Of a DNA stretch of 64,000 nt, positions 1 through 64,000 are shown piece by piece (positions within the stretch are counted from its first letter, which is position 1; each line of letters opens with the position of its first letter). This stretch comes from Pelagomonas calceolata (lineage: Eukaryota > Sar > Pelagophyceae > Pelagomonadales > Pelagomonadaceae). Below the pieces are notes generated by a model, which ran no database searches, was not told the DNA's origin, and saw nothing but the letters and a program-made list of their open reading frames with translations. Position numbers and translations under genes: made by a program. Location: contig CAKKNE010000006.1 in the NCBI GenBank assembly GCA_918797485.1, forward strand, positions 1,674,001 through 1,738,000, in the 5' to 3' direction.

Positions 1-537
1 TTCCTGGACGGCCTGCCGGAGGAGGTCGCGGCCGGCCCCGTCAAGATCCCGCTCCGGGCGGGCGCGGCGTCGGCGGTGCGCGGCGTCGTCGCGGCGGCGA
101 TCAACGCCAAGGTCGACTTCGACGTCGACATGCAGTGGCTCGACGACGAGGCCTCGGCGTACGGCGACGACAAGACGCTGCAGGCGCGCGCGCCGGTGCA
201 GCCGCCCGTCGTGCTCCACCCGGCGACGGGCGAGCCGACCTGGTTCTGCAACGTCCACTCGCACTCGTCCGTGCTGCGCAAGAAGCGCGAGTCGATCTAC
301 GGCGCCGAGAAGTTCGAGGACGGCGCGTCGCGCATCAACAAGAGCGACATGTACTACGGCGACGACGGGTCCATCGCCGAGGGCGACCTCGACCACCTCG
401 ACGAGCTGACGCGGAAGCACACGGTCTCGCTGCGCATGGCGCCGGGCGACGCGGTCCTCGTGGACAACTACCAGACGATGCACGGCCGCAACGTCTTCAA
501 GGGCACGCGCAAGCATGCCGTGTCGTGGTTCAAGTAG
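1..537 (+). CDS. TauD/TfdA-like 2-oxoglutarate/Fe(II) dioxygenase, C-terminal part
   Basis: The reading frame is open from the first base of the window, so the 5' part of the gene lies outside. The visible 178 residues end with GDAVLVDNYQTMHGR followed by FKGTRKHAVSWF. This resembles the end of TauD/TfdA (clavaminate-synthase-like) oxygenases, where the last His binds iron (here in MHGR) and a nearby Arg binds 2-oxoglutarate. The first HxD motif is not clearly visible and would lie upstream. The family couples oxidation of an organic substrate to decarboxylation of 2-oxoglutarate; the substrate here is unknown. Codon use is G/C-ended like its neighbours. The first in-frame GTG at 76 is not a credible start. 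Confidence 0.65.
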   Translation, partial: FLDGLPEEVAAGPVKIPLRAGAASAVRGVVAAAINAKVDFDVDMQWLDDEASAYGDDKTLQARAPVQPPVVLHPATGEPTWFCNVHSHSSVLRKKRESIYGAEKFEDGASRINKSDMYYGDDGSIAEGDLDHLDELTRKHTVSLRMAPGDAVLVDNYQTMHGRNVFKGTRKHAVSWFK

Positions 538-922
538 GGGGCCGGTCGCCAGTGTAGAGAAGAGGCGCGTAAGAAGCTCCTGCCTCGACCCGGGAATGAC
601 CTGTCGCGGCGCGAGACGGGCGCGGGCCGCGTCTCGGACGCGGTCGTACCGCGCTAGTGTGTCGACACGGCCCCGGTGCGGCCTCCAGGGCTCCCCCGCG
701 CTTAGGGTAGAGAGAGAGAGAGCCACTTATTGAACCCACCCCCAGGTAGTGTGGGCTAGCGTCCTGTAAGACACTAGCAAGCAGAGCCCCCAGGCAACAA
801 CGCCGGCAGGCCCGACCGACGCTGCGCCCTGGGCAGGGCGCTGCCTCACCAGACGCCTCGCGGAGGCAGCCCCCGCCGCCGCGATGGAGCGCCCGCGCGC
901 GTGAGGCGCGAGCGGTCCGAGG
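538..922. repeat. Intergenic gap with short repeat element (GA tract + CTTATTG ... TGTAAGACACTAG)
   Basis: No gene is seen. At 708-722 a GA dinucleotide tract is followed by CCACTTATTGAACCC, and TGTAAGACACTAG lies at 765-777. The same two ends occur in opposite orientation at 13470-13720, with about 190 bp more between them, so this copy looks like an internally deleted member of the same dispersed family. The start codon of the next gene is at 923. Confidence 0.55.
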
Positions 923-3900
923 ATGGACGGGGCCGAGCTCGGGGAGGGCATGGAGATCGACCGCGTCGTCCTGCCGCTCGCGTCGAGCGAGGCGGCGGCC
1001 GCGGCGACGGCGGCGACCGGGCGCGCGCGCTTCGCGTACCTGGCGCAGACCGGCGCGAAGGCGCCGCCGGGCGAGGCGGCGCGCCCCGACTACGGCGCGA
1101 ACCTGGGCCGGGACGCGCTGCAGATGGTCTACGCGAAGGACGTGGGCTACGCGCGCGAGGACGCGCCGGCCCCGGCGAGCGAGGCGAGCGACCTGGACAG
1201 CGACGACGACGACGCCGCCGCCGCCGCGGAGACGCCGCGCGGCGACGCGGCCCCGCCGGGCGGGGCGGCCGGCGACGACCAGCTCAAGATGGACGCCGAC
1301 TGGAACACGGACGGGTGGTCGGCGCGCGAGATCGAGAGCGCGCTGAACGCGCTGATGCGCGAGGTGCGGCTCGCGGCGCCGACGGACGAGGGCCAGAAGC
1401 GGCGCGCCAAGGCCCAGAAGATGTTCCTCCGGCTCCTCAAGCGGCACCGCGAGGCGGTGCAGTACGTGGAGCGCGTCCTCGAGGGGCTCTGCCACCGGGG
1501 CCTGCCCGCGGCGGTCGTGCACATGGACGACGCGGAGGCGCTGAACCTGGCGCCGCTGCTGGCCGCGCTCGCGCCGGCGAAGGACTTCGCGCGGCGGCTC
1601 CTGGACGTGCACGCCGTGCGGCGCGCGTGCCGGTGCGTCGCGCGGCGCGCGAACCTGGCCGCGGCGATCATCCAGTGCCGCGTCCAGATGAAGTACCTCT
1701 GCGACCCAGAGGCGCCGCGCTACGCGGCGAAGATTCCGGACGACGCCCGCGAGGACGAGGCCGAGCACATCCGGAAGGAGACGCGGGAGTACTGCCGGCG
1801 GAAGTGGGTCGCCAAGTGCTGGGAGCAGGACGCGCTCGTGCGGCGGTGGCGCGCGGCGGAGGCGACGCGGGGGCGGCACGACGCCCGGAGCACGCTCGTC
1901 CGGCGCGCCACGCTCGCGCACCTGGGCCTGCTCGAGGCGCTGTGCGCGTCGCCGGCGCCGGGCGTCGCCGAGACGGCGCGGCGGCGGACCTGCGGGCGGC
2001 TGGGCGAGGCGCTGCCGTCGATCTGCATGCTCGCGACGCGGCAGGCCGCCGAGGGGCCGGAGATCCAGGCGCTCGCGCTGCGGGTGCTGCTGCTCGTCGC
2101 GGCGCAGCCGGGGCTCGCGCGGCCCCTGCTGCGCGCGAACGTCGCGGACCTGTGCCGCAGCCTCCTGAACGTGCGGGAGCCCGTCGAGGTGCGGCGCGCG
2201 GCGCTGGACGTGCTCCAGGCCGGCGCGCTCAGCTGCCTCACGTGCGTCAACCTGCCCCGGCCCGCGTCGCCGGCCGGGTCGCGGGCCTCGTCGCGGCCGG
2301 GCACGCGGCCGAGCTCGCGCGCGTCGGACCGGCCGCCGTCGCGGCCGCTGGGCGGGCCGACGCCCCCCGGCACCGCGGACGCGGACCGGCCGCCGTCGCC
2401 GCAGAAGTGGGTCCCGAAGGAGAAGGAGGACGACGACTACCCGCCGCTCGACCTCGTCGAGGCCGAGGAGGTCGGCGCCCTGCTCGGGAAGAAGCGCGTC
2501 GTGGCGAGCGTGATGGAGCTGCTCGGCGAGCGCGACGAGGCGCTCTTCCTCGGCTCGATCCGCTTCGCGCAGCGCGTCGCGAACGGCGGCTTCCAGGCGT
2601 ACCGGGGGGCGCTCGACGAGGTCCTGGCCTACGGCGGGCGGCCGCTCGAGCGGCTCGTGCTGGGCGGCCTCGCGGCGACGACCGCGCGCGGCGGCCGCGG
2701 CGCGCCCGCGGGGCCCGCCGCCCTGGAGCTGCTCGCCGCGCTGTGCGCGCGGCCCGCCGGGCGGCAGGGCCTGCGGGCCGCCCGCGTCGAGCTCATGGTG
2801 GCGCCGCTGCTCAGCTCGGGCGACCCGACGTCGCCGCCGTACCTGCGGTCGCTCTACGTGCTGCTGGCGGCGGCGCGGAGCGGCCCGGCGACGGAGGTGG
2901 TGCTGCCCGGCGCGCTCGGCGACGACGTGGACCCGCAGGCCGACTCGCGCTTCGTGCCCGACGCGCCGGACCCGAGCCTCGCGATGACGCGCCACGTCCG
3001 CGCCGCGTTCGTCGCGCTGTCCCTGAGGAGCGACGACGAGGTGGCGGCGACGTGCCTGGAGCTGGCGCGGCTGGGCGCGGCGCGCGGCTGCCGCGAGTTC
3101 CTGTGCCGGCCGCGCGAGAAGGGCTTCCCGTACGCGCTGGCGCGGAAGGCGCGCGCGGCGCACCTCGTCGTGCTCCACCGCCTGCTGAACTCGGCGGAGC
3201 CGCTGCCCGAGGAGCTGCTGAAGCGGGACGCGACGGCGGTCGTCCGGTTCCTGGCGCTGGGCGTCCAGGCCGGCTTCCACGACGTCGAGGACGGCCAGGT
3301 GTTGACGCTGCCGCCGAAGGACCAGGCGCTGCACCACCTGGCGCTGGAGAGCGCGCTGCGCGCGCTGGCGTGCGCCGCCGCCGCCGGGAGCGCGAGCGAG
3401 GGCGACACCGTCGCGGCCGCGATCGGCGCCGTGCAGCGGCGCGACGCCGCCGCCGCCGACGACGACGGCGGCGGCGGGGCCGACGACGACGACGACATGC
3501 TCGCCGAGGAGGACCCGCGGATCAGCGACGCGCTGCTCGAGCCGCACCGGGGCGCCCGGGCCCTCGTCGCGCGGTTCCTGCTGGGCACGTCGCTGCTGGG
3601 CGACGTGCTCGGCCTCGTGCGGCGCGCGCCGTCGGCGGACGTCGCCGCGCTGGACGCGCTCGCCGGGGCCGAGGCGCGCGTGGCCGGCGCGGCCTGCGCG
3701 CTGGTCGCGGCCGCGGCGCCCGTCGCCGTCGTCGACCTCGCGGCGTCCCTGCGGGAGGAGCCCCCGGTCGCGGAGGAGGAGTCGTACGTCGCCGCCGAGA
3801 CCACGCTGCGGCCGCTCCGCGAGGCGGCGTTGCCGGGCCTCCAGGTCTGCCTGGCCCACGAGGCGCCCTACGAGTGCCGCGCGGCGGCCTGCGCCGCGCT

Positions 3901-6184
3901 CGCGCGCCTCGCCGCGACGCCGGCCGGCGCGCGGTGGAGCCGGGACGTGGCGCGCGCGCTCGGCCGCCTCGCGCCGCCGGGCCCCGTCTCGCAGAAGCAC
4001 TGCGACGAGGTCCTGTACAAGCGGCCCTGGGCGGCGATGGCCACCGCCGACGCGTCCGCCACGCAGGGCCGCGACGTCGACGCCTGCCGCTTCCTGCGGC
4101 TGCCCGTGAGCTGGTTCGCCGGCGCGGCGGCGCTCGCGCTGCACGAGCGCGGCGCGAAGGCGCTCCTGGAGCACCACGTCGTCCAGCGGTGCGCGGAGCG
4201 CTTCGGGGTCACGACCGACCGGCCGGGCGTCGACCGGGCGATCCGGGCGCACGTCGCGCTCGTCGTCGCGCGCGTCGCGGTCTGCGGGGAGCAGCCGAAC
4301 GCGCTGGGGCCCTTCGCCCACGTGTGCATCGGGCTGCTCCAGCACGAGCGCCACGGCCTCGCGCCCGGCCTGGCGAAGATGGTCGCCGGGGCGCCGAAGC
4401 CGCCGCCGCGGGCCATGGTCGTGCGGCCCGCGCCGCCGGGCGACGCCGGCTGCTACAACGCGACGCTCTGCGTGGCCGCGCTCTGCTCGGCGAACGTCGC
4501 CGCCGCGGGGCCGCTGCTGCGGAAGGAGGGCATCCTCCGGCACCTGCGGGCGCTGATTCTCGAGCCGCGCACGGGCCAGCCGCTGCTCCGGCAGGCCCTC
4601 GTCGCGCTGCGGGCGGTGCTGCGCGTGCCCGGGTCCGACGCGGCGCGCATGCTCACGGCGTCCAAGAAGCGCGGCCGCTCGGGCAAGACCCTCCCGGAAC
4701 GCCTGGAGCAGCTGACCATGGACGCGCGGCTCCTCGACGCCCAGCGGGCCGTCGCGCGGCGCGTGCCCATCCCGCACCTGGCGCGCGACGTGCTGATGGC
4801 GCTCGGGCCGTCGGAGAAGGAGGGCCGCGGCCGGCCGCCGACGGCGCCGGCGCCGCGCGCGCCCGCCCCGGACGTCGACTACGCCGCCGAGGCCGCCCGC
4901 GCGCGCGCGGCGCTCGAGCCCGCGCCGGTCGCCGCGCCCGCGCCCGCGCCCGACGCCGCGCCCGCGCCTGCGCCCGCGCCCGCACCGGCGCCCACCGAGG
5001 CGCCCGCGGCCGCCGAGGCGCCCGCGCCCGCGCCCGCGCCCGCGGACGTGGACATGGCCGCCTACCACCGCGCCGAGCTCGAGGCCGCGCTCGAGCGCGA
5101 GGCGCTGCGCCGCGCGAACCGGCCGTTCTGGGAGCGGACGCCCGAGGCCAGCGAGGACGAGGACGAGGACGGCGACGACGACCGCTCCTCCGCGTCCTCC
5201 GAGGACGACCGCCGGGCCCAGATCGACGCGCACGAGAAGGCGCTCGCGGACGCCGAGGCCGCGCGGCGGGCCCAGGCGGACGCGAAGCGGCGGGCGGATT
5301 CGGACGTCGGCGGATCCATGGGACTGTTTTTGGACGCGTCGGGGCTGGTCGCGGAGGAGGCGACCGCGGAAAAGCGCGCCCAGGAGGAGGCGGCGCTCCT
5401 GGCGCTGCACGGCGGCGCCGCGCCGCGCGAGCCCGCGCCCGCGCCCGAGCCCGAGCCCGAGCCCGCGCCGGCGGCCGTGGTCCCGGCGCCGGCGCCCGCG
5501 CCGCGCTCGAAGACGCCGCCGCCGGTCTTCGTGCCGACGATGACGGCCGCGGAGTGCGCCGCAGCCGCGACGCTCGCCGACGCGGCGGCGGACGTGAACG
5601 CGCTCGCGGACGCGTGGGACGCGAGCGACGACGAGCGCGACGCGCGCCTGGCCGAGGTCCGCGCGACGCGCCGGCGGCGGGCGGGCCGCGGGCGGCGCCT
5701 CGGCGCGCCCGTCGGGCCGCCGCCGCCGCGCCGGCCGCTCGTCACCGCCGTCGCGCTCGACGCGCACCCCGGCCTCGCCGCGACGCGGCCGCCGCCGCGC
5801 CCCCGCCCGCCGCCGCGGGCGCGCACGCCGCCGCCGCCGTCCCCCCGGTCGCCGGGGCCCTACGCGCGGCGCGCGGCGCGGACCATGGCCGACCCCGCCT
5901 TCGTCGAGCCCGTGCGCCTCGTCGACGGCCCGCTCAAGCAGCTCCCGGACCCGATGGCCGGCTTCACGGGCTGCGCCGCGTCCTTCGAGAACGTCCACGA
6001 GATCACGGTCCGGTCCAAGGTCGCCGCGGCGCGCGCGGCGCGCGCGACGCGCGACGTCCTGCGCCGCGACACAGCGTCCGCGTTCCTGGCCGCGCCAAAG
6101 CGGGGCACGTCCCTCCTCGCGCGGCGGCTGCAGGCGGCGACGCAGCGGGCGCGCGACGCCGGCGACGCCGGGCCGCCGACGTAG
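923..6184 (+). CDS. Large alpha-helical (armadillo/HEAT-like) protein, unknown function
   Basis: A single-exon frame of 1753 residues starting at the ATG at 923 (MDGAELGEGMEIDR). I do not recognise the family. Residues about 120-1230 are helix-rich and leucine/alanine-rich, with repeat-like units such as LRVLLLVAAQPGLARPLL that suggest an armadillo/HEAT solenoid. Near residue 250 the stretch AAIIQCRVQMKYL resembles an IQ-like helix. Low-complexity segments interrupt it: an acidic run near 90, a Ser/Arg/Pro stretch near 460 and a long Pro-Ala run near 1310-1370. From about 1380 to 1460 there is a charged probable coiled coil. The C-terminus is Arg/Pro-rich. A scaffold role would be a guess. 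Long open frames on other strands here are GC-driven shadows. Confidence 0.7.
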   Translation: MDGAELGEGMEIDRVVLPLASSEAAAAATAATGRARFAYLAQTGAKAPPGEAARPDYGANLGRDALQMVYAKDVGYAREDAPAPASEASDLDSDDDDAAAAAETPRGDAAPPGGAAGDDQLKMDADWNTDGWSAREIESALNALMREVRLAAPTDEGQKRRAKAQKMFLRLLKRHREAVQYVERVLEGLCHRGLPAAVVHMDDAEALNLAPLLAALAPAKDFARRLLDVHAVRRACRCVARRANLAAAIIQCRVQMKYLCDPEAPRYAAKIPDDAREDEAEHIRKETREYCRRKWVAKCWEQDALVRRWRAAEATRGRHDARSTLVRRATLAHLGLLEALCASPAPGVAETARRRTCGRLGEALPSICMLATRQAAEGPEIQALALRVLLLVAAQPGLARPLLRANVADLCRSLLNVREPVEVRRAALDVLQAGALSCLTCVNLPRPASPAGSRASSRPGTRPSSRASDRPPSRPLGGPTPPGTADADRPPSPQKWVPKEKEDDDYPPLDLVEAEEVGALLGKKRVVASVMELLGERDEALFLGSIRFAQRVANGGFQAYRGALDEVLAYGGRPLERLVLGGLAATTARGGRGAPAGPAALELLAALCARPAGRQGLRAARVELMVAPLLSSGDPTSPPYLRSLYVLLAAARSGPATEVVLPGALGDDVDPQADSRFVPDAPDPSLAMTRHVRAAFVALSLRSDDEVAATCLELARLGAARGCREFLCRPREKGFPYALARKARAAHLVVLHRLLNSAEPLPEELLKRDATAVVRFLALGVQAGFHDVEDGQVLTLPPKDQALHHLALESALRALACAAAAGSASEGDTVAAAIGAVQRRDAAAADDDGGGGADDDDDMLAEEDPRISDALLEPHRGARALVARFLLGTSLLGDVLGLVRRAPSADVAALDALAGAEARVAGAACALVAAAAPVAVVDLAASLREEPPVAEEESYVAAETTLRPLREAALPGLQVCLAHEAPYECRAAACAALARLAATPAGARWSRDVARALGRLAPPGPVSQKHCDEVLYKRPWAAMATADASATQGRDVDACRFLRLPVSWFAGAAALALHERGAKALLEHHVVQRCAERFGVTTDRPGVDRAIRAHVALVVARVAVCGEQPNALGPFAHVCIGLLQHERHGLAPGLAKMVAGAPKPPPRAMVVRPAPPGDAGCYNATLCVAALCSANVAAAGPLLRKEGILRHLRALILEPRTGQPLLRQALVALRAVLRVPGSDAARMLTASKKRGRSGKTLPERLEQLTMDARLLDAQRAVARRVPIPHLARDVLMALGPSEKEGRGRPPTAPAPRAPAPDVDYAAEAARARAALEPAPVAAPAPAPDAAPAPAPAPAPAPTEAPAAAEAPAPAPAPADVDMAAYHRAELEAALEREALRRANRPFWERTPEASEDEDEDGDDDRSSASSEDDRRAQIDAHEKALADAEAARRAQADAKRRADSDVGGSMGLFLDASGLVAEEATAEKRAQEEAALLALHGGAAPREPAPAPEPEPEPAPAAVVPAPAPAPRSKTPPPVFVPTMTAAECAAAATLADAAADVNALADAWDASDDERDARLAEVRATRRRRAGRGRRLGAPVGPPPPRRPLVTAVALDAHPGLAATRPPPRPRPPPRARTPPPPSPRSPGPYARRAARTMADPAFVEPVRLVDGPLKQLPDPMAGFTGCAASFENVHEITVRSKVAAARAARATRDVLRRDTASAFLAAPKRGTSLLARRLQAATQRARDAGDAGPPT

Positions 6185-6937
6185 AATGGAATAGAATAAG
6201 GATGAGAAAAATAGCGGAGAGAGTCGCTTATTGAGCTAGCCCCTCTAGCACGAGGCCTAGCACGGCATAGATCCGGGAAAACCCCCGCTTCCAATCGGGG
6301 CTCTGGCAGAACCCCCTCTCCCCTCGCCCGCGTTGCGGAACGCCCCAATCCGTTGAGCTATCTACGCCGTCTGTGTTTGCGTGTCGCGAGTGCGGCCGTG
6401 TAGAGCGGGCTTTATATGAGTTCCGGTGCGCTGCCGGGCCCAGACCTCCTGCGCGCGATTCCTGGCGTGCCTTGAAGGGGGGCTAGAGGGGCTAGGGTAA
6501 GAGCTTGGAGGGGGAAAACCCGTGCCAAGGTGGTTTTGCTCTAGCTCTACGCCGCGGACGCGACCGCCGCTCGGACCTGGGTCGAGGACGGCGCGACTTC
6601 GCAGGAGCACGCGGCCGCCCTGCTCAAGAACCGCCTTTACCGTCGCTGGGGCATCAAGACGGCGCGCGAGTACGCCCGGATCAAGATCGACGGCCTCCGG
6701 CTCGTCGGCGGCAACCGGGACTCCACCAACGCGCCCGGGCACGGCGACGACGACGCACGCTTCTACGACCGGCAGCAAGCTTACGTACACGCTCGCGGGG
6801 GATAGCTCCCCCGTCAGCCCTCTGGGCGCGCGCCCCCGCAACCCGAATTGACTATCTAGGTATGGATAGGGACTAGCCCCTCCCGTGCCCAGAGCCAACC
6901 GAGGGGCAGCCAAGACTCGGCCTAAGATGCCCGGCCG
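6185..6937. repeat. Repeat-rich intergenic region with decayed coding-like repeat
   Basis: Several dispersed repeats lie here. (1) 6212-6245 has a GAGAGAGTCGCTTATTG core. (2) 6366-6525 matches 26740-26890 on the opposite strand over roughly 150 bp. (3) 6545-6805 reads as an open frame with no start codon (LYAADATAARTWVEDGATSQ, then KTAREYARIKIDGLRLVGGN), and parts recur at 28707-28815 and 28969-29040. (4) The 14-mer CCCGAATTGACTAT at 6842-6855 recurs at 12051, 28801 and, inverted, at 40866. I see no intact gene. Confidence 0.6.
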
Positions 6938-8005
6938 ATGACCGCTCGTCCACCGCCGCCGCGGCTGCCGATGCCGCCCAGACCAAGGGTCGTCCCGCCG
7001 CCTCCGCCGCGGCCTGCGGCAGGTCTCCCACCGCCGCCGCCGCGACCGATACCGCGACCGCCGCCGGGCCGGCCGGTGGCCGTCGCGCCCCCGCCGCCGC
7101 CGCGCGGTCCGCCGCCGCCGCCGCCGCCGCCGCCGCGCGCGCCTCCGCCACCCGCCGGCCCGCCGCCGCCCCCGCGGCGGCGGCGCTCGTCGCTCGACAA
7201 GGCTCGGCAACGAGCCGCCCCCGAGGACATCGCGGCGCTCATCCGCGCGCGCCGGCGGCGGCTCTCGTCGACCGTCCCGGTGCCGGTGCCGGTGCCGGCG
7301 CGCGGGACGCGCGCCGACGACGCGCCCGCGCGCCCGCCGGCGGCGTTCGACGCACTCCGCGAGCGGCTCGGCCGCGCCCTCGCCGGCCGCTCGGCGCCGC
7401 CGCCCGCGCCCGCGCCGCCGCCGGAGGCTCCCCGTCGCCGCGCGGGACCGCCGCCCCCGCCGCCGCCGAGGCGGGCGCCGCCGCCGGACGAGCCCCGGAG
7501 GGGCAGTCCGCCGCCGCCGCTGACCGGCGACGACGCGTCCGCCGCCGCGTCGCTGCAGTCCGCCATCCAAGCCAACCGGCGCCTGGACCGGCGCGACCGG
7601 GACTTGGTCGCGGAGCAGCGCGACGCGCTGCGACGGGCGTCGTCGCCGCCGTCGTCGCCGGCGACCGCCGCGCGCGACCTGCCCGGAGACGCGCCGCCCG
7701 CGCGCGACGCCGCCCGCCGCCCGCCGCCCGCGCGCACCGAGGCCGACCGGCGAGCGCAGCTCCACGCGGACATCGCGAAGGCGCGGCGCGACCTGCGCGT
7801 GGCGCGCGAGCGCGAGGCGCTCCTCGGCCGCGAGCCGGACGGGGCCGACGAGGCGCTAGAACGCGCCGTCGCGCGCGCAAGGGCGGAGGCGCGCAAGGCC
7901 GCGGCCCTCCTCGCGCGCGCCGCCGGCGAGCACCGCGGCGACGCGGCCGGCTCGGACGACGCGGCGTGGCTGCGGGGAGTCGTCGCGGGCGCCCGGCACC
8001 GGTAG
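6938..8005 (+). CDS. Proline-rich protein with WH2-like segments, possible actin regulator
   Basis: Single exon, 355 residues. The first 85 residues are mostly proline runs, the kind of tract that binds profilin or SH3 domains. After these come three short basic helices resembling actin-binding WH2 motifs: around 95-115 (EDIAALIRARRRRL), near 205 (SLQSAIQANRRLD) and near 270 (AQLHADIAKARRDLR). A second Pro-rich block lies between the first two. Proline-rich plus WH2 is the layout of WASP/WIP-type actin regulators, but no WH1, GBD or acidic VCA end is seen. The WH2 match is by eye and weak, so the role is inference. The gap to the convergent homeodomain gene is 48 bp. Confidence 0.5.
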   Translation: MTARPPPPRLPMPPRPRVVPPPPPRPAAGLPPPPPRPIPRPPPGRPVAVAPPPPPRGPPPPPPPPPRAPPPPAGPPPPPRRRRSSLDKARQRAAPEDIAALIRARRRRLSSTVPVPVPVPARGTRADDAPARPPAAFDALRERLGRALAGRSAPPPAPAPPPEAPRRRAGPPPPPPPRRAPPPDEPRRGSPPPPLTGDDASAAASLQSAIQANRRLDRRDRDLVAEQRDALRRASSPPSSPATAARDLPGDAPPARDAARRPPPARTEADRRAQLHADIAKARRDLRVAREREALLGREPDGADEALERAVARARAEARKAAALLARAAGEHRGDAAGSDDAAWLRGVVAGARHR

Positions 8006-8053
8006 TTTTCTAGGGAAAAATGGTAACACCGGGGCGGGGCGGGGGGGCGGGGC

Positions 8054-8845
8054 CTAGGGCGACGCGTCGGCGTCCGCGCCCCGGCGGAGGAAGTGGTAGA
8101 GCTGCGCCTCGAACGCGTCGCGCGGCGCGCGCGTGCCGTCGCGGAGCTTGAGGTACTTGCGCTTGCGCATGTTCGAGAACCAGTGGTTGACGCGGCCCGG
8201 CGGCCAGCCGGCCTTGCGCGCGAGCGCGGCCTTCTCCTCGGCGCTCGGGTACGGCGCCGCCGCGTGCGCGAAGGTCCACTTCTGGCAGGCGTCCCAGCGG
8301 TCGTCGGCGAGGGCCCCGGCCAGCGACGTGCTGATCGGCGCGGGCGGCGCCTTTCTCGAGGAGGAGCCCCCGGGCGGCTTCGGCCGCGGGGGCCGCTTGC
8401 GCGCCAACGCGTGCGCGGCCGTCGCCGCCGCGGGGTCGTACGGCACGCGCGCGGCGCCCTGGTGGTGCAGGGCGGCCACGAGGCCCTTGAGCTCCGCGCC
8501 GCCCCGGGGCTGCGCCGCCGCCTCCGCGCCGAGGCAGGCGGCCTTGTACGCGCAGACCGCGCGCGCGAGCGCGGGGCAGGCCACGTCGGCCGCGGCGGCC
8601 GTCGTCTCGACTAGCGGCGGGGGCGGCGCGGGCGGGGCGGGCGGCGGCGGCGGCGGCGGCGGCGGGACCGCCCCGTCGTCCTCGTCGTCGTCGGTGTCGT
8701 CGAAGCGCGCGAGCGTCGCGGCGTGCGCGCGCTCCTCCTCCGCCGTGAGCGCCTTCAGCCGGTCCGCGAGCGCGGTGACCTCCTTGCGCAGCGCCCGCTC
8801 GGGGCCTGCGGCCGCGGGGTTCGAGCGCAGGCGCGGGGCGTCCAT
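8054..8845 (-). CDS. TALE-class homeodomain transcription factor
   Basis: 263 residues from the ATG at 8845 (MDAPRLRSN). The C-terminal third carries a homeodomain with the TALE signature: PYPSAEEKAALARKAGW, then VNHWFSNMRKRKY. The Trp-Phe-x-Asn of recognition helix 3 is intact, and the Pro-Tyr-Pro of the TALE three-residue loop extension is present. N-terminal to it are a short coiled coil (about 20-50), acidic and proline tracts and a conserved-looking helical segment near 100-150. TALE proteins bind DNA, often as heterodimers; in algae several control the haploid-diploid switch, but this one is not assigned. An upstream in-frame ATG would add a basic leader; the 8845 start gives a more normal N-terminus. 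Confidence 0.85.
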   Translation of the reverse strand: MDAPRLRSNPAAAGPERALRKEVTALADRLKALTAEEERAHAATLARFDDTDDDEDDGAVPPPPPPPPPAPPAPPPPLVETTAAAADVACPALARAVCAYKAACLGAEAAAQPRGGAELKGLVAALHHQGAARVPYDPAAATAAHALARKRPPRPKPPGGSSSRKAPPAPISTSLAGALADDRWDACQKWTFAHAAAPYPSAEEKAALARKAGWPPGRVNHWFSNMRKRKYLKLRDGTRAPRDAFEAQLYHFLRRGADADASP

Positions 8846-9408
8846 GGCTCTCGAAGGGGCAGCAGGACCCTTTAGCGCGCGCGGGGCAGCCTCGCGAAGG
8901 GACGCTGCCGCCGCCGGATGACGGTGACGACGGTCCCGGGCGCGACTACGTGCGCGCTTCTGTCGCCGCCCGGCGGCGAGAAACGCTGCCCACAAGGCAC
9001 AGCACAAATGTCATTCCCCCACTCGGGGGCCATCTTCACGGGCGCGTTTGGTATCCGTTCATTTTGCGAGGAGGGTTTCCGAAGAGTCCTCGAGCATTCG
9101 TGGAAGTCTGGCATTGTGCGCGGGTTTCAGGGGCTAGGGTAAGAGGGGGTTACTGAGCGCACACTATACTTACTCTAGAGTGCGCGATGCTTTGACTACC
9201 GCAGTAGTCGCAAAACTCTACGGGACGCGCGCGTTGACCGCAATACACGCGTGCGTGTCCGTGCGGAAGTGTGTTCACGCACGCGCTGTACGGCTGCACG
9301 AGGTGACAGCGAGTAGTAGCACCTACAGAGTGGCATATTAATAGGGCACCGAGTAGGAAGCTCGTCTCGAGCTCCTGCATTCGTAATAGAGCCGCTCACC
9401 GAGGCTCG
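8846..9408. other. Divergent promoter region between homeodomain and YqgF genes
   Basis: No gene is visible. GGGGCTAGGGTAAGAG at 9129-9144 also occurs at 6487-6502. The stretch 9150-9400 is less GC-rich and lies directly upstream of the ATG at 9409. Both flanking genes are transcribed outward, so it probably holds both promoters. No further motif is identified. Confidence 0.4.
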
Positions 9409-9966
9409 ATGCGCCGCTGGCTGCTCGTCGCGACCCTCGTCGCCGGCGCCCGGCCGCTGGCGCCGCCCCGGATCGCGCCGCCGACGCTGGGCGTGGACTA
9501 CGGGCTGCGGCGCGTCGGCGTGTGCGTGGGCGTCGGCTTCGCGAGCCGGCCGCTCGAGGTCATCGAGCACGACGAGGACATCGACGCGGTCGTGGCCCGG
9601 TTGCTGCAGATCGCGCGGCGCGAGCGCATCGCGTCGATCGTCGTCGGCCTGCCGCTCGAGAAGGACGGCGCCGAGGGCCTCCAGTGCGCGGCGACGCGGC
9701 GCTTCGCGGACGCGCTCGCCGCCGCGGCCCCGGCGACGCCCCTGGTGCTCTGGGACGAGCGCTTCTCGTCGCGCGAGGCGGAGGCGCTGCTGGCGCACCG
9801 GCCCGGCGCCGCGCTCGACGCGGTCGCCGCCTGCGTCATCCTCGATGATTTTTTCGCCTCGGCGGACGACGGCGCCGCGGCGCCGCCCGCGCCGCCCGCG
9901 CCCGCGCCGGCGGCGCCGCCGAAGCGGCGCCCGCGGCCGAAGCCGCGGCTGCGGTACCTCGAGTAA
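9409..9966 (+). CDS. YqgF/RuvX-type RNase H-fold nuclease, probably organelle-targeted
   Basis: 185 residues. The core starts with LGVDYGLRRVGV (first catalytic Asp in the GxDxG-like motif), followed by IASIVVGLPLEKDG, then LWDERFSSREAEALL (the DER/ExS signature) and a final ALDAVAACVILDDFF with the last acidic residue. This is the complete YqgF/RuvX pattern of a bacterial-type Holliday-junction resolvase or rRNA-processing nuclease. The N-terminus (MRRWLLVATLVAGARPLAPP) reads as a signal peptide, so entry to the plastid by the secretory-type route of red-lineage algae is likely. The C-terminal 30 residues are a Pro/Ala tail not found in bacterial members. Confidence 0.85.
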   Translation: MRRWLLVATLVAGARPLAPPRIAPPTLGVDYGLRRVGVCVGVGFASRPLEVIEHDEDIDAVVARLLQIARRERIASIVVGLPLEKDGAEGLQCAATRRFADALAAAAPATPLVLWDERFSSREAEALLAHRPGAALDAVAACVILDDFFASADDGAAAPPAPPAPAPAAPPKRRPRPKPRLRYLE

Positions 9967-9993
9967 CGAAATTAATTAGACACGGCGACATCA

Positions 9994-11896
9994 TCACAGG
10001 GTTACGTCCCACGGCACGCGGTCGACGCGTCCCGCCGGCGGCGCCGCTCCGAGGTGGAGGTGCTCGCGCAGGAAGGCGCCGCAGTAGTCGAGCGCGCGCC
10101 GGTTCCGCGGCGACGAGTGCGTGCCCTCGACGTCGGCGATGACGCGCGAACCGCCGTAGGCGCGGGCGAGCGCCTCCGTGTGCTGGGCGCCGAGCAGGGC
10201 GTCGCCCGTGGCGCGGAGGAAGAGCGCGGGCGCGTGGCACAAAGGGGCGCGCGCCACGGGCCGGAGCTCGTCGAGCGTGACGCCGGCGCGCTCGCGCACG
10301 CTCGCGTCGAGGAGCGCGATGACGGCCTGCGCGACGGGCCACGGCGCCGAAAACCCGCCGACCGTGCTCCGCTCGGCCAGCTCCGCCGCAACCTGTGCGG
10401 AAATCAAATTTTACGGCGTGTTCGTGCTGAATCATCGCGTCGTCCTCGCACCCGACGCACTGGTTGATTTCCACACAGGCCGCGACCTGCCGAACGTCTG
10501 CATACGATCCATCGAGGACGCAGCACGCGAGCGCGGCGTCGTATTTCGCCATGCAGAACAGCAACGCCGCGGCTCCGGCCGACGAGCCCCAGCCCGCGAT
10601 CCGGGACACGCGCGCGTCGCCGCGCAGAAACTGCACGGCTGCGGCAATGTCGTCCGCCTCGCGAAACCCGAGCGTGACCACGTCGCCCTCCGAGAGCCCT
10701 GCGCCCGCGAAGTCGAGCGCGAGCACCGAGCAGCCGAGCGAGAGCAGGAGCGCCAAGTAGTGCACCGCCTGAACGCGCGACGCCGAGTTCGCGTGGCAGA
10801 AGATGACGCAGGGCCGCTTTGCGGCGTCGTCGACCGCCCAGTGGCTCGCGACGAGGCGCTCGCGCCGGACGTTGCTTAAAGTAATGTCGCGCCGCAGCAC
10901 GCGTCCCTCCGCGATTTCGAACGACGTGGGGCCGAGACTCTGCGCGTCGTATGCGGCGCGCGGCGGCCGGATGATCGCCGCGACGAGGCCCTCGTAGAGC
11001 GCCGTGAGCGAGTCGCGTCGTTTTGGTTTCTCGAGGCGGGGCCGCGGCGGCCGCTCGGCCCAGGCCGCGGCGGCGTAGTCGTCAAGTAGGAGGAGCAGCG
11101 CGCGCGCGGCGTCGGCCGTCTCGAGCCGGAACGCGAAACGCCGGTCGCCCGCCTCGAACCGCACGCTCGCCCCGCGCCCGACCCACCGCTGGGGGCGACA
11201 CGTCGCGACCGCCGCGCCGTCGGCGCCGAGCACGTCGGCGCCACGGCAGCTCGCCCTCAAGACGACGCGCCGCCCGGCAAGCCGCGCGGGCGCCCCGGCC
11301 GTCGCGCGGAAGGCCACGGTGCCAAAGGCCGGCCACGTTGCGGCGAGCGCGAGGAAGTCGCGCGCGGCGTCGGCCCGCGGGTCGCGGCGCCGCGCGCCGA
11401 GCTCGAGCACCACGTCGACCGCCCAGTCGTCCAGGGCCCGCGCCCGGAGGACGCGCCGGCTGAGGCACCGCGGCAACGCGGCGCGCACCTCCGCCAACGA
11501 GAGCGGCGGCGCGCTTCCGTCGACGAGCTGGGCGGCCGCCGCCCGCGCGCCGTCGCGGACGGGGCACGGCCACGTGTCGGCCAGCGCGCAGCAACGCGCC
11601 TGGCGAAAGGCCAGGTCCCGAAGCGCCGCGTCCTCCTCCACGGCGGCCCGGAGCCCGGCCGTCCAAAGTCGCACCAGAATCACGAGGCGGCCGCCGTTCG
11701 CCAGCGCCGTCGCGCGGCCGAGGGGCGCCGCCTCGACGGCGCCGGTCGCGCTCGCCGCGTGGAGGGCGAGAAACCGCGCGTGCGGTTTTTTCACGTCGAG
11801 GCGCGCCGCCGCGGTCGCGAGCGCGTCCCCGACGCTTGCCCCGTCCTGCAACGCGAGTTCACAGTCCATGCCATCAGCAAAGTAAATTTTCGCCAT
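9994..11896 (-). CDS. FERM-domain and alpha/beta-hydrolase fusion protein, two exons split by an introner
   Basis: Exons are 11896-10487 and 10392-9994 (602 residues). The first 330 residues look like a FERM module: ubiquitin-like F1 (KIYFADGMDCELAL), helical F2 ending ARDFLALAATWPAFGTVAF and a PH-like F3 ending in LLLLLDDYAAAAW. Residues about 330-600 are an alpha/beta hydrolase with nucleophile GWGSSAGAAA, an Asp in RATGDALLG and a His in VEGTHSSPR, so the Ser-Asp-His triad looks intact. It resembles serine hydrolases of the BEM46/FAM108 kind. FERM domains bind membrane lipids and protein tails, so the fusion may place a lipase or thioesterase at a membrane; that is inference. Reading through the intron shifts frame and loses the catalytic Asp and His, so splicing is required. 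Confidence 0.8.
10393..10486 (-). mobile_element. Introner acting as intron in the FERM-hydrolase gene
   Basis: 94 bp. On the gene strand the upstream target copy GTCGCGGCC supplies the GT donor. The element begins TGTGTGGAAATCAACCAGTG and ends TTTGATTTCCGCACAG, giving the AG. The downstream copy GTTGCGGCG starts the next exon. The inverted ends and the roughly 9-bp near-duplication mark a DNA-transposon-like insertion. Its removal joins the conserved hydrolase frames (DVRQ|VAAELAERS). Confidence 0.85.
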
Positions 11897-12188
11897 AGAG
11901 AGAGCTTAGGAGCTCTTGTTCCTTGGCTTCCTTTTGTCCTCTATTTACTTATTTAGGATGGCATGTCGCTGGCTGCGAGAAAATAAGCTTTAAAACCCGG
12001 TTTTTTTTAAACTAACCCTACCCCTTATACGGCTAGGCGCGCCCCCGCAACCCGAATTGACTATAGCTATTTCCTCTAACCCTTATGCGGATTCTAGCTC
12101 GCGCATAGCCTCGCGCGCGCATGGCGGCAGCGGCAGCACATGCTGCGTGCGTGCCCAGAAAAAAAAAGAACGACACTATATTTACCAC
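11897..12188. other. Gap with repeat pieces
   Basis: About 290 bp. AGGAGCTCTTGTTCCTT at 11909-11925, followed by a T-rich stretch, resembles the SINE-like tail family found at 24745, 27990, 28230 and 45352. CCCGAATTGACTAT lies at 12051-12064. No gene is seen. Confidence 0.4.
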
Positions 12189-13346
12189 CTACGGGAGCGG
12201 CTCGTCGTGGTCGCCGAGCCGCGACAGGTACACGAACGCGTCCGTCCCGAAGCCCTCCATGGACATGAGCGTCAGGTCGCCGCCGAAGTACCGCGCGTAG
12301 GCCCGCGAGATGGGCAGGCCGTAGCCGAGGCCCGCGAGCGGCGCGCCGGCGAAGTCGCTCCCGCCGCCCGAGAAGCCCCGGGCCTGCACGTCGCGCGACG
12401 CCGTCGTGTACAGGTAGGACCAGACGCGCCGCAGGTCGGACCGCGCGATGCCGCCGCCCTCGTCCGAGACCTTGAGGGCGACGTCCTCGTTCGCCTCGCC
12501 GTCGGCGACGACGACGCGCACGGCCGGCGGGTCCTCGGGGCTCGCCTCGCACGACGCGCGCATCGAGTTCTTGAGCAGTTCGAGCAGGATGTAGAAGGCG
12601 TGGTCCGGCACGTACTCGAAGTCCAGGTCCGTGCGGCCCTCGATCTTCACGTCCGGCGCGACGCCGAATTGCCGCTCGCACAGGTGCCGGGCCTGCAACG
12701 CCGCGTCCTCGGCGATGCGCGCCGGCGCCACGGCCGTGCTCAGCAACCCGACGGCGTCCTCGCCGTGGGCCGGCTCCCGCAGCGCGAGGTACTGCCCGAT
12801 GATCATCCGAATGCCGATCCGCGACGTGTAGAAGCTGTCGAGGAAGCTGTGGATCGACGCGTCGTCCTCGAACGCGCCCTCGTAGTTCTCCCGGAGCTCG
12901 TACGCGCCGTGCGCCATGGTGTACAGGACGCCGGCGTGCCGCTCGTAGATCGTCTCCAGTAGTTTGGCGAAGGCCCGCTCCGTGGTAGCATCCGCGGGCT
13001 TGGGCGCCTCCTGGATCTCCAGCGCGGACCGCGCGTACCACTCGCGCACCTTTTTGACCGACGGCATCTCGTGCAGCGCGGGCAGCCGGTCGAGCTCGAC
13101 GACGCGCCGCGCGAGCCGGATCGGCAGCTCGTGGCGCAGGAAGCCCGCGATCGACAAGAGGGCGGTCGTCGCCTCGCGCGCGTCGCCTCTGCTCAGCCGG
13201 AGGTGCTCCTTGCCCGCCTCCCCCAAACCTCGCAGCGACACGCTCGTCTGCGGCTTCGACGCCAGGGCTTTGAGTGACGTCTCCCAGTTGCACCGTCTAA
13301 TCGGCCGGAGCCGCCGCCGGCCGCCGAGGAGCAGGGCGCGGCGCAT
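12189..13346 (-). CDS. Mitochondrial pyruvate/branched-chain dehydrogenase kinase (PDK/BCKDK family)
   Basis: 385 residues from the ATG at 13346; a further in-frame ATG at 13424 would add 26 Ser/Arg-rich residues. The N-terminus MRRALLLGGRRRLRPIRR is a typical mitochondrial presequence. An all-helical four-helix domain follows (SVSLRGLGEAGKEHLRLSRG onward), then a GHKL ATPase domain with the N box ELLKNSMRA, the G1 box VSDEGGGI and the G2 box GLGYGLPISRAYARYFGG. These proteins phosphorylate Ser on the E1-alpha subunit of pyruvate or branched-chain 2-oxoacid dehydrogenase and switch the complex off. PDK and BCKDK cannot be told apart here by eye. Single exon with G/C-ended codons. Confidence 0.9.
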   Translation of the reverse strand: MRRALLLGGRRRLRPIRRCNWETSLKALASKPQTSVSLRGLGEAGKEHLRLSRGDAREATTALLSIAGFLRHELPIRLARRVVELDRLPALHEMPSVKKVREWYARSALEIQEAPKPADATTERAFAKLLETIYERHAGVLYTMAHGAYELRENYEGAFEDDASIHSFLDSFYTSRIGIRMIIGQYLALREPAHGEDAVGLLSTAVAPARIAEDAALQARHLCERQFGVAPDVKIEGRTDLDFEYVPDHAFYILLELLKNSMRASCEASPEDPPAVRVVVADGEANEDVALKVSDEGGGIARSDLRRVWSYLYTTASRDVQARGFSGGGSDFAGAPLAGLGYGLPISRAYARYFGGDLTLMSMEGFGTDAFVYLSRLGDHDEPLP

Positions 13347-13776
13347 ATAGCTGGTGGTGACCGAGCGGTACGAGCTTGAAAGTGCCTTATGAGAGCGCGC
13401 GCTTGCACGAAGATGTTTCACCACTGTCTAGACTTTTTGGTGCTTGTGTGTGCTTGGCAATGCTGCTTGCTAGTGTCTTACAGGCGCTAGCTTCCCAGCC
13501 CATCTTCCCGGCCCGTCGAACAGGCCAAGGCACGTCGCTTGCGACCGGCCGGCCTCTGTTCGGAGCGAAACCTCACACCATTCGTGTCTGGGTTCTCGGG
13601 GGGCAGGGTGAAACAACACCCTATCGCCAATCCCAATAGACACGGTGGCGAAGCGTTCGGGGTCCGTACTACCTGGGGGTGGGTTCAATAAGCGACTCTC
13701 TCTCTCTCTTTCTCTCCAGCCAGTCCTAGCACCATAACAACTCTATGATTAGCATCGGAACAGGACAGGGTACACA
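13347..13776 (-). repeat. Full-length member of the CTTATTG/TGTAAGACACTAG repeat family
   Basis: Between 13470 and about 13720, reading the minus strand, there is a GA tract, GTCGCTTATTGAACCCACCC, about 190 bp of interior and then TGTAAGACACTAGCAAGCAG. The 690-790 copy has the same two ends almost directly joined. No open frame or promoter is recognised inside. Confidence 0.55.
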
Positions 13777-15030
13777 TCACGCCTTGAAGGCCGTCGTGTC
13801 GAGCGACTGCGGGTGGTACCGCGGGTCGGCGTCGTACCCGTAGGCGGCCGCGAGGTCGCGGCACGCCGCGGCCAGCGCCGCGTCGAGGCGTTCCACGTCG
13901 GCCCAGGACACGGCCGGGACCTTGGACGGCACCCGCAGCGCCTCGCTGCGCGCGAGCCGCCGCGGCTCGAGGATCGGCTGGACCACCTTCGAGGACGTGG
14001 CGTGGTGGCGGCCGTCGCCCCGGCAGAGGAAGTCGGGGAACCCCGCCGCGCTGCAGACGGCGCGCGGCGACGTCTCCTCGACGAGGAAGCGCGCGTCCGC
14101 GATTTTCTCGAGCCGCCGGTTCTGGAGGAGCCAGAGCCGCGCGGCCCGCCGGACCGGCGGGTCGGTCCGGTCGAGGCCCGGCTCGACGCCGTAGAGCCAG
14201 TCCCAGAAGCGGTCGTGGGCGCGCGTCGCCCGGACCACCGACGAGATGACGCGGAGCGGGTGCCGCACCTGGTGGAACACGACGCAGAAGCGGTGGCGCC
14301 GCGCGTCGAGGCTCGCCGGGTTGTTGATGACGTAGGTCGCCGCCTTCCACGTGAACAGCCACGACACGGACCCCGCGGGCCCGAGGCCCTCGTGGTGCAC
14401 GTGTATGCCGAGCCGGGCGAGCATCTCCCACGTGAAGTGCGTGCCGCTCCGCTGCACGCCCGTGACCAGAATCTGGCGCTTCGCGGGGCCGCGCCGCTCG
14501 CCCTCGCCCGGGCACGCGGCCTCGCCCCGGAGCGAGATCCGCGCCCGCGCGCAGGCCTCCGCGTCGGGCCGGTCGTACCAGAAGATGCCCTCCGCGCTCG
14601 CGTTGCGCCGCGGCGCCGCGCAGCGGTCCGTGGCGAAGAACGCGTCGGGCGGCGGGCCCCGGGCGCCCCACGTCGCCGTCGTCGCGAAGGGCGTCGCCGG
14701 GCGCGCCGCGGGCGCCGCCGCCGCCGCCGCCCGCGGTTTCGCTTCCGGCGGCGCCGCGGGCGCCGCGGGCGCCGACGCCGGCGCCGCCGGCGCCGCCGCC
14801 GCGAGCTCGGCGTCGACCGCGCGCTGGCGCGCCGCGAGCTCGAGGAGCTCGTGCTCGAGCGCGCGCACTCGCTCCGCGCGCGCGCCGACGGCGTCGCCGA
14901 CGCGCGCCGCGGCCAGGACGGCGCGAGTCCTAATGACGACCGCGGCGAGCGCCAGTAGGGCTAGCAGCCGGAGCGCGGCGCCGCCGAGCGACCGCTCCCG
15001 CGCGTCCTTGCGCGCGGCGTCCGACGCCAT
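13777..15030 (-). CDS. Type II membrane sulfotransferase
   Basis: 417 residues. A short basic cytosolic tail is followed by one membrane segment (about 17-38, LRLLALLALAAVVI), a coiled-coil stem (about 45-80) and an Ala/Pro linker. The lumenal catalytic domain carries the 5'-phosphosulfate loop ILVTGVQRSGTHF (about 185-197) and the 3'-phosphate-binding segment HQVRHPLRVISSV (about 248-260), the two PAPS-binding motifs of sulfotransferases. It should sit in the Golgi and transfer sulfate from PAPS to a glycan, protein or small molecule; the acceptor is unknown. It is divergent from LSM2 across a 379-bp gap. Confidence 0.85.
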   Translation of the reverse strand: MASDAARKDARERSLGGAALRLLALLALAAVVIRTRAVLAAARVGDAVGARAERVRALEHELLELAARQRAVDAELAAAAPAAPASAPAAPAAPPEAKPRAAAAAAPAARPATPFATTATWGARGPPPDAFFATDRCAAPRRNASAEGIFWYDRPDAEACARARISLRGEAACPGEGERRGPAKRQILVTGVQRSGTHFTWEMLARLGIHVHHEGLGPAGSVSWLFTWKAATYVINNPASLDARRHRFCVVFHQVRHPLRVISSVVRATRAHDRFWDWLYGVEPGLDRTDPPVRRAARLWLLQNRRLEKIADARFLVEETSPRAVCSAAGFPDFLCRGDGRHHATSSKVVQPILEPRRLARSEALRVPSKVPAVSWADVERLDAALAAACRDLAAAYGYDADPRYHPQSLDTTAFKA

Positions 15031-15409
15031 GGGGCTGCCTCAGCTACCAGGGGTCCGCACCGTGCCTCGGGGCTGCCTCGGCCGGTGTGGCAAAGACCCA
15101 GCCGTAGGAACGCAAACGTACCGTGGTAAATAACCCCCCCCCCGCGGGAAAGCTCTACCCAAGCCCCTCTAGCCCGTACCGTAGGCACCACGGTACTGCG
15201 GTACCCATTGCCGTCGCATAATCGCTCTATTATTCGCGTCTCGCTAGCGCTACGGCCAATAGCGCATTTATTGGACTCGCGCAGCTCGGACGACGGGCGT
15301 TCGCGTGCTTGATCCGTTGGACCCAGCCCTCGCAAGCTGCCGCCGCGGGTAGCACCGGTCGCGAGCCGCCAGCGCCGCAGCGGGATCGCCCGGCGCGCGG
15401 CCGGCGAGG
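15031..15409. promoter_or_regulatory. Shared upstream region of sulfotransferase and LSM2 genes
   Basis: 379 bp between two divergent genes. It contains a C-run at about 15135-15144 and a less GC-rich stretch at 15200-15275. No TATA box or known element can be named with confidence. Confidence 0.3.
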
Positions 15410-15691
15410 ATGCTCTTCTACAGCATGTTCAAGACGCTAGTGGGCAAGGAGATCGCGGTGGAGCTCAAGAACGACGTCGCGCTCACGGGGACGCTGCACT
15501 CGATCGACCAGTACCTGAACATAAAGCTGCTGGACGCGCGCGTCGTCGACGCGGCGCGGCACCCGCAGCTCGTGGCCGTGTCGTCGGTCTTCGTGCGCGG
15601 CTCCGTGGTGCGGTACGTGCAGCTGCCCGCGGCCGACGTGGACGCGGAGCTGCTGCAGGACGCGTGCCGCAAGGCGAGCGTGAAGGCCTAA
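15410..15691 (+). CDS. LSM2: U6 snRNA-associated Sm-like protein LSM2
   Basis: 93 residues, single exon. The sequence MLFYSMFKTLVGKEIAVELK and later DQYLNIKLLDARV and FVRGSVVRYVQLP match LSM2 over the full length, including both Sm motifs. LSM2 is one of the seven subunits of the LSM2-8 ring that binds the 3' end of U6 snRNA in the spliceosome, and of the LSM1-7 ring in mRNA decay. Length agrees with the family (about 95). The start is certain because the family begins MLFYSFFKT. Confidence 0.97.
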   Translation: MLFYSMFKTLVGKEIAVELKNDVALTGTLHSIDQYLNIKLLDARVVDAARHPQLVAVSSVFVRGSVVRYVQLPAADVDAELLQDACRKASVKA

Positions 15692-16075
15692 GGGAACCGC
15701 GTTGATTTTTTAGCGACGGTCATGCGTGCGCGAGGGGGGGGGCGCCGGGCGCCGCGAGAGTCGGTTGCCGCGGCATGTACTCACTATCCGTGACACCTTA
15801 TGTCTCCCGATCGATGCGGGGGGGGCGCTCCGGCCGGCCCGCGCCGCGCCGCGAGCTCGGAGACCCCGAAACCGAGGTTTCATCTCCTGGGCAAGGCGTA
15901 GCCATCGACGCCGGGGAGCGTGCCGAAAGGCGTCCGGGGCGGCCGCCGCCACGAAAGCGTAGCATACGTGTCGACCGTCGCTGGGCGCGCGGGGCTGCCC
16001 AGTTCTGAGGGCGGCCCGGTTCTAAGCGAGGTGCTGCCCGCCGGCCCCCCGAGCCCGGCGTATAGATTGCGGAAG
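15692..16075. other. Gap before the ferlin-like gene
   Basis: A frame open from 15920 joins the downstream gene, but the first 52 codons are Arg/Gly/Pro-rich and unlike a C2 domain, so 15692-16075 is treated as leader DNA. A G-run lies at 15737-15743 and another at 15821-15826. Nothing else is recognised. Confidence 0.4.
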
Positions 16076-19000
16076 ATGGGCGACGTCAGCGACCGGTTGG
16101 AGGTCAAGGTCGTCGCCGCGCGGGGGCTCGGCGAGGTCGAGGGCGGCGACTGCAACCCGTTCGCGCTGGTGCGGTGCGGCGCCGAGGAGGAGCGGACGGC
16201 CGTCGCCTCGGCGACGTCGGCGCCCGAGTGGAACGCGAGCACGATGATCTTCACGGACGTCGCCGACGCGGCGGACGACGTCGTCGTCGCCGTCATGCAC
16301 AAGGCCCTGTCGGCGGCGCGGGACCAGGCGCTGGGCCGCGCCGTGATCAGCCTGCGGACGTGCTTCCAGGCCGTCGGCGTCGAGCAGGACGACTGGTTCC
16401 CGCTCGAGGACGCGGACGGCCGGGCCTGCGGCGAGGTCCGGCTCGAGCTGGCGTACTTCGTGGACGCGGACGACGACTTCCCGGAGGACGACTCGGACGA
16501 CGAGGCGGCGAGCGGCGGCGAGCCGAACATGGTCCGGGGCACGATCTGCCGCGCGCGCGGGCTGCGGCACCCGGACCGCGCGGGCCCCGTCGACGCGTAC
16601 TGCACGGTGCGCGTCGGGCGGCACAAGGCCTCGACGGCGACGGTCCGCCGCAGCAACGGGCCGCTCTTCGACCACGCGTTCGAGCTCCCGTGCGGCGACG
16701 GCGCGGCCTGCGTCCGGGTCAAGGTCAAGGCGCGCGCCGCGTTCGGCTCGACGCTGATCGGGGAGGCCGTGCTGCCCATGGTCGAGGTCGCGGCGCACGG
16801 CGAGCCGGGCTGCTCGCGCTGGTGCCGGCTGGAGGGCAAGGACGGGGAGGTCGGGAAGGAGCGGGGCGCCGTGGAGCTGCAGATCGCGTGGGTGCGCGAC
16901 CGCAAGTACGCGCGGTCGCTCGCACGGCTGGGCGCGAGCCTCGGGGACCTCGCGGGCGGCCTCTGGGGCCCGGGCCTAGGGGCTCGTACGGAGGGCGCGG
17001 AGGACCGGGACGAGGGGCCGAAGGAGGACTGGCTGCTCGAGGAGGACGCCTTCGCGCCGCAGCACCTCACGTCGCGGGAGCAGGAGGAGCTGGACGAGCG
17101 GCGGAGCGCGGGCGCCATGATGGCCGGGCGCGTCGTCGACGAGCTCGAGGGCCGCCGCGCCGCGGCCATGAAGCCCGGCGACTACGCCGTGCAGGTCCAC
17201 GTCATCGAGTGCCGGGACCTCAAGGCGGAGGACCTGAACGGGCTGAGCGACCCCTACGCGCGCGTGCGCGTCCACGGCCGCCAGCGCAAGACGCGCGTCG
17301 TGAAAAAGGTGACGTCGTGCGTCTTCGACGACGTGCTGCACTTCTCCCTGCCGAACCTGACGACGGCGGCCGCCGAGGCGGCCGCCGTCGACATCGCCAT
17401 CCTGGACCACGACGCCATCGGCCGGCACGCGACGATCGGGAGCGCGAGCTTCGACCTGCGGAAGGTCCACGCGCTCGCGGACCACGAGTTCTACCGCAAG
17501 TGGGTCGGGCTCGTCGACACGACGAACAGCGCGGACAACGGCTACCAGGGCTTCCTCAAGTGCTCCGTGACCGTGCTCGGGCCCGGCGACGAGCAGCGGG
17601 CCCACGACCTCGACGCGGAGTACCAGCGGGAGCTGGAGCGGGAGGAGGAGGAGGGGCGGGGCATCGCCCTGAGCGGGCCGACGCTGCCGCCCGCGCGCCT
17701 GACGTTCCTCGTCGTGTACTGCTGGGAGGCGGAGGACCTGCCGGCCACGAAGCGGAACCTCCTCGCGTCGAACCTGCTCAAGTGCTACGTCGTCGCGGAG
17801 GCGGGCGGCGCGTCCTGCCGGACGCAGACGCGCCGGTGCCGGGCCGACCCGAAGTTCGGCGAGGAGCTCTGGTTCCCGGTCACCGAGCCGGTCGAGTTCC
17901 GGCGCGTGGCCGTCGGCCTGGCGGACTACGTCTGGGGCGGGCGCGACCGCACCGTCGCGTACCTGTACCTGGACGTGGACGACGTGCCGCGGAGCGACCG
18001 CGCGGTCAAGACGTCGCTCTTCGGCACGACGTATCAGGGCCCGCGGCCGCGGTGGCACAACCTGTACGGGGCGCCGCGCGGCGTCCAGGGCCGGCGCGGC
18101 GCGCCCCAGAACCGGTACGGCGCCGGGGCCTCGACCTACCGCGGCCGCGTCCTGCTGTCCCTGGAGGTGCTGACGCGGCCGCCGCGGCGCGAGGCCACCG
18201 TGCCCCACCGCAAGGCCTTCGCCTTCCGACCGACGCCCGGGCTGAAGCCGGCCACGGCGCCCTACCACCTGCGGGCCCTCGCGCTGATGGGCTCGGAGCT
18301 GCCCGTCGTCCGGGCGCCCGGCCGGCCGCGGCCGCTGAAGCTCGGCCTGACGGTCGCCATCGGCAACCACGTCCTGGAGTACGCCGCGGCGGCCAACGCG
18401 CGGGGCGTCGTCGAGTGGAACGAGCTCCTGACGCTCAAGGGCGTGCACCTGCCGGTGCTGCTCGAGGAGCTGCCCGACGTCGTCGCGTGCGTCGTGGCCG
18501 GGCGGCGCCACGTCGGCTTCTGCCGCATCCCCGCGGCGGCGCTGCTCAAGGAGCAGATGCGCGGCGCGCCGACGTGGCACCGGCTCACGGCCGAGGCGGC
18601 GCGGGGCGGCCTCGGCGACGAGAACCCGGGCGCCCTGCTGCTGCAGCTCGGCCTGGGGCTGAGCGAGGACGCGAACGACCCGCACTTCAGGTGGGACGAC
18701 CTCGGGCTCCTCGAGAAGTTCGCGGACAAGCGGCCCTGCTGCGTCCGCGTGTACGTGTACCAGGCGCGGAACCTGCCGCCGGCGACGGCCGAGGGCCTGC
18801 TCGACCCCTACGTCAAGGTCCGGTTCTGCGGCCGCAAGGAGAAGACGCGCGCGCACGCCCACACGACGAACCCGCTCTTCTACGAGACGCTGGACCTGCA
18901 CGCCCTCGTGCCGCGGGACGCGCGCTACGGCCCGGACGTCGTGCTGCAGGTCTGGAACCGGCGCGCGGTGGGCCGGCGCAACGCGGCGATCTGCTCGCTC

Positions 19001-21151
19001 CGGCTGCCGCTCGGCGACCTCCCGGAGCTCGCGCACGACACGGCGCGCGCGCCGGACCCGCGGTGGCACGGCTGCGTGGACGCGTCCGGCCGCGCGCTCG
19101 CGACGGAACTCCTCTGCTGCGCCGCGCGCATCCGCAAGCGCGACGCCAAGGAAAAGTTCTCGAAGCCGCCCTCGATCGCGCCGCTCAACCGCATGGCGTG
19201 GGTCGAGGTCACCGTCGTCGGCGTGCGGAGGCTGCGGAGCGCCTACGGGAGCAGCCCGCGCCGGCCGTGGCTCCGGTTCGACGTGCCCGCGCCCGACGAC
19301 AAGGGCGACGGCGGCGGCACGTTCCGGACGCCGGCGTCGGCGCAGCCGAGCGGCCGCGACGCGAACTTCCTCGTGCGGCGCGTGCTGCAGGTGGAGCTGC
19401 CCGAGGACCCCGAGCTGGCGCCGCGGCTGGACATCCGCTGCTTCGACTCGAGCCGCGTGGGCGCCGCGCCCCTGCTCGGGTCGTGCGCCGTCGACCTGCG
19501 GCCGAAGCTCCCGTGGAACCCCGTCGACTACGTCGCGCCGCAGTCGGAGCTGTTCGACGACGCCCAGGCGCGGGCCCTCGCGGAGCAGCGCGAGCGGGAG
19601 GAGCGGGCGAAGGCCGCGAAGGCGGACGAGGACGACGCGAGCGACGAGGACGCGGAGCCGGGCAACGTCGGCGTGTCGTTCGGCGCCGGCGACGGCGACA
19701 ACGACGACCTCTCGTCGAGCGACGGGGAGAGCGTGGTCCACCGGGAGCTCGAGGTCCGCGGGGACGCGGGCCGCGACGACGGCGGCACGGGCGCCTTCGG
19801 CCAGGACATGCTCGACAGCCTGCCGCCGGTCCTCGAGGACGCGCGGTACCGGGAGGAGCTCGCGCTGCGCGAGGAGGCGATCCTGCACGAGCAGGGCGAG
19901 GAGCGGCGGGGCCTGCTCGAGACGCTGGGCGCGCGCCTCGCGGCCGCGGCGGACGTCGGCGAGGCGCCGGGCGAGCCCCAGTACGCGCTCAAGGACCTGG
20001 ACATCGACTTCCCCTCGCAATGGGCCGCCGCCGACTTCGTCGACGGCCGCGAGTGGTGGCTCCACCAGGAGTCCGGCGAGCTCGAGAAGTACCTGCACAC
20101 GAGGCCCTTCGAGACGTACACGCTCTACCGGGGCCGGCGGCACCCGAACCCGGCCAAGTCGACGCTGCGCGAGGTGGGCCACGTCAAGGCCGTGATTCGG
20201 GTCCTCGACGAGGACCCCCAGTTCTCGGAGCCGCTGTTCCCGCTGTCGGTGCTGCGCGTCGGGACGTACGCCGTCCGCGTCTACGTGATCCGGGCGGCGA
20301 ACGTCGAGCCGCAGGACGGGCCGACGGCCGACCCCTACGTCCGCATCAAGCTCGGCGACGACGTCCAGACGGGCGCCGTGCGGAGGTCCACCCTGAAGCC
20401 GGACTTCTACGAGTGCTTCGAGTTCAGCACGCGGCTGCCCGGGCCGGCCCAGGTCAAGGTGCAGCTGCGGGACCACTCGCGGTGGCGGCCGGCGCACGCG
20501 GTCCTCGGCGAGAGCCGGCTCGACCTGGAGGACCGGTGGTTCCACCGGAAGTGGCAGGCGCTCGACGAGCGGTCCGAGGCGAACCCGGGGAACCCGCTCA
20601 AGCCGATCGAGGTCCGGCGCCTGACGCGGGACGGGTCGCTCGTCGCGCGGGGGCAGCTGTACGCCTGGGTGGAGATCCGCAAGGACGCGGCGGCGCGGCG
20701 GGACCCGCCCGTGGCGCTGGAGGGGCCCGAGCGGCGCGAGTTCGAGGTCCGCGTCGTCGTGTGGGCCTCGAAGGACGTGCCCTTCGAGATGGGCGACTAC
20801 TACGTGCAGGCGCAGGTCGGCAACTCGCGGCCGCAGAAGACGGACGTGCACTGGCGGTGCCGCAACGGCAAGGCCTCGTGGAACTGGCGGCTCAAGATCG
20901 GGGTCGAGCTGCCCCTCGCGTCGCCCGACCTCGGGCGCCTGAGCGTGCAGCTCTGGGACCAGGACGTCGTGAAGTGGAACGACATCGTGGGCGAGGCCAC
21001 GGTCGACCTGTACCGCTGGCTGCTCAAGGCGTACCACGAGAACCGCGCGGTGAACGTCTTCCGGGAGGTCAACGAGGCCGTCGCCCGCAAAAAGGCCGAG
21101 GAGCAGGGCCTGGCGACGGCCGAGGACCTGGCGGAGAGCGACGGGTCGTCG

Positions 21152-21198
<47 letters not shown>

Positions 21199-21763
21199 CG
21201 GCGACGAGGGGGGGGGCGGGGACGGCGAGGAGACCAAGGAGGCGCCCCCGGGCGACGAGGCGACGAACCCGCTGCTGGCCGCGGAGAAGAAGAAGGAGGA
21301 GAAGGCGAAGGAGAAGGAGGGGGGCGCGGGCCCGCCCGTGGCCGACGCGGACTCGAACCAGGAGGCCGCCTTCTTCGTGAAGCAGCTGAAGGAGTTCGTG
21401 GGCCTCGGCGACATCGACGACACGGCGCAGTGGGTCGCGATGACGTACAACGACGTGCGGCGGCGGCGCGTGAGCCGGCGCGGCGCCGTCGCGCTCAGCG
21501 TCGAGATCCTGCCGCCGGAGGAGGCCGAGGACCGCCCGGCGGGCCAGGGCCGCTCCGAGCCGAACGCGAACCCGTTCCTCCCGCCGACGACGGGCCGCAT
21601 GTCGCTCTCGTACAACCCGCTCGCGATCGTCTCGGCGCTGCTGGGGCCGAGGCTCGCCTTCCAGCTCCTCTGCTGCCTCTGCTGCGTGCTGCTGCTCGTG
21701 GTCATGGGCATCCTCGGCATGTACTTCACCAGCTTCTACACGCTCTGGCAGTCCCTGTCCTAA
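16076..21763 (+). CDS. Ferlin-like multi-C2-domain tail-anchored protein
   Basis: 1895 residues from the ATG at 16076 (MGDVSDRLEVKVVAARGL, straight into a C2 strand). C2 or C2-like domains start near residues 5, 150, 367, 541, 730, 888, 1040, 1395 and 1553. Those at about 367, 888 and 1395 keep the Asp residues expected for calcium (for example GLSDPYARVRV, GLLDPYVKVRF, TADPYVRIKL). Acidic low-complexity linkers lie near 1190 and 1690. One hydrophobic segment near the end (LAFQLLCCLCCVLLLVVMGI) anchors it, leaving about 14 residues beyond. Serial C2 domains with a C-terminal anchor define ferlins, calcium-dependent vesicle fusion and membrane repair proteins. Single exon of 5.7 kb. It ends 12 bp from the convergent ESCO gene. 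Confidence 0.85.
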
Positions 21764-21775
21764 CACTGTTTCATG

Positions 21776-22498
21776 TTAACCGGGGGTGGGCGCGTAGACG
21801 CGTCCGGCGCCGTAGGCCGCGAAGAAGGCCGCCCCGTCCCGTGTCCGGTGCGTCGTCGCGATCGACCGTCGCGGCACGGGCCCGGCGAGCGCGAAGCGCG
21901 CGCGCGCGGCGTCGACGAGCGCCGTGCCCAGGCCGCGGCGCCGCCGCGCCGCGAGGACCCAGACCGCGGCCACGCCCATCGTGCGGGGGGCGCCGGGGAC
22001 GGGCTCGACGAGGCACAGCCCGACCGCGCGGCCCCGCGCGACGGCGACGTACGCGGTCGCCGCGTCGTCCTCGCCCCCGCCGCCGTCGTCGGTCGGCGCG
22101 CCGAGGTCGCGCGCGGCCGTGCGCCGCGCCTCGCGCACGACGGCCCGCAGGCTCCTCGCGTCCGTCGGCCGGACCTCGACGACGCGCGTGCGGTCGTCGA
22201 CGTCGGCCGCGACGCGCGCGTCGGCGCGCTCGAGGCGCGCCGCCGGCGCGCCGCGCCGGAAGGCGTCGCAGCGCCGCGCGTGCGCCGCCTCGTCCGCCGC
22301 GTCGCCGACGACGTAGAGCAGCCCGCAGCGGGCGCACTCCGCGCGGCGCCCGAGCGACCGCTGGCCGAGGTCGAGGAGCGTCTGCGCGGCCCGCTTCTTC
22401 TGCGGCGGCGGCGGTCGAGGAGTCTTCCGGCGCTTCGGCGCCGCCGTCTTTACGTCGCAGGCCGCGCGGCGGCGGGCGCCGAGGGCGGGAGTGCTCAT
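21776..22498 (-). CDS. ESCO: Cohesin acetyltransferase (Eco1/ESCO family)
   Basis: 240 residues. A basic N-terminal tail is followed by a C2H2 zinc finger (TLLDLGQRSLGRRAECARCG, later HARRCDAF), in the place where Eco1/ESCO proteins carry theirs. The C-terminal acetyltransferase domain has GVAAVWVLAARRRRGLGTAL, the conserved acetyl-CoA helix of ESCO, and ends GAAFFAAYGAGRVYAPTPG, corresponding to the family's DGKLFATKY end. The enzyme acetylates two lysines of SMC3 in S phase to make cohesion permanent. The 3' ends of this gene and the ferlin-like gene are only 12 bp apart, so their transcripts probably overlap. Confidence 0.88.
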   Translation of the reverse strand: MSTPALGARRRAACDVKTAAPKRRKTPRPPPPQKKRAAQTLLDLGQRSLGRRAECARCGLLYVVGDAADEAAHARRCDAFRRGAPAARLERADARVAADVDDRTRVVEVRPTDARSLRAVVREARRTAARDLGAPTDDGGGGEDDAATAYVAVARGRAVGLCLVEPVPGAPRTMGVAAVWVLAARRRRGLGTALVDAARARFALAGPVPRRSIATTHRTRDGAAFFAAYGAGRVYAPTPG

Positions 22499-22867
22499 AC
22501 TGGATGGCTCCCTGGATGGCTCCCGGTGCGCTGTCCGGAAAAAAAACCTGGCTAGGTCTAGAGCTAGGTCTGGTAGTCCGGGGCTTGGCGCATTGCTTCT
22601 ATATTATATTTTATATTGCAGGCTTAGGCATCCCTAGTGTCTTACAGGCCGCTAGCGCGCGAAGCCTAATGCGCGGGAGCCCTGGAAGCCATTTGTATCT
22701 GGCGGCTGAAAGACACTAGCCAGATCTGAGGCTGATCACCTGGGGGCTCCGCCCTCGCCAGCATCATAACAATTCAGTCACTGTGTAGGGGCTAGCTCTA
22801 TGCGCGACTCTCTCTCCCCCCCTCCGGGCCTCCCTCGGGACGGATACGACTCGTACGCGAAATATAT
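22499..22867. repeat. Repeat-filled gap with TGTAAGACACTAG copies
   Basis: CTAGTGTCTTACA lies at 22634-22646 and a variant TGAAAGACACTAG at about 22707-22719, in opposite orientations. GCGACTCTCTCTC near 22804 resembles the other end of the family. A short A/T-rich stretch covers 22590-22620. No gene is seen. Confidence 0.5.
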
Positions 22868-23647
22868 TTACTCGAGGCTGTCGAAGTTGGTCGCCTCGGC
22901 GGGCGGCGGCGGCGGCGGCGCGGCAGCCGCCGCGTCCCGGACCACCTCCTCGCAGGCCGCGACGGCCGCGCCGACGGGGTCCTCGACCGGCGCCGGCGGC
23001 GGCGCGTCCGGCCCGAGGCCGCCGAGCGCCTCCTCCACGGCGGCCCGGAGCCGCACCGCCTCGGGGTGGCCCGGCTGGTACTTCAGGAGGACGTCCAGGT
23101 CGGCGAGGCCCGCGCGCAGCGCCTCGGCGCCCCCGAGCTTCTCGCTCGCGACTGCGCGCCGCAGGCACGCCCGCAGGTGCAGGTCCGAGCCCCGGGCGGC
23201 GGCGGCCACGACCCGCGCGCAGTCGCGCCGGCAGTCCCGCCACCTGCCCATTTTCAGGTACGCGCCCGCGCGGTTCGCCACGGGCGCGAGGTACGCCCGG
23301 TCCAGTTGGCTCGCCGCGTCGTACTTCGCGACGGCAGCCGCGTAGTCCTGCGCGCCGTACGCCGCGTCGCCGGCCTCCTTGAGGTCGACGGCGGCCGCGA
23401 GCGCGCGGCCGCCGCCGCTCGCCTCGCCGCCCCCGCGGCCGCCGCGCAGCCGCCGCAGCGCCTCCTCGCGGCCCTCCTCGGGCCCGACGTAGATGAGGCC
23501 CTCGCCGTCGCAGCGCGCGCAGGTGACCGTGCGCCGGATGGGCAGCGACCCCTTGCCCGAGTCCGTCACGTGGCGCGTGCCCTCGCCGGAGCAGTCCATG
23601 CATATCTTCAGGTGGTCCAGGCGCGACGACGGCGTCGTGGTAGCCAT
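22868..23647 (-). CDS. Zinc-finger and TPR protein, possible co-chaperone
   Basis: 259 residues. The N-terminus has two CxxCxGxG units, CMDCSGEG (about 16-23) and CARCDGEG (about 43-50), the pattern of the DnaJ cysteine-rich zinc domain; there are two units where DnaJ has four. Residues about 85-205 form TPR-like helix pairs (LKEAGDAAYGAQDYAAAVAKYD, then ANRAGAYLKMGRWRDCRRDC). The last 45 residues are Ala/Pro-rich. TPR proteins of this size often bind Hsp70/Hsp90 tails, so a co-chaperone role is plausible but unproven. The start follows a clean ATG at 23647. Confidence 0.65.
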   Translation of the reverse strand: MATTTPSSRLDHLKICMDCSGEGTRHVTDSGKGSLPIRRTVTCARCDGEGLIYVGPEEGREEALRRLRGGRGGGEASGGGRALAAAVDLKEAGDAAYGAQDYAAAVAKYDAASQLDRAYLAPVANRAGAYLKMGRWRDCRRDCARVVAAAARGSDLHLRACLRRAVASEKLGGAEALRAGLADLDVLLKYQPGHPEAVRLRAAVEEALGGLGPDAPPPAPVEDPVGAAVAACEEVVRDAAAAAPPPPPPAEATNFDSLE

Positions 23648-23928
23648 GGAGCACGGGGAGACGGGAGGCAGCCCGGGACGGCGGGGCGCGAGTCGGCTTC
23701 TTGGACGCGCTCCGTTCCCTTTTCGGGGCCGGGCCGCCGGGGGTTTAGCTGCCCCTGCGGGTTTTTGGACCCACCAGGAGTCCCGGGCCGCGCGGCGGGA
23801 CCGTCAGCTCTGGAGCGCCGGGGTGCGCTCGCCCATATAAAAAAAACTCGCTCGCCGCTCGTCTGCTATGTATTCATAAGGACTAGGGACTCGTCCGCTG
23901 CGTAGAGTTGCCAGAGTCGGGCAGCCCC

Positions 23929-24390
23929 ATGTCGATCGCCTCGGCGGCCGGCCGGCCGACGCGCCTGCGGCCCGTCGAGGCGCGCCAGCCGGCGCGCGCG
24001 ACGGTCACGGCCGCCGCGCGGCGCGCCATGCAAGCTGCGGCCATCCCCGCCTCGCTCGAGGCGCACCGGGCCGCCGCGGCCGCGGCGCTCGCGCCGTCGC
24101 AGCTGCTGCCCGAGGACCGGCGGCCCTTCGTCGAGGCGCTGAGCCGCGCCGCGCTCGTCGCCGCGGCGCAGCGGCGGAGGCTCGTGGGTCGGGGCAAGCA
24201 CGGCGCCAGCGGGTCGACGGCGCGCATCTCCATGCGCTACCACGACCTGAGCTACGACGCGGCGCACCTCACCGAGGCCGTGCTCGAGGAGGCGCTCGAC
24301 GAGCCGGCGGCGGGGCGCGTCGTCGTCGCGGCGCCGGCGCGGGTCCGGCCCCGGCGAAGCGCGAAGGCCGCTCGGCAGTCCGATGTGTAA
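23929..24390 (+). CDS. Small conserved-looking protein, unknown
   Basis: 153 residues from the ATG at 23929 (MSIASAAGRPTRLRP); another ATG 21 bp upstream is in frame. The first 65 residues are Ala/Arg-rich. The central part (SQLLPEDRRPFVEALSRAAL, ARISMRYHDLSYDAAHLTEA) has mixed composition and looks like folded helices rather than GC noise. The tail is basic. I do not recognise a family. Confidence 0.45.
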   Translation: MSIASAAGRPTRLRPVEARQPARATVTAAARRAMQAAAIPASLEAHRAAAAAALAPSQLLPEDRRPFVEALSRAALVAAAQRRRLVGRGKHGASGSTARISMRYHDLSYDAAHLTEAVLEEALDEPAAGRVVVAAPARVRPRRSAKAARQSDV

Positions 24391-24960
24391 TTTAGTGTCG
24401 CTTCTTCGAAGCCCGGTCGGGGGCGCAAGCGCCAAGCGCCAAGCGCTGAGATTAAACATATCATCTCCGGCGCCCCGGGGCCGGGGCCCCGCCGAGTCTT
24501 CGTCTCTTCTCATTTGTTTGGCTTAGAGCTAGGCCGCCTAGCAGCCGCGGAGCCGACGCCTCCCTGCGTGACCTAACATATCCCGTCGACGGGATATGTT
24601 ATACGGCGGGATATAAATAAAATTAAAATAAATATGACGAACGCGGATTGTCTGGCTTTGTTGATGGGAGATGATCCGCCCCAGGAGATTGAGAATTTGC
24701 TCTACCGTTTCTTGACGTCGCTTTTTAGGCGCCGGCTGGGTATCCTAGCCGCGCAGGGAGAAGGCCTCTAGAGGCTTGGTGTATGTCCTTTTTCTTTAGG
24801 ATATTCCTTCCTTAATTATAAATAAGGGCCGGGGGCGGGGCGGGCGTGCGGTCAAGGGAGGCGTCGGCCCCGCGGCTAGGCTGCCCAGCTCTAAGCAAAG
24901 CAAAAAGTAATGTGTTTAGACCGCCCGCCCGCCCCGCCCCTATTTAGTTCCTAGTATTTA
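24391..24960. repeat. Gap with perfect palindrome, smORF repeat and GC-rich inverted repeat
   Basis: A 28-bp perfect palindrome lies at 24574-24601, centred on GTCGAC. The small frame described in the next entry covers 24634-24771, with its SINE-like tail to about 24825. A GC-rich inverted repeat pairs 24831-24853 with 24919-24940. The HCF101 stop follows at once, so some of this may be its 3' untranslated region. Confidence 0.6.
24634..24771 (+). repeat. Duplicated 45-codon small ORF, copy 1
   Basis: ATG-initiated frame of 45 codons (begins MTNADCLALLMGDDPPQEIE, ends in AAQGEGL). A second copy at 28131-28244 stops at codon 38 after a one-base loss. Over the shared 37 codons two base changes alter residues (Asp to Gly, Leu to Phe) and about four are silent, suggesting past coding constraint. 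The downstream GCAGGGAGAAGGCCTCTAG and a T-rich tail ending in TTAATTA are also shared. Probably part of a retroposed repeat. Confidence 0.5.
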
Positions 24961-26598
24961 TCAGTCCGGGGCCCCCGCCGCCGTGCCGTCGCCGTAGCCC
25001 GGGACGAACGCGCGGTAGGGGAAGAGGGACTGGTGGCCGTCGGACCAGCCCACGGCGAGCGCGTAGTTGCCCGTCCGCTTCAGCGTGAGGGGCACGACGT
25101 CGGCCGGCGGCGGCGGCCGCGACCGCGCGCGGCCGCTGTTCTCGTCGACGCAGAGCGCGCAGCGGCACCGCCGGTACAGGTCCAGCGGCGCCAGGCGCGC
25201 CGTCCGGTTCGCGTGGCCGACGACGAACGCGGCGCCGTCGAACTCGACCGCCGGCGGCGCCGGGCGCCCCCGCGCGAGGAACTCCATCAGGTGCCGCGCG
25301 AGGTCGTCGTACGCCGCGAGCGCCGCGCGCTCCGCGGGCGCCTCGCGCGGGCCCGCGAACCCGACGGGCGTCGGCCCGAGGGCGGGCAGCAGCGGCACCT
25401 CGACGACGTCCTCGATGCCCCACATGTCCCGCAGCTTCCGCGCCGACGACGCGCCGAACAGGTCGAGGGGCGCCTCGAGCAGCGCCGCGAGCTCCGCCGC
25501 CGCCGCGGCCGATAGGCCGTGCCGCGCCGCGAAGGCCGCGGCCTTGGCCCCGCCGCGCGCGTCGGCCACGCTGCCCATGTTCTCCACGACGCCCACGACC
25601 GGCACGTCGACCTCGTCGAAGAGCGCGATGCCCTTGACGACGTCCGCGAACGCCAGCGGCGACGGCGTCGTCACGACGACGGCGCCGTCGAAGTCCAGGA
25701 CCTGCGCCAGCGTCAGCTGCGCGTCGCCCGTGCCCGGCGGGCAGTCGACGAGCAGCACGTCCAGCCGGCGCCACGCGACGGACGCGCAGAGCTGCTGCAC
25801 GACGCCCGCGAGGCGGCTCCCGCGCATGTACGCCGGGGCGTCGTTCAGGTACCCGAAGGACATCGCCGCGAAGCCCCGCGCCTCGAACGGCTCCAGCAGC
25901 TCGCGCCCGTCCTCGCCGACCTCGGGCGCGAGGCGCACGGTCGCGTCGGCGGGCGGGCCCAGCAGCGCCGGCAGCGACGGGCCGTGGACGTCGGCGTCGC
26001 AGACGCCCACGCGCAGGCCCCGCCGCTGCAGCGCCGCCGCCAGGTTGACGCAGGTCGTCGACTTGCCGACGCCGCCCTTGCAGCTCGACACGGCGACGAC
26101 GTGCCGCACGCCCCGCAGCGCCGCGCCGGTCCGGTAGTTGCCGAGGCCCGGGTCGTAGGCGTCGCTCCGGAGCGGGTTCCCCCCCGCGTCCGCCCCGGCC
26201 TCGACCGCCGCCGCCGGCGCCGCCGCCGGCGCCGCGGCCGCGTCCGTCACCCTGACTTCGCACGCCGCGTCGAGCGTCCCGTCCGCGACCAGCGCGTCGC
26301 GGCACGCGCGCGCCGCGGCGGCGCACGCCGCGACGATCGCGTCCGCGTCGTCCTTCGGCGCGAGCGCGAGCTCGACGCCGAGTTCGGCGCTCGTCGCGCG
26401 CACGCCGGCAACGACGCCCGCCGCGACGACGTCGTCTTCGTCGGTGTAGGCCACGCCGCGCAGCGCGTCGACGACGCCGACCTTGACCACGAATTCGTCC
26501 GCCGCGCTCAGCGCCGCGCAGGGCGTCGCGCGCCGCCGGCGCGCCCCTGGGTGCTGCAACGCGTGCGCCGCAGCCCACGCTAGCGCCAGGTAGCGCAT
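24961..26598 (-). CDS. HCF101: HCF101-type plastid Fe-S cluster scaffold/carrier (Mrp/NBP35 P-loop ATPase)
   Basis: 545 residues from the ATG at 26598 (MRYLALAWAAAHALQHPGAR), chosen because it starts a signal-peptide-like leader suited to red-lineage plastid import; upstream codons in frame are not leader-like. Residues about 35-135 match the MIP18/DUF59 domain in position. The ParA/Mrp ATPase follows with deviant Walker A SSCKGGVGKST (about 172), DADVHGPSLPALLG and LLVDCPPGTGD. The C-terminal part (about 465-525) is a DUF971 domain (LYRRCRCALC, then LAVGWSDGHQSLFPY). DUF59-Mrp-DUF971 is the layout of HCF101, which hands 4Fe-4S clusters to photosystem I and ferredoxin-thioredoxin reductase. 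Confidence 0.9.
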   Translation of the reverse strand: MRYLALAWAAAHALQHPGARRRRATPCAALSAADEFVVKVGVVDALRGVAYTDEDDVVAAGVVAGVRATSAELGVELALAPKDDADAIVAACAAAARACRDALVADGTLDAACEVRVTDAAAAPAAAPAAAVEAGADAGGNPLRSDAYDPGLGNYRTGAALRGVRHVVAVSSCKGGVGKSTTCVNLAAALQRRGLRVGVCDADVHGPSLPALLGPPADATVRLAPEVGEDGRELLEPFEARGFAAMSFGYLNDAPAYMRGSRLAGVVQQLCASVAWRRLDVLLVDCPPGTGDAQLTLAQVLDFDGAVVVTTPSPLAFADVVKGIALFDEVDVPVVGVVENMGSVADARGGAKAAAFAARHGLSAAAAAELAALLEAPLDLFGASSARKLRDMWGIEDVVEVPLLPALGPTPVGFAGPREAPAERAALAAYDDLARHLMEFLARGRPAPPAVEFDGAAFVVGHANRTARLAPLDLYRRCRCALCVDENSGRARSRPPPPADVVPLTLKRTGNYALAVGWSDGHQSLFPYRAFVPGYGDGTAAGAPD

Positions 26599-27034
26599 TG
26601 TGGCGCTGGCGCACCCCGACAACCCGCAACCTTGTGGCGCTTGGCGGAAGTGCGAGGCAGGTGGCAGCGCTGCGCCGCGAAATGGAAAGTTAGAGCGCTG
26701 AGCCGGGACGCTGGTCGACAGGACCGCGGGCTGATCAATGAAAACCCCCCCCTCCAAGCTCTAGTACGCCCCAAAGCCCCCCTTCGAGACGCGCGAGGCA
26801 TCACGCGCGGAGTCTGGGCCCGGCAGCGCACCGGAACCCATACGAAGCCTGCTCTAAACGGCCGCACTCGCGACACGCAAACCCGTCGAGGGTCCGTCCG
26901 GCTGCGCTGGCCAGCTGGGGCCCCGGGGCTCTATCCCACCTGAGAGCCACTGGCTTGCGCCCCCTCGTTGGTTTGCAAACGAAGACTTGTGCCGGCCCAT
27001 ATCAAGGAGGCGCTATACATTGAAGCGCTAAGCG
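26599..27034. repeat. Gap holding an inverted copy of the 6.4-kb repeat
   Basis: 26740-26890 read on the minus strand matches 6366-6525 (for example GCGCTGCCGGGCCCAGAC and TTTGCGTGTCGCGAGTGCGG). Otherwise no signal is recognised between the two divergent genes. Confidence 0.55.
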
Positions 27035-27901
27035 ATGGAGGCCCTGGCCTGCTGCGAGATCCGCGAGGAGGAGGATAGCCGTGGGCAGCGCGTCGCGGGC
27101 ATGGTACAACCGCTGCGGCCGGCGCTCGCCGAGTCGACGGCGGCGCTCGCGGAGATGACGGCGAGGCTCGGCGGCGCCGCCGGCGCCGGCGCCGCCGGCG
27201 CCGCCGCGGCGCGTGTCGCGGAGTTCGTCGAGGCGGCGGTCGGCGACGTGGCGCCGCCCGCGGCGGTGGCGCCGCCAACGCCGCCGCCGGCGTCGCACGC
27301 CGAGGTCATGGCGCGCCTCGACGCGCTCGCGGCCCAGGAGGAGGCCGCGGGCGCGCGCGCGCGGCGCGCGCGCGCGACGGTCGGCGGCGCGGGCTGGCGC
27401 GGCGGGTTCCTCGGCGCCAAGGGAAAGGGCCGACCGGGCCCGGCGGCGCCGAATCCCGCGCTCGACAGCACGCCGGCCGCGGCGGCGCTGATGCAGCGCG
27501 GCCCGCGCGCGCGCGGCGGACTCGGTGCCGCGGCGGCGCCGGCCGCGGCGGCGCCGGCGGCCGCCGCAGCGCCGCCGCCGGCCCCGGAGAGCCGCGACGC
27601 CTGGCGGCGCGGCTTTCTAGACCGCCAGGACGCGCCGGCGGCGCGGGTGGTGGCGAGCGCGTCGAAACCAACGATCGGCGCGGCCGCTCGGCCGGCGAAC
27701 GCGAGCGCGGCCGCTCCGCCGGCGAACGCGAACCCGTGCGTCCGCCGCGTCGTCGAGCGCCCGGCGGCCGCGACCCGGTCGCGGCCCCGGTCGCGGCCGC
27801 CCGTCTTCGACGGCCGGCCACCGGGCGCCCCGCTGCCGCGGCGCGCGCGCGCACCCGCGGCCGGCGAGTCGCTGTTCGCCCGCGAACGGGCCGGGAACTA
27901 A
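27035..27901 (+). CDS. Low-complexity protein with repeated W-R-x-G-F-L motif, unknown
   Basis: 288 residues, single exon. The N-terminal 110 residues are helical (LRPALAESTAALAEMTARLG). Two short linear motifs repeat: AGWRGGFLGAK near 112 and DAWRRGFLDRQ near 182, each followed by Ala/Pro-rich linker. The end is GESLFARERAGN. Repeated short motifs in disordered sequence suggest a partner-binding adaptor, but the family is not recognised. The Ala-Gly run near residues 40-55 is low complexity. Confidence 0.5.
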   Translation: MEALACCEIREEEDSRGQRVAGMVQPLRPALAESTAALAEMTARLGGAAGAGAAGAAAARVAEFVEAAVGDVAPPAAVAPPTPPPASHAEVMARLDALAAQEEAAGARARRARATVGGAGWRGGFLGAKGKGRPGPAAPNPALDSTPAAAALMQRGPRARGGLGAAAAPAAAAPAAAAAPPPAPESRDAWRRGFLDRQDAPAARVVASASKPTIGAAARPANASAAAPPANANPCVRRVVERPAAATRSRPRSRPPVFDGRPPGAPLPRRARAPAAGESLFARERAGN

Positions 27902-29082
27902 CGAACGGCGCACTTTTCCTCGTTGGCCATTCCCTAAGTAGGTCGTATGTACTAGATACCTTATTGCTATTTCGAAGCTCCGGTTGGGCATCCTGACCGA
28001 GCAGGGAGAAGGCCCTTAGGAGCTTGTTCCTTTTTTAGGTCTTCCTTAATTTATTTATTTATTTATTTATTTACTAAGTATTTATTTATTTTTCCAGAAA
28101 TTAGAAACGAATTTACCCGAGACGCACAATATGACGAACGCGGGTTGTCTGGCTTTATTGATGGGAGATGACCCGCCCCAGGAGATTGAGAATTTGTTTT
28201 ATCGTTTCTTGACGTCTCTTTTTAGGCGCCGGCTGGGTATCTAGCCGCGCAGGGAGAAGGCCTCTAGAGGGAGGCTTGGTGTATGTCCTTTTCCTTTAGG
28301 ATATTCCTTCCTTAATTATTTATTTATTCATTTATTTTACTGATGTTACGGTGCTAGGACTAGTGGGCGGAGCCCCTGGGGGGAGACACCGCGCGTCGCC
28401 GATTCATCGGCGGCGGGCACGTGCCGCGTTTTCATAACGGTATACCTCCTTCTAAGCAGAACCGCCTCGGCAACCCCCCCGAACAATGTGCAACGACTTC
28501 CCGCAGGCGACCTTGGACAGGTCTCGGCGACGCGTTCGGCACCGTACACTCCAACAGGCCGGTAGGCACTCGGCCCGAACCCTTGACAATCGCCACGCCC
28601 CACTCCCGGTAGATCTGGGCCTGAATCACGGCCGCGTCGGCTGCGACCAGTAAGACACTAGGGGTGCCTAGGCTCCAGGCCCTGCCCAGGACTGGCCGAG
28701 GGGCCCGCAACGCACGCTTCTACGACCGGCAACAAGCTTACGTACACGCTCGCGGGGGATAGCTCCCCCGTCACCCCTCCCTAGGTGTGTGGCTTCGAAA
28801 CCCGAATTGACTATGGCTATTTCGTCTAGGTAGGCTCTATATTGAAGTTTTAATCCGTGTGCCTGGCGATGAGTCAGTTCGGCAATGAGCCAATCTGAGG
28901 AGATACCGTCTCCCGTAGGCTAGCGGCCTGTAAGACACTAGGCATGCCCAGGGAAAGACTCAAGACGGCGCGCGAGTGCCCGAAGCCACGGCCTCCGGCT
29001 CGTCGGCGGCAACCCGGACTTCACCAACGCGCCCAGGCACGGGCAAGCACTACAGACATCAGCAACCGCCAAAAAACTAGAG
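27902..29082. repeat. Repeat cluster upstream of COQ3
   Basis: 27965-28080 is a SINE-like tail (GGGAGAAGGCCCTTAGGAGC ... then TTTA repeats). 28131-28330 is smORF copy 2 with tail. 28649-28661 and 28929-28941 carry (T/A)GTAAGACACTAG. 28707-28815 and 28969-29040 are two pieces of the repeat seen at 6656-6856, here in changed order. The COQ3 ATG begins right after the last piece, so the 5' untranslated region of that gene is probably repeat-derived. Confidence 0.6.
28131..28244 (+). repeat. Duplicated small ORF, copy 2 (shortened)
   Basis: 37 codons from an ATG, ending at a TAG created by a one-base loss relative to copy 1 at 24634. Both copies keep GACGACCCGCCCCAGGAG-like codons with only silent third-base changes in most places. 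It is followed by the same GCAGGGAGAAGGCCTCTAG segment and a longer TTTA-type tail. Confidence 0.5.
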
Positions 29083-29868
29083 ATGCGGGCCGCACGCCTC
29101 GCGGCGAGGGCAACGCGGGGCGCGCCTCGCCTGACGCTGCGCGGCGCGTCGACGGTCAGCGAGGCGGAGGTGGCCAAGTTCGGCGCCGTCGTCTGGGCCG
29201 ACCCGACCAGCGCGAGCGGCGCCGGCCCGCTGCACGCGCTGAACCCCGCGCGCGCGGACTACGTGCGGGCGCAGGCCGGCGGCCTGCGCGGGAAGCGGGT
29301 GGCGGACGTCGGCTGCGGCGGCGGGCTCCTCGCGCGCGCGCTCGCGGCCGCGGGCGCCGACGTCGTGGGCCTCGACGCGAGCCCGCGCGCCGCCGCCGCC
29401 GCGGCCGCGCGCGCGGCGGCGGGGCCGCGCTTCGCCGTGGTCGCGGGCGCGCCCGAGGCGCTGCTCGCGGACGGGACGCTCTCGGAGGCGACGTTCGACG
29501 TCGTGTGCGCGCTCGAGGTGCTCGAGCACGTCGCCGACGACGGCGCGTTCGTCGCCGCGTGCGCGCGCCTCGCGCGGGCCGGCGGCGACGTGTTCCTCTC
29601 GACGCTCAACCGGACGCCGCTCGCCGCGGCCGCCTCCATTACTATCGCGGAGGGCGCGCTGGGCCTCCTGCCGCGCGGCACGCACGACGCGGCCAAGTTC
29701 CGGACGCCGGGCGACGTCGCCGCGCTGCTGGGCGCCGCGGGCTGCCGCGTGCGCGACGCGCGCGCGCTGCACTTCGCTCCCGCGCCGCGGGGCCCCGGCG
29801 CGGCCTGGCTCGGCGGCGACGCGCGCGGCGCCGTCAACTTCGTCGTGCACGCGACGCGGGAGGCGTGA
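29083..29868 (+). CDS. COQ3: Ubiquinone biosynthesis O-methyltransferase COQ3 (UbiG family)
   Basis: 261 residues. A basic presequence (MRAARLAARATRGAPRLTLR) suggests mitochondrial import. The start of the fold, VVWADPTSASGAGPLHALNP followed by R, is the UbiG/COQ3 signature (W-D...LH-x-LNP-x-R). Motif I is VADVGCGGGLLARALA, binding S-adenosylmethionine, followed by VVGLDASPRA and VCALEVLEHVAD. Near the C-terminus LPRGTHDAAKFRTPGDV matches the family's P-x-GTH-x-(W/F)-x-KF segment. The enzyme methylates ring hydroxyls of coenzyme Q precursors in the mitochondrial inner-membrane complex. Single exon. Confidence 0.93.
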   Translation: MRAARLAARATRGAPRLTLRGASTVSEAEVAKFGAVVWADPTSASGAGPLHALNPARADYVRAQAGGLRGKRVADVGCGGGLLARALAAAGADVVGLDASPRAAAAAAARAAAGPRFAVVAGAPEALLADGTLSEATFDVVCALEVLEHVADDGAFVAACARLARAGGDVFLSTLNRTPLAAAASITIAEGALGLLPRGTHDAAKFRTPGDVAALLGAAGCRVRDARALHFAPAPRGPGAAWLGGDARGAVNFVVHATREA

Positions 29869-30157
29869 GGGCCCGCGAGGCCGCCCCGCGTGCGTGGTCC
29901 TGCGGAATGCGGTCGTTTGGCCCGGTGGTGCGATCGTCGTGGCGCCCCCTCGCTGGCCCACAACAGGCGCGTCGCAATAGTAATGAGAAGTGCACTGTTA
30001 GCCTAGTAGATCGATCCCTGTCGAGTAGAGACTAAGTATAGACCACTGGCACGACTCCTCCGCTCCGAGAAACCAGGGTAAACCCGAAATTACGTCGCAA
30101 AGGACCTAGGCGCGTCAGCGGCTCGGGAGGCGTGATCTAACCGCGACAGGACCGATC
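29869..30157. other. Short convergent gap
   Basis: 289 bp between converging genes. A less GC-rich stretch at 29970-30075 contains TAATGAGAAG and AGAGACTAAG. No gene or repeat is recognised. Confidence 0.3.
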
Positions 30158-31777
30158 CTACGAGGTGAAGGCCTCCTGGAAGCCGGCCTCGGCGTCCGCG
30201 AGCCACTTGTCGCAGCGCTCGGCGGCCGTTTTCTCTTTCAGCTTCGCGAACCACTTGATCGACGGCCGCGGGCACTCGTCGCGGGCGATGGGGCCCGCGA
30301 GCTTGTCGTAGACGATCCGCGCGCCGGCGGCCTTCAGGGAATCGTGCGCGGAGAGGTAGCGCGAGAAGTAGCACAACGCATGTTCCAGGTCCACCGCGGT
30401 GAGCCGCTTGCGCGCGCCGTCGGCGTCCCGCTGGAAGGGGAAGCGCAGCCCCAGCGCCTGGAACTGCGCCTCGGAGTTCTCGGCCAACCACGCGAGGCGT
30501 TTTACCGCCTCGCTCTTGCCGAGCTGCACGCCCCCCCACATCTTTTTTACGACGCCCTCCGGGCCCGGCCCGCACAGGCAAAACGACTTCATCGTCGTGG
30601 CGTCGAGGTTCGGCGCAAATCTCGAGACGTCGCCCTCGCAGACCCCGAAGAAGAACGTGCACAAGGCCTGTCCTCCCACGTAATCACCGACGCCGGACAA
30701 GGTCAAGACCGCTTTGCACGCGTCCTTCCAGGACCGGGCCGCCCTCAACGCCGCGACGACCTTGTCGATTTCGTACAGGCGCGCCGGCAGGTACTTCAAC
30801 AGGCGCTTGCCCTGGTTCTGGAACGAGCCCGCGAACTTCGGCGTGTCGAGGTCCCAGAGGCGCTCCGCGAAGGCCACGAAGCTCACGACCTCCTCGCGCG
30901 ACGACGGAAAGTTCGCGCCGCCGAGCCCGCCGAATTTCGACGGTGCGCGGAACCCGCCCTCCGGCGTCGTCGCCGTCCAGGCCTTGTTCACGCCGAGGAG
31001 CCAGTTGTCCATCTCGTGGACGCACATTAATACGGCTTGGCCGACCCAGGCGTCGCTGCCCTGTTCTATCCCCGCGTGCTCCAGCTTCGCGCGGACGAAG
31101 TCGCCCATCGTGACCGTGCCCGAGTCGAGGCCCCGGCCGACGTTGCCCATCTTGCACAGGCTCTGAATCAGCGGGCCGTGGTCGAAGCCGTCTTTGCCCG
31201 CCTTCGGCAACACCGCTGCCGGGAGCGCCTTGCCGTCGGCGCTCACGACGGCTTCCGACGGGTACATGAGGCGCCGCGTCGTCGCGCGGTGGTACAGGAA
31301 CTGGTAAACGAGCTTGCAGAGGCGCTGGTCCTCGGGCGGGCCGCAGGGCTTCGCCGAATCCGTGGTCCTGGCGCGCCTCTCGGGCGCCGCGGTCGTGGTC
31401 TTCGCGCGCTTCTTGGGCGGCGCCGGCTCGGCCGGGCGCCAGGGCTCGCCGTCGCCGCTGTCGCACGGCACGTCGGCGCCGGCGCGGAATGGTTCTTCCT
31501 GCAATATTTGATAGTGCGTTTCCCCATCAGTATAGGCGATTTTGAGCTTGGCATCGCGCTCCGCCTCTATTTTGCCGAGATACCATTGCGCTTCGCCGGC
31601 CCAGTACACCTCGACCCAGCGGCCGGGAAGCGCGCCGGCATCTTCCGGCTCCTCCATGTTTTCTCGCGATGTGTTTTTTGAATGATAATATCTTTGCCCG
31701 ACTGGATTTACTGCGTCAAATTTGCGGTCGCGAGAGTGTGACCTCCGCTGGCGATTTTTTGGCGCCGGCCCCTCCAC
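30158..31777 (-). CDS. Tudor-domain protein with a putative thymine-hypermodification (glycosylase-like) domain
   Basis: 539 residues; a second possible start, MEEPEDAGALPG, lies at 31657. Residues about 50-95 form a Tudor-like barrel (RWVEVYWAGEAQWYLGKIEA, YTDGETHY). The remainder is mostly helical, with LTLSGVGDYVGGQALCTFFF resembling a helix-hairpin-type DNA-binding turn and FCLCGPGPEGVVKKMWGG resembling the GPG loop of the aGPT-pyrophosphorylase / 5-hmdU kinase helical family. That family, known from phage DNA hypermodification, has eukaryotic members fused to chromatin readers. The assignment is from memory of motif shape and is tentative. It could instead be another HhH glycosylase relative. 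Codons in the first 100 residues are less G/C-ended than in the rest. Confidence 0.5.
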   Translation of the reverse strand: MEGPAPKNRQRRSHSRDRKFDAVNPVGQRYYHSKNTSRENMEEPEDAGALPGRWVEVYWAGEAQWYLGKIEAERDAKLKIAYTDGETHYQILQEEPFRAGADVPCDSGDGEPWRPAEPAPPKKRAKTTTAAPERRARTTDSAKPCGPPEDQRLCKLVYQFLYHRATTRRLMYPSEAVVSADGKALPAAVLPKAGKDGFDHGPLIQSLCKMGNVGRGLDSGTVTMGDFVRAKLEHAGIEQGSDAWVGQAVLMCVHEMDNWLLGVNKAWTATTPEGGFRAPSKFGGLGGANFPSSREEVVSFVAFAERLWDLDTPKFAGSFQNQGKRLLKYLPARLYEIDKVVAALRAARSWKDACKAVLTLSGVGDYVGGQALCTFFFGVCEGDVSRFAPNLDATTMKSFCLCGPGPEGVVKKMWGGVQLGKSEAVKRLAWLAENSEAQFQALGLRFPFQRDADGARKRLTAVDLEHALCYFSRYLSAHDSLKAAGARIVYDKLAGPIARDECPRPSIKWFAKLKEKTAAERCDKWLADAEAGFQEAFTS

Positions 31778-32824
31778 CGGGCTCCCGCTTAAGAGGCTAA
31801 CTTGAGTTTGAAAAGCTGCCGTCTGCCTATGGCCTACGGTACTCTACTCTGGAGACTTAATAACGCCCCAGTGTAAACCAGTTTATAATAAAACACTCTC
31901 GTAGCGGGTTTGGCCCAGCCTCTGGCGGCGAGCTAGGACCCTGCTACTTTACATAACGCTGCGACATACTCTTGCTAGGTTATGGGCCCACAAGGTTCCG
32001 CCTACTACTGACGAACTTCGGAAGAGCCTGAGTGCCAGTGTTTTTGAAATCTCTTGTCTCCTGTACAAAAGCTTGGCGAAAGCATGTGCTTGTGCAAATG
32101 GAAATAATGACGATAATGACGATAATGACGATAATGACGATAATGACATCACCGGGTTACGCCGCCGCCGCCAGGGATAACGTAGTAAAATCCTCTTCTG
32201 TCCAAATCAATCGCTCGAATTCAGCACCATCATTCACTTGGATTTCTATGTCCAAATTCTGGCTTTTAAAAAAGGCTTCTAGCTCTGCCTTGGGGAAAGC
32301 AATTTGCTTGATTCCATTTGGCAATATGTACCAAATACCAGACCCTCCAGGCTTTGAAGGATATTCAGCAACCAGAATTCTACTTCCGGCCACGATCTCC
32401 CCGAATACGGTGTAGGCGGCGACCGAGGTCCATCCTATGAGATCGCCATATGGCTACTTATCCAATTGGGCTTATGCGCGCACGCGGGCTCGAAATAGGG
32501 GGTGTCTGCAAAGTCGCTCTCTATATTGACATATTTTGGCTTAAGGCTTCCCCCATACTATAATTTACCCTTTAACGCCTGTCTATATGGTTAAGCCCCT
32601 CCTGGAGCCTACACTTATCCAATTGGGCTTATGCGCCTGAAGATTGTCTGCTCGCGCGATTCAAGCGCAAGAGAAGCTGCGGGCGCCCGCGCGCCGGCGC
32701 CGCGCTCGGTTGTACCGCAAAGGCTTCCACCGCTCCACTGACCAAAAACGCCGCGGCCGAGCAACGAGCCGCCGCGCGACGTCTCTAAACCCCGAAGACT
32801 TCCACCGGCTTCAGCCAAAGCGAA
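31778..32824. repeat. A/T-richer gap with minisatellite, direct repeat and coding-like fragment
   Basis: About five copies of the 9-mer ATAATGACG lie at 32104-32147. Two copies of a 24-bp sequence containing CCAATTGGGCTTATGCGC lie at 32456-32479 and 32613-32636, flanking 133 bp. 32157-32448 on the minus strand is open (see next entry). The PP2C start follows at 32825. Confidence 0.6.
32157..32448 (-). pseudogene. Unrecognised coding-like fragment of about 97 codons
   Basis: A minus-strand frame with no ATG at its head (begins GDLIGWTSVAAYTVFGEIVA), then ILVAEYPSKPGGSGIWYILP and IEIQVNDGAEFERLIWTEED. The amino-acid mix is that of a folded protein, and codons end in all four bases, unlike the GC-rich neighbours. 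The frame ends in an Ala run from a GCC repeat. It may be a fragment of a gene moved here from a lower-GC locus, or an exon of an unseen gene. No family is recognised. Confidence 0.35.
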
Positions 32825-34322
32825 ATGGGGCAGATCAGCTCGGCCCCGGTGGAGCTGATCCGCGTGCAGCGCTGCGGCGGCGCCGGCTGGCGTGGCGCGG
32901 CCGCGGAGATGCAAGGTTGGCGCGCGGACCATGAGGACGCGCACTTCGTGGCCGACGGCGGCGAGGACGGCACGAGCCTCTTCGGCGTGCTCGACGGCCA
33001 CGGCGGCCGCGCGGCCGCGCGCGAGGCGGCGCACGACCGCCTGCCGGCGGCGCTGCGGCGCGCGACCGCCGCCGGCGGCGCGCTCGACGAGGCCGCCGTG
33101 ACGGCCGCGTTCGTCGAGACGGACGCGTGGCTGCGGACGGTCCCCGCCGTCCAGCGCGACCAGAGCGGCACGACGTGCGTCGTGGCGGGCCTGCGCCGGC
33201 GGCCGCAGGAGGCGGGCGCGGGCGCGCCGACCTGGGACGCGTGGGTCGCGAACGCGGGCGACAGCCGGGGCCTCCTCTTCCGCCCGGGCGCCGGCGGCGC
33301 GGAGACCCTCGTCGCGAGCGAGGACCACAAGCCCGACCGGCCCGACGAGCTCGCTCGCATCGCGCGCGCGGCGGCGCAGAGATCGGATCGTCGCGGCGCG
33401 TCCGTCGCGGGGGCGGCGCGCGCGACGCGCCGACCGATTCTGCGCGCAGGCGCGCGGGCGGCTTCGTGAGCGACGCCGACGCCGCGCGCCGGCCCGCGGC
33501 GGCGCCGCCGGCCGTCGCGCGCCTCGACGGGAACCTGGCCGTGTCGCGCGGCCTGGGCGACTTCGCCTACAAGGCCGACGGGCGGCTCGCGCCCGGCGAC
33601 CAGAAGGTGAGCTGCGCGCCCGAGTTCTACGGCGCGGAGCTCCGCGCCGGCGACCTCCTGATCCTGGCCTGCGACGGCGTCTTCGACGTCATGAGCAACG
33701 AGGGCCTCTGCCGCGCCGTCGCGGCGGCGCTCGACGGCGGCGCGGACGTCGGCGACGTCTGCGCGCGCGTGCTGGGCGCGTGCCTGCGGGACCTGCACTC
33801 CAAGGACAACATGACGCTGCTCGTGGTGCAGGTCGGCGTCGACGGCGCGGCCTACGGCCGCGCGCCCGACGAGATCGCGGGCCTCGAGCTCTACGCGCGC
33901 CAGACCGACGAGGCCGTGCGCCGCGCCTACCTGGGCTTCCTGCGCTACTGCGCCGACACGGGCGGCCTGCCACCGCCGGCGCGGGAGCTCCTGGACGCGG
34001 ACGGCGCGCCGCCCGCGCCGCCAATCGACGCGCCGGCCGACTCGAGCGCACCGCCGCCCGCCGCCGCCGGCGGGGCGGCGGACGCGCCGGCGACGGCCAA
34101 CCGCAAAAAGAAGAAGGTCAGACTCCCGCGTCCCGCGAGGTGCCTTCATATCCGCGCCCGCAACGGTCGACTCACCGGTCCATGGTTTTCCTTCGTCGTA
34201 GTTTCCGCCGTCGGCGGACCCAGATAGCCCGTCCGTCAACGACCGCTTTGCTCATGCCAAAATCCATGATCCCCGCGCAGAAGTCGAAGAAGAAGGCCGC
34301 CGCGCCCGACCGTGAGGCCTGA
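32825..34322 (+). CDS. PP2C-type Ser/Thr protein phosphatase, split by an introner
   Basis: Exons are 32825-33363, 33450-34116 and probably 34281-34322 (415 residues). All PP2C motifs are present: RADHEDAHF, FGVLDGHGG, VANAGDSRG, SEDHKPDRP, RLDGNLAVSRGLGDFAYK, LACDGVFDVM and SKDNMTLLV, so the metal-binding Asp residues are intact. MGQISSAP at the N-terminus fits N-myristoylation (MGxxxS). Intron 1 is required because the two halves lie in different frames; joining gives ELARIARAGGFVSDA as in the family. Intron 2 (34117-34280, GTCAGA...GCGCAG) is less sure: reading through ends at 34227 instead. Its use gives a lysine-rich end (RKKKK|KSKKKAAAPDREA). Confidence 0.9.
33364..33449 (+). mobile_element. 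Introner acting as GC-AG intron in the PP2C gene
   Basis: 86 bp. The target copies are GCGCGCGGC (upstream, providing a GC donor) and GCGCGCGGG (downstream). The element's ends pair as GCGCAGAGATCGG and CCGATTCTGCGCGCAG. Splicing joins ATC GC to G CGC GCG GGC and restores the PP2C core. The terminal sequence differs from the TGTGTGGAAATC family but the architecture is the same. Confidence 0.7.
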
Positions 34323-35822
34323 CGCGCGTGCCTACCCCTCCCGCCGCCGTACCTCGCCTCAGTAACCGGCTTCCTCCCTCGTCCTACTGAATATAGTCCT
34401 CGCCTCGGGCCGCCGTCTATAGAGCCCCACTGGCACACCCCCAAAAGAGGTTGATGTGTCGGGTTGGCTCCAAGACTCCAGCGCTTGACCCCCGGTGACG
34501 ATCTGTACCTCGCTGGTCCGACGCTGTAGACGACGTGGCCCCAAAGCAAGACCAAGTTATTTCCTCCTGGGACGGTCTCGGGCCGAGGGTGGCGTCGGCT
34601 GTCCAAGTTGCTCTAGGACGGGTCCGGCTGCAGACCCCCTGGTCCTGTCGTATATTTCTGGTGAATAAGGAATCGGGAGCGGTCGACGGCGAAGAAGGCC
34701 GCGATAACGTACGAAGGAGCCGGCGACGCGCTTCTTCTTATAGTTGAGCAATTACCCGGTAGCGAAATCTCAGGGTCGGTAATTACCGGTAATTACCATT
34801 GCCGGTAATTACCCTGGTAATTTGGTGCTCAACTATACTTCTTCTTGGGAGTGATGAGACGGAACAACGCAAAGTTGTCGCAGCGAGCCGCAGTCTGCTA
34901 CTCGCTCGAGCGTCGCGTCGAGGCGCCTCAAGGTACGGAGAAGGTCTTTCAACCGTCTTTGTGGAGCTCGTCGACGTGCAGTACCTCGTGCACGCGGCTG
35001 CGATCGTCTCGGAGGAGGATATGGAGTTGTCGTTCGTCGTCAGCGGAAGAAGCCGGAGTGGACGCGAGAGGAAGGCCACCAGACGGTAGACGGAGGTGGC
35101 GCCGACGGGATCAGGCTCGGGCTAGGACGCCCACCCAAGAATACACAAAAGAACAAGACCCAAGAAGAAAGACCTAAGCTTAAGATTAATTATCCCAGGG
35201 GTCCACGGGACCCGTGCTATACGGCGTCAAGTTCAAGCTCAGTTTTCGCCTGAAGCAGGCCGCGAGAAGACGCGTCTTCCCCCCCCCCCTTCCAAGAGCT
35301 ACAGCTCGTATACGAATAGGTAACGGCCAAGGGGGGGGGGGGACGGTACCATACACCATGACCAAAACCGGAAATCTGCCAGGCAGATCTACCTACCTAC
35401 CTATCTCGGCCGGAAGACGTCCTGCGCGTCTGAAAAAGGGTGGAAATGAACCGCACAGCCCGTGGGGGTGCGCCTATTGGCTTTAATTGCTTTAAAAGTA
35501 ATTAAAATTTTAGCATTTTTAGCAAAACACGAAAATAGTTTCGACGTTCCAGGCGTCGCTTGTGGCGCCCCTGCGACCCCAAACCTTTCTCCATTCACTG
35601 GCGCATCATATCACGCGTTCGTGCGCGTGCGCCGTGCCGCGGCGGTCAACCGCGCGCGCGGAAACGCAAAGCCTCTATTGGTAAAAACAGAATCTCAGCA
35701 GTGACCTACCTACCTACCCCCCTAGTAGGTTCGACATGGTGTCTAGCAGGTAAAATTTCACCCCCCCTGAAATGGCGCGAAAACGCCCACGCTGCCCCGT
35801 CCGGCCCGCCGGCGCCGCGAGC
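34323..35822. other. 1.5-kb intergenic region with one MITE; otherwise no gene
   Basis: Apart from the inverted-repeat element at 34740-34837 the region shows no convincing gene. Frames of 90-110 codons at 34799-35177 are Ser/Arg-rich and lack domain features. 35300-35345 holds a C run and a G run. 35460-35550 is A/T-rich (GCTTTAATTGCTTTAAAAG). The promoter of the next gene is presumably here. Confidence 0.5.
34740..34837. mobile_element. Palindromic MITE with 9-bp target duplication
   Basis: The ends are ATAGTTGAGC...AATTACC and GGTAATT...GCTCAACTATA, inverted to each other, and the interior has repeated GGTAATTACC units. Direct copies of CTTCTTCTT flank it at 34731-34739 and 34838-34846. 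At 98 bp it can hold no gene and is a non-autonomous DNA transposon. It lies in intergenic DNA. Confidence 0.8.
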
Positions 35823-36335
35823 ATGGGCCTCCGCCGGCGCTGGGCCGGCGCCGTCCTCCTCTGCGCGTGCCGCGCGGCGGCCGAGGAGCAGGGCCTGAGG
35901 CGCGCCGGCAAGGAGCGCGTCCTCGGCGTCGGCCTGGGCGTCTTCCTCCTCAGCTTCTTCTTCATCGCCATGTGCGCGCTCTGCTGGGCCGGCGCGCTGC
36001 TGCCGCAGGAGCGCGGCGAGCAGTGGATCTTCAACGTCGTCGGCACGCTCGGCTTCGGCGTCGTCGCGTGCGTCCTCTTCCTCGCGGACGAGCGGCCCGA
36101 GTACGCGAGCGAGGAGCGGGCCGAGCGGGAGCACGACGACAACCTGATCGGCCTCATCGTCGTGGCGGGCCTCCTGGCGTGCGCCGCGGCGTTCGGGCTG
36201 GGCGCCGTCCTGTGCTACCACGTCTGCGCACCCGTCGAGGCCCCACTCGTGCAGAAGCGGCCGGCCGGCGACCGGCAGGGCCTCTTCGACGCCTCGGGCC
36301 AGTGCGTCGCTTCGCGGCCGGCCTTCACGGCGTAA
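35823..36335 (+). CDS. Small multi-pass membrane protein with signal peptide, unknown
   Basis: 170 residues from the ATG at 35823 (MGLRRRWAGAVLLCACRAAA, a signal peptide); an in-frame ATG 51 bp upstream gives a longer basic leader. Three hydrophobic segments follow: VLGVGLGVFLLSFFFIAMCA, a second around 67-87 (IFNVVGTLGFGVVACVLFL) and a third around 108-132 (LIGLIVVAGLLACAAAFGLG). Between the second and third is a charged loop (SEERAEREHDDN). No family is recognised. It converges with the UbiA gene 119 bp away. Confidence 0.55.
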   Translation: MGLRRRWAGAVLLCACRAAAEEQGLRRAGKERVLGVGLGVFLLSFFFIAMCALCWAGALLPQERGEQWIFNVVGTLGFGVVACVLFLADERPEYASEERAEREHDDNLIGLIVVAGLLACAAAFGLGAVLCYHVCAPVEAPLVQKRPAGDRQGLFDASGQCVASRPAFTA

Positions 36336-36454
36336 AGCGAGGGGGTCGGGCCTAGGCCCCGAACTTGGCCCCGACGCCGGGGTCCCCGGCTCGAGCCCTG
36401 ACTCACGTGTGGCGGCTGTTGGTAAAATGATAATAGTAAATGAATTCTCTACCG

Positions 36455-37973
36455 TCAATCCGAAGCTCCGGTCTGGGGGGCGCGGTGCTCGTAAAATGCC
36501 AGCGCGAGGCACCCTGCCTGGAGGCGCCAGAAGCGGCCCAGGAACGCGGATCGCTTCGCCCGCGAGCCGTCGAGGTCGAGGGTCCGCGCGACCGCCGCGT
36601 AGTAGCCGAGCGCGAGGCCGTCGAGGAGGAGCGCGGGCGCCTGGACGGGCACGCGGCCCAGGGGCCCGAGGTCCACGGCCGGCGCGTAGGCGCCGGCGAC
36701 GTGTCCGGCGGCGTCTATCACGCGGACTAGTCCCAGCCTGTGTGGAAATCAAATTTCGGGCGCCCCACGGGCCTTCTTCGCCCGCCTTCTCTGCAGCTCG
36801 TCCCGGTAGTTCTGCGAGACCCGGCCCCGGCGCTTCCGGTGCGGGGGCTCGAAGATCGTCGCATTGCGGTTTTTCATCCAGTGCGTCTTCATCGCAGCGC
36901 CGCCGTTGTACTGCTGGTAGAGTGGAGCGAAGCGCACGACGTTGCCTTCGAGGTGCGTAAAAGCGTACCTCCACGCCATCGACGCGACGTTGTCCCCGTG
37001 ACCGCGTCTGCTCGATGGCGTGGCGTGGAGGTTCACGAAGGTCCACGCGATATTTCCACTCGGGTCCCGGCAGGGCAAGCACGAGGCACCCCGCGCTCCG
37101 GTCGTCCGGCAGCGCGGCCGGCAGCGTCCGGAGGCCGGCCGCGGCGTCACCCGGGACGTCGCCGAGGTCCTTCGCCACGAGGAGCGCCAGGTTCCAGGGG
37201 ACCGTCGCGGCGGCGGCCCAGAGGAACGCGCCGAAGAGCGGGTTGGCGGCGAACGGCGCCGGGGCGAGGCCCAGCGCGTCGCAGGCCTCGACGTACATGA
37301 GCGCGTCGAAGGCCGCGTAGATGCCGCAGAAGGCCAGCGCCCGGCCCAGCGGCGCGCGCCGCGCGAGGCGGCGCGTCGGCAGGCGGTCGTCCGAGTAGAG
37401 GAAGGCGGCGGCGCCCATGGCGGCGAAGGCCGCGGCGTAGGCGCGCCGCAGCGCCGGCTCCGGGGGCGTCCGCGTGACGCCCAGGCCCAGGCACCCGTAG
37501 AAGGCGGCGACGAGCAGGCCCTGCGCCCGGCTGCAGGCGCCCGACGGCAGCGGGCGCTCCGGTTTGTTCTTCGCGTCGACGTCGACGTCGCAGACGTCGT
37601 TGAACCAGTCGGCGTGCATGACGTAGCAGAGCGAGAGGGCGAGGCCCCGGGCGGCCGCGGCGGCGAACGCGGCCCGCCCGGCGGCCGCGCCCGTCGCCAC
37701 GGCGACCGCGCGCTTCGGTCCGCACACCTTGACGAGGAGGTAGGGCGGGAACACGACGTGGGGCGCGAACGACTCGGGGTGGTGGTGCGACAGCGCGTGC
37801 CTCGCCGCCGTGGCGAGCCACCCGACGGGGTCCGTGGGCCCGCTGTACGGCTTGGCCTTGCCCGCCGGGTCGCCCCGCCCCTGCGCGACGTGCGAGCGGT
37901 CCACGCCGAACATGGGCTCCTCGGGTTGGCTTCGAAGCCCTTGGAATTCGTCCACTGGGTCCTTCCCCGGCAC
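36455..37973 (-). CDS. UbiA-family prenyltransferase, two exons split by an introner
   Basis: Exons are 37973-37072 and 36737-36455 (394 residues; 374 if the ATG at 37913, MFGVDRSH, is used). The first aspartate motif is NDVCDVDVDAKNKPERPLPS, and the second is KDLGDVPGDAAAGLRTLP; together they bind Mg-prenyl diphosphate in UbiA enzymes. Hydrophobic segments occur throughout, as expected for nine membrane helices. Families in plastids and mitochondria make tocopherol, plastoquinone, chlorophyll or ubiquinone; the substrate is not resolved, though NKPERPLPSG resembles homogentisate and chlorophyll-type enzymes. Splicing joins LVLAL|LGLVRVID and restores a membrane helix; unspliced reading enters unrelated sequence. 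Confidence 0.85.
36738..37071 (-). mobile_element. Introner acting as GC-AG intron in the UbiA gene, with internal ORF
   Basis: 334 bp. The target copies are GCCGGGACC (GC donor) and GCTGGGACT. The 3' end GCGCCCGAAATTTGATTTCC + ACACAG matches, inverted, the 5' end of the WDR82 introner. The 5' end (CGAGTGGAAATATCGCG) is diverged. The inside holds the hairpin CCACGCCATCGA...TCGATGGCGTGG, shared with the introner at 41672, and an open frame of about 100 codons (SMAWRYAFTHLEGNVVRFAP, then YNGGAAMKTHWMKNRNATIF). Confidence 0.8.
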
Positions 37974-38994
37974 CCAGGTGGCCGCGAGAGCGAGCTCGAA
38001 GAGATGATGAGAATACTGCGGTATGTGTCTAACGACGCTACGTTATAATAAAACGCTACTTACGCTACTTACGCTACTTTACTACAAAACGACATGATAC
38101 ACACCCCCCGGCTGAGGCCTACTCTCTAAATTTGAGTCTATACACTGAGTGTCTATCGACGCTACTTTGATGCGCCGCTGCTTCTCGCTGCCGACGGATT
38201 CTGCAAGGCCCGGGGGTGGGTACTGCAAACATCATGATACATCTTTGCATTTTTTTATACTTATATCGCGCGGGGTGCTGATGCGAAGCATCCTGACGAT
38301 TTTGCTAGAGACTAAAAATCAACTAGAAAAATGTTACCGTGTGACTACTACTACTTCTTTCTAGAAGGTTTAGGGTTGCGATGATTTCCACCATGTTATT
38401 TTTTAAAGGATTGCGGGTTACATGGTCAAAACTTTTGTCTATTTTTGGGGTTTATTGGGATTAATATTTGTTAGGGACTCGCAGACTGGGGTGCGATTTA
38501 CGCGGAAAAAACGCGTAAGTTACACGTAAAGCACCGCTACAGGAGATCCCACGTAAAAAACGGCGTAAAAAAGGAGGTATCCAAAAGTCCTTCCAGGGCT
38601 CTTCCCGAAGCCGGCGCTAGCGGCCCTCTAAGACTCTAGCTCGCGATCAGCAGCTCGCAGAGTGTGGCTGCCCCAAACGTTGTCAGAGCCGAGCCAATTG
38701 CTAGTTGCATGCTGTTGCGAGCAAGGTGTGCACTCTAGGTGTGCGCTTATGCGCCGTGCTCGTGCTGCTATTGAGCTGCGTGGCCACAAGGCCTTGTTTA
38801 GGGGCTCTGGCTGCGTGTGTGCGGGTTTTATAAATAAATGCACGCGTAAATTACGCGTAAATTACGGCGTAAATGACGCTGGACCGTTTCTCACGTAAAG
38901 AACGCCGTGCGTAAATCGCACCCTAGCTCGCAGATGCAACCGAGCAACGCGAGGTGGGCATCTGCGGCATGATCTGCCAGTCCCTATATCTCTC
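37974..38994. other. Gap with tandem CGCTACTTA repeats and a hAT-like MITE
   Basis: 38050-38080 has about three copies of the 10-mer CTACTTACG. 38240-38480 is unusually A/T-rich. The element described next covers 38486-38926. No gene is seen. Confidence 0.5.
38486..38926. mobile_element. hAT-like non-autonomous transposon with 8-bp target duplication
   Basis: The ends are CTGGGGTGCGATTTACGC and its inverted partner GCGTAAATCGCACCCTAG. They are flanked by exact 8-bp copies CTCGCAGA at 38478-38485 and 38927-38934. Sub-terminal CGTAAATTACG and ACGTAAA motifs repeat at both sides, as transposase-binding sites often do. 441 bp and no long coding frame, so non-autonomous. An 8-bp duplication is typical of hAT transposons. 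Confidence 0.85.
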
Positions 38995-40099
38995 TTACGC
39001 GTCGGCAAGCCAGAGCGCCGTGTTGGCACACGCGGTCGCGACGACGCCGAAGCGCGGCGAGCACGCGATTCGCGCCACGGGGCCGGCGTGGCCCGCGGGC
39101 AGCGCCGCGCACGGCCGCCGCGGCGCCGCCGGGTCCCACGCGCGCAGGACGCCGTCGCCGCCGCCGGCGAGGACCGCGCCGCCGCCCGGCGCGAACGCGG
39201 CCGCCGCCGCCGCCGCGCGCTCGCCGCCGGCCGCAGACGGCGGCGCGGCGAACGCCGCGAGCGCGTCGCCCTCGAACGCGTCCAGCAGCGTGTGGACGCC
39301 CGCCTCGCCGGCGACCAGCAGCGTCTCGCCGTCGGGCGCGAACCTGTGTGGAAATCAACCAGTGACTTAGGTTGCATGGCGTGGGGCGCCCGAAATTTGA
39401 TTTCCACACAGGCGCGAACTCGAGGCGCGCCCAGCGGCCCCGCGCCGCGCGCGCCGCCGCCTCGGGCGCCGCGACCGCCGCCAGCGCGCCGCGGTCGACG
39501 CGGAACGTCGCGAAAGGCCCCGCGCGGTAGTGCCGCGCGTCGTAGAGCGCCAGCGCGCCGCCGCCCCGCGCGTCGGCGAACGCCGCGCCGGCGGCGAAGA
39601 CGAGCGCGTCGCGCGCGAACGCGGCGACGGGCGCGTGGCGCGGCCGGCGCGACGCGTCGGCCCCGAACACGTCCAGGCGCGCCACGGCCGCGCGGCGCTG
39701 CGCCGCATCCCAGAGGACGCACGTGCCGTCCTCGCCGAGGCTGAAGAAGGCGTCGGAGGCCGGCGACGGCGCGAGGCCGCAGACCGGCGCCGCGTGGCCC
39801 TCGAACGCGCGCAGGTAGCGGTTGTCGTGGAGCGACAGGTAGCGCACGCCCGTCCCGGGCGCCGCGTCGGCGACGACCACGCAGAGCTCGGCGTGGCCGA
39901 AGCACGCCGCGCCGACGCCCCGGGCGGCGCAGCGGACCTCCTTGCGCAGGACGCCGCGCAGGCCGTCGAGGACGCGGACCACGCCGTCGCCCGTCGCCGC
40001 CACGCACCAGCGGCCGCCGCCGTGGAAGCTGAGGCCCACGCAGGGCGCGCCCGCGCCGCGGAAGACCTGGGCGACCCGGAACTTCCGGGCGGCGTCCAT
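38995..40099 (-). CDS. WDR82: WDR82/Swd2-like WD40 protein, two exons split by an introner
   Basis: Exons are 40099-39420 and 39343-38995 (342 residues). Start MDAARKFRVAQVFRG. WD40 blades run throughout; the diagnostic segment is VRYLSLHDNRYLRAFEGH, nearly the WDR82/Swd2 sequence RYLSLHDNKYIRYFPGH, followed by LYDARHYRAGPFATF (as in YDLRSFDKGPFATF) and a C-terminus NTALWLADA (as in NMAFWLP). WDR82 serves in Set1/COMPASS histone H3K4 methylation and in the PNUTS phosphatase and termination complexes. Splicing gives RLEFAPDGETLLV exactly as the fold needs; unspliced reading inserts element sequence and shifts frame. Confidence 0.9.
39344..39419 (-). mobile_element. Introner acting as intron in WDR82, perfect 9-bp target duplication
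   Basis: 76 bp. The upstream and downstream copies are identical, GTTCGCGCC. The upstream one provides the GT donor. The element itself runs TGTGTGGAAATCAAATTT...AACCAGTG-type interior...TTGATTTCCACACAG, with the AG acceptor in its terminus. This is the cleanest case in the window and the youngest-looking. Confidence 0.92.
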
Positions 40100-40446
40100 G
40101 TCCTTGCTGCGTGAGCTCCTTCTCTCCCCCCCCGATGGCAATCGCAGGCACGCACGCGCAGGCCTGACTCGTCTGCGCTTCTTCCTGGATGATCGCGTCA
40201 GCGCCCACCTGCTGGTTCCTGGCTTTGCTGTGTGCCGTGTCGACCTGCTCACTGCCTGTCTCCGGTGATAGGGTGATAGGGGGCAACAGCGACCTCCCCG
40301 TGGGAAATTCGTCAGAAAAATTCGTCGAGCAAAACTCGGGACTCGTAATTGAGCAAATTCGTTTCTCGGAACTCGCTGCCAAAAAAGTCGTAATTTGTAT
40401 CGTCGCGGCCGCATTCGTTATTCGTGAAGGTAATCCTCACTCGCCT

Positions 40447-40771
40447 CTACTCGCGCGATACGACCTGGGCGAGCTTCTCCGCGTGCGCGCGCGCATACGG
40501 CGCGATCGTCTCCACGAGGTCCTCGGCGACGCACATGCCCTTCTCGGCGATCTCGAGGTCCTTGGCGTCCCACTTGCAAAGTCCGTCCTTCTTGTAGAGC
40601 TTTGTCTTGTCGGCCGCTGTCGATGGCGAAGCTCAAACCACCGACGCGCGCGCTTTTGTCGTAGGACCGGTACACCTCCGCCTTGTACCCAGGAATCTCG
40701 GCCCCTTTCGCGAAGGGCCGCTTGTCAGCTAAATCGATCTCCCGTTCGAAGCGGAGTCCCAGAAGTTTACG
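40447..40771 (-). pseudogene. Decayed gene fragment of about 108 codons with one frameshift
   Basis: Reading minus: KLLGLRFEREIDLADKRPF, then EIPGYKAEVYRSYDKSARVG and GLSFAID, after which the frame changes near 40623 and continues KLYKKDGLCKWDAKDLEIAE, then DLVETIAPYARAHAEKLAQV to a stop at 40447. Both halves have normal protein composition. There is no GT-AG pair to explain the shift, so a one-step frameshift is likely. No family is recognised. It may be a partial duplicate of a gene elsewhere in the genome. Confidence 0.45.
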
Positions 40772-40910
40772 TCTTGGCCATACCGTGGCGGCGTGCCGCT
40801 TGGCCGTCGGGGCCGCTCGCGCAGGAGAGCGAAAAGTGACCAGGGGCTCCAGGGTCCTTATAGCTATAGTCAATTCGGGTTATGCGCCGCCAACGCACTC
40901 GCTGACGATT

Positions 40911-41101
40911 CAGAGTTAGACTTCGGGGACCTGAGAGAATACGGGTCCAAGTTCGACGTGGATGATTTCAAAAAGCGCAAGGCGCCCCCCAAGAAGCGAG
41001 AACCGGAGCGGGGCGTAGTCTCGGCGAAGAAGGAAAAGAAGAAGGTCTCGTTGCGCAAAGGGCCACGAAGTTCGCGCGCCTCTCCGGAGGAGGATATCTA
41101 G
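40911..41101 (+). pseudogene. Possible C-terminal gene fragment, Lys/Glu-rich
   Basis: The frame reads DSELDFGDLREYGS, KFDVDDFKKRKAPPKK and ends SSRASPEEDI. The acidic-then-basic order and mixed third bases suggest real coding origin. There is no convincing start: upstream in frame lies the CCCGAATTGACTAT repeat. Function unknown. Confidence 0.3.
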
Positions 41102-41542
41102 ACTGGTTCGAACGCGGCGCGGCCGTCGCCGGGATCGCGCCCGCCGACCTTCCACCACCGCCGCGGCGGTCGGCTCGCCACAACGCCGTCGCCGGGGGTA
41201 GAACTAAAACATACGTCGTAGCATCGCGTCTCTGGAAGCTAGGAGGATTATTTCCATATGGTGGCTTGTCCGTGACACACGAAGCCGGGCGGGTGTCCAA
41301 AAGGATGGGGCGCACTCAATGTTAGTAGGTATTTAGTGCACCCGCGTACGCACTTTCAGCACCGATCGTCAATAAAGCGATTGCGGGTACAGGTACTGCA
41401 CGCGGCTGCGATTGCAGTCACGCTCGTGCACAGTCACGCGAGTTTGCTATCTGAATTGCTCGGCTGGACACAGGGTCGCGCTCAGGTGGCAGGTGTCCCT
41501 GCGTAGTGGCCGTCTCGTTCCCTTGCTCAGGTCGCAGGCGAC

Positions 41543-42870
41543 ATGGCTTCGCCCGCGCCGTCGTCGTCAGCACGGCCCGCGCCGTCGCCCTCGTCGCAAC
41601 AGCGACGCGGCAAGTGGTCTCCTGAAGAAGAGGCATATGCGGCGCGTCTCATCCACGCCTTCGACGCGGGCGTACTGGCCAGCGCATAAATCAAACTGTC
41701 GCGGCGCATCTTCGCCACTGCTGAATCATGACCTCCACGCCATCGACGCGACGCGAGCTCGATGGCGTGGCGTTGTGGTCTATTACCGGTCGTGCCAGCC
41801 AGCACAGCCGCGTTCTCGCCGAGAAAGGACTAAGTGAGGAATCATCGGTGCACCCGACTCTGACTCTGTTGGATTGCGCACAGGTGCTCACCGATCTAGA
41901 AAACGGCGCCACACTCCGAGCCTTCCTCTCGCGGCGCCTGCGCTGCTCGGCCATGCGCATCTCCAAGAAATTCGCCGGCGACAAGTGCCTCGGCAAGCAA
42001 ATATACCTCCGCCGCGCCGCCTCGGCGGCCGAGGCCGAGGCCGAGGCGCGCGCGCTCGCGGCGCTCGAGGCGGCGTTCGTCGCCGCGGCGACGCGCCAAG
42101 CGGCCGCGCCGGCGAAGCGGCCGCGCGGCGAGGCCGCTGGCGACGGCCGCCGACGCAAAGCGCCGCGGCGCCCGCGCGCGCCCGCGCCCGCGGCGCCGCA
42201 CGGCGCCGCGCCGCGGCACGTCGTGTCGGCGAGCGAGTCCGTCGGCTCCGGCCGCGACGCCGACGACGCGGCATCGTCGTCGTCGGACGACGACGCCGCC
42301 GCGCGGCGCTACGGTGCCGCGGTCCCGCGGCGCCGCGGGGAGTCGCCGGTCCGCTTCAAGCGGCTCGGGTCAGCGACGGCCCTCGACCGGCTCGGCGGCG
42401 CCGGCGCGGCGCCCGCCGCGGCCTGCGCCGCGTTCGCCGGCGAGGCGCGCGCGCTCGCGGAGGCGCACCGGCGCGCCGAGGCCGCGGCACTCTCGGACGG
42501 CGGCGGCTTCCCAGGCGGCGGCGCCGCGGCCGCGGCGCCGCCCGGCGGCGGCCCAACGCCGCCGCCCGCGCAGCTGCTGCTCGAGCTCGCGCCGTCGGGC
42601 GCCGCCGCCGCGGCCGGCGCGCGTCAGGCACCCGGCTTCTACGCGCTGGCGATCGCGCGCGGCGCGTCGAGCGGAGCGCTCGCGCCCCTCGGCGGCGGCC
42701 GCGCGCGCGCGGACAGCCACGCGTCGGAGGGCGCGCTGCTCCTCACCGTCGCCGACGCCCCGGACGACTTCGCCGCGCTGCGCGACGACGGGCCGCTCGA
42801 CCTCGACGACGCGGCCTGGCTCGACGCGTTCGACTCCACGACCCAGGTCGCCGCCGCGCGGGCCGCGTGA
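41543..42870 (+). CDS. Stramenopile SANT-like/MRISKKF-domain protein, two exons split by an introner
   Basis: Exons are 41543-41671 and 41884-42870 (371 residues). After a short Ser/Pro leader comes RRGKWSPEEEAYAARLIHAF + DAG, joined across the intron to VLTDLENGATLRAFLSRRL, RCSAMRISKKFAGDKCLGKQ and IYLRR. I recognise this W-(S/T)-x-EEE-x-YA ... GTTLR-x-FL ... MRISKKF ... GKQ block as a domain repeatedly found in diatoms, brown algae and oomycete relatives. Its function is unknown; it resembles a DNA-binding helical module. The remaining 280 residues are Ala/Pro-rich with acidic Ser runs (near 160) and a C-terminal acidic segment (DDFAALRDDGPLDLDDAAWL) like an activation domain. A role in transcription is inference. 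Confidence 0.75.
41672..41883 (+). mobile_element. Introner acting as intron in the MRISKKF-domain gene
   Basis: 212 bp. The target copies are GTACTGGCC (GT donor) and GTGCTCACC (three differences, so older). The ends AGCGCATAAATCAA and TTGGATTGCGCACAG are imperfectly inverted. The inside carries CCACGCCATCGACGCGACG and GCTCGATGGCGTGGCG (41735-41753, 41757-41772), shared with the UbiA-gene introner. The element has an in-frame stop, so splicing is required to make the conserved domain. Confidence 0.75.
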
Positions 42871-44493
42871 CGCCCCGCGCGAGGCCGCGCCCCCCGCCCG
42901 CCCACCCCCGTAATGCGCCTCTGACCGGCCGGGTGCTCGACGCGTTCCGCGCGAATCGCCCACCGGGTCCCACGCCACCCCGCCGGTCAGGATAGGTAGA
43001 CAACACCGACGGTTTTTCCGCGGCCGGGCCGCCCCCCGGGGGCCGAGGCCGCCGAGGGGCAGGTAGCAATTGACAAAAAAAACTTAGTACCGGCCGAGCG
43101 GTCGACGACCGAAAAAACCTTGCGATAAATAGGTCGAAATACCCCCCCCTATCATATACCCTTCCTATACACTTACATCACCCTTCAACACGCAACGCGT
43201 AATAAACACAGTTAAATCAAAACTACTTAGTGTATTTTAAGGTAGCTCCGCGGCAGACTATCTCAGCCGCCGTACTCCCAAAGGTGCGTACTCCTTTGGT
43301 CTTGCATTATTCGCAGGTTATGGGCCCACGGTCCATGGGAAATTCTCACTCAGCACAATACCTACTTATCCGATCACAGCAGCAAGATATTACCCCTAAT
43401 TCTGCAATTCATTCGTGTAGCACCAATTAACTTGAATCTTGCCGAAGCAATGATTCATTGCAATGAAACTTTAGCCTATCATGATGCTACCCCATCAGCA
43501 TTGGCTGATGGACCATGGAGTCCAGCTGCTGTTCGCGAAAGAGGTCAAGCAATTGATGTTGCATGGGAACATGAACCCAAGCAGCCCAAACTCCCATGTT
43601 TTGCAGTAGGAAACTACGAAGGAGGCGAACTGTGCATAAATAACGGGGATAATGTTAAATGTTTTGACATCAATGGCAAAATCCTCAAGTACAACGGGAG
43701 AGTCCCACACAGCCTGAGTGTGAGTGACATACTCAATTCTGGGGGAGAGAAACGCAAACGATACAGAGCTCTGCTTTGTTGTCTACAAGCGAATTAAATC
43801 CAGGGTTACACACCCAGCCTCTCAATTGTGGTTGCACACGTCCGTGATACAGCCAGGCAAGGGTGGCATCGTTAATGTCCCCTAGAGACGTATAAATTGA
43901 ACATAATTACGAAAAATATATATATTTAAATTATTCACTGGCAAGTTTCAGGGTCCTATCATAATCGCTCCATATCTATATAGGGCTCAAAGAGAATTTC
44001 CGGCTTTTGCCTAGGCCGAGGGTTAGGGTAGGGTTGGGGTTGGGGTTGGGCGACTCGGCGAGAGTCGGGTTAGAGCGGGTCCGAAATGGTCCTAGTGTCG
44101 GCGGCAGTTTCGCGGCAACGTGGGCTCGAATGGTTTTGAAAAGGTGCTCATCGGAACACGGGGAGCGAGAGAAACGTTTTTATAAGGGCGGAAAGGGCGA
44201 GCGGCGAAGAACAGCGTTCTGACGAGCGGCGCAAAACAGCTTAAATGCTAGTGGCAAAAAACTCACTAGGGCCTGTGTGCCCCGTACCGCTAACGGTACG
44301 GGGCACCTTGGACACACCACCCGCCGCCGCGTACTTTTGCTCTGAGTTTACTAGCACCATGATGATAATTTTTAATACTTGCTAGGGTTACCTGTCGTTT
44401 TAGACTGTCGTTTATTGGTAGGTACACCGGCCCGGCGCGATCACTAGCGAGCCAGCGAGCCTGTAGTTGGACAAAAGCGATCGGCGACGCAAA
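42871..44493. other. Composition boundary region
   Basis: Around 43000-43250 the DNA turns from strongly GC-rich to balanced or A/T-rich. One gene fragment lies at 43399-43797 (next entry). 44018-44050 contains GGGTTAGGGTAGGGTTGGGG, a degenerate telomere-like tract. 43880-43950 is A/T-rich. The stretch 44050-44225 is again GC-richer. The uL13 promoter should lie near 44250-44490. Confidence 0.55.
43399..43797 (+). pseudogene. 2OG-Fe(II)-oxygenase-like fragment
   Basis: The frame is open from at least 43399 without an ATG until 43450. It reads APINLNLAEAMIHCNETLAY and later GNYEGGELCINNGDNVKC, KILKYNGRVPHSLSVSD and RYRALLCCLQAN. The GGEL...G-R-x-P-H...R-Y-x-(A/S)-L order is the second half of a 2-oxoglutarate/Fe(II) oxygenase-like fold (second iron His in GRVPH, Arg in the RYRAL strand). 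The first half lacks a clean HxD. Such domains often occur in repeated ORFs of algal genomes; this one looks like a remnant. Codons end in all bases. Confidence 0.4.
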
Positions 44494-45099
44494 ATGGTGT
44501 TCCAGGATGTGGTGCTCGTCGACGGCCGGACACACATGCTGGGGCGCCTCGCGTCCGTTATGGCCAAGGAGCTCCTGAGTGGCCAAAAGATTGTTGTCGT
44601 CCGCTGCGAACAGGTTGTTGTCTCAGGCTCTTTGGTCCGTAATAAGGTAAAATTTACGCAGTTCCTCAAGAAGCGGACTAATACGAATCCCAAAAAGGGT
44701 CCTATCCACTACCGCTCTCCTGCGCGCATGGTCTGGCGGACGATCCGCGGCATGCTGCCGCACAAGACGGCACGTGGTCAAGCCGCACTCGCGCGCCTCC
44801 AGTGCTTTGAGGGCATACCACCGCCCTACGACACAATGAAGAAACTAGTCGTCCCTGAAGCTCTCAAGGTGGTTCGGCTCAAGCCGGGACGCCGGTGCAC
44901 TGGCCTCGCACGGCTCGCAACGGAATTTGGCTGGGCGCACGAAGACCTGATCAAGCTAATGGAATCGAAACGCATCTCCAAATCTGCCGAATTCTACGCA
45001 GCCAAGAAACTTGCACACGTCGAGAAAGCCAAGGCAGCTGCCGTGGCCAATACAGCTGCCACTGATGCAGCTCTCTCAAAACTTGGTTACTTCGCCTAA
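44494..45099 (+). CDS. RPL13A: 60S ribosomal protein uL13 (RPL13A)
   Basis: 201 residues, single exon, from the ATG at 44494 ([20 protein letters not shown]). The match to eukaryotic uL13 is continuous: [71 protein letters not shown]. It is a component of the large ribosomal subunit near the exit-tunnel side. Length is normal. An upstream in-frame ATG at 44467 adds nine basic residues absent from the family. Third positions are less G/C-biased than in region 1 but not as balanced as further downstream. Confidence 0.97.
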
Positions 45100-46096
45100 T
45101 CAAAACCTGGTTACCTACCCTTGGGGCTATGTAGTACATTCTAACTAACTAGTGGAGAATAGAGGCAGGTTTTATCCCGTCCGTTGGAGCGATTTGGTTT
45201 TGGGGCGGACTGGGAATTATTACTCACAGACCGGCGTTATTAAGAAAAAGAATGGAGAAGAGTAGGGCTCAATTTACCTCTAGATACCCGCAGCTGGCCG
45301 GGCCCGATGTTGTTTAATTGATTAATTAATTAATTAAGCCTGAGGACTCGAAGACCTAAAAAAAAGGAACAAGCTCCTAAGAGCCTTCTCCCTCAGGCTG
45401 TAGAAAATGAGAAAATATCAGACCCCCTCCCCCTTCCTCCTCAGGAGGCTTACCAAATATTACTCAGGCTAGCCCAGTGTACTCATCATGATGATCGGCC
45501 CCGGGAAAGCCGCCGTTTTAGACTGTATTTCGAGCTAGCCCGGGCCTTGTCGTTCAAGTTCGCTCCCGGAGAAGCGCCCCGGACACCCGGGCCGGCCCAG
45601 ACCGGTGAATGCTGCCGTCCCCAGTACTCATCATGATCGGAAATGCTTACTGGCAAGCTCGAAAATGGTCTTTAAAACGCTACTACTAGTAGTACAACTA
45701 TATCATCATCGAGATGCCACCGGCCATCTAGCGCTCCCTATATTTCCCAACGCCGCGGAATGCCGGTTCTATGCCGTAGCTGGAATGTCGCTCCTAGGAA
45801 GCCTGGTGCGCCGGCGCGGCGGAGGCGAAACTTGAAGTCTGATATGGAACCTCCCCGTCCGCCGTAGTCAAATTCTTTTTTATTTGACTGAAAATCTGAT
45901 CCCTCAGAGCACATAGGGCAATAAATAGTCGAGTTTTCCTGGAAGTCCGGTCCCCAGAGCGCAGCGTCTAGTCATCTTACTCCTCCATGAAAGCAGCTAA
46001 TGTACACACCCAGAGAATTCTGCTGTGGGGTAACGGAAATTCCAACCGCATTGTTATAGCTAGCACAGCGTCAATCCTAGAGTGACACCGGTTCTA
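45100..46096. repeat. Convergent gap with inverted SINE-like tail
   Basis: 45310-45405 read on the minus strand gives GGGAGAAGGCTCTTAGGAGC, TTGTTCC, a T run, AGGTCTTC and then TTAA repeats, the tail family also seen at 27990-28080 in the GC-rich half. ACTCATCATGAT occurs at 45480-45491 and 45623-45634. No gene is recognised; frames near 45605 lack domain features. Confidence 0.5.
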
Positions 46097-47905
46097 TCAG
46101 CTTCTGAACCAACCAAAGAGGCCACTAACGCCTTTTTCATTTGTCTTTGTTTGAAAAGAGGGTAGATTCAGGTAGACATGTCCCAGATTGAACAAGATAG
46201 GCTTACATGGAACCCCACTTGCCTGAAAGCAGCTTGCCGAAGATACGGCTAACAAATCTGAAACGTGAATATCAAGCACGCCAAGGAACATGGTCAATGT
46301 TGATTGAGAGAAAGTGGACTCCCTTGCATATTTGCGATGCAGATGGTCAAGGCAACGAGCAGCCTTGACACGGGACAAGGACGCCTGGGCGGCATCACTG
46401 AGGTGTGCCGTCTCTATGCTAAGAACTGGCACTTCACAGGCCTCGGCCTCTTGGGAGGCATGATCAGCAAGGTAGATAGTGTGACGGAGTAGAGCAGATG
46501 CCGTGTGACTCTCGTCCATGTGCACACAAAATGTTTCTGCAAGGAAGTAACATCTGTAGGCACGAAGTGCTGCATTTCGCCCGTGGAGTCTCTCTGCGAG
46601 AGTCTCATCCTTGGCATCTCGAAGGACCGTGAGAGCTGCCATTTCTTTCGTTACCTCTATCATCTTATCGTAGAGGTGAATGACATCATCAGGTATGCGT
46701 GGATTAATTACGCTATCAAGTGAGGCGTTACATACCTGAGCAATTATAGCACCTAACGTTACCCAACGCCACTCGGAAGCTCTCTCTATGACTGCGGCGT
46801 CACAGCGTTGATAAAGCAGGTCGAGCTTCTCGTAGGTGGTGCGTGCCACAAGGAGCTCCAGAGAAAAGTCACCTTGAGTTTTTGCATCTTGCTCTGAAAT
46901 AGCAGCACGAATAATATCCTCCAGGTGTATCATCTTTTGGGCATACTGCACTTCATTTGGTAGTGATGAGAGTGAGATAGCTGGTTGCCGAATATTTTGA
47001 CAGCACAATCCAGCTGTGCCGCCTGACGGTACGTCAAATATCCTCGGATATTTTAATGGACCACAAACCCGAAGTCGGCGCTTAACTTCTTCGGCTGTGA
47101 TTTCGGGAGATGACCCGCACCAGTTGACGAAAATACTCCCCGAAGATTCTAAACCGCAAGTTAAATTTACCACCTTGCAACTATCTTGTTTATCCATGTT
47201 AGAAATTTCTAACGAGTGAGTACTACCGCCTGCAAGATTACAGCGACGTGTTGCCTTTGAGCAATCTATAGCTTGATTCTGAAATGGATCCAAGCATGCC
47301 GTGTCCCCATGGCATTTTGCAAAGATATTGTAAATATCACAAGCACGTTCAAAGGCCGTGGCAGCGTGATTATAGTCGCCTTTCGACTCCAGTGTAAGAC
47401 CGTCGATCCAGTCCGCATAAGCGTTGCATTCACGAGCGAGCGCATAGTCACCCATAGTGATGCACAATGCCCGAAGAGTGTTACTATGTGCGGCTGCTTT
47501 AACTAAACGTTGGCACAGGCGACGTTCCGCATATTTTTTTCGTGTTTGTTCTGTCGCAACGTTCATCTTGATATTCCCCGACAGATATTGCTTTGACTCC
47601 ATAGCATGGGCCCGAGCCCGCTCCGCCAAAAACGCTTGGATCAACAGATGATATGAATCACGTTTAGGGCCAGGAGACCCCAAAGTCATTAATTTACTAT
47701 CGCTATGGGGGGTTGTGAGCTTCTTGCGTAGACGTCGTAACTGACGAGTACATCGCCTGTGTTGAAGCTTAAAAAATAAACGTCAACTATCGTACATGCG
47801 GTAATTCGCGAGATTCTCGCTGTGTCTGAAGCCATTCTGAACGTCTATTTTGTGTAGTAATGCATGTAGAACGAATTTATTGTGATAGCTTGGCTCATTC
47901 ATCAT
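46097..47905 (-). CDS. SRP68: Signal recognition particle subunit SRP68, two exons
   Basis: Exons are 47905-47796 and 47756-46097 (589 residues), joined over a 39-bp intron (GTACGA...CACAG, 47795-47757). The join reads LLHKIDVQNGFRHSENLANY + RMRCTRQLRRLRKKL, matching the SRP68 block GLRHxDYxRYRxYCxRRLRRLRK. The text continues DSYHLLIQAFLAERARAHAM as in DSRYLLLLLMDAERAWSYAM. The C-terminus KPILFNLGHVYLNLP...GLFGWFRS matches the family's KPxxFDLA...GIFGFRS, which binds SRP72. SRP68 binds 7SL RNA and remodels it for protein targeting to the ER. Length is close to the usual 600. Only one intron occurs in 1.8 kb. Confidence 0.92.
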
Positions 47906-48917
47906 GGCAGACCCGCGTATTATTCATCGGCGATCCCCCCACCCTAAAACCAAAAGGAGGTGGCTCCAGAAAACTCGAAGTTTACAACGGAGGAAGCCAA
48001 GCTTGCGAGTGGAGCGAGGGCTATAACCACAGCACCGGCATAAATCCCAACCCCCCCCCCCCCGGCCGGCATATGCTTGGCGAGAGACGAGGCGACAAAC
48101 CGCCGGACGGCGCCCCTGGGCCGGCCAGGCACTTGGGCACACCATGATATGACAACCAAAGTAACCATGATAATTGGGGTTTTATATTCTCTGCTCAGTT
48201 GTAACCCTGCGCCCGGGCCACACTGGGCCAGACAGCCGATTCCGAGTCGGACTCGGCGAGCTCTGCTAGTTCCGCCGCTAGTAGGTCCGAGTCACCGTGA
48301 CGGTAACTTGTTAAAACGTCCGAGTCCGCGTCTACGCAACGCCACCGGCTTTACGAGCACCTCTATGCGTCGCGCACCGCGACGTATGCGCCAGGAATTT
48401 TGGCGTGCGCGGGCCTTTCCGATGATCTCGAAGCGCTATCGGCTCGTAGCATCGCTTCCACACCCACGTACAGGCGGAAGTTTGCCCACGCTGCGGTTTC
48501 GCTTCTTCCGAAAACGTGTGCGACACGTGCCGCAGCCCGCCGACGGTGCGCCCGGGCGGCCACGGCCACTTCGACCTCGATACGAAACGAGCGTTTCCGC
48601 TCACTCCCGAGGACCCCACTTCTGGGTCAGTTCCGATTTGGCGAAAACACCTCGCCAGCTGCCGCGCCGCCGGCGGCCCGGGGTAAACTTCAAGTTTGAA
48701 CTCAGGCTAGTAAAATTCCGGTTTACCTCTCGCTCTTGCGCGTCTCCCGTAGCTAGATCCCGTGGCTCTCCCGCGGCCCGCGGACACTTCCCACTAGTAC
48801 CCAGCCCTCGGATCTCCTATTAAAAGTCGCGGCCCGGTTTTGATTCCAATACTGTACGGAGCTTGTAGGTGAGTGGAATATACCGCAGGTACCTCGGTAC
48901 AATTCAACGTTTGACCG
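47906..48917. other. Divergent gap with a GC-rich island carrying a zinc-ribbon-like frame
   Basis: 48190-48790 is markedly GC-richer than its surroundings. In it, 48450-48686 on the plus strand is open (FHTHVQAEVCPRCGFASSEN, VCDTCRSPPTVRPGG), with CxxCG...CxxC spaced like the zinc ribbon at the end of CTU1/Ncs6 tRNA thiolases. There is no start, and the rest of such an enzyme is not found. CGAGTCGGACTCGG-type repeats lie at 48243-48300 and recur at 51215-51300 and 52905-52990. A C run is at 48050-48062. Confidence 0.4.
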
Positions 48918-50684
48918 ATGGAGATTTTCGATTCGAGTCTGCTGCGGATAAACTTAGATCTAGAAGATAAAAAAAAAGCCATACTTCTTCTGGCAGATGC
49001 CATCGAGCAGGAAACGTTGAATTGTCGAGCAGAGGTGGAAAAGCTCGAAGCTCTTTGTGAAGCCCATATGAGGACGGCAGGAGAGCAAAAACAATTTGAG
49101 CTCACGAAAGGGCTTCTAAAAGTGGATGTATAGTTTGGATTGCAAGACGGGGCACCAAATGGACGCTTGTAGGCACTTCTGCTTGTCAAAAAGCAGCTCT
49201 CCGCTGAATGTACGAGAATTGTCCTCGGGATAAATGTGAGTCACTCCATTTGAAACTATTATTATCACGTGTTACTGCCCCATCACAGATCAATGAAGAC
49301 TCTATTTGTCGTGCTTTGGCCGCAGTCTTGCACAAGAATGATGTTAGGTTAGAAGCTTGTCGGATCAAGTGCCTCGCCGTGCCTTTTACCATAGTGCGGA
49401 TAAGTTATTTCATGCTTCAGGTGGAATCAAAACATCAGTTGTCGGCGACGAGAGTACGTAAGGGCTCAGACAGCGTCCATCCGACAGGTGACCGTGATAG
49501 GACTTGAGCCTGAGGTTCAACGACTGATCCAGAAACAAAAAAGGGATATAATAGCGCAGCGCACTGCCCAGGACTTAGCATGGAGCGCAATACGCACCAA
49601 GTTGAGTGGAAAACTTTTTGATCAGCAGGTGGCACTACGTGAGACAATGAGTCGTGTCCACGCACAGCGCGATTTCAATGAAAACATTCGCATTGGTCAA
49701 TCCATAACAGCACTTCAGTGTGAGTTCCAACATCGTTGCACAATCACATCAAGAGCGCAATCTGGACGCATTGAAAAATTGCAGGCCGAATTACAGAAAA
49801 AGCTGCATTTGGATAGTGCTAAATTTCAGCGTATGCATCAGAATTTGTGCGTGACGAAGAGAGATCGCCTCAGGACGAGACGTGACCAGCTCGCTTGTGT
49901 GCGGGATACTGTATATCAGCTTCAATGCTTTGGATCTAGAATAGTTGCTGAGGCACGAAATTCGGACCATGCGGTTTGGATTCAGGCAACCATATCCCAC
50001 GTCAACACAATTTCAAAGGAATCATTTTCAGTGAGGACAGAAGAAGTCTTGCGCCGGCGGGACACTACCATCGGCAATATAATTCACCATGACCAAGCGT
50101 TAACACACACCTGGGAGCTCGGCATAATGCATGCCGCAGATGCATACGAAACAAGTTGCAAAGACTATCACTGCGCTATTATTGCCAGACTCCAAATACA
50201 GCGTACTAACTGGATTAAACAAACGAAAATCTTGATACGTGAAATTCAGTCCCTGAATCAAGAGGTCTGTGCCCTCAAAGCCATCGGGGACAAAACTAAA
50301 AATCGTTGGCATGACATGGAGATGGCTCTTGCCAAACCAAGTTATGAGGCCGGGTCGCATGCTTACAAACTCCTTTGTACCCAGACGAGCAGGCAGCAGA
50401 CTCATGCCCAAGAGCTTTACCTGCTCGATGATAAATGTGCAGCTGCTGAGCTACCCATCAAAGCAATTACCACAAACATTAGGCGCTTAGTTGCTACTTA
50501 CGATTTCTTACAGGGACAGCATCATGAGTTTCACCAGCGTGCTCTTATATCCAAGAATAAGGCAGTTCAATGCCACCTTCGTGATAATGCAAACAGACTA
50601 GTGCGAATAGTTGACAAAATCGGACTCGAAACAGTCCGTCATAATCATCTTACTAAAATGCTTGCTAGCTACACAAGAAGCTGA
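48918..50684 (+). CDS. CEP131: CEP131-like centriolar/ciliary coiled-coil protein, five exons
   Basis: Exons are 48918-49127, 49173-49235, 49289-49342, 49421-49453 and 49488-50684 (518 residues). Introns are 45, 53, 78 and 34 bp; all are phase 0 GT-AG. The 78-bp one has no stop and could be retained. The protein is coiled coil nearly throughout. The diagnostic segment created by the last splice is TRVTVIGLEPEVQRLIQKQK, matching CEP131 EMTVRGLEPEIQKLIAKHKQ. CEP131 (AZI1) is a centriolar-satellite and basal-body protein needed for cilia. Human CEP131 is about twice as long, so this is a shortened or partial match and another flagellar coiled coil is possible. Confidence 0.6.
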
Positions 50685-51435
50685 CCGTAACGTTTCAGTG
50701 GTGGCAAGTTGAATGCACACGACGCCAACCCTCGCTGGCGGCAATGCAAAGAAGCGAGAAATATCGCGTCCCTTCGCATGGGTCGCAGATTGGCGCGAGC
50801 TACAACTTGCAGCTGCAGTAACTTCCGCTCGATTAGGAGGGGTTCTCGCTAATCTCACCGTTGATTAGAATATGAAGGGTTTTCGCTAATCTCATTCCCA
50901 TTATACTACTCGGGCGGGAGAGAAATTCGGAGAATGCCATCAGTGATCCCACGCATATCATGATGACGCAGTATGATGATGGTTTTGTGTGGTTTGGTTT
51001 GTTTGGTTTTGTTCAAGTTTTGGTTTTTGTTTGGTTTGCTTGGTTTGACTTGGACAGACTCACCAATCGAGAGTTCAAGTTTTCCACAATACAGTGTGGG
51101 TGGGTGGAAGAACTTGAAATCATGATTGCCAATACCGTGACCAGCGGCTGCCACTGTCATCATGATTGTTGCCAGCCTCAGGCTGAGGCCGAGGCCTATG
51201 ATTCTGAATTACCGTGACTCGGCGGACTCAGACTCGGAAATACTACACCGTCACCGTGACAGCACTGCATATACGCCACGAAGTCCGAGTCCACGACGTG
51301 GGGCGCATCATGATCAGCGTATTTAGTGGCCCAGGGTGCCTAGGAGCCCCCACTTGTGATCCTATGGGTCTGCTGGCGCCCCCCCAGTGGCTTGCGTACC
51401 GGGCCAGCTGAAATCTAGCTGAATACAGTGGCTCT
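50685..51435. repeat. Gap with TG-rich low complexity and CGAGTC repeats
   Basis: 50975-51055 is T/G-rich low complexity (GTGTGGTTTGGTTTGTTTGG and variants). 51213-51300 holds GACTCGG/CCGAGTC pieces with CCGTCACCGTGAC, shared with 48240-48320. Nothing reads as a gene. Confidence 0.5.
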
Positions 51436-52662
51436 ATGAACTCCGCGGAATACAGTGCGGAAACCACGGTGGAGAGTTTTGGTGGAGGCTTCTTTGACCG
51501 CGTGGTACGTCTTCACTTGTCCTCGACGAGCGCAAGCCTGCACCGTAGGCTGCTGGTGTGAGTACGTCTCATAAAGATGTGTATCGTGCAGCTGAGATGC
51601 AAGAGTGTCGAGCTCAGTTGCGAATCACCTTGCAGCGAATAGCTGATGTGGAGTCAATTAATGTAGATCTCGAGTCCCGGCTAGAGGCGCAGGCTAAAGA
51701 GTACATTCAACTCGAGTCGGATGCTGCAAAGTCGTACGCAGCAGCCGCGTAATTTGTTGCTTAACTTCCAATTTAATCATCATTCGACGGATATAGGCTT
51801 GCACATTGGAAGATGCAATATAAAGCACTCGCTGAAGAGGCTGGAAGTTGGAAGTGCGCGTCACAGCCGAGTATTGTCCCAAAATGCTTGAGATATGACA
51901 TACCATATCAGGAAATTACATGCTCAGCAGGAGCTGAAGAATCAGAAGATCCGCGAACAATTGCTTCGCACAGAGCGAGAGCTACATGGAATTCTTCAGA
52001 AGAAATATGACATCATGGAATATGCCCGGTGAGGCCGTTCATACTGCCCATGAGCGAAACCTACTAAACTGTCGTTTAGGCGCGAAGAGAGATTTCGAAT
52101 GCGTGCAGAAATCTCTGTAGGCACGAGTCTTGGTGCAAGACCCGTCACTGTTTCCCGAAACAACGAAGTTGATAAATCAGATCGCATCAGTTGGATGAGA
52201 GTTGAAACTGGCTTTAGCACTGGAAATCCACTTGGTGCGCTTCCCCAGGATGTGCGCCGCGGGCGTGCTATTCTTGCCCTCGCCGACCTCTTCAGATTAT
52301 ATATGGGGGATGATGACAACACTAATCACTCTCAAATGGTATTGCATGCGTGATTTATCCTAGCTGGCAAATGATGATCAAATTGAAGGCTAGTCTAGCA
52401 GCGCGAAAGCGCCATTTGGACGCAGTGGTCTGGACCAGGAAGCGATAAGCAAGAGAAAGCCCAGAGGATCCTCCACATTAATATTCACGGGCCTATTTAC
52501 ACCTGCGAGTTTCTTCAAGAACCTACGGGTCCTCTAAGATTCAAGACTGGATCTCAATTCTGGATAAGCGAGGAACCCACGTTTGAGGCAATGGACTGTA
52601 TGCTCCTCACTGGCAGTAGTATCCGATTTTTTTGGCTAATTTGGCTCACGGTGGTGTTCTGA
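51436..52662 (+). CDS. Unrecognised coiled-coil protein with C-terminal globular domain, six exons
   Basis: Exons are 51436-51504, 51549-51748, 51797-51853, 51912-52028, 52080-52338 and 52399-52662 (321 residues); introns are 44, 48, 58, 51 and 60 bp, all GT-AG. Frames agree at every junction. Residues about 30-150 are coiled coil (ECRAQLRITLQRIADVESIN, KNQKIREQLLRTERELHGIL). The C-terminal half looks globular (RISWMRVETGFSTGNPLG, ILHINIHGPIYTCEFLQEPT, GSQFWISEEPTFEAMDCMLL) and ends in a hydrophobic stretch, FFWLIWLTVVF. No family is recognised. If the fifth splice is not used the protein stops at 52353. It sits head to tail with CEP131, so a flagellar role is a guess. Confidence 0.55.
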
Positions 52663-53769
52663 CGACCTCCATTGCCGCGCATCCTGCCGATGCCACGATA
52701 CTTGGGGAGGCTGGGGAAGGAGAGGCACCTATCTATATAAGTGCACATTCCGCTGAGGACCGGGGGCCCATCCTCTCAGACTCGGAGTCTAAAGCACGCC
52801 AGTACACTTGCCAGTGCGCGGTGGCATCTCCCCGGGGTGCTAGTCACGGCGCCTACGTTGGCAGTAGTAAGACGGGCCCGGTGGGAGAGGAGGTCAGGTA
52901 ACCGTGAGTCTTTGTCCGAGTCTGTCCAAAATCTGGACTCTAGGACCAAGACTTGAACAGTTAAACTTGACTCGGACTCCGAGTCGGAAAGTTGAAATTC
53001 CCGGGCTCTAGAAGAAAGAAAGAGAGAGAGAGTCGCTTATTGTGGCTAGCCCCTTTGCACAAATCCCAAGCGCGTCGCCACGGTTCTTGTTGGGACTTGA
53101 AGTCCTGAGCCCGTTTTTAAATTCTGCACGCCGGCTGCAACTGCATGGATTCAGAAAGGCGGTCGCAACGGGGGGGGGTTGCAGTAAGGATGAGCGACCA
53201 AGTGGCGGCTCTGGACGCCGTTTGGGCCAAGAAGACGGATTAGAAGGGAGCCGGGTCATATCGCACCAGTGCGGGATCGTTCTGCCAAAACGTCAAATCT
53301 CGACGGCCTCAGGCCAATTTTTGTTAGGGCGCGAGGGCCGACTTTTCAGGGACTCTATATTTTATCTAGCTCGTTATAGGCTGCCTTGCATTTCGTTCAC
53401 AAAGTGAAGGGATCCCTCCCTTGCTATGCTAAAGTCCCGTACTGTGCTAAACTTATGCGCACGTTGTACTTATCGATGCGCCGTCGCCTCAGTGCTCTCC
53501 GATGGACGAGTTCCCACTATCGGAAGTGGACTTCATGGTATAACGCAGACGAGACACACACATGCTATATTCTACGCAAGCCTCGAGAGAAACCAAATCT
53601 TGTATAAACTCCTGTAATCAAGCTGTATGTAACTCAACTCGATTTTATTTTGGGCCAATGGCAGGTTCGGGTTGATAAAGAAGAAAGGGGCGAGTGGATT
53701 GTCCTATCAGAGGAAGTGTATATCACCTAGAAAACAAGGTCACGTAAACTAAAAAAGTGCTATCAAACA
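52663..53769. other. Gap with GA-tract repeat and possible tiny gene
   Basis: 52905-52990 has CGAGTC/GACTCGG repeats. 53011-53055 has the GA tract plus GTCGCTTATTG core also found at 710, 6212 and 13690. A possible three-exon frame at 53502-53730 is listed separately. The rest shows nothing. Confidence 0.45.
53502..53730 (+). CDS. Possible small three-exon gene or last exons of one
   Basis: Candidate exons are 53502-53537 (MDEFPLSEVDFM), 53581-53601 (PREKPNL) and 53665-53730 (VRVDKEERGEWIVLSEEVYI then T), with GT-AG introns of 43 and 63 bp, both phase 0. The frame before the ATG is also open back to 53451, so exons upstream may exist. The total of 40 residues is too short to identify. It would converge with MCM3 with 39 bp between stops. 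It could be chance. Confidence 0.25.
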
Positions 53770-56920
<3,151 letters not shown>

Positions 56921-57469
56921 TCGATCGAAGTTTAAACGTGGACTTATCTTCAGCTAGGCTGCTGCGCCGGGCGTCGCTAAGACTACTAAACGGGTTTTTG
57001 ACGACTTTGGAGCTCTCCCTCTCATCGTCATGACCTCCGTACAGACCCCCGACCTCGGGCGGGGCTACCGACCCCTCTCGGAGGCTTCATGCGAAAGCCG
57101 GTAATTTCGGATCGATTAAGACTCGTTCAGTGCCTGGGTCCCCCCCCCCTATCTTGGGCCATTCACGGCCATTCACGAGCCCATGCTAGCGCGGTGGTTA
57201 TTTGGGGCTGCCGGTGCCATCGAACTGCCCGGGCCAAGTTGGATCAGCCTGGTCAAGCCCGGGCCGGCTTGGTCAAGCCTGAGCGGCTGGTGGGGAAGTA
57301 TCGATTTACCTCCCTACTCGACGATTTTGCAAAAAAAATCTTCGAGGGGCTCATAAGGGGGCCTTGGGATGTCTAGGCGACCGCTGGCATGAGATTTCTG
57401 AAGGTGTTGAGTTAGTCGACAGGACCGAGACAGGGGTATCAAAACAGGAGGGCCTGTAGTTGGCCTGTC
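56921..57469. promoter_or_regulatory. Divergent promoter region between MCM3 and NIT-kinase
   Basis: 549 bp between two outward genes. It contains a C run at 57140-57150 and a purine/pyrimidine-mixed stretch with repeated GGTCAAGCC near 57250-57275. No known element is recognised. Confidence 0.3.
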
Positions 57470-59873
57470 ATGATGAGAGGTAAGCTGTCAAACATGGGCG
57501 ACGGAGCTGGGTATATTCAAAGCGATGAGTTGGCTGTCTTTTGGACACGTGGTGCGGAACTGACAGCGCGTATGGGTCTTCTGATGCACCAACTCCAGCG
57601 CGAGCGTGGGTTGATGACGCTGCATGTTGCTGACGCATCATGGGGCGCACAGTGTGCTCAGCGCCAGGATCATACACGCTACGATGATTGTGCAAATTAG
57701 GTCTCTGGCAAAGCAGCATGCAGTGTCCACAGCAGCGTGGGAAGAGACAGTAGCGTGGTTGCAATCATTTCGGACTAGTGTCCCAGAGGTCAAGTTAGCT
57801 CTGGGTCACGCTTCACGTCCGTTTGGCGAGCAAGTGGGACAAGCATCTGGTGAGCATTCAAACCCATTGTCGCAGAGGAGCTGTACATCACGTTTTGACT
57901 CCGCAGAAGCGGCATGGGCCAGAGCCATGATTGAAGTGGAGATGAAATTTGCCATGATGAAAAAAGATATAGACTCCATTCGACAAGTTGTCTTGGGAGG
58001 CCATGTAGACCAGCGGCGATATGCTGATGTAGCACGCAGCTATTCCGTAGTCCTGCGACGATTATTGGAGCTCCATGGCGCTGTTGTTCTGCCTCGTAGC
58101 AATAGTAAATTGCTAAGTTTTGTTCACATGCTTTTGCGTCTGAAGGAATATGCAGGTCTTCAGCGTGCACTGACCGCCGGGATGCTAGGTTTTAGGCTGG
58201 CAACAATCCCGCATTCTGAGACAGTAAGGTATGATTCAGATAGACCCACGTGCTCTATTGGTGAAGGCTGTCCTCAGTCATCGAGCTTAGAGCTGCTTCC
58301 AGGACGAGATGAGCTTCGGGCTGCCATTGCTATATTTTCAGAGCTCAAGGATAACTGCAGCGCCATCCGCTGCATGTTTTTCCCCGAGGATGAGCACACA
58401 GAGGCTCTAAGCCGCCTTGCACGCCACGTGAGAGAAATACTAAATGCACGGAATTTTGAGGCAGCAACTCGTGCTCCCGACGACATCGTAAGTCTCCACT
58501 GCGCCTTGCTCGGGAATACATGGGCCATAAGTCCATGGGGAAATGAGGGCAATAGGAGAGCGCACATTGACTATTTACCTGCTGCCCTTGGCCAAAGTGG
58601 TTGTGTGTTGAACCAAGCTAATGCCGTGCATCTTGACCCAGCGAGCCTTTGGCAGCTCATGACAGATTGGATTGACAAGCTTCAGGTTGTAGAAATTGCG
58701 GCGCTGCATCATGTTCTTCCTCCCGACATCTACGAAATTCTTTACGCGTCCCAGCTCCGTTCCCACGGAAAACCAACATGGACGAGACGTGGCATGTCCC
58801 CTGAGGAAAATAGTGAAACCGAGAGAGATATCAAAATTGAAACAAATACGCAAAATTTGACAGCAGAACAGTGCAATCACATGTTGCTAGTACCCCGCTC
58901 ATCTTCGCATTATTCTGCGTTCTCTCCTCTTCCCCGAGAGCACAATATTAGCGCAACTCGAACATGGGCGGGAATGGATGCGCAGCAGGGGCTTATCCAG
59001 GTCAGTGTGCATGATATCACCTTTGGTCAAGTTCTAGGAAGTGGTTCAACTGGTTCCACTCATCTTGCACTCTGGCGTGGCCAGCATGTGGCCATCAAGC
59101 TTGTACTGGCGAGACAAATGCCCAATGGCGTACCATCGCAGGCAGCCCAGCAACTCGTACGCGAAATATCGACTCTTGCAACACTCCGTCACCCTAATTG
59201 TGTACGCATCCTTGGAATTGCACGTGCCCCGCCTGTCTCTTGCGGTATCCTACTCGAGTTCCTCGCTGGCGGTAGTGTTGCGCAACACTTGCGCTTAGAC
59301 GCACGGGTTGGTGAAAATCCCGATATGACGGGCCCACCATTCAAAACTAGATTGGGCATCATGCTTGATGTCAGTCGAGGCATGGCGTATATACATGCCA
59401 TGGGCCATCTGCATAGGGATCTCAAACCAGACAACATCCTTCTTGATGCGGAGGGCGCGGCAAAAATCTCAGACTTCGGCCTCTCATGCCTCCACACGTC
59501 AAAAACATTGAGCGATGAACACACAGGAGGAACCGGCACCCTCCGATGGATGGCGCCAGAGGTCGCTCAACATAGGCCTTATGCATATCCGGCAGATGTA
59601 TTTTCCTTTGCCATTTGTGCTTGGCAGCTTGCCCTCTGGGAGCCGAGGCCTTTCTCAAAATTCTCACCAGCTGAAGCAATTGCGAGGACAATTGCTGGAG
59701 GTCGTCCTTCGCTTGATCTTCTCCGACAGAAGGACCTACCGCTCGCCCAGTTGATTCAGCGATGCTGGTCTGTTGCACCTTTAGAACGTTGCACCTTTGG
59801 ATTGATTGTTGCTACCCTCGAAGCCATTAGTGCACCGCGATCTGTTTGCTCAGAGTGCTCCCCGCAAGTTTGA
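57470..59873 (+). CDS. NIT-domain TKL-type protein kinase, two exons
   Basis: Exons are 57470-57651 and 57701-59873 (784 residues); a 49-bp GTGTGC...AAATTAG intron is needed to join frames. Residues about 20-260 resemble the NIT (nitrate/nitrite-sensing) domain: LLMHQLQRERGLMTLHVA at the start and LLRLKEYAGLQRALTAGM near 220, the paired hallmark helices of that family. A long helical linker follows. The kinase spans about 505-775: glycine loop LGSGSTGSTHLALW, VAIK lysine, catalytic HLHRDLKPDNILLD, DFG in KISDFGLS and MAPEVA, so it looks active and TKL/Raf-like. There is no membrane segment or signal peptide, so it should be cytosolic. A nitrate-responsive kinase is an inference from the domain pair. 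Confidence 0.75.
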
Positions 59874-60337
59874 GCAGTGGCATGCAGTTTACTTAGGCGT
59901 ACAGAGTTTGGGTTCAGATTCTAATAATTTTTTTATTTTAGTTTATATGAGTATCATCTGAGTATCGTATCATTGTTTGTTTGGTGTACTAGTAAGCATG
60001 CTGACAAATGCTCCGGACTCTGCCTCGACAGCCGATAAGAGTGGATTTTTGCAGGTGGTCAACAGGATCTGTTTCGATGAAAAAGATCAAAACAAGAATC
60101 AGAAACATGGCTTTCGGGAGTCCGAAAATGAACGAGAGCAAAATGCACATACCGTCCGAAAATACTGCACGACCTCAACAGTGTCACCTGATATTACTCA
60201 TGCAACCGAATGCCTCATTACATTTGCATCCACGCATGATATAGCAGTGTGTGCACATGGGGTTTCTCTGAGACTTCTCTGCCTAGGCGGCTGTTACGTT
60301 CTCCAATATGCTCTCCCCAATTGGGGTTCCAAGACAG
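59874..60337. other. Gap that probably hides 5' exons of tubulin cofactor D
   Basis: Frames at 60008-60244 and 59977-60345 are open but match nothing clearly. TBCD lacks its first 60-100 residues in the exon given below, so one or more small exons should lie here. I could not place them with confidence. Confidence 0.4.
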
Positions 60338-63300
60338 GAAACTAGACCGGGCATGCGACATGCTTTACGAGATTTGTAGTGCGCAGGGATATAAAAACAT
60401 GGTCAAGTCGGTGCCGCATGCTGTGCGGGATCTGCATGCAGTTTATGTTACACTTATAAGTTTAGATGGGTCGCCGCAGACTAAAAGATGGCGAACGCAC
60501 TATTTGCTTCTTCTGTGGCTGGGTGTGCTCTTGCTAAACCCTTTTGACATGAACTCTTTAGTTGACGACGGCACAACGCTGGTTGCCGGAATTGTCCAAT
60601 GCTGTACTGAAGCTCTCAACGAACCAGGTCCATCTCGCCAAGCAGCTGCATTCTGCATTTCGACGACTTTAACTCGGCAGGATGTATCGATCCACTTTAT
60701 GGTTGACTTGGTTCATCAGATATCTAGTCTGCTTGCAGATCTTGGCAGCTTGGAAAGCCAAGCCCCCTTTGCTGCGATGGGCGCTGTTCAGGCACTAGCC
60801 GCAATATATAAGCGTGGCGACAGAACTCTGCTTCAGAAGCTCGCCGACAGAGTCTTTGAAGCTGTTCGACCCTGCCTTTTGGATGCCAAATACGGTACGA
60901 TTCGAATTCTGAAACACTTCGTTATCAAGCTGGTCGCACGCCTTGGCATTGCCGTGCTTAAACCACGAAATGCTTCTTGGTGCTACACCCGAGGAAAAAG
61001 GACTTTGATGATGGATGGCTTTGAAAGCTGCTATGAAGTCTCAGATGCTGATGAGGAGACTGGGCAAAGGGCAAGTGTCGGGGTCGAAGATGAGAGATTC
61101 AAGCACATAGTAGAATCAGCTGTGGGTGTGCTCCTACAAGCCACATGCGACTCTGAGACAAAAATTAGGTGGTCTGCTGCGAAGGGGATTGCACGAATAG
61201 CATCTAGACTTCCACGTGGCCTGGCGGATGATATTGTCAAAAATATTTTGTCAATATTCACGGATCCTGGGTCCCATCATAATGATAATGCGTGGCATGG
61301 ATCTTGCCTCGCCCTCGCAGAGCTCGGTCGTCTTGGCATCCTGTTGCCTAAGCGCCTTCCAGAATCGCTTTCTGCCCTTGAAGTTGCCTTAAGATATGAG
61401 GTAAGACATGGGAGCCGTTCTGTTGGGGCCAACGTGCGAGACGCTGCTTGCTACGTAGCTTGGGCCTTCGCACGAGCATATCCTCCCTGTGTGCTCGGTC
61501 TCTATCTACCCGCTCTAATCGAAAAAATTCTAATGACAGCGGTCTTTGATCGAGAGGTCCATGTACGAAGAGCTGCCGGAGCGGCCCTACAAGAAAACAT
61601 TGGTAGACAGGGAATTCAGGCTTTTGGTTCCATTGGCATCAAACTGACACAGACTTTGAGCTTTTCTGCCCTTGGTTCATGTGAGCGTGCGTATATTGAA
61701 ATGACCCCTGTAATCGCCAAAATGGGCTACTGGGAAGCAGCCTTTGCAAAGCTGCTCAGAGAACTCGTTGGGCATTGGGATACTCGAATCCGCATTCTCT
61801 CGGCCAAATCCCTCTATGCTCTCGTGAACATTGTCAATGATCGATCCCTGCTGCAGGATATTGCACGTAGAGCCAGCTTGGTTCTGGCTCCTCTTGCGAG
61901 TGGAAGCAGGGACCTGGCCTTCCGCCACGGCGCTCTTCTTGCTCTTGCACATGTAATGCGTGCCCTTCGCACTTTTGATGATAATTATCTTTCCGCACAG
62001 CTGAGTACTGTAGTCCCTAGTCTCGAATCATCACGCCTTTACCGAGGCAGAGACGGTGATTTAGTGCGAATCGCTGCCTGCAGCTTCATTGCGGCCCTGG
62101 CTTCGTGCTCTTGCCCACTAAATGCCCCGACTCAATTGAGGCTGTTGGGTTCCTTAGATGATTCAAGTGGTCACGCCCTTGAGACTGTGCGCGCCGCTGC
62201 AGCTACAGCAGTGCGCGTACTCTCAATGAGCTATTTTGGAGTGGTTGCGTACACAAACGGCGCTTTTAATGAGCCAGATGAAGTGCTATTATCTCAGACC
62301 GTATTCAAGTATCTGGACATTGTGCGCAAAGGGACAACCGCGAGCCTCGCCAGAGGCTCGTGTAACTGCCTCGGCGCCTTGCCTGCATGGCTTGTTGTCA
62401 GGGATAAATCAACACTTGATGTAGTATTTGAGACCTTAATTGTTCGTGCATGGCGCTTCAACATGGTTGCTGGCGAAAAGGATGCTGAAACAAGGCGCGG
62501 TGCTTTAGTTGCACTCAAGGAAATAGTCACCATCATCGATTCAAGACATCTGATACGGAAGCGAGCCTTGAAGCTCCATGCTTCATTTGTGCACAATGCT
62601 GCCCGAGACTTTGGCCTTGATAAGCGTGGTGACGTTGGGTCCTGGTGTCGTATTTGCGGACTTAAAGCCGCTGTGTCTCTAGCTTCAGTTATAAATCCGC
62701 AGTGCAATCTTACGTCCACCTCTTGCAAATCCCGTATTGTACCTTGTCTTCTCACGCGAGCTGCAAGAATCACTGCCGATTGTGGCTGTGTCAATTTTGT
62801 ACTAGCCAGGCCATTCCTGCACGTCGACTCAATTTTCAGTTGGGGGGCAAGGGAGTCACAGGAGCTTTGCTGCTCTCTACTACGGCATCTTAGCGAGAAG
62901 CTTGACACCGTTCGGAAAATTTCCTTGCAGTTACTGCCAATGCTTTTTAAACGCGCCCCCGCTGTCCCAATGCGAAATGAGATTGAAGTCAGGCTGTTTG
63001 CTAATGGAAAAAGTACTGAGCTTCCAAGCCGTCTATGCACGTGTCTTCAGCTTAAGGGGGCCTATCATAGTGCGATTCTCTCTGGTTTGATTCAGTCCGC
63101 TGGCTCCAGAGACTCAAAGATGGGTAGCCTGTTTAGACATGCTTTAGTTCACCATGCAATGACAGAGGCCAAGACTCAAGATAATTCAGATACATCTTAC
63201 CTTGCCCGGTCGTTTGTCCTCAAGACACGTACTCTTGGTTCCAGGGTATCGAAGGCACCCTCTGTCGAAGAGAGAAGCAGAATGCATCTACCTCTTCTTA

Positions 63301-63866
63301 GATGCCTAACTGCCCTGATTGAGGCAGGGGCTCTCAATCCGATTTTCCAAACCGCGAGTCGTGTGCACAGTGATCCAAATGCTCTTGGGCTTGATCTGGT
63401 GATTTCGCTAACCTTGTTGGCTTCATATCAACATTCGAGTGATGTTAAAAAAATCTGTGCTGCAGTGGATGCTCTCCTGGCCTATCTTTCTGCCGCGGCA
63501 GTGTCTGCTCCGGTACTTGCACACCGTTCTCTTGCCACGCTTCTCCAATGTCTGCATTCCCCATACCCGCGCACCCGTGCTTACATTGCAGAACAACTAT
63601 ATGCTAGGCTAGTTGAACTCTCCATGGTCCGTGATTGCTTTGTGGGTATGGGACCACTGTCTGCTGCCCAAGAGCTGCTTTGTGATATCAACTGGGGTGC
63701 TGAAGTAAATATGAAATTCTTCGATGATGTGATCTTCCGATTGTGCCATATCCTTATGATCGAAAAAGGCCACATTCAGTCACAAGAGGCGCCGCCCAAA
63801 GTCAATCACCCGGAATGTGACGAACTAGAGTCATATGCATACTTGGTTAGAGTGGCTGGTTATTAG
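60338..63866 (+). CDS. TBCD: Tubulin-specific chaperone D (TBCD), 5' end unresolved
   Basis: A frame of 1175 codons from a probable acceptor (CAAGACAG|G at 60337) to the stop at 63866. Family matches: RTHYLLLLWLGVLLLNPFD (human ETRYMLLLWLSVTCLIPFD), IRWSAAKGIARIASRLPRGL, AWHGSCLALAELGRLGILLP, GANVRDAACYVAWAFARAY, FDREVHVRRAAGAALQENIG and RGDVGSWCRICGL. HEAT-like helical repeats run throughout. TBCD, with cofactors C and E, assembles and disassembles alpha/beta-tubulin dimers. The remaining length equals the human protein (1192) minus its N-terminal portion, so only a short upstream part is missing. No intron is needed within these 3.5 kb, in contrast to MCM3. Confidence 0.92.
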
Positions 63867-64000
63867 TCAATCTTCGTGCAGTAGCATCAATTACGAATGG
63901 GGGGGGAGCCAGATTTGACGGTTCACATCGCAAGCCTGATCGCAGTCTGCAAGTCTGGAAGTTTCTAGGTTAAGATTACTTACGCCTGTTCCCACCTTAT
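63867..64000. other. Window end, no gene seen
   Basis: 134 bp with a G run at 63900-63906. A following gene cannot be judged. Confidence 0.3.

Follow-up and report, generated by a model that had tools for sequence, protein, structure and literature searches.

Anatomy of an intron in a WDR82-like gene

The window, a 64,000-nucleotide stretch of the Pelagomonas calceolata genome, contains on its minus strand a WDR82/Swd2-like WD40 gene, whose coding sequence we reconstructed from a first exon at 39420–40099 and a second exon, running through the stop codon, at 38995–39343, separated by a 76-nt GT–AG intron of phase 2 (39344–39419). Joined in the direction of transcription (40099–39420 and 39343–38995), the exons encode 342 amino acids with full-length 100% identity to the deposited P. 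calceolata protein, which excision of the intron reproduces exactly. The product has a WD40 match in Pfam and, among the 60 PDB matches listed, the longest single matched stretch (residues 16–298) was with S. pombe C824.04 (chain 9scd_D, 1.8e-25). Because we take C824.04 to be Swd22, a member of the WDR82 family, the name WDR82-like is a fair one. Codon usage scored the true frame at 125 versus 11 for the next best, and the unspliced frame is open over 371 codons. Beside the gene, at 38480–38910, the window has lower GC and repeated ACGCGTAAA/ACGTAAA words.

On the minus strand, the intron consists of GTTCGCGC followed by a 68-bp non-autonomous element with perfect 15-bp terminal inverted repeats (TIRs) and an 8-bp flanking duplication (39344–39411). 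The first TIR, CTGTGTGGAAATCAA on the forward strand at 39344–39358, reads on the minus strand as the 3′ splice end TTGATTTCCACACAG; the second, its perfect complement, lies at 39397–39411 on the donor side of the intron. The two minus-strand copies of the target-site duplication (TSD) are identical at 8/8 positions: the intronic copy GTTCGCGC (39412–39419), which supplies the 5′ splice site GT, and the exonic copy (39336–39343), both reading GCGCGAAC on the forward strand. An RNA hairpin at this intron is stronger than those of shuffled sequences (z −3.8).

An earlier, sequence-only reading of this DNA had described inverted ends, which indeed form the perfect 15-bp repeat CTGTGTGGAAATCAA/TTGATTTCCACACAG, together with a nine-base duplication. 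The nine-base identity GGCGCGAAC (39335–39343 and 39411–39419) is present, but the duplication itself is the 8-bp GCGCGAAC; a ninth base was rejected, being the element's own last G (39411), here equal to the flanking G (39335). In 92 related elements, chosen because their TSDs match at 6/8 or better, the eight duplicated positions agree in 86–100%, and the ninth in just 29% (G at −9) or 43% (C at +9).

The same reading held that splicing from the GT of the target copy to the AG of the element end restores the peptide RLEFAPDGET and that one insertion left the protein unchanged; the first is confirmed in the sequence and the second by the identity of the spliced product with the deposited protein across all 342 residues. 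Splicing of the intron is predicted from the deposited gene model and the continuity of the protein, and the pipeline that produced the gene models drew on transcriptomes (PMC9481584).

A large family of short elements with shared ends

In the 32.4-Mb genome there are 1,562 exact copies of the 15-bp end (790 forward and 772 reverse), compared with 0 of the reversed control, and 97 elements of 51–111 bp have both ends exact. For a closer description, we paired ends at separations of 35–330 bp in 301,933 bases of fetched loci and the window, with overlaps counted repeatedly, yielding 110 elements; the loci had been chosen by similarity to the WDR82 element or by exact TIR matches, making this a non-random sample of the family. 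The TSD matched at 8/8 positions in 50 elements, 7/8 in 29, 6/8 in 13 and 5/8 or fewer in 18, such that 92 of the 110 reached at least 6/8. Random pairing of flanks gave 8/8 in 0.02% of draws, versus 50/110 for the real elements. Like miniature inverted-repeat transposable elements (MITEs), the sampled elements are short (52–206 bp), bear TIRs and TSDs and have no coding capacity.

Two interiors are common to the same ends: type A (GAGTTAGGTT...GGGGCGCCCGAAAT), to which the WDR82 copy belongs, and type B (GCGTCGGGTGCACCC...AACGCGCCGTAAAAT), with a consensus of 203 bp built from 11 copies that each differ from it by 2–11%. Short copies, including the 68-bp A-type element in WDR82, apparently resemble internal deletions. 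An intron-length peak at about 210 bp in P. calceolata has been linked to introners and compared with those of Aureococcus in the genome paper (PMC9481584). A 203-bp B element plus 8 bp of duplicated target would make a 211-bp intron, close enough to explain that peak.

Two side results were set aside. The exact 15-mer also occurs in 43 IMG/VR stretches, a number that we judged, by estimate and not by computation, to be about what chance would yield in so large a collection, and viral carriage was rejected. An ungapped identity of 74% between two loci of a chromosome 1/5 duplicate (L007 and L008) is meaningless because the two are offset.

A predicted splice donor on the coding strand

We called coding strand and frame from the codon usage of the empty-site sequence, blind to splice sites, using for all calls an iterated codon model whose seed set excluded WDR82. 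This model replaced an initial one, derived from poorly chosen ORFs, under which top-strand donors had been GT in 32, GC in 20 and other in 40 of the 92 elements. The iterated model gave confident calls for 73 of the 92 elements with TSD matches of at least 6/8, and in every one of these the coding-strand target began with GT (53) or GC (20), compared with 19/73 starting with GY on the non-coding strand (Fisher p = 8e-24). For the 19 less confident elements of this set, the top-scoring strand had GT in 15 and GC in 4. Among the 18 elements with TSD matches below 6/8, all 10 with a confident call had GT, and 5 of the 8 without one had something other than GT or GC on the top strand.

The family has two hallmarks of introners: many similar copies occur as predicted introns at unrelated positions (1,562 exact TIRs; donor and acceptor correctly placed in 73/73 confident coding copies with TSD matches of at least 6/8), and one splice site is co-opted from the 8-bp TSD, with GT or GC at its start in 73/73. 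The view of the WDR82 intron as a transposon-like introner, with its donor from the target copy and its acceptor from the element end, is supported both at the locus and across the family sample (73/73 confident copies).

At the other end of the intron, the acceptor CACAG was intact in 73/73 elements and its donor-side mirror pentamer in 67/73 (p = 0.028); over all 15 TIR positions changes were similarly frequent (20 on the donor side and 18 on the acceptor side), the difference being confined to the last five. GT was favored over GC relative to its availability, with a used ratio of 53:20 versus 873:2213 in flanking codons (odds ratio, 6.7), and beyond GY the 73 confident elements had no strong donor consensus. 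GC donors are present in 20/73 of these sampled introners, and GC–AG introns usually make up a small percentage, far below this share. Intron phases 0/1/2 numbered 32/13/28, tracking the phases at which GY occurs in flanking codons (1166/781/1139), and element orientation relative to the gene was balanced at 26 against 24 (50 assigned; 23 unassigned). Of 50 perfect TSDs, 40 had GT at one end and 0 at both (8 expected if independent; p = 7e-7), as expected under splicing selection but not under a preference for palindromic targets.

Origin of the intron and alternative explanations

Together, these results indicate that the WDR82 intron was almost certainly made by insertion of a short non-autonomous DNA transposon, an introner, and consists of a target duplication plus the element. 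The introner would have inserted into the minus-strand WDR82-like gene at GTTCGCGC, duplicating 8 bp; the GT of the upstream target copy would then have become the 5′ splice site, and the element's inverted repeat ending in TTGATTTCCACACAG the 3′ splice site, with a putative branch point. In general, the target would need to supply GT or, less well, GC as its first two coding-strand bases. Because the intron equals one target copy plus the element, the original reading frame is restored with length and sequence unchanged, and the element can work in either orientation, since its two inverted repeats terminate in the same acceptor. The inverted repeats, the duplication, the family, the restored frame and the match to the deposited protein are direct observations; insertion was presumably mediated by a transposase, with events in the order given here and with selective removal of insertions that could not be spliced.

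We considered it unlikely that the donor pattern reflects a transposase preference for targets starting with GY in place of splicing selection. Such a preference would account for GY at one end in 92/92 elements with TSD matches of at least 6/8, GY-free targets numbering 0/92, but the bias follows the coding strand (73/73 versus 19/73 on the other strand), which is invisible to a transcription-blind preference, and GT stands at both ends in 0/50 perfect TSDs. It is this strand test that separates splicing selection from insertion preference, although a weaker GY preference may have operated alongside selection.

Spread of the intron ends by reverse splicing of an RNA copy and reverse transcription, without DNA transposition, is very improbable. 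It has been proposed for fungal introners (PMC9860276), and agrees with the location of the sampled family members, as introns within genes. However, it predicts no locus-specific 8-bp duplication, which 92/110 elements have at 6/8 or better, and neither symmetric inverted ends nor use of both orientations (26 against 24; 50 assigned, 23 unassigned); moreover, the boundaries of the element differ from those of the intron. That 39344–39419 is an ordinary intron or a hairpin in coding DNA, its inverted repeats arising by chance, is refuted by the family evidence and can be given next to no weight: the 371-codon open frame does mean that retention would not be obviously destructive, but 1,562 exact end copies, the TSD statistics and a spliced product equal to the deposited protein stand against it.

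DNA transposition of an introner accordingly remains our reading of the locus, and makes it a worked example of intron birth without protein change, in a marine alga whose genome is assembled to chromosome scale.

Other elements in the window

A second family introner of 86 bp lies at 10393–10478 (minus strand) in an alpha/beta-hydrolase-like gene, with the TSD GCCGCAAC/GCCGCGAC (7/8). P0033 and P0034, two proteins from the databases, run exactly into an introner at this position, and P0032 and P0041 do so similarly when read by eye. A degenerate B-type copy, 77% identical to the 203-bp consensus and with its ends outside the match, occupies 41688–41858 (minus strand).

A UbiA prenyltransferase gene contains a composite introner-like element of 326 bp (36738–37063, minus strand) with A-type ends and a 7/8 TSD, its TIR being exact on the acceptor side and degenerate (10/15) on the donor side. 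Its insert is 207 bp of coding-like sequence with 85% identity to the end of a 264-aa frame (G000:C6:727973–728172). Differences between the two are mostly synonymous (pS 0.41, pN 0.08; dN/dS 0.13), and the insert is therefore not a recent copy of the gene with this frame; judging from these substitutions, it may have been captured from a relative or may still be constrained.

Search for a mobilizing transposase

We found no autonomous element with introner ends in profile searches for hAT, MULE, IS1595, KDZ and P transposases or in the fetched flanks. The sole hAT match is an element of about 3.65 kb (locus L098, 4042–7708; G000:C4, about 4.4995–4.5032 Mb) with a 721-aa open frame and the TSD TTGCTCGC (8/8). 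Duplications of 8 bp are typical of the hAT superfamily, but the perfect 14-bp TIR of this element, CAGGGCAGCAGAAG, is unlike CTGTGTGGAAATCAA, and it was rejected as the autonomous partner. MULE (PF10551) and Merlin/IS1595 (PF12762) profiles had no genome match at E ≤ 0.001, with controls that matched; KDZ and P-element profiles (PF18758 and PF21787) had no match either, but neither did any control.

End pairs more than 330 bp apart in the fetched flanks yielded no convincing long element, those with TSDs of 6/8 or 7/8 being the outer ends of neighboring short elements. Likewise, 12 unpaired exact ends led to no long element except the 326-bp composite at 36738.

Introner sites compared with database proteins

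We next compared reference introner sites with database proteins (P-numbers), taking ENA/JGI-only entries as environmental; their records do not state whether the source was DNA or RNA. Chimeric contigs are a risk in such data, and we used only the exon–element junctions.

An allele of WDR82 without the 76 bp, which the sequence-only reading had suggested looking for, did not appear: 6/6 ENA protein clusters that reach the site carry the insertion. P0003, P0004, P0005, P0006, P0007 and P0010 continue into introner sequence (VWKSNFGRP or EIKFRAP-like, P0007 being diverged), and P0008 ends ahead of the site. Within the intron, P0004 changes frame compared with the reference, and so the WDR82 intron seems to have indel variants. 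The distant relatives P0009 (53% identical), P0011 and P0012 show no break at this position; P0012 is itself a transcript, and for P0009 and P0011 the DNA or RNA nature is not given.

The reference carries an introner with a GC donor in an exonuclease-like gene (locus L037, G000:C1); P0015, P0016, P0017 and P0018 run through this position without a break, and P0019 and P0021 read into an introner there, as does the more diverged P0023 in a similar way. The continuous sequence is that predicted by GC–AG excision, and spliced RNA could give the same sequence. Elsewhere in this gene, the target GTCTTGGC (L037 1813–1820) is empty in the reference and followed by a putative introner start in P0017, the sole match among 2,800 positions; the target GCGAATTG (L037 1399–1406), also empty in the reference, has a putative acceptor end directly before it in P0018 (≤2 mismatches), two other matches in the P0018 scan being exon sequence.

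In the window, the coding-strand target GCGCCCAG (10183–10190, minus strand) is empty in the reference and, judged at the protein level, appears to be followed by an introner start in P0033 and P0034. Scanning 1,150 positions with P0033 and no GY condition gave 10190–10183 as the sole match besides the known intron, and a scan of GY positions alone gave the same site; P0034 has a slightly different introner start there, read by eye. On the coding strand, the three empty-in-reference targets open with GT, GC and GC, in line with the splice rule, and the position scan was free of any such condition.

The exact junction scan returned no match for P0019 or P0021, nor for P0034 at 10190–10183; these introner starts are off consensus and the junctions were read by eye. 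Beyond the introner, the tail of P0034 matches no frame of the reference exon, and the tails of P0003 and P0021 are likewise unmatched. P0008 and P0018 end in LSLIHI, as a translated library adapter would. The introner ends at the three empty-in-reference sites are read at the protein level, and contig chimeras are possible, but are less likely at a unique exon–element junction.

Overall, relatives of these sequences in other samples hint at insertions that only some P. calceolata carry. We consider it somewhat probable that the introner family is segregating in wild Pelagomonas with GT and GC as latent intron sites, and that introners like that at 36738–37063 carry captured coding fragments. 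If so, intron gain could be watched within one species, almost any coding GT or GC would be a latent intron site, and introners such as 36738–37063 could move exons between genes; coexistence of occupied and empty sites in the species would allow intron gain to be measured from population data.

Comparison with known introners

The mechanism is that of published introners, and P. calceolata introners have already been reported from intron length; what the present analysis adds is a strand-resolved splice rule and signs of segregating insertions. Work by Huff, Zilberman and Roy in 2016 reportedly described the introners of Aureococcus anophagefferens and Micromonas pusilla as short non-autonomous DNA transposons, with one splice site of their own and the second obtained from the duplicated target. 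Like Pelagomonas, Aureococcus is a pelagophyte, and the P. calceolata element matches that description in carrying one splice site and taking the other from the TSD.

The introner elements of M. pusilla and Aureococcus have canonical splicing motifs, according to PMC7789003, unlike the 20/73 P. calceolata introners that use GC. The introners of Guerin et al. (2022, PMC9481584) come from the same species and the same genome, with the 210-bp peak; the intron-length passages of that paper give the peak, and the TIR, TSD, splice rule and short subfamily come from the present analysis.

Gozashti et al. (2022, PMC9860276, Fig. 2B) describe Symbiodinium microadriaticum introners with TIRs, a 4-bp TSD, the 3′ splice site in the element and the 5′ splice site from the TSD; the division of splice sites and the TIRs are thus the same as in P. 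calceolata, where the TSD is 8 bp instead of 4 bp. They also describe introners from an Aureococcus sp. TARA MAG with an 8-bp TSD, as in P. calceolata, that carry both splice sites and lengthen the transcript by 12 bp, whereas insertion in P. calceolata leaves the transcript unchanged (PMC9860276, Fig. 2F).
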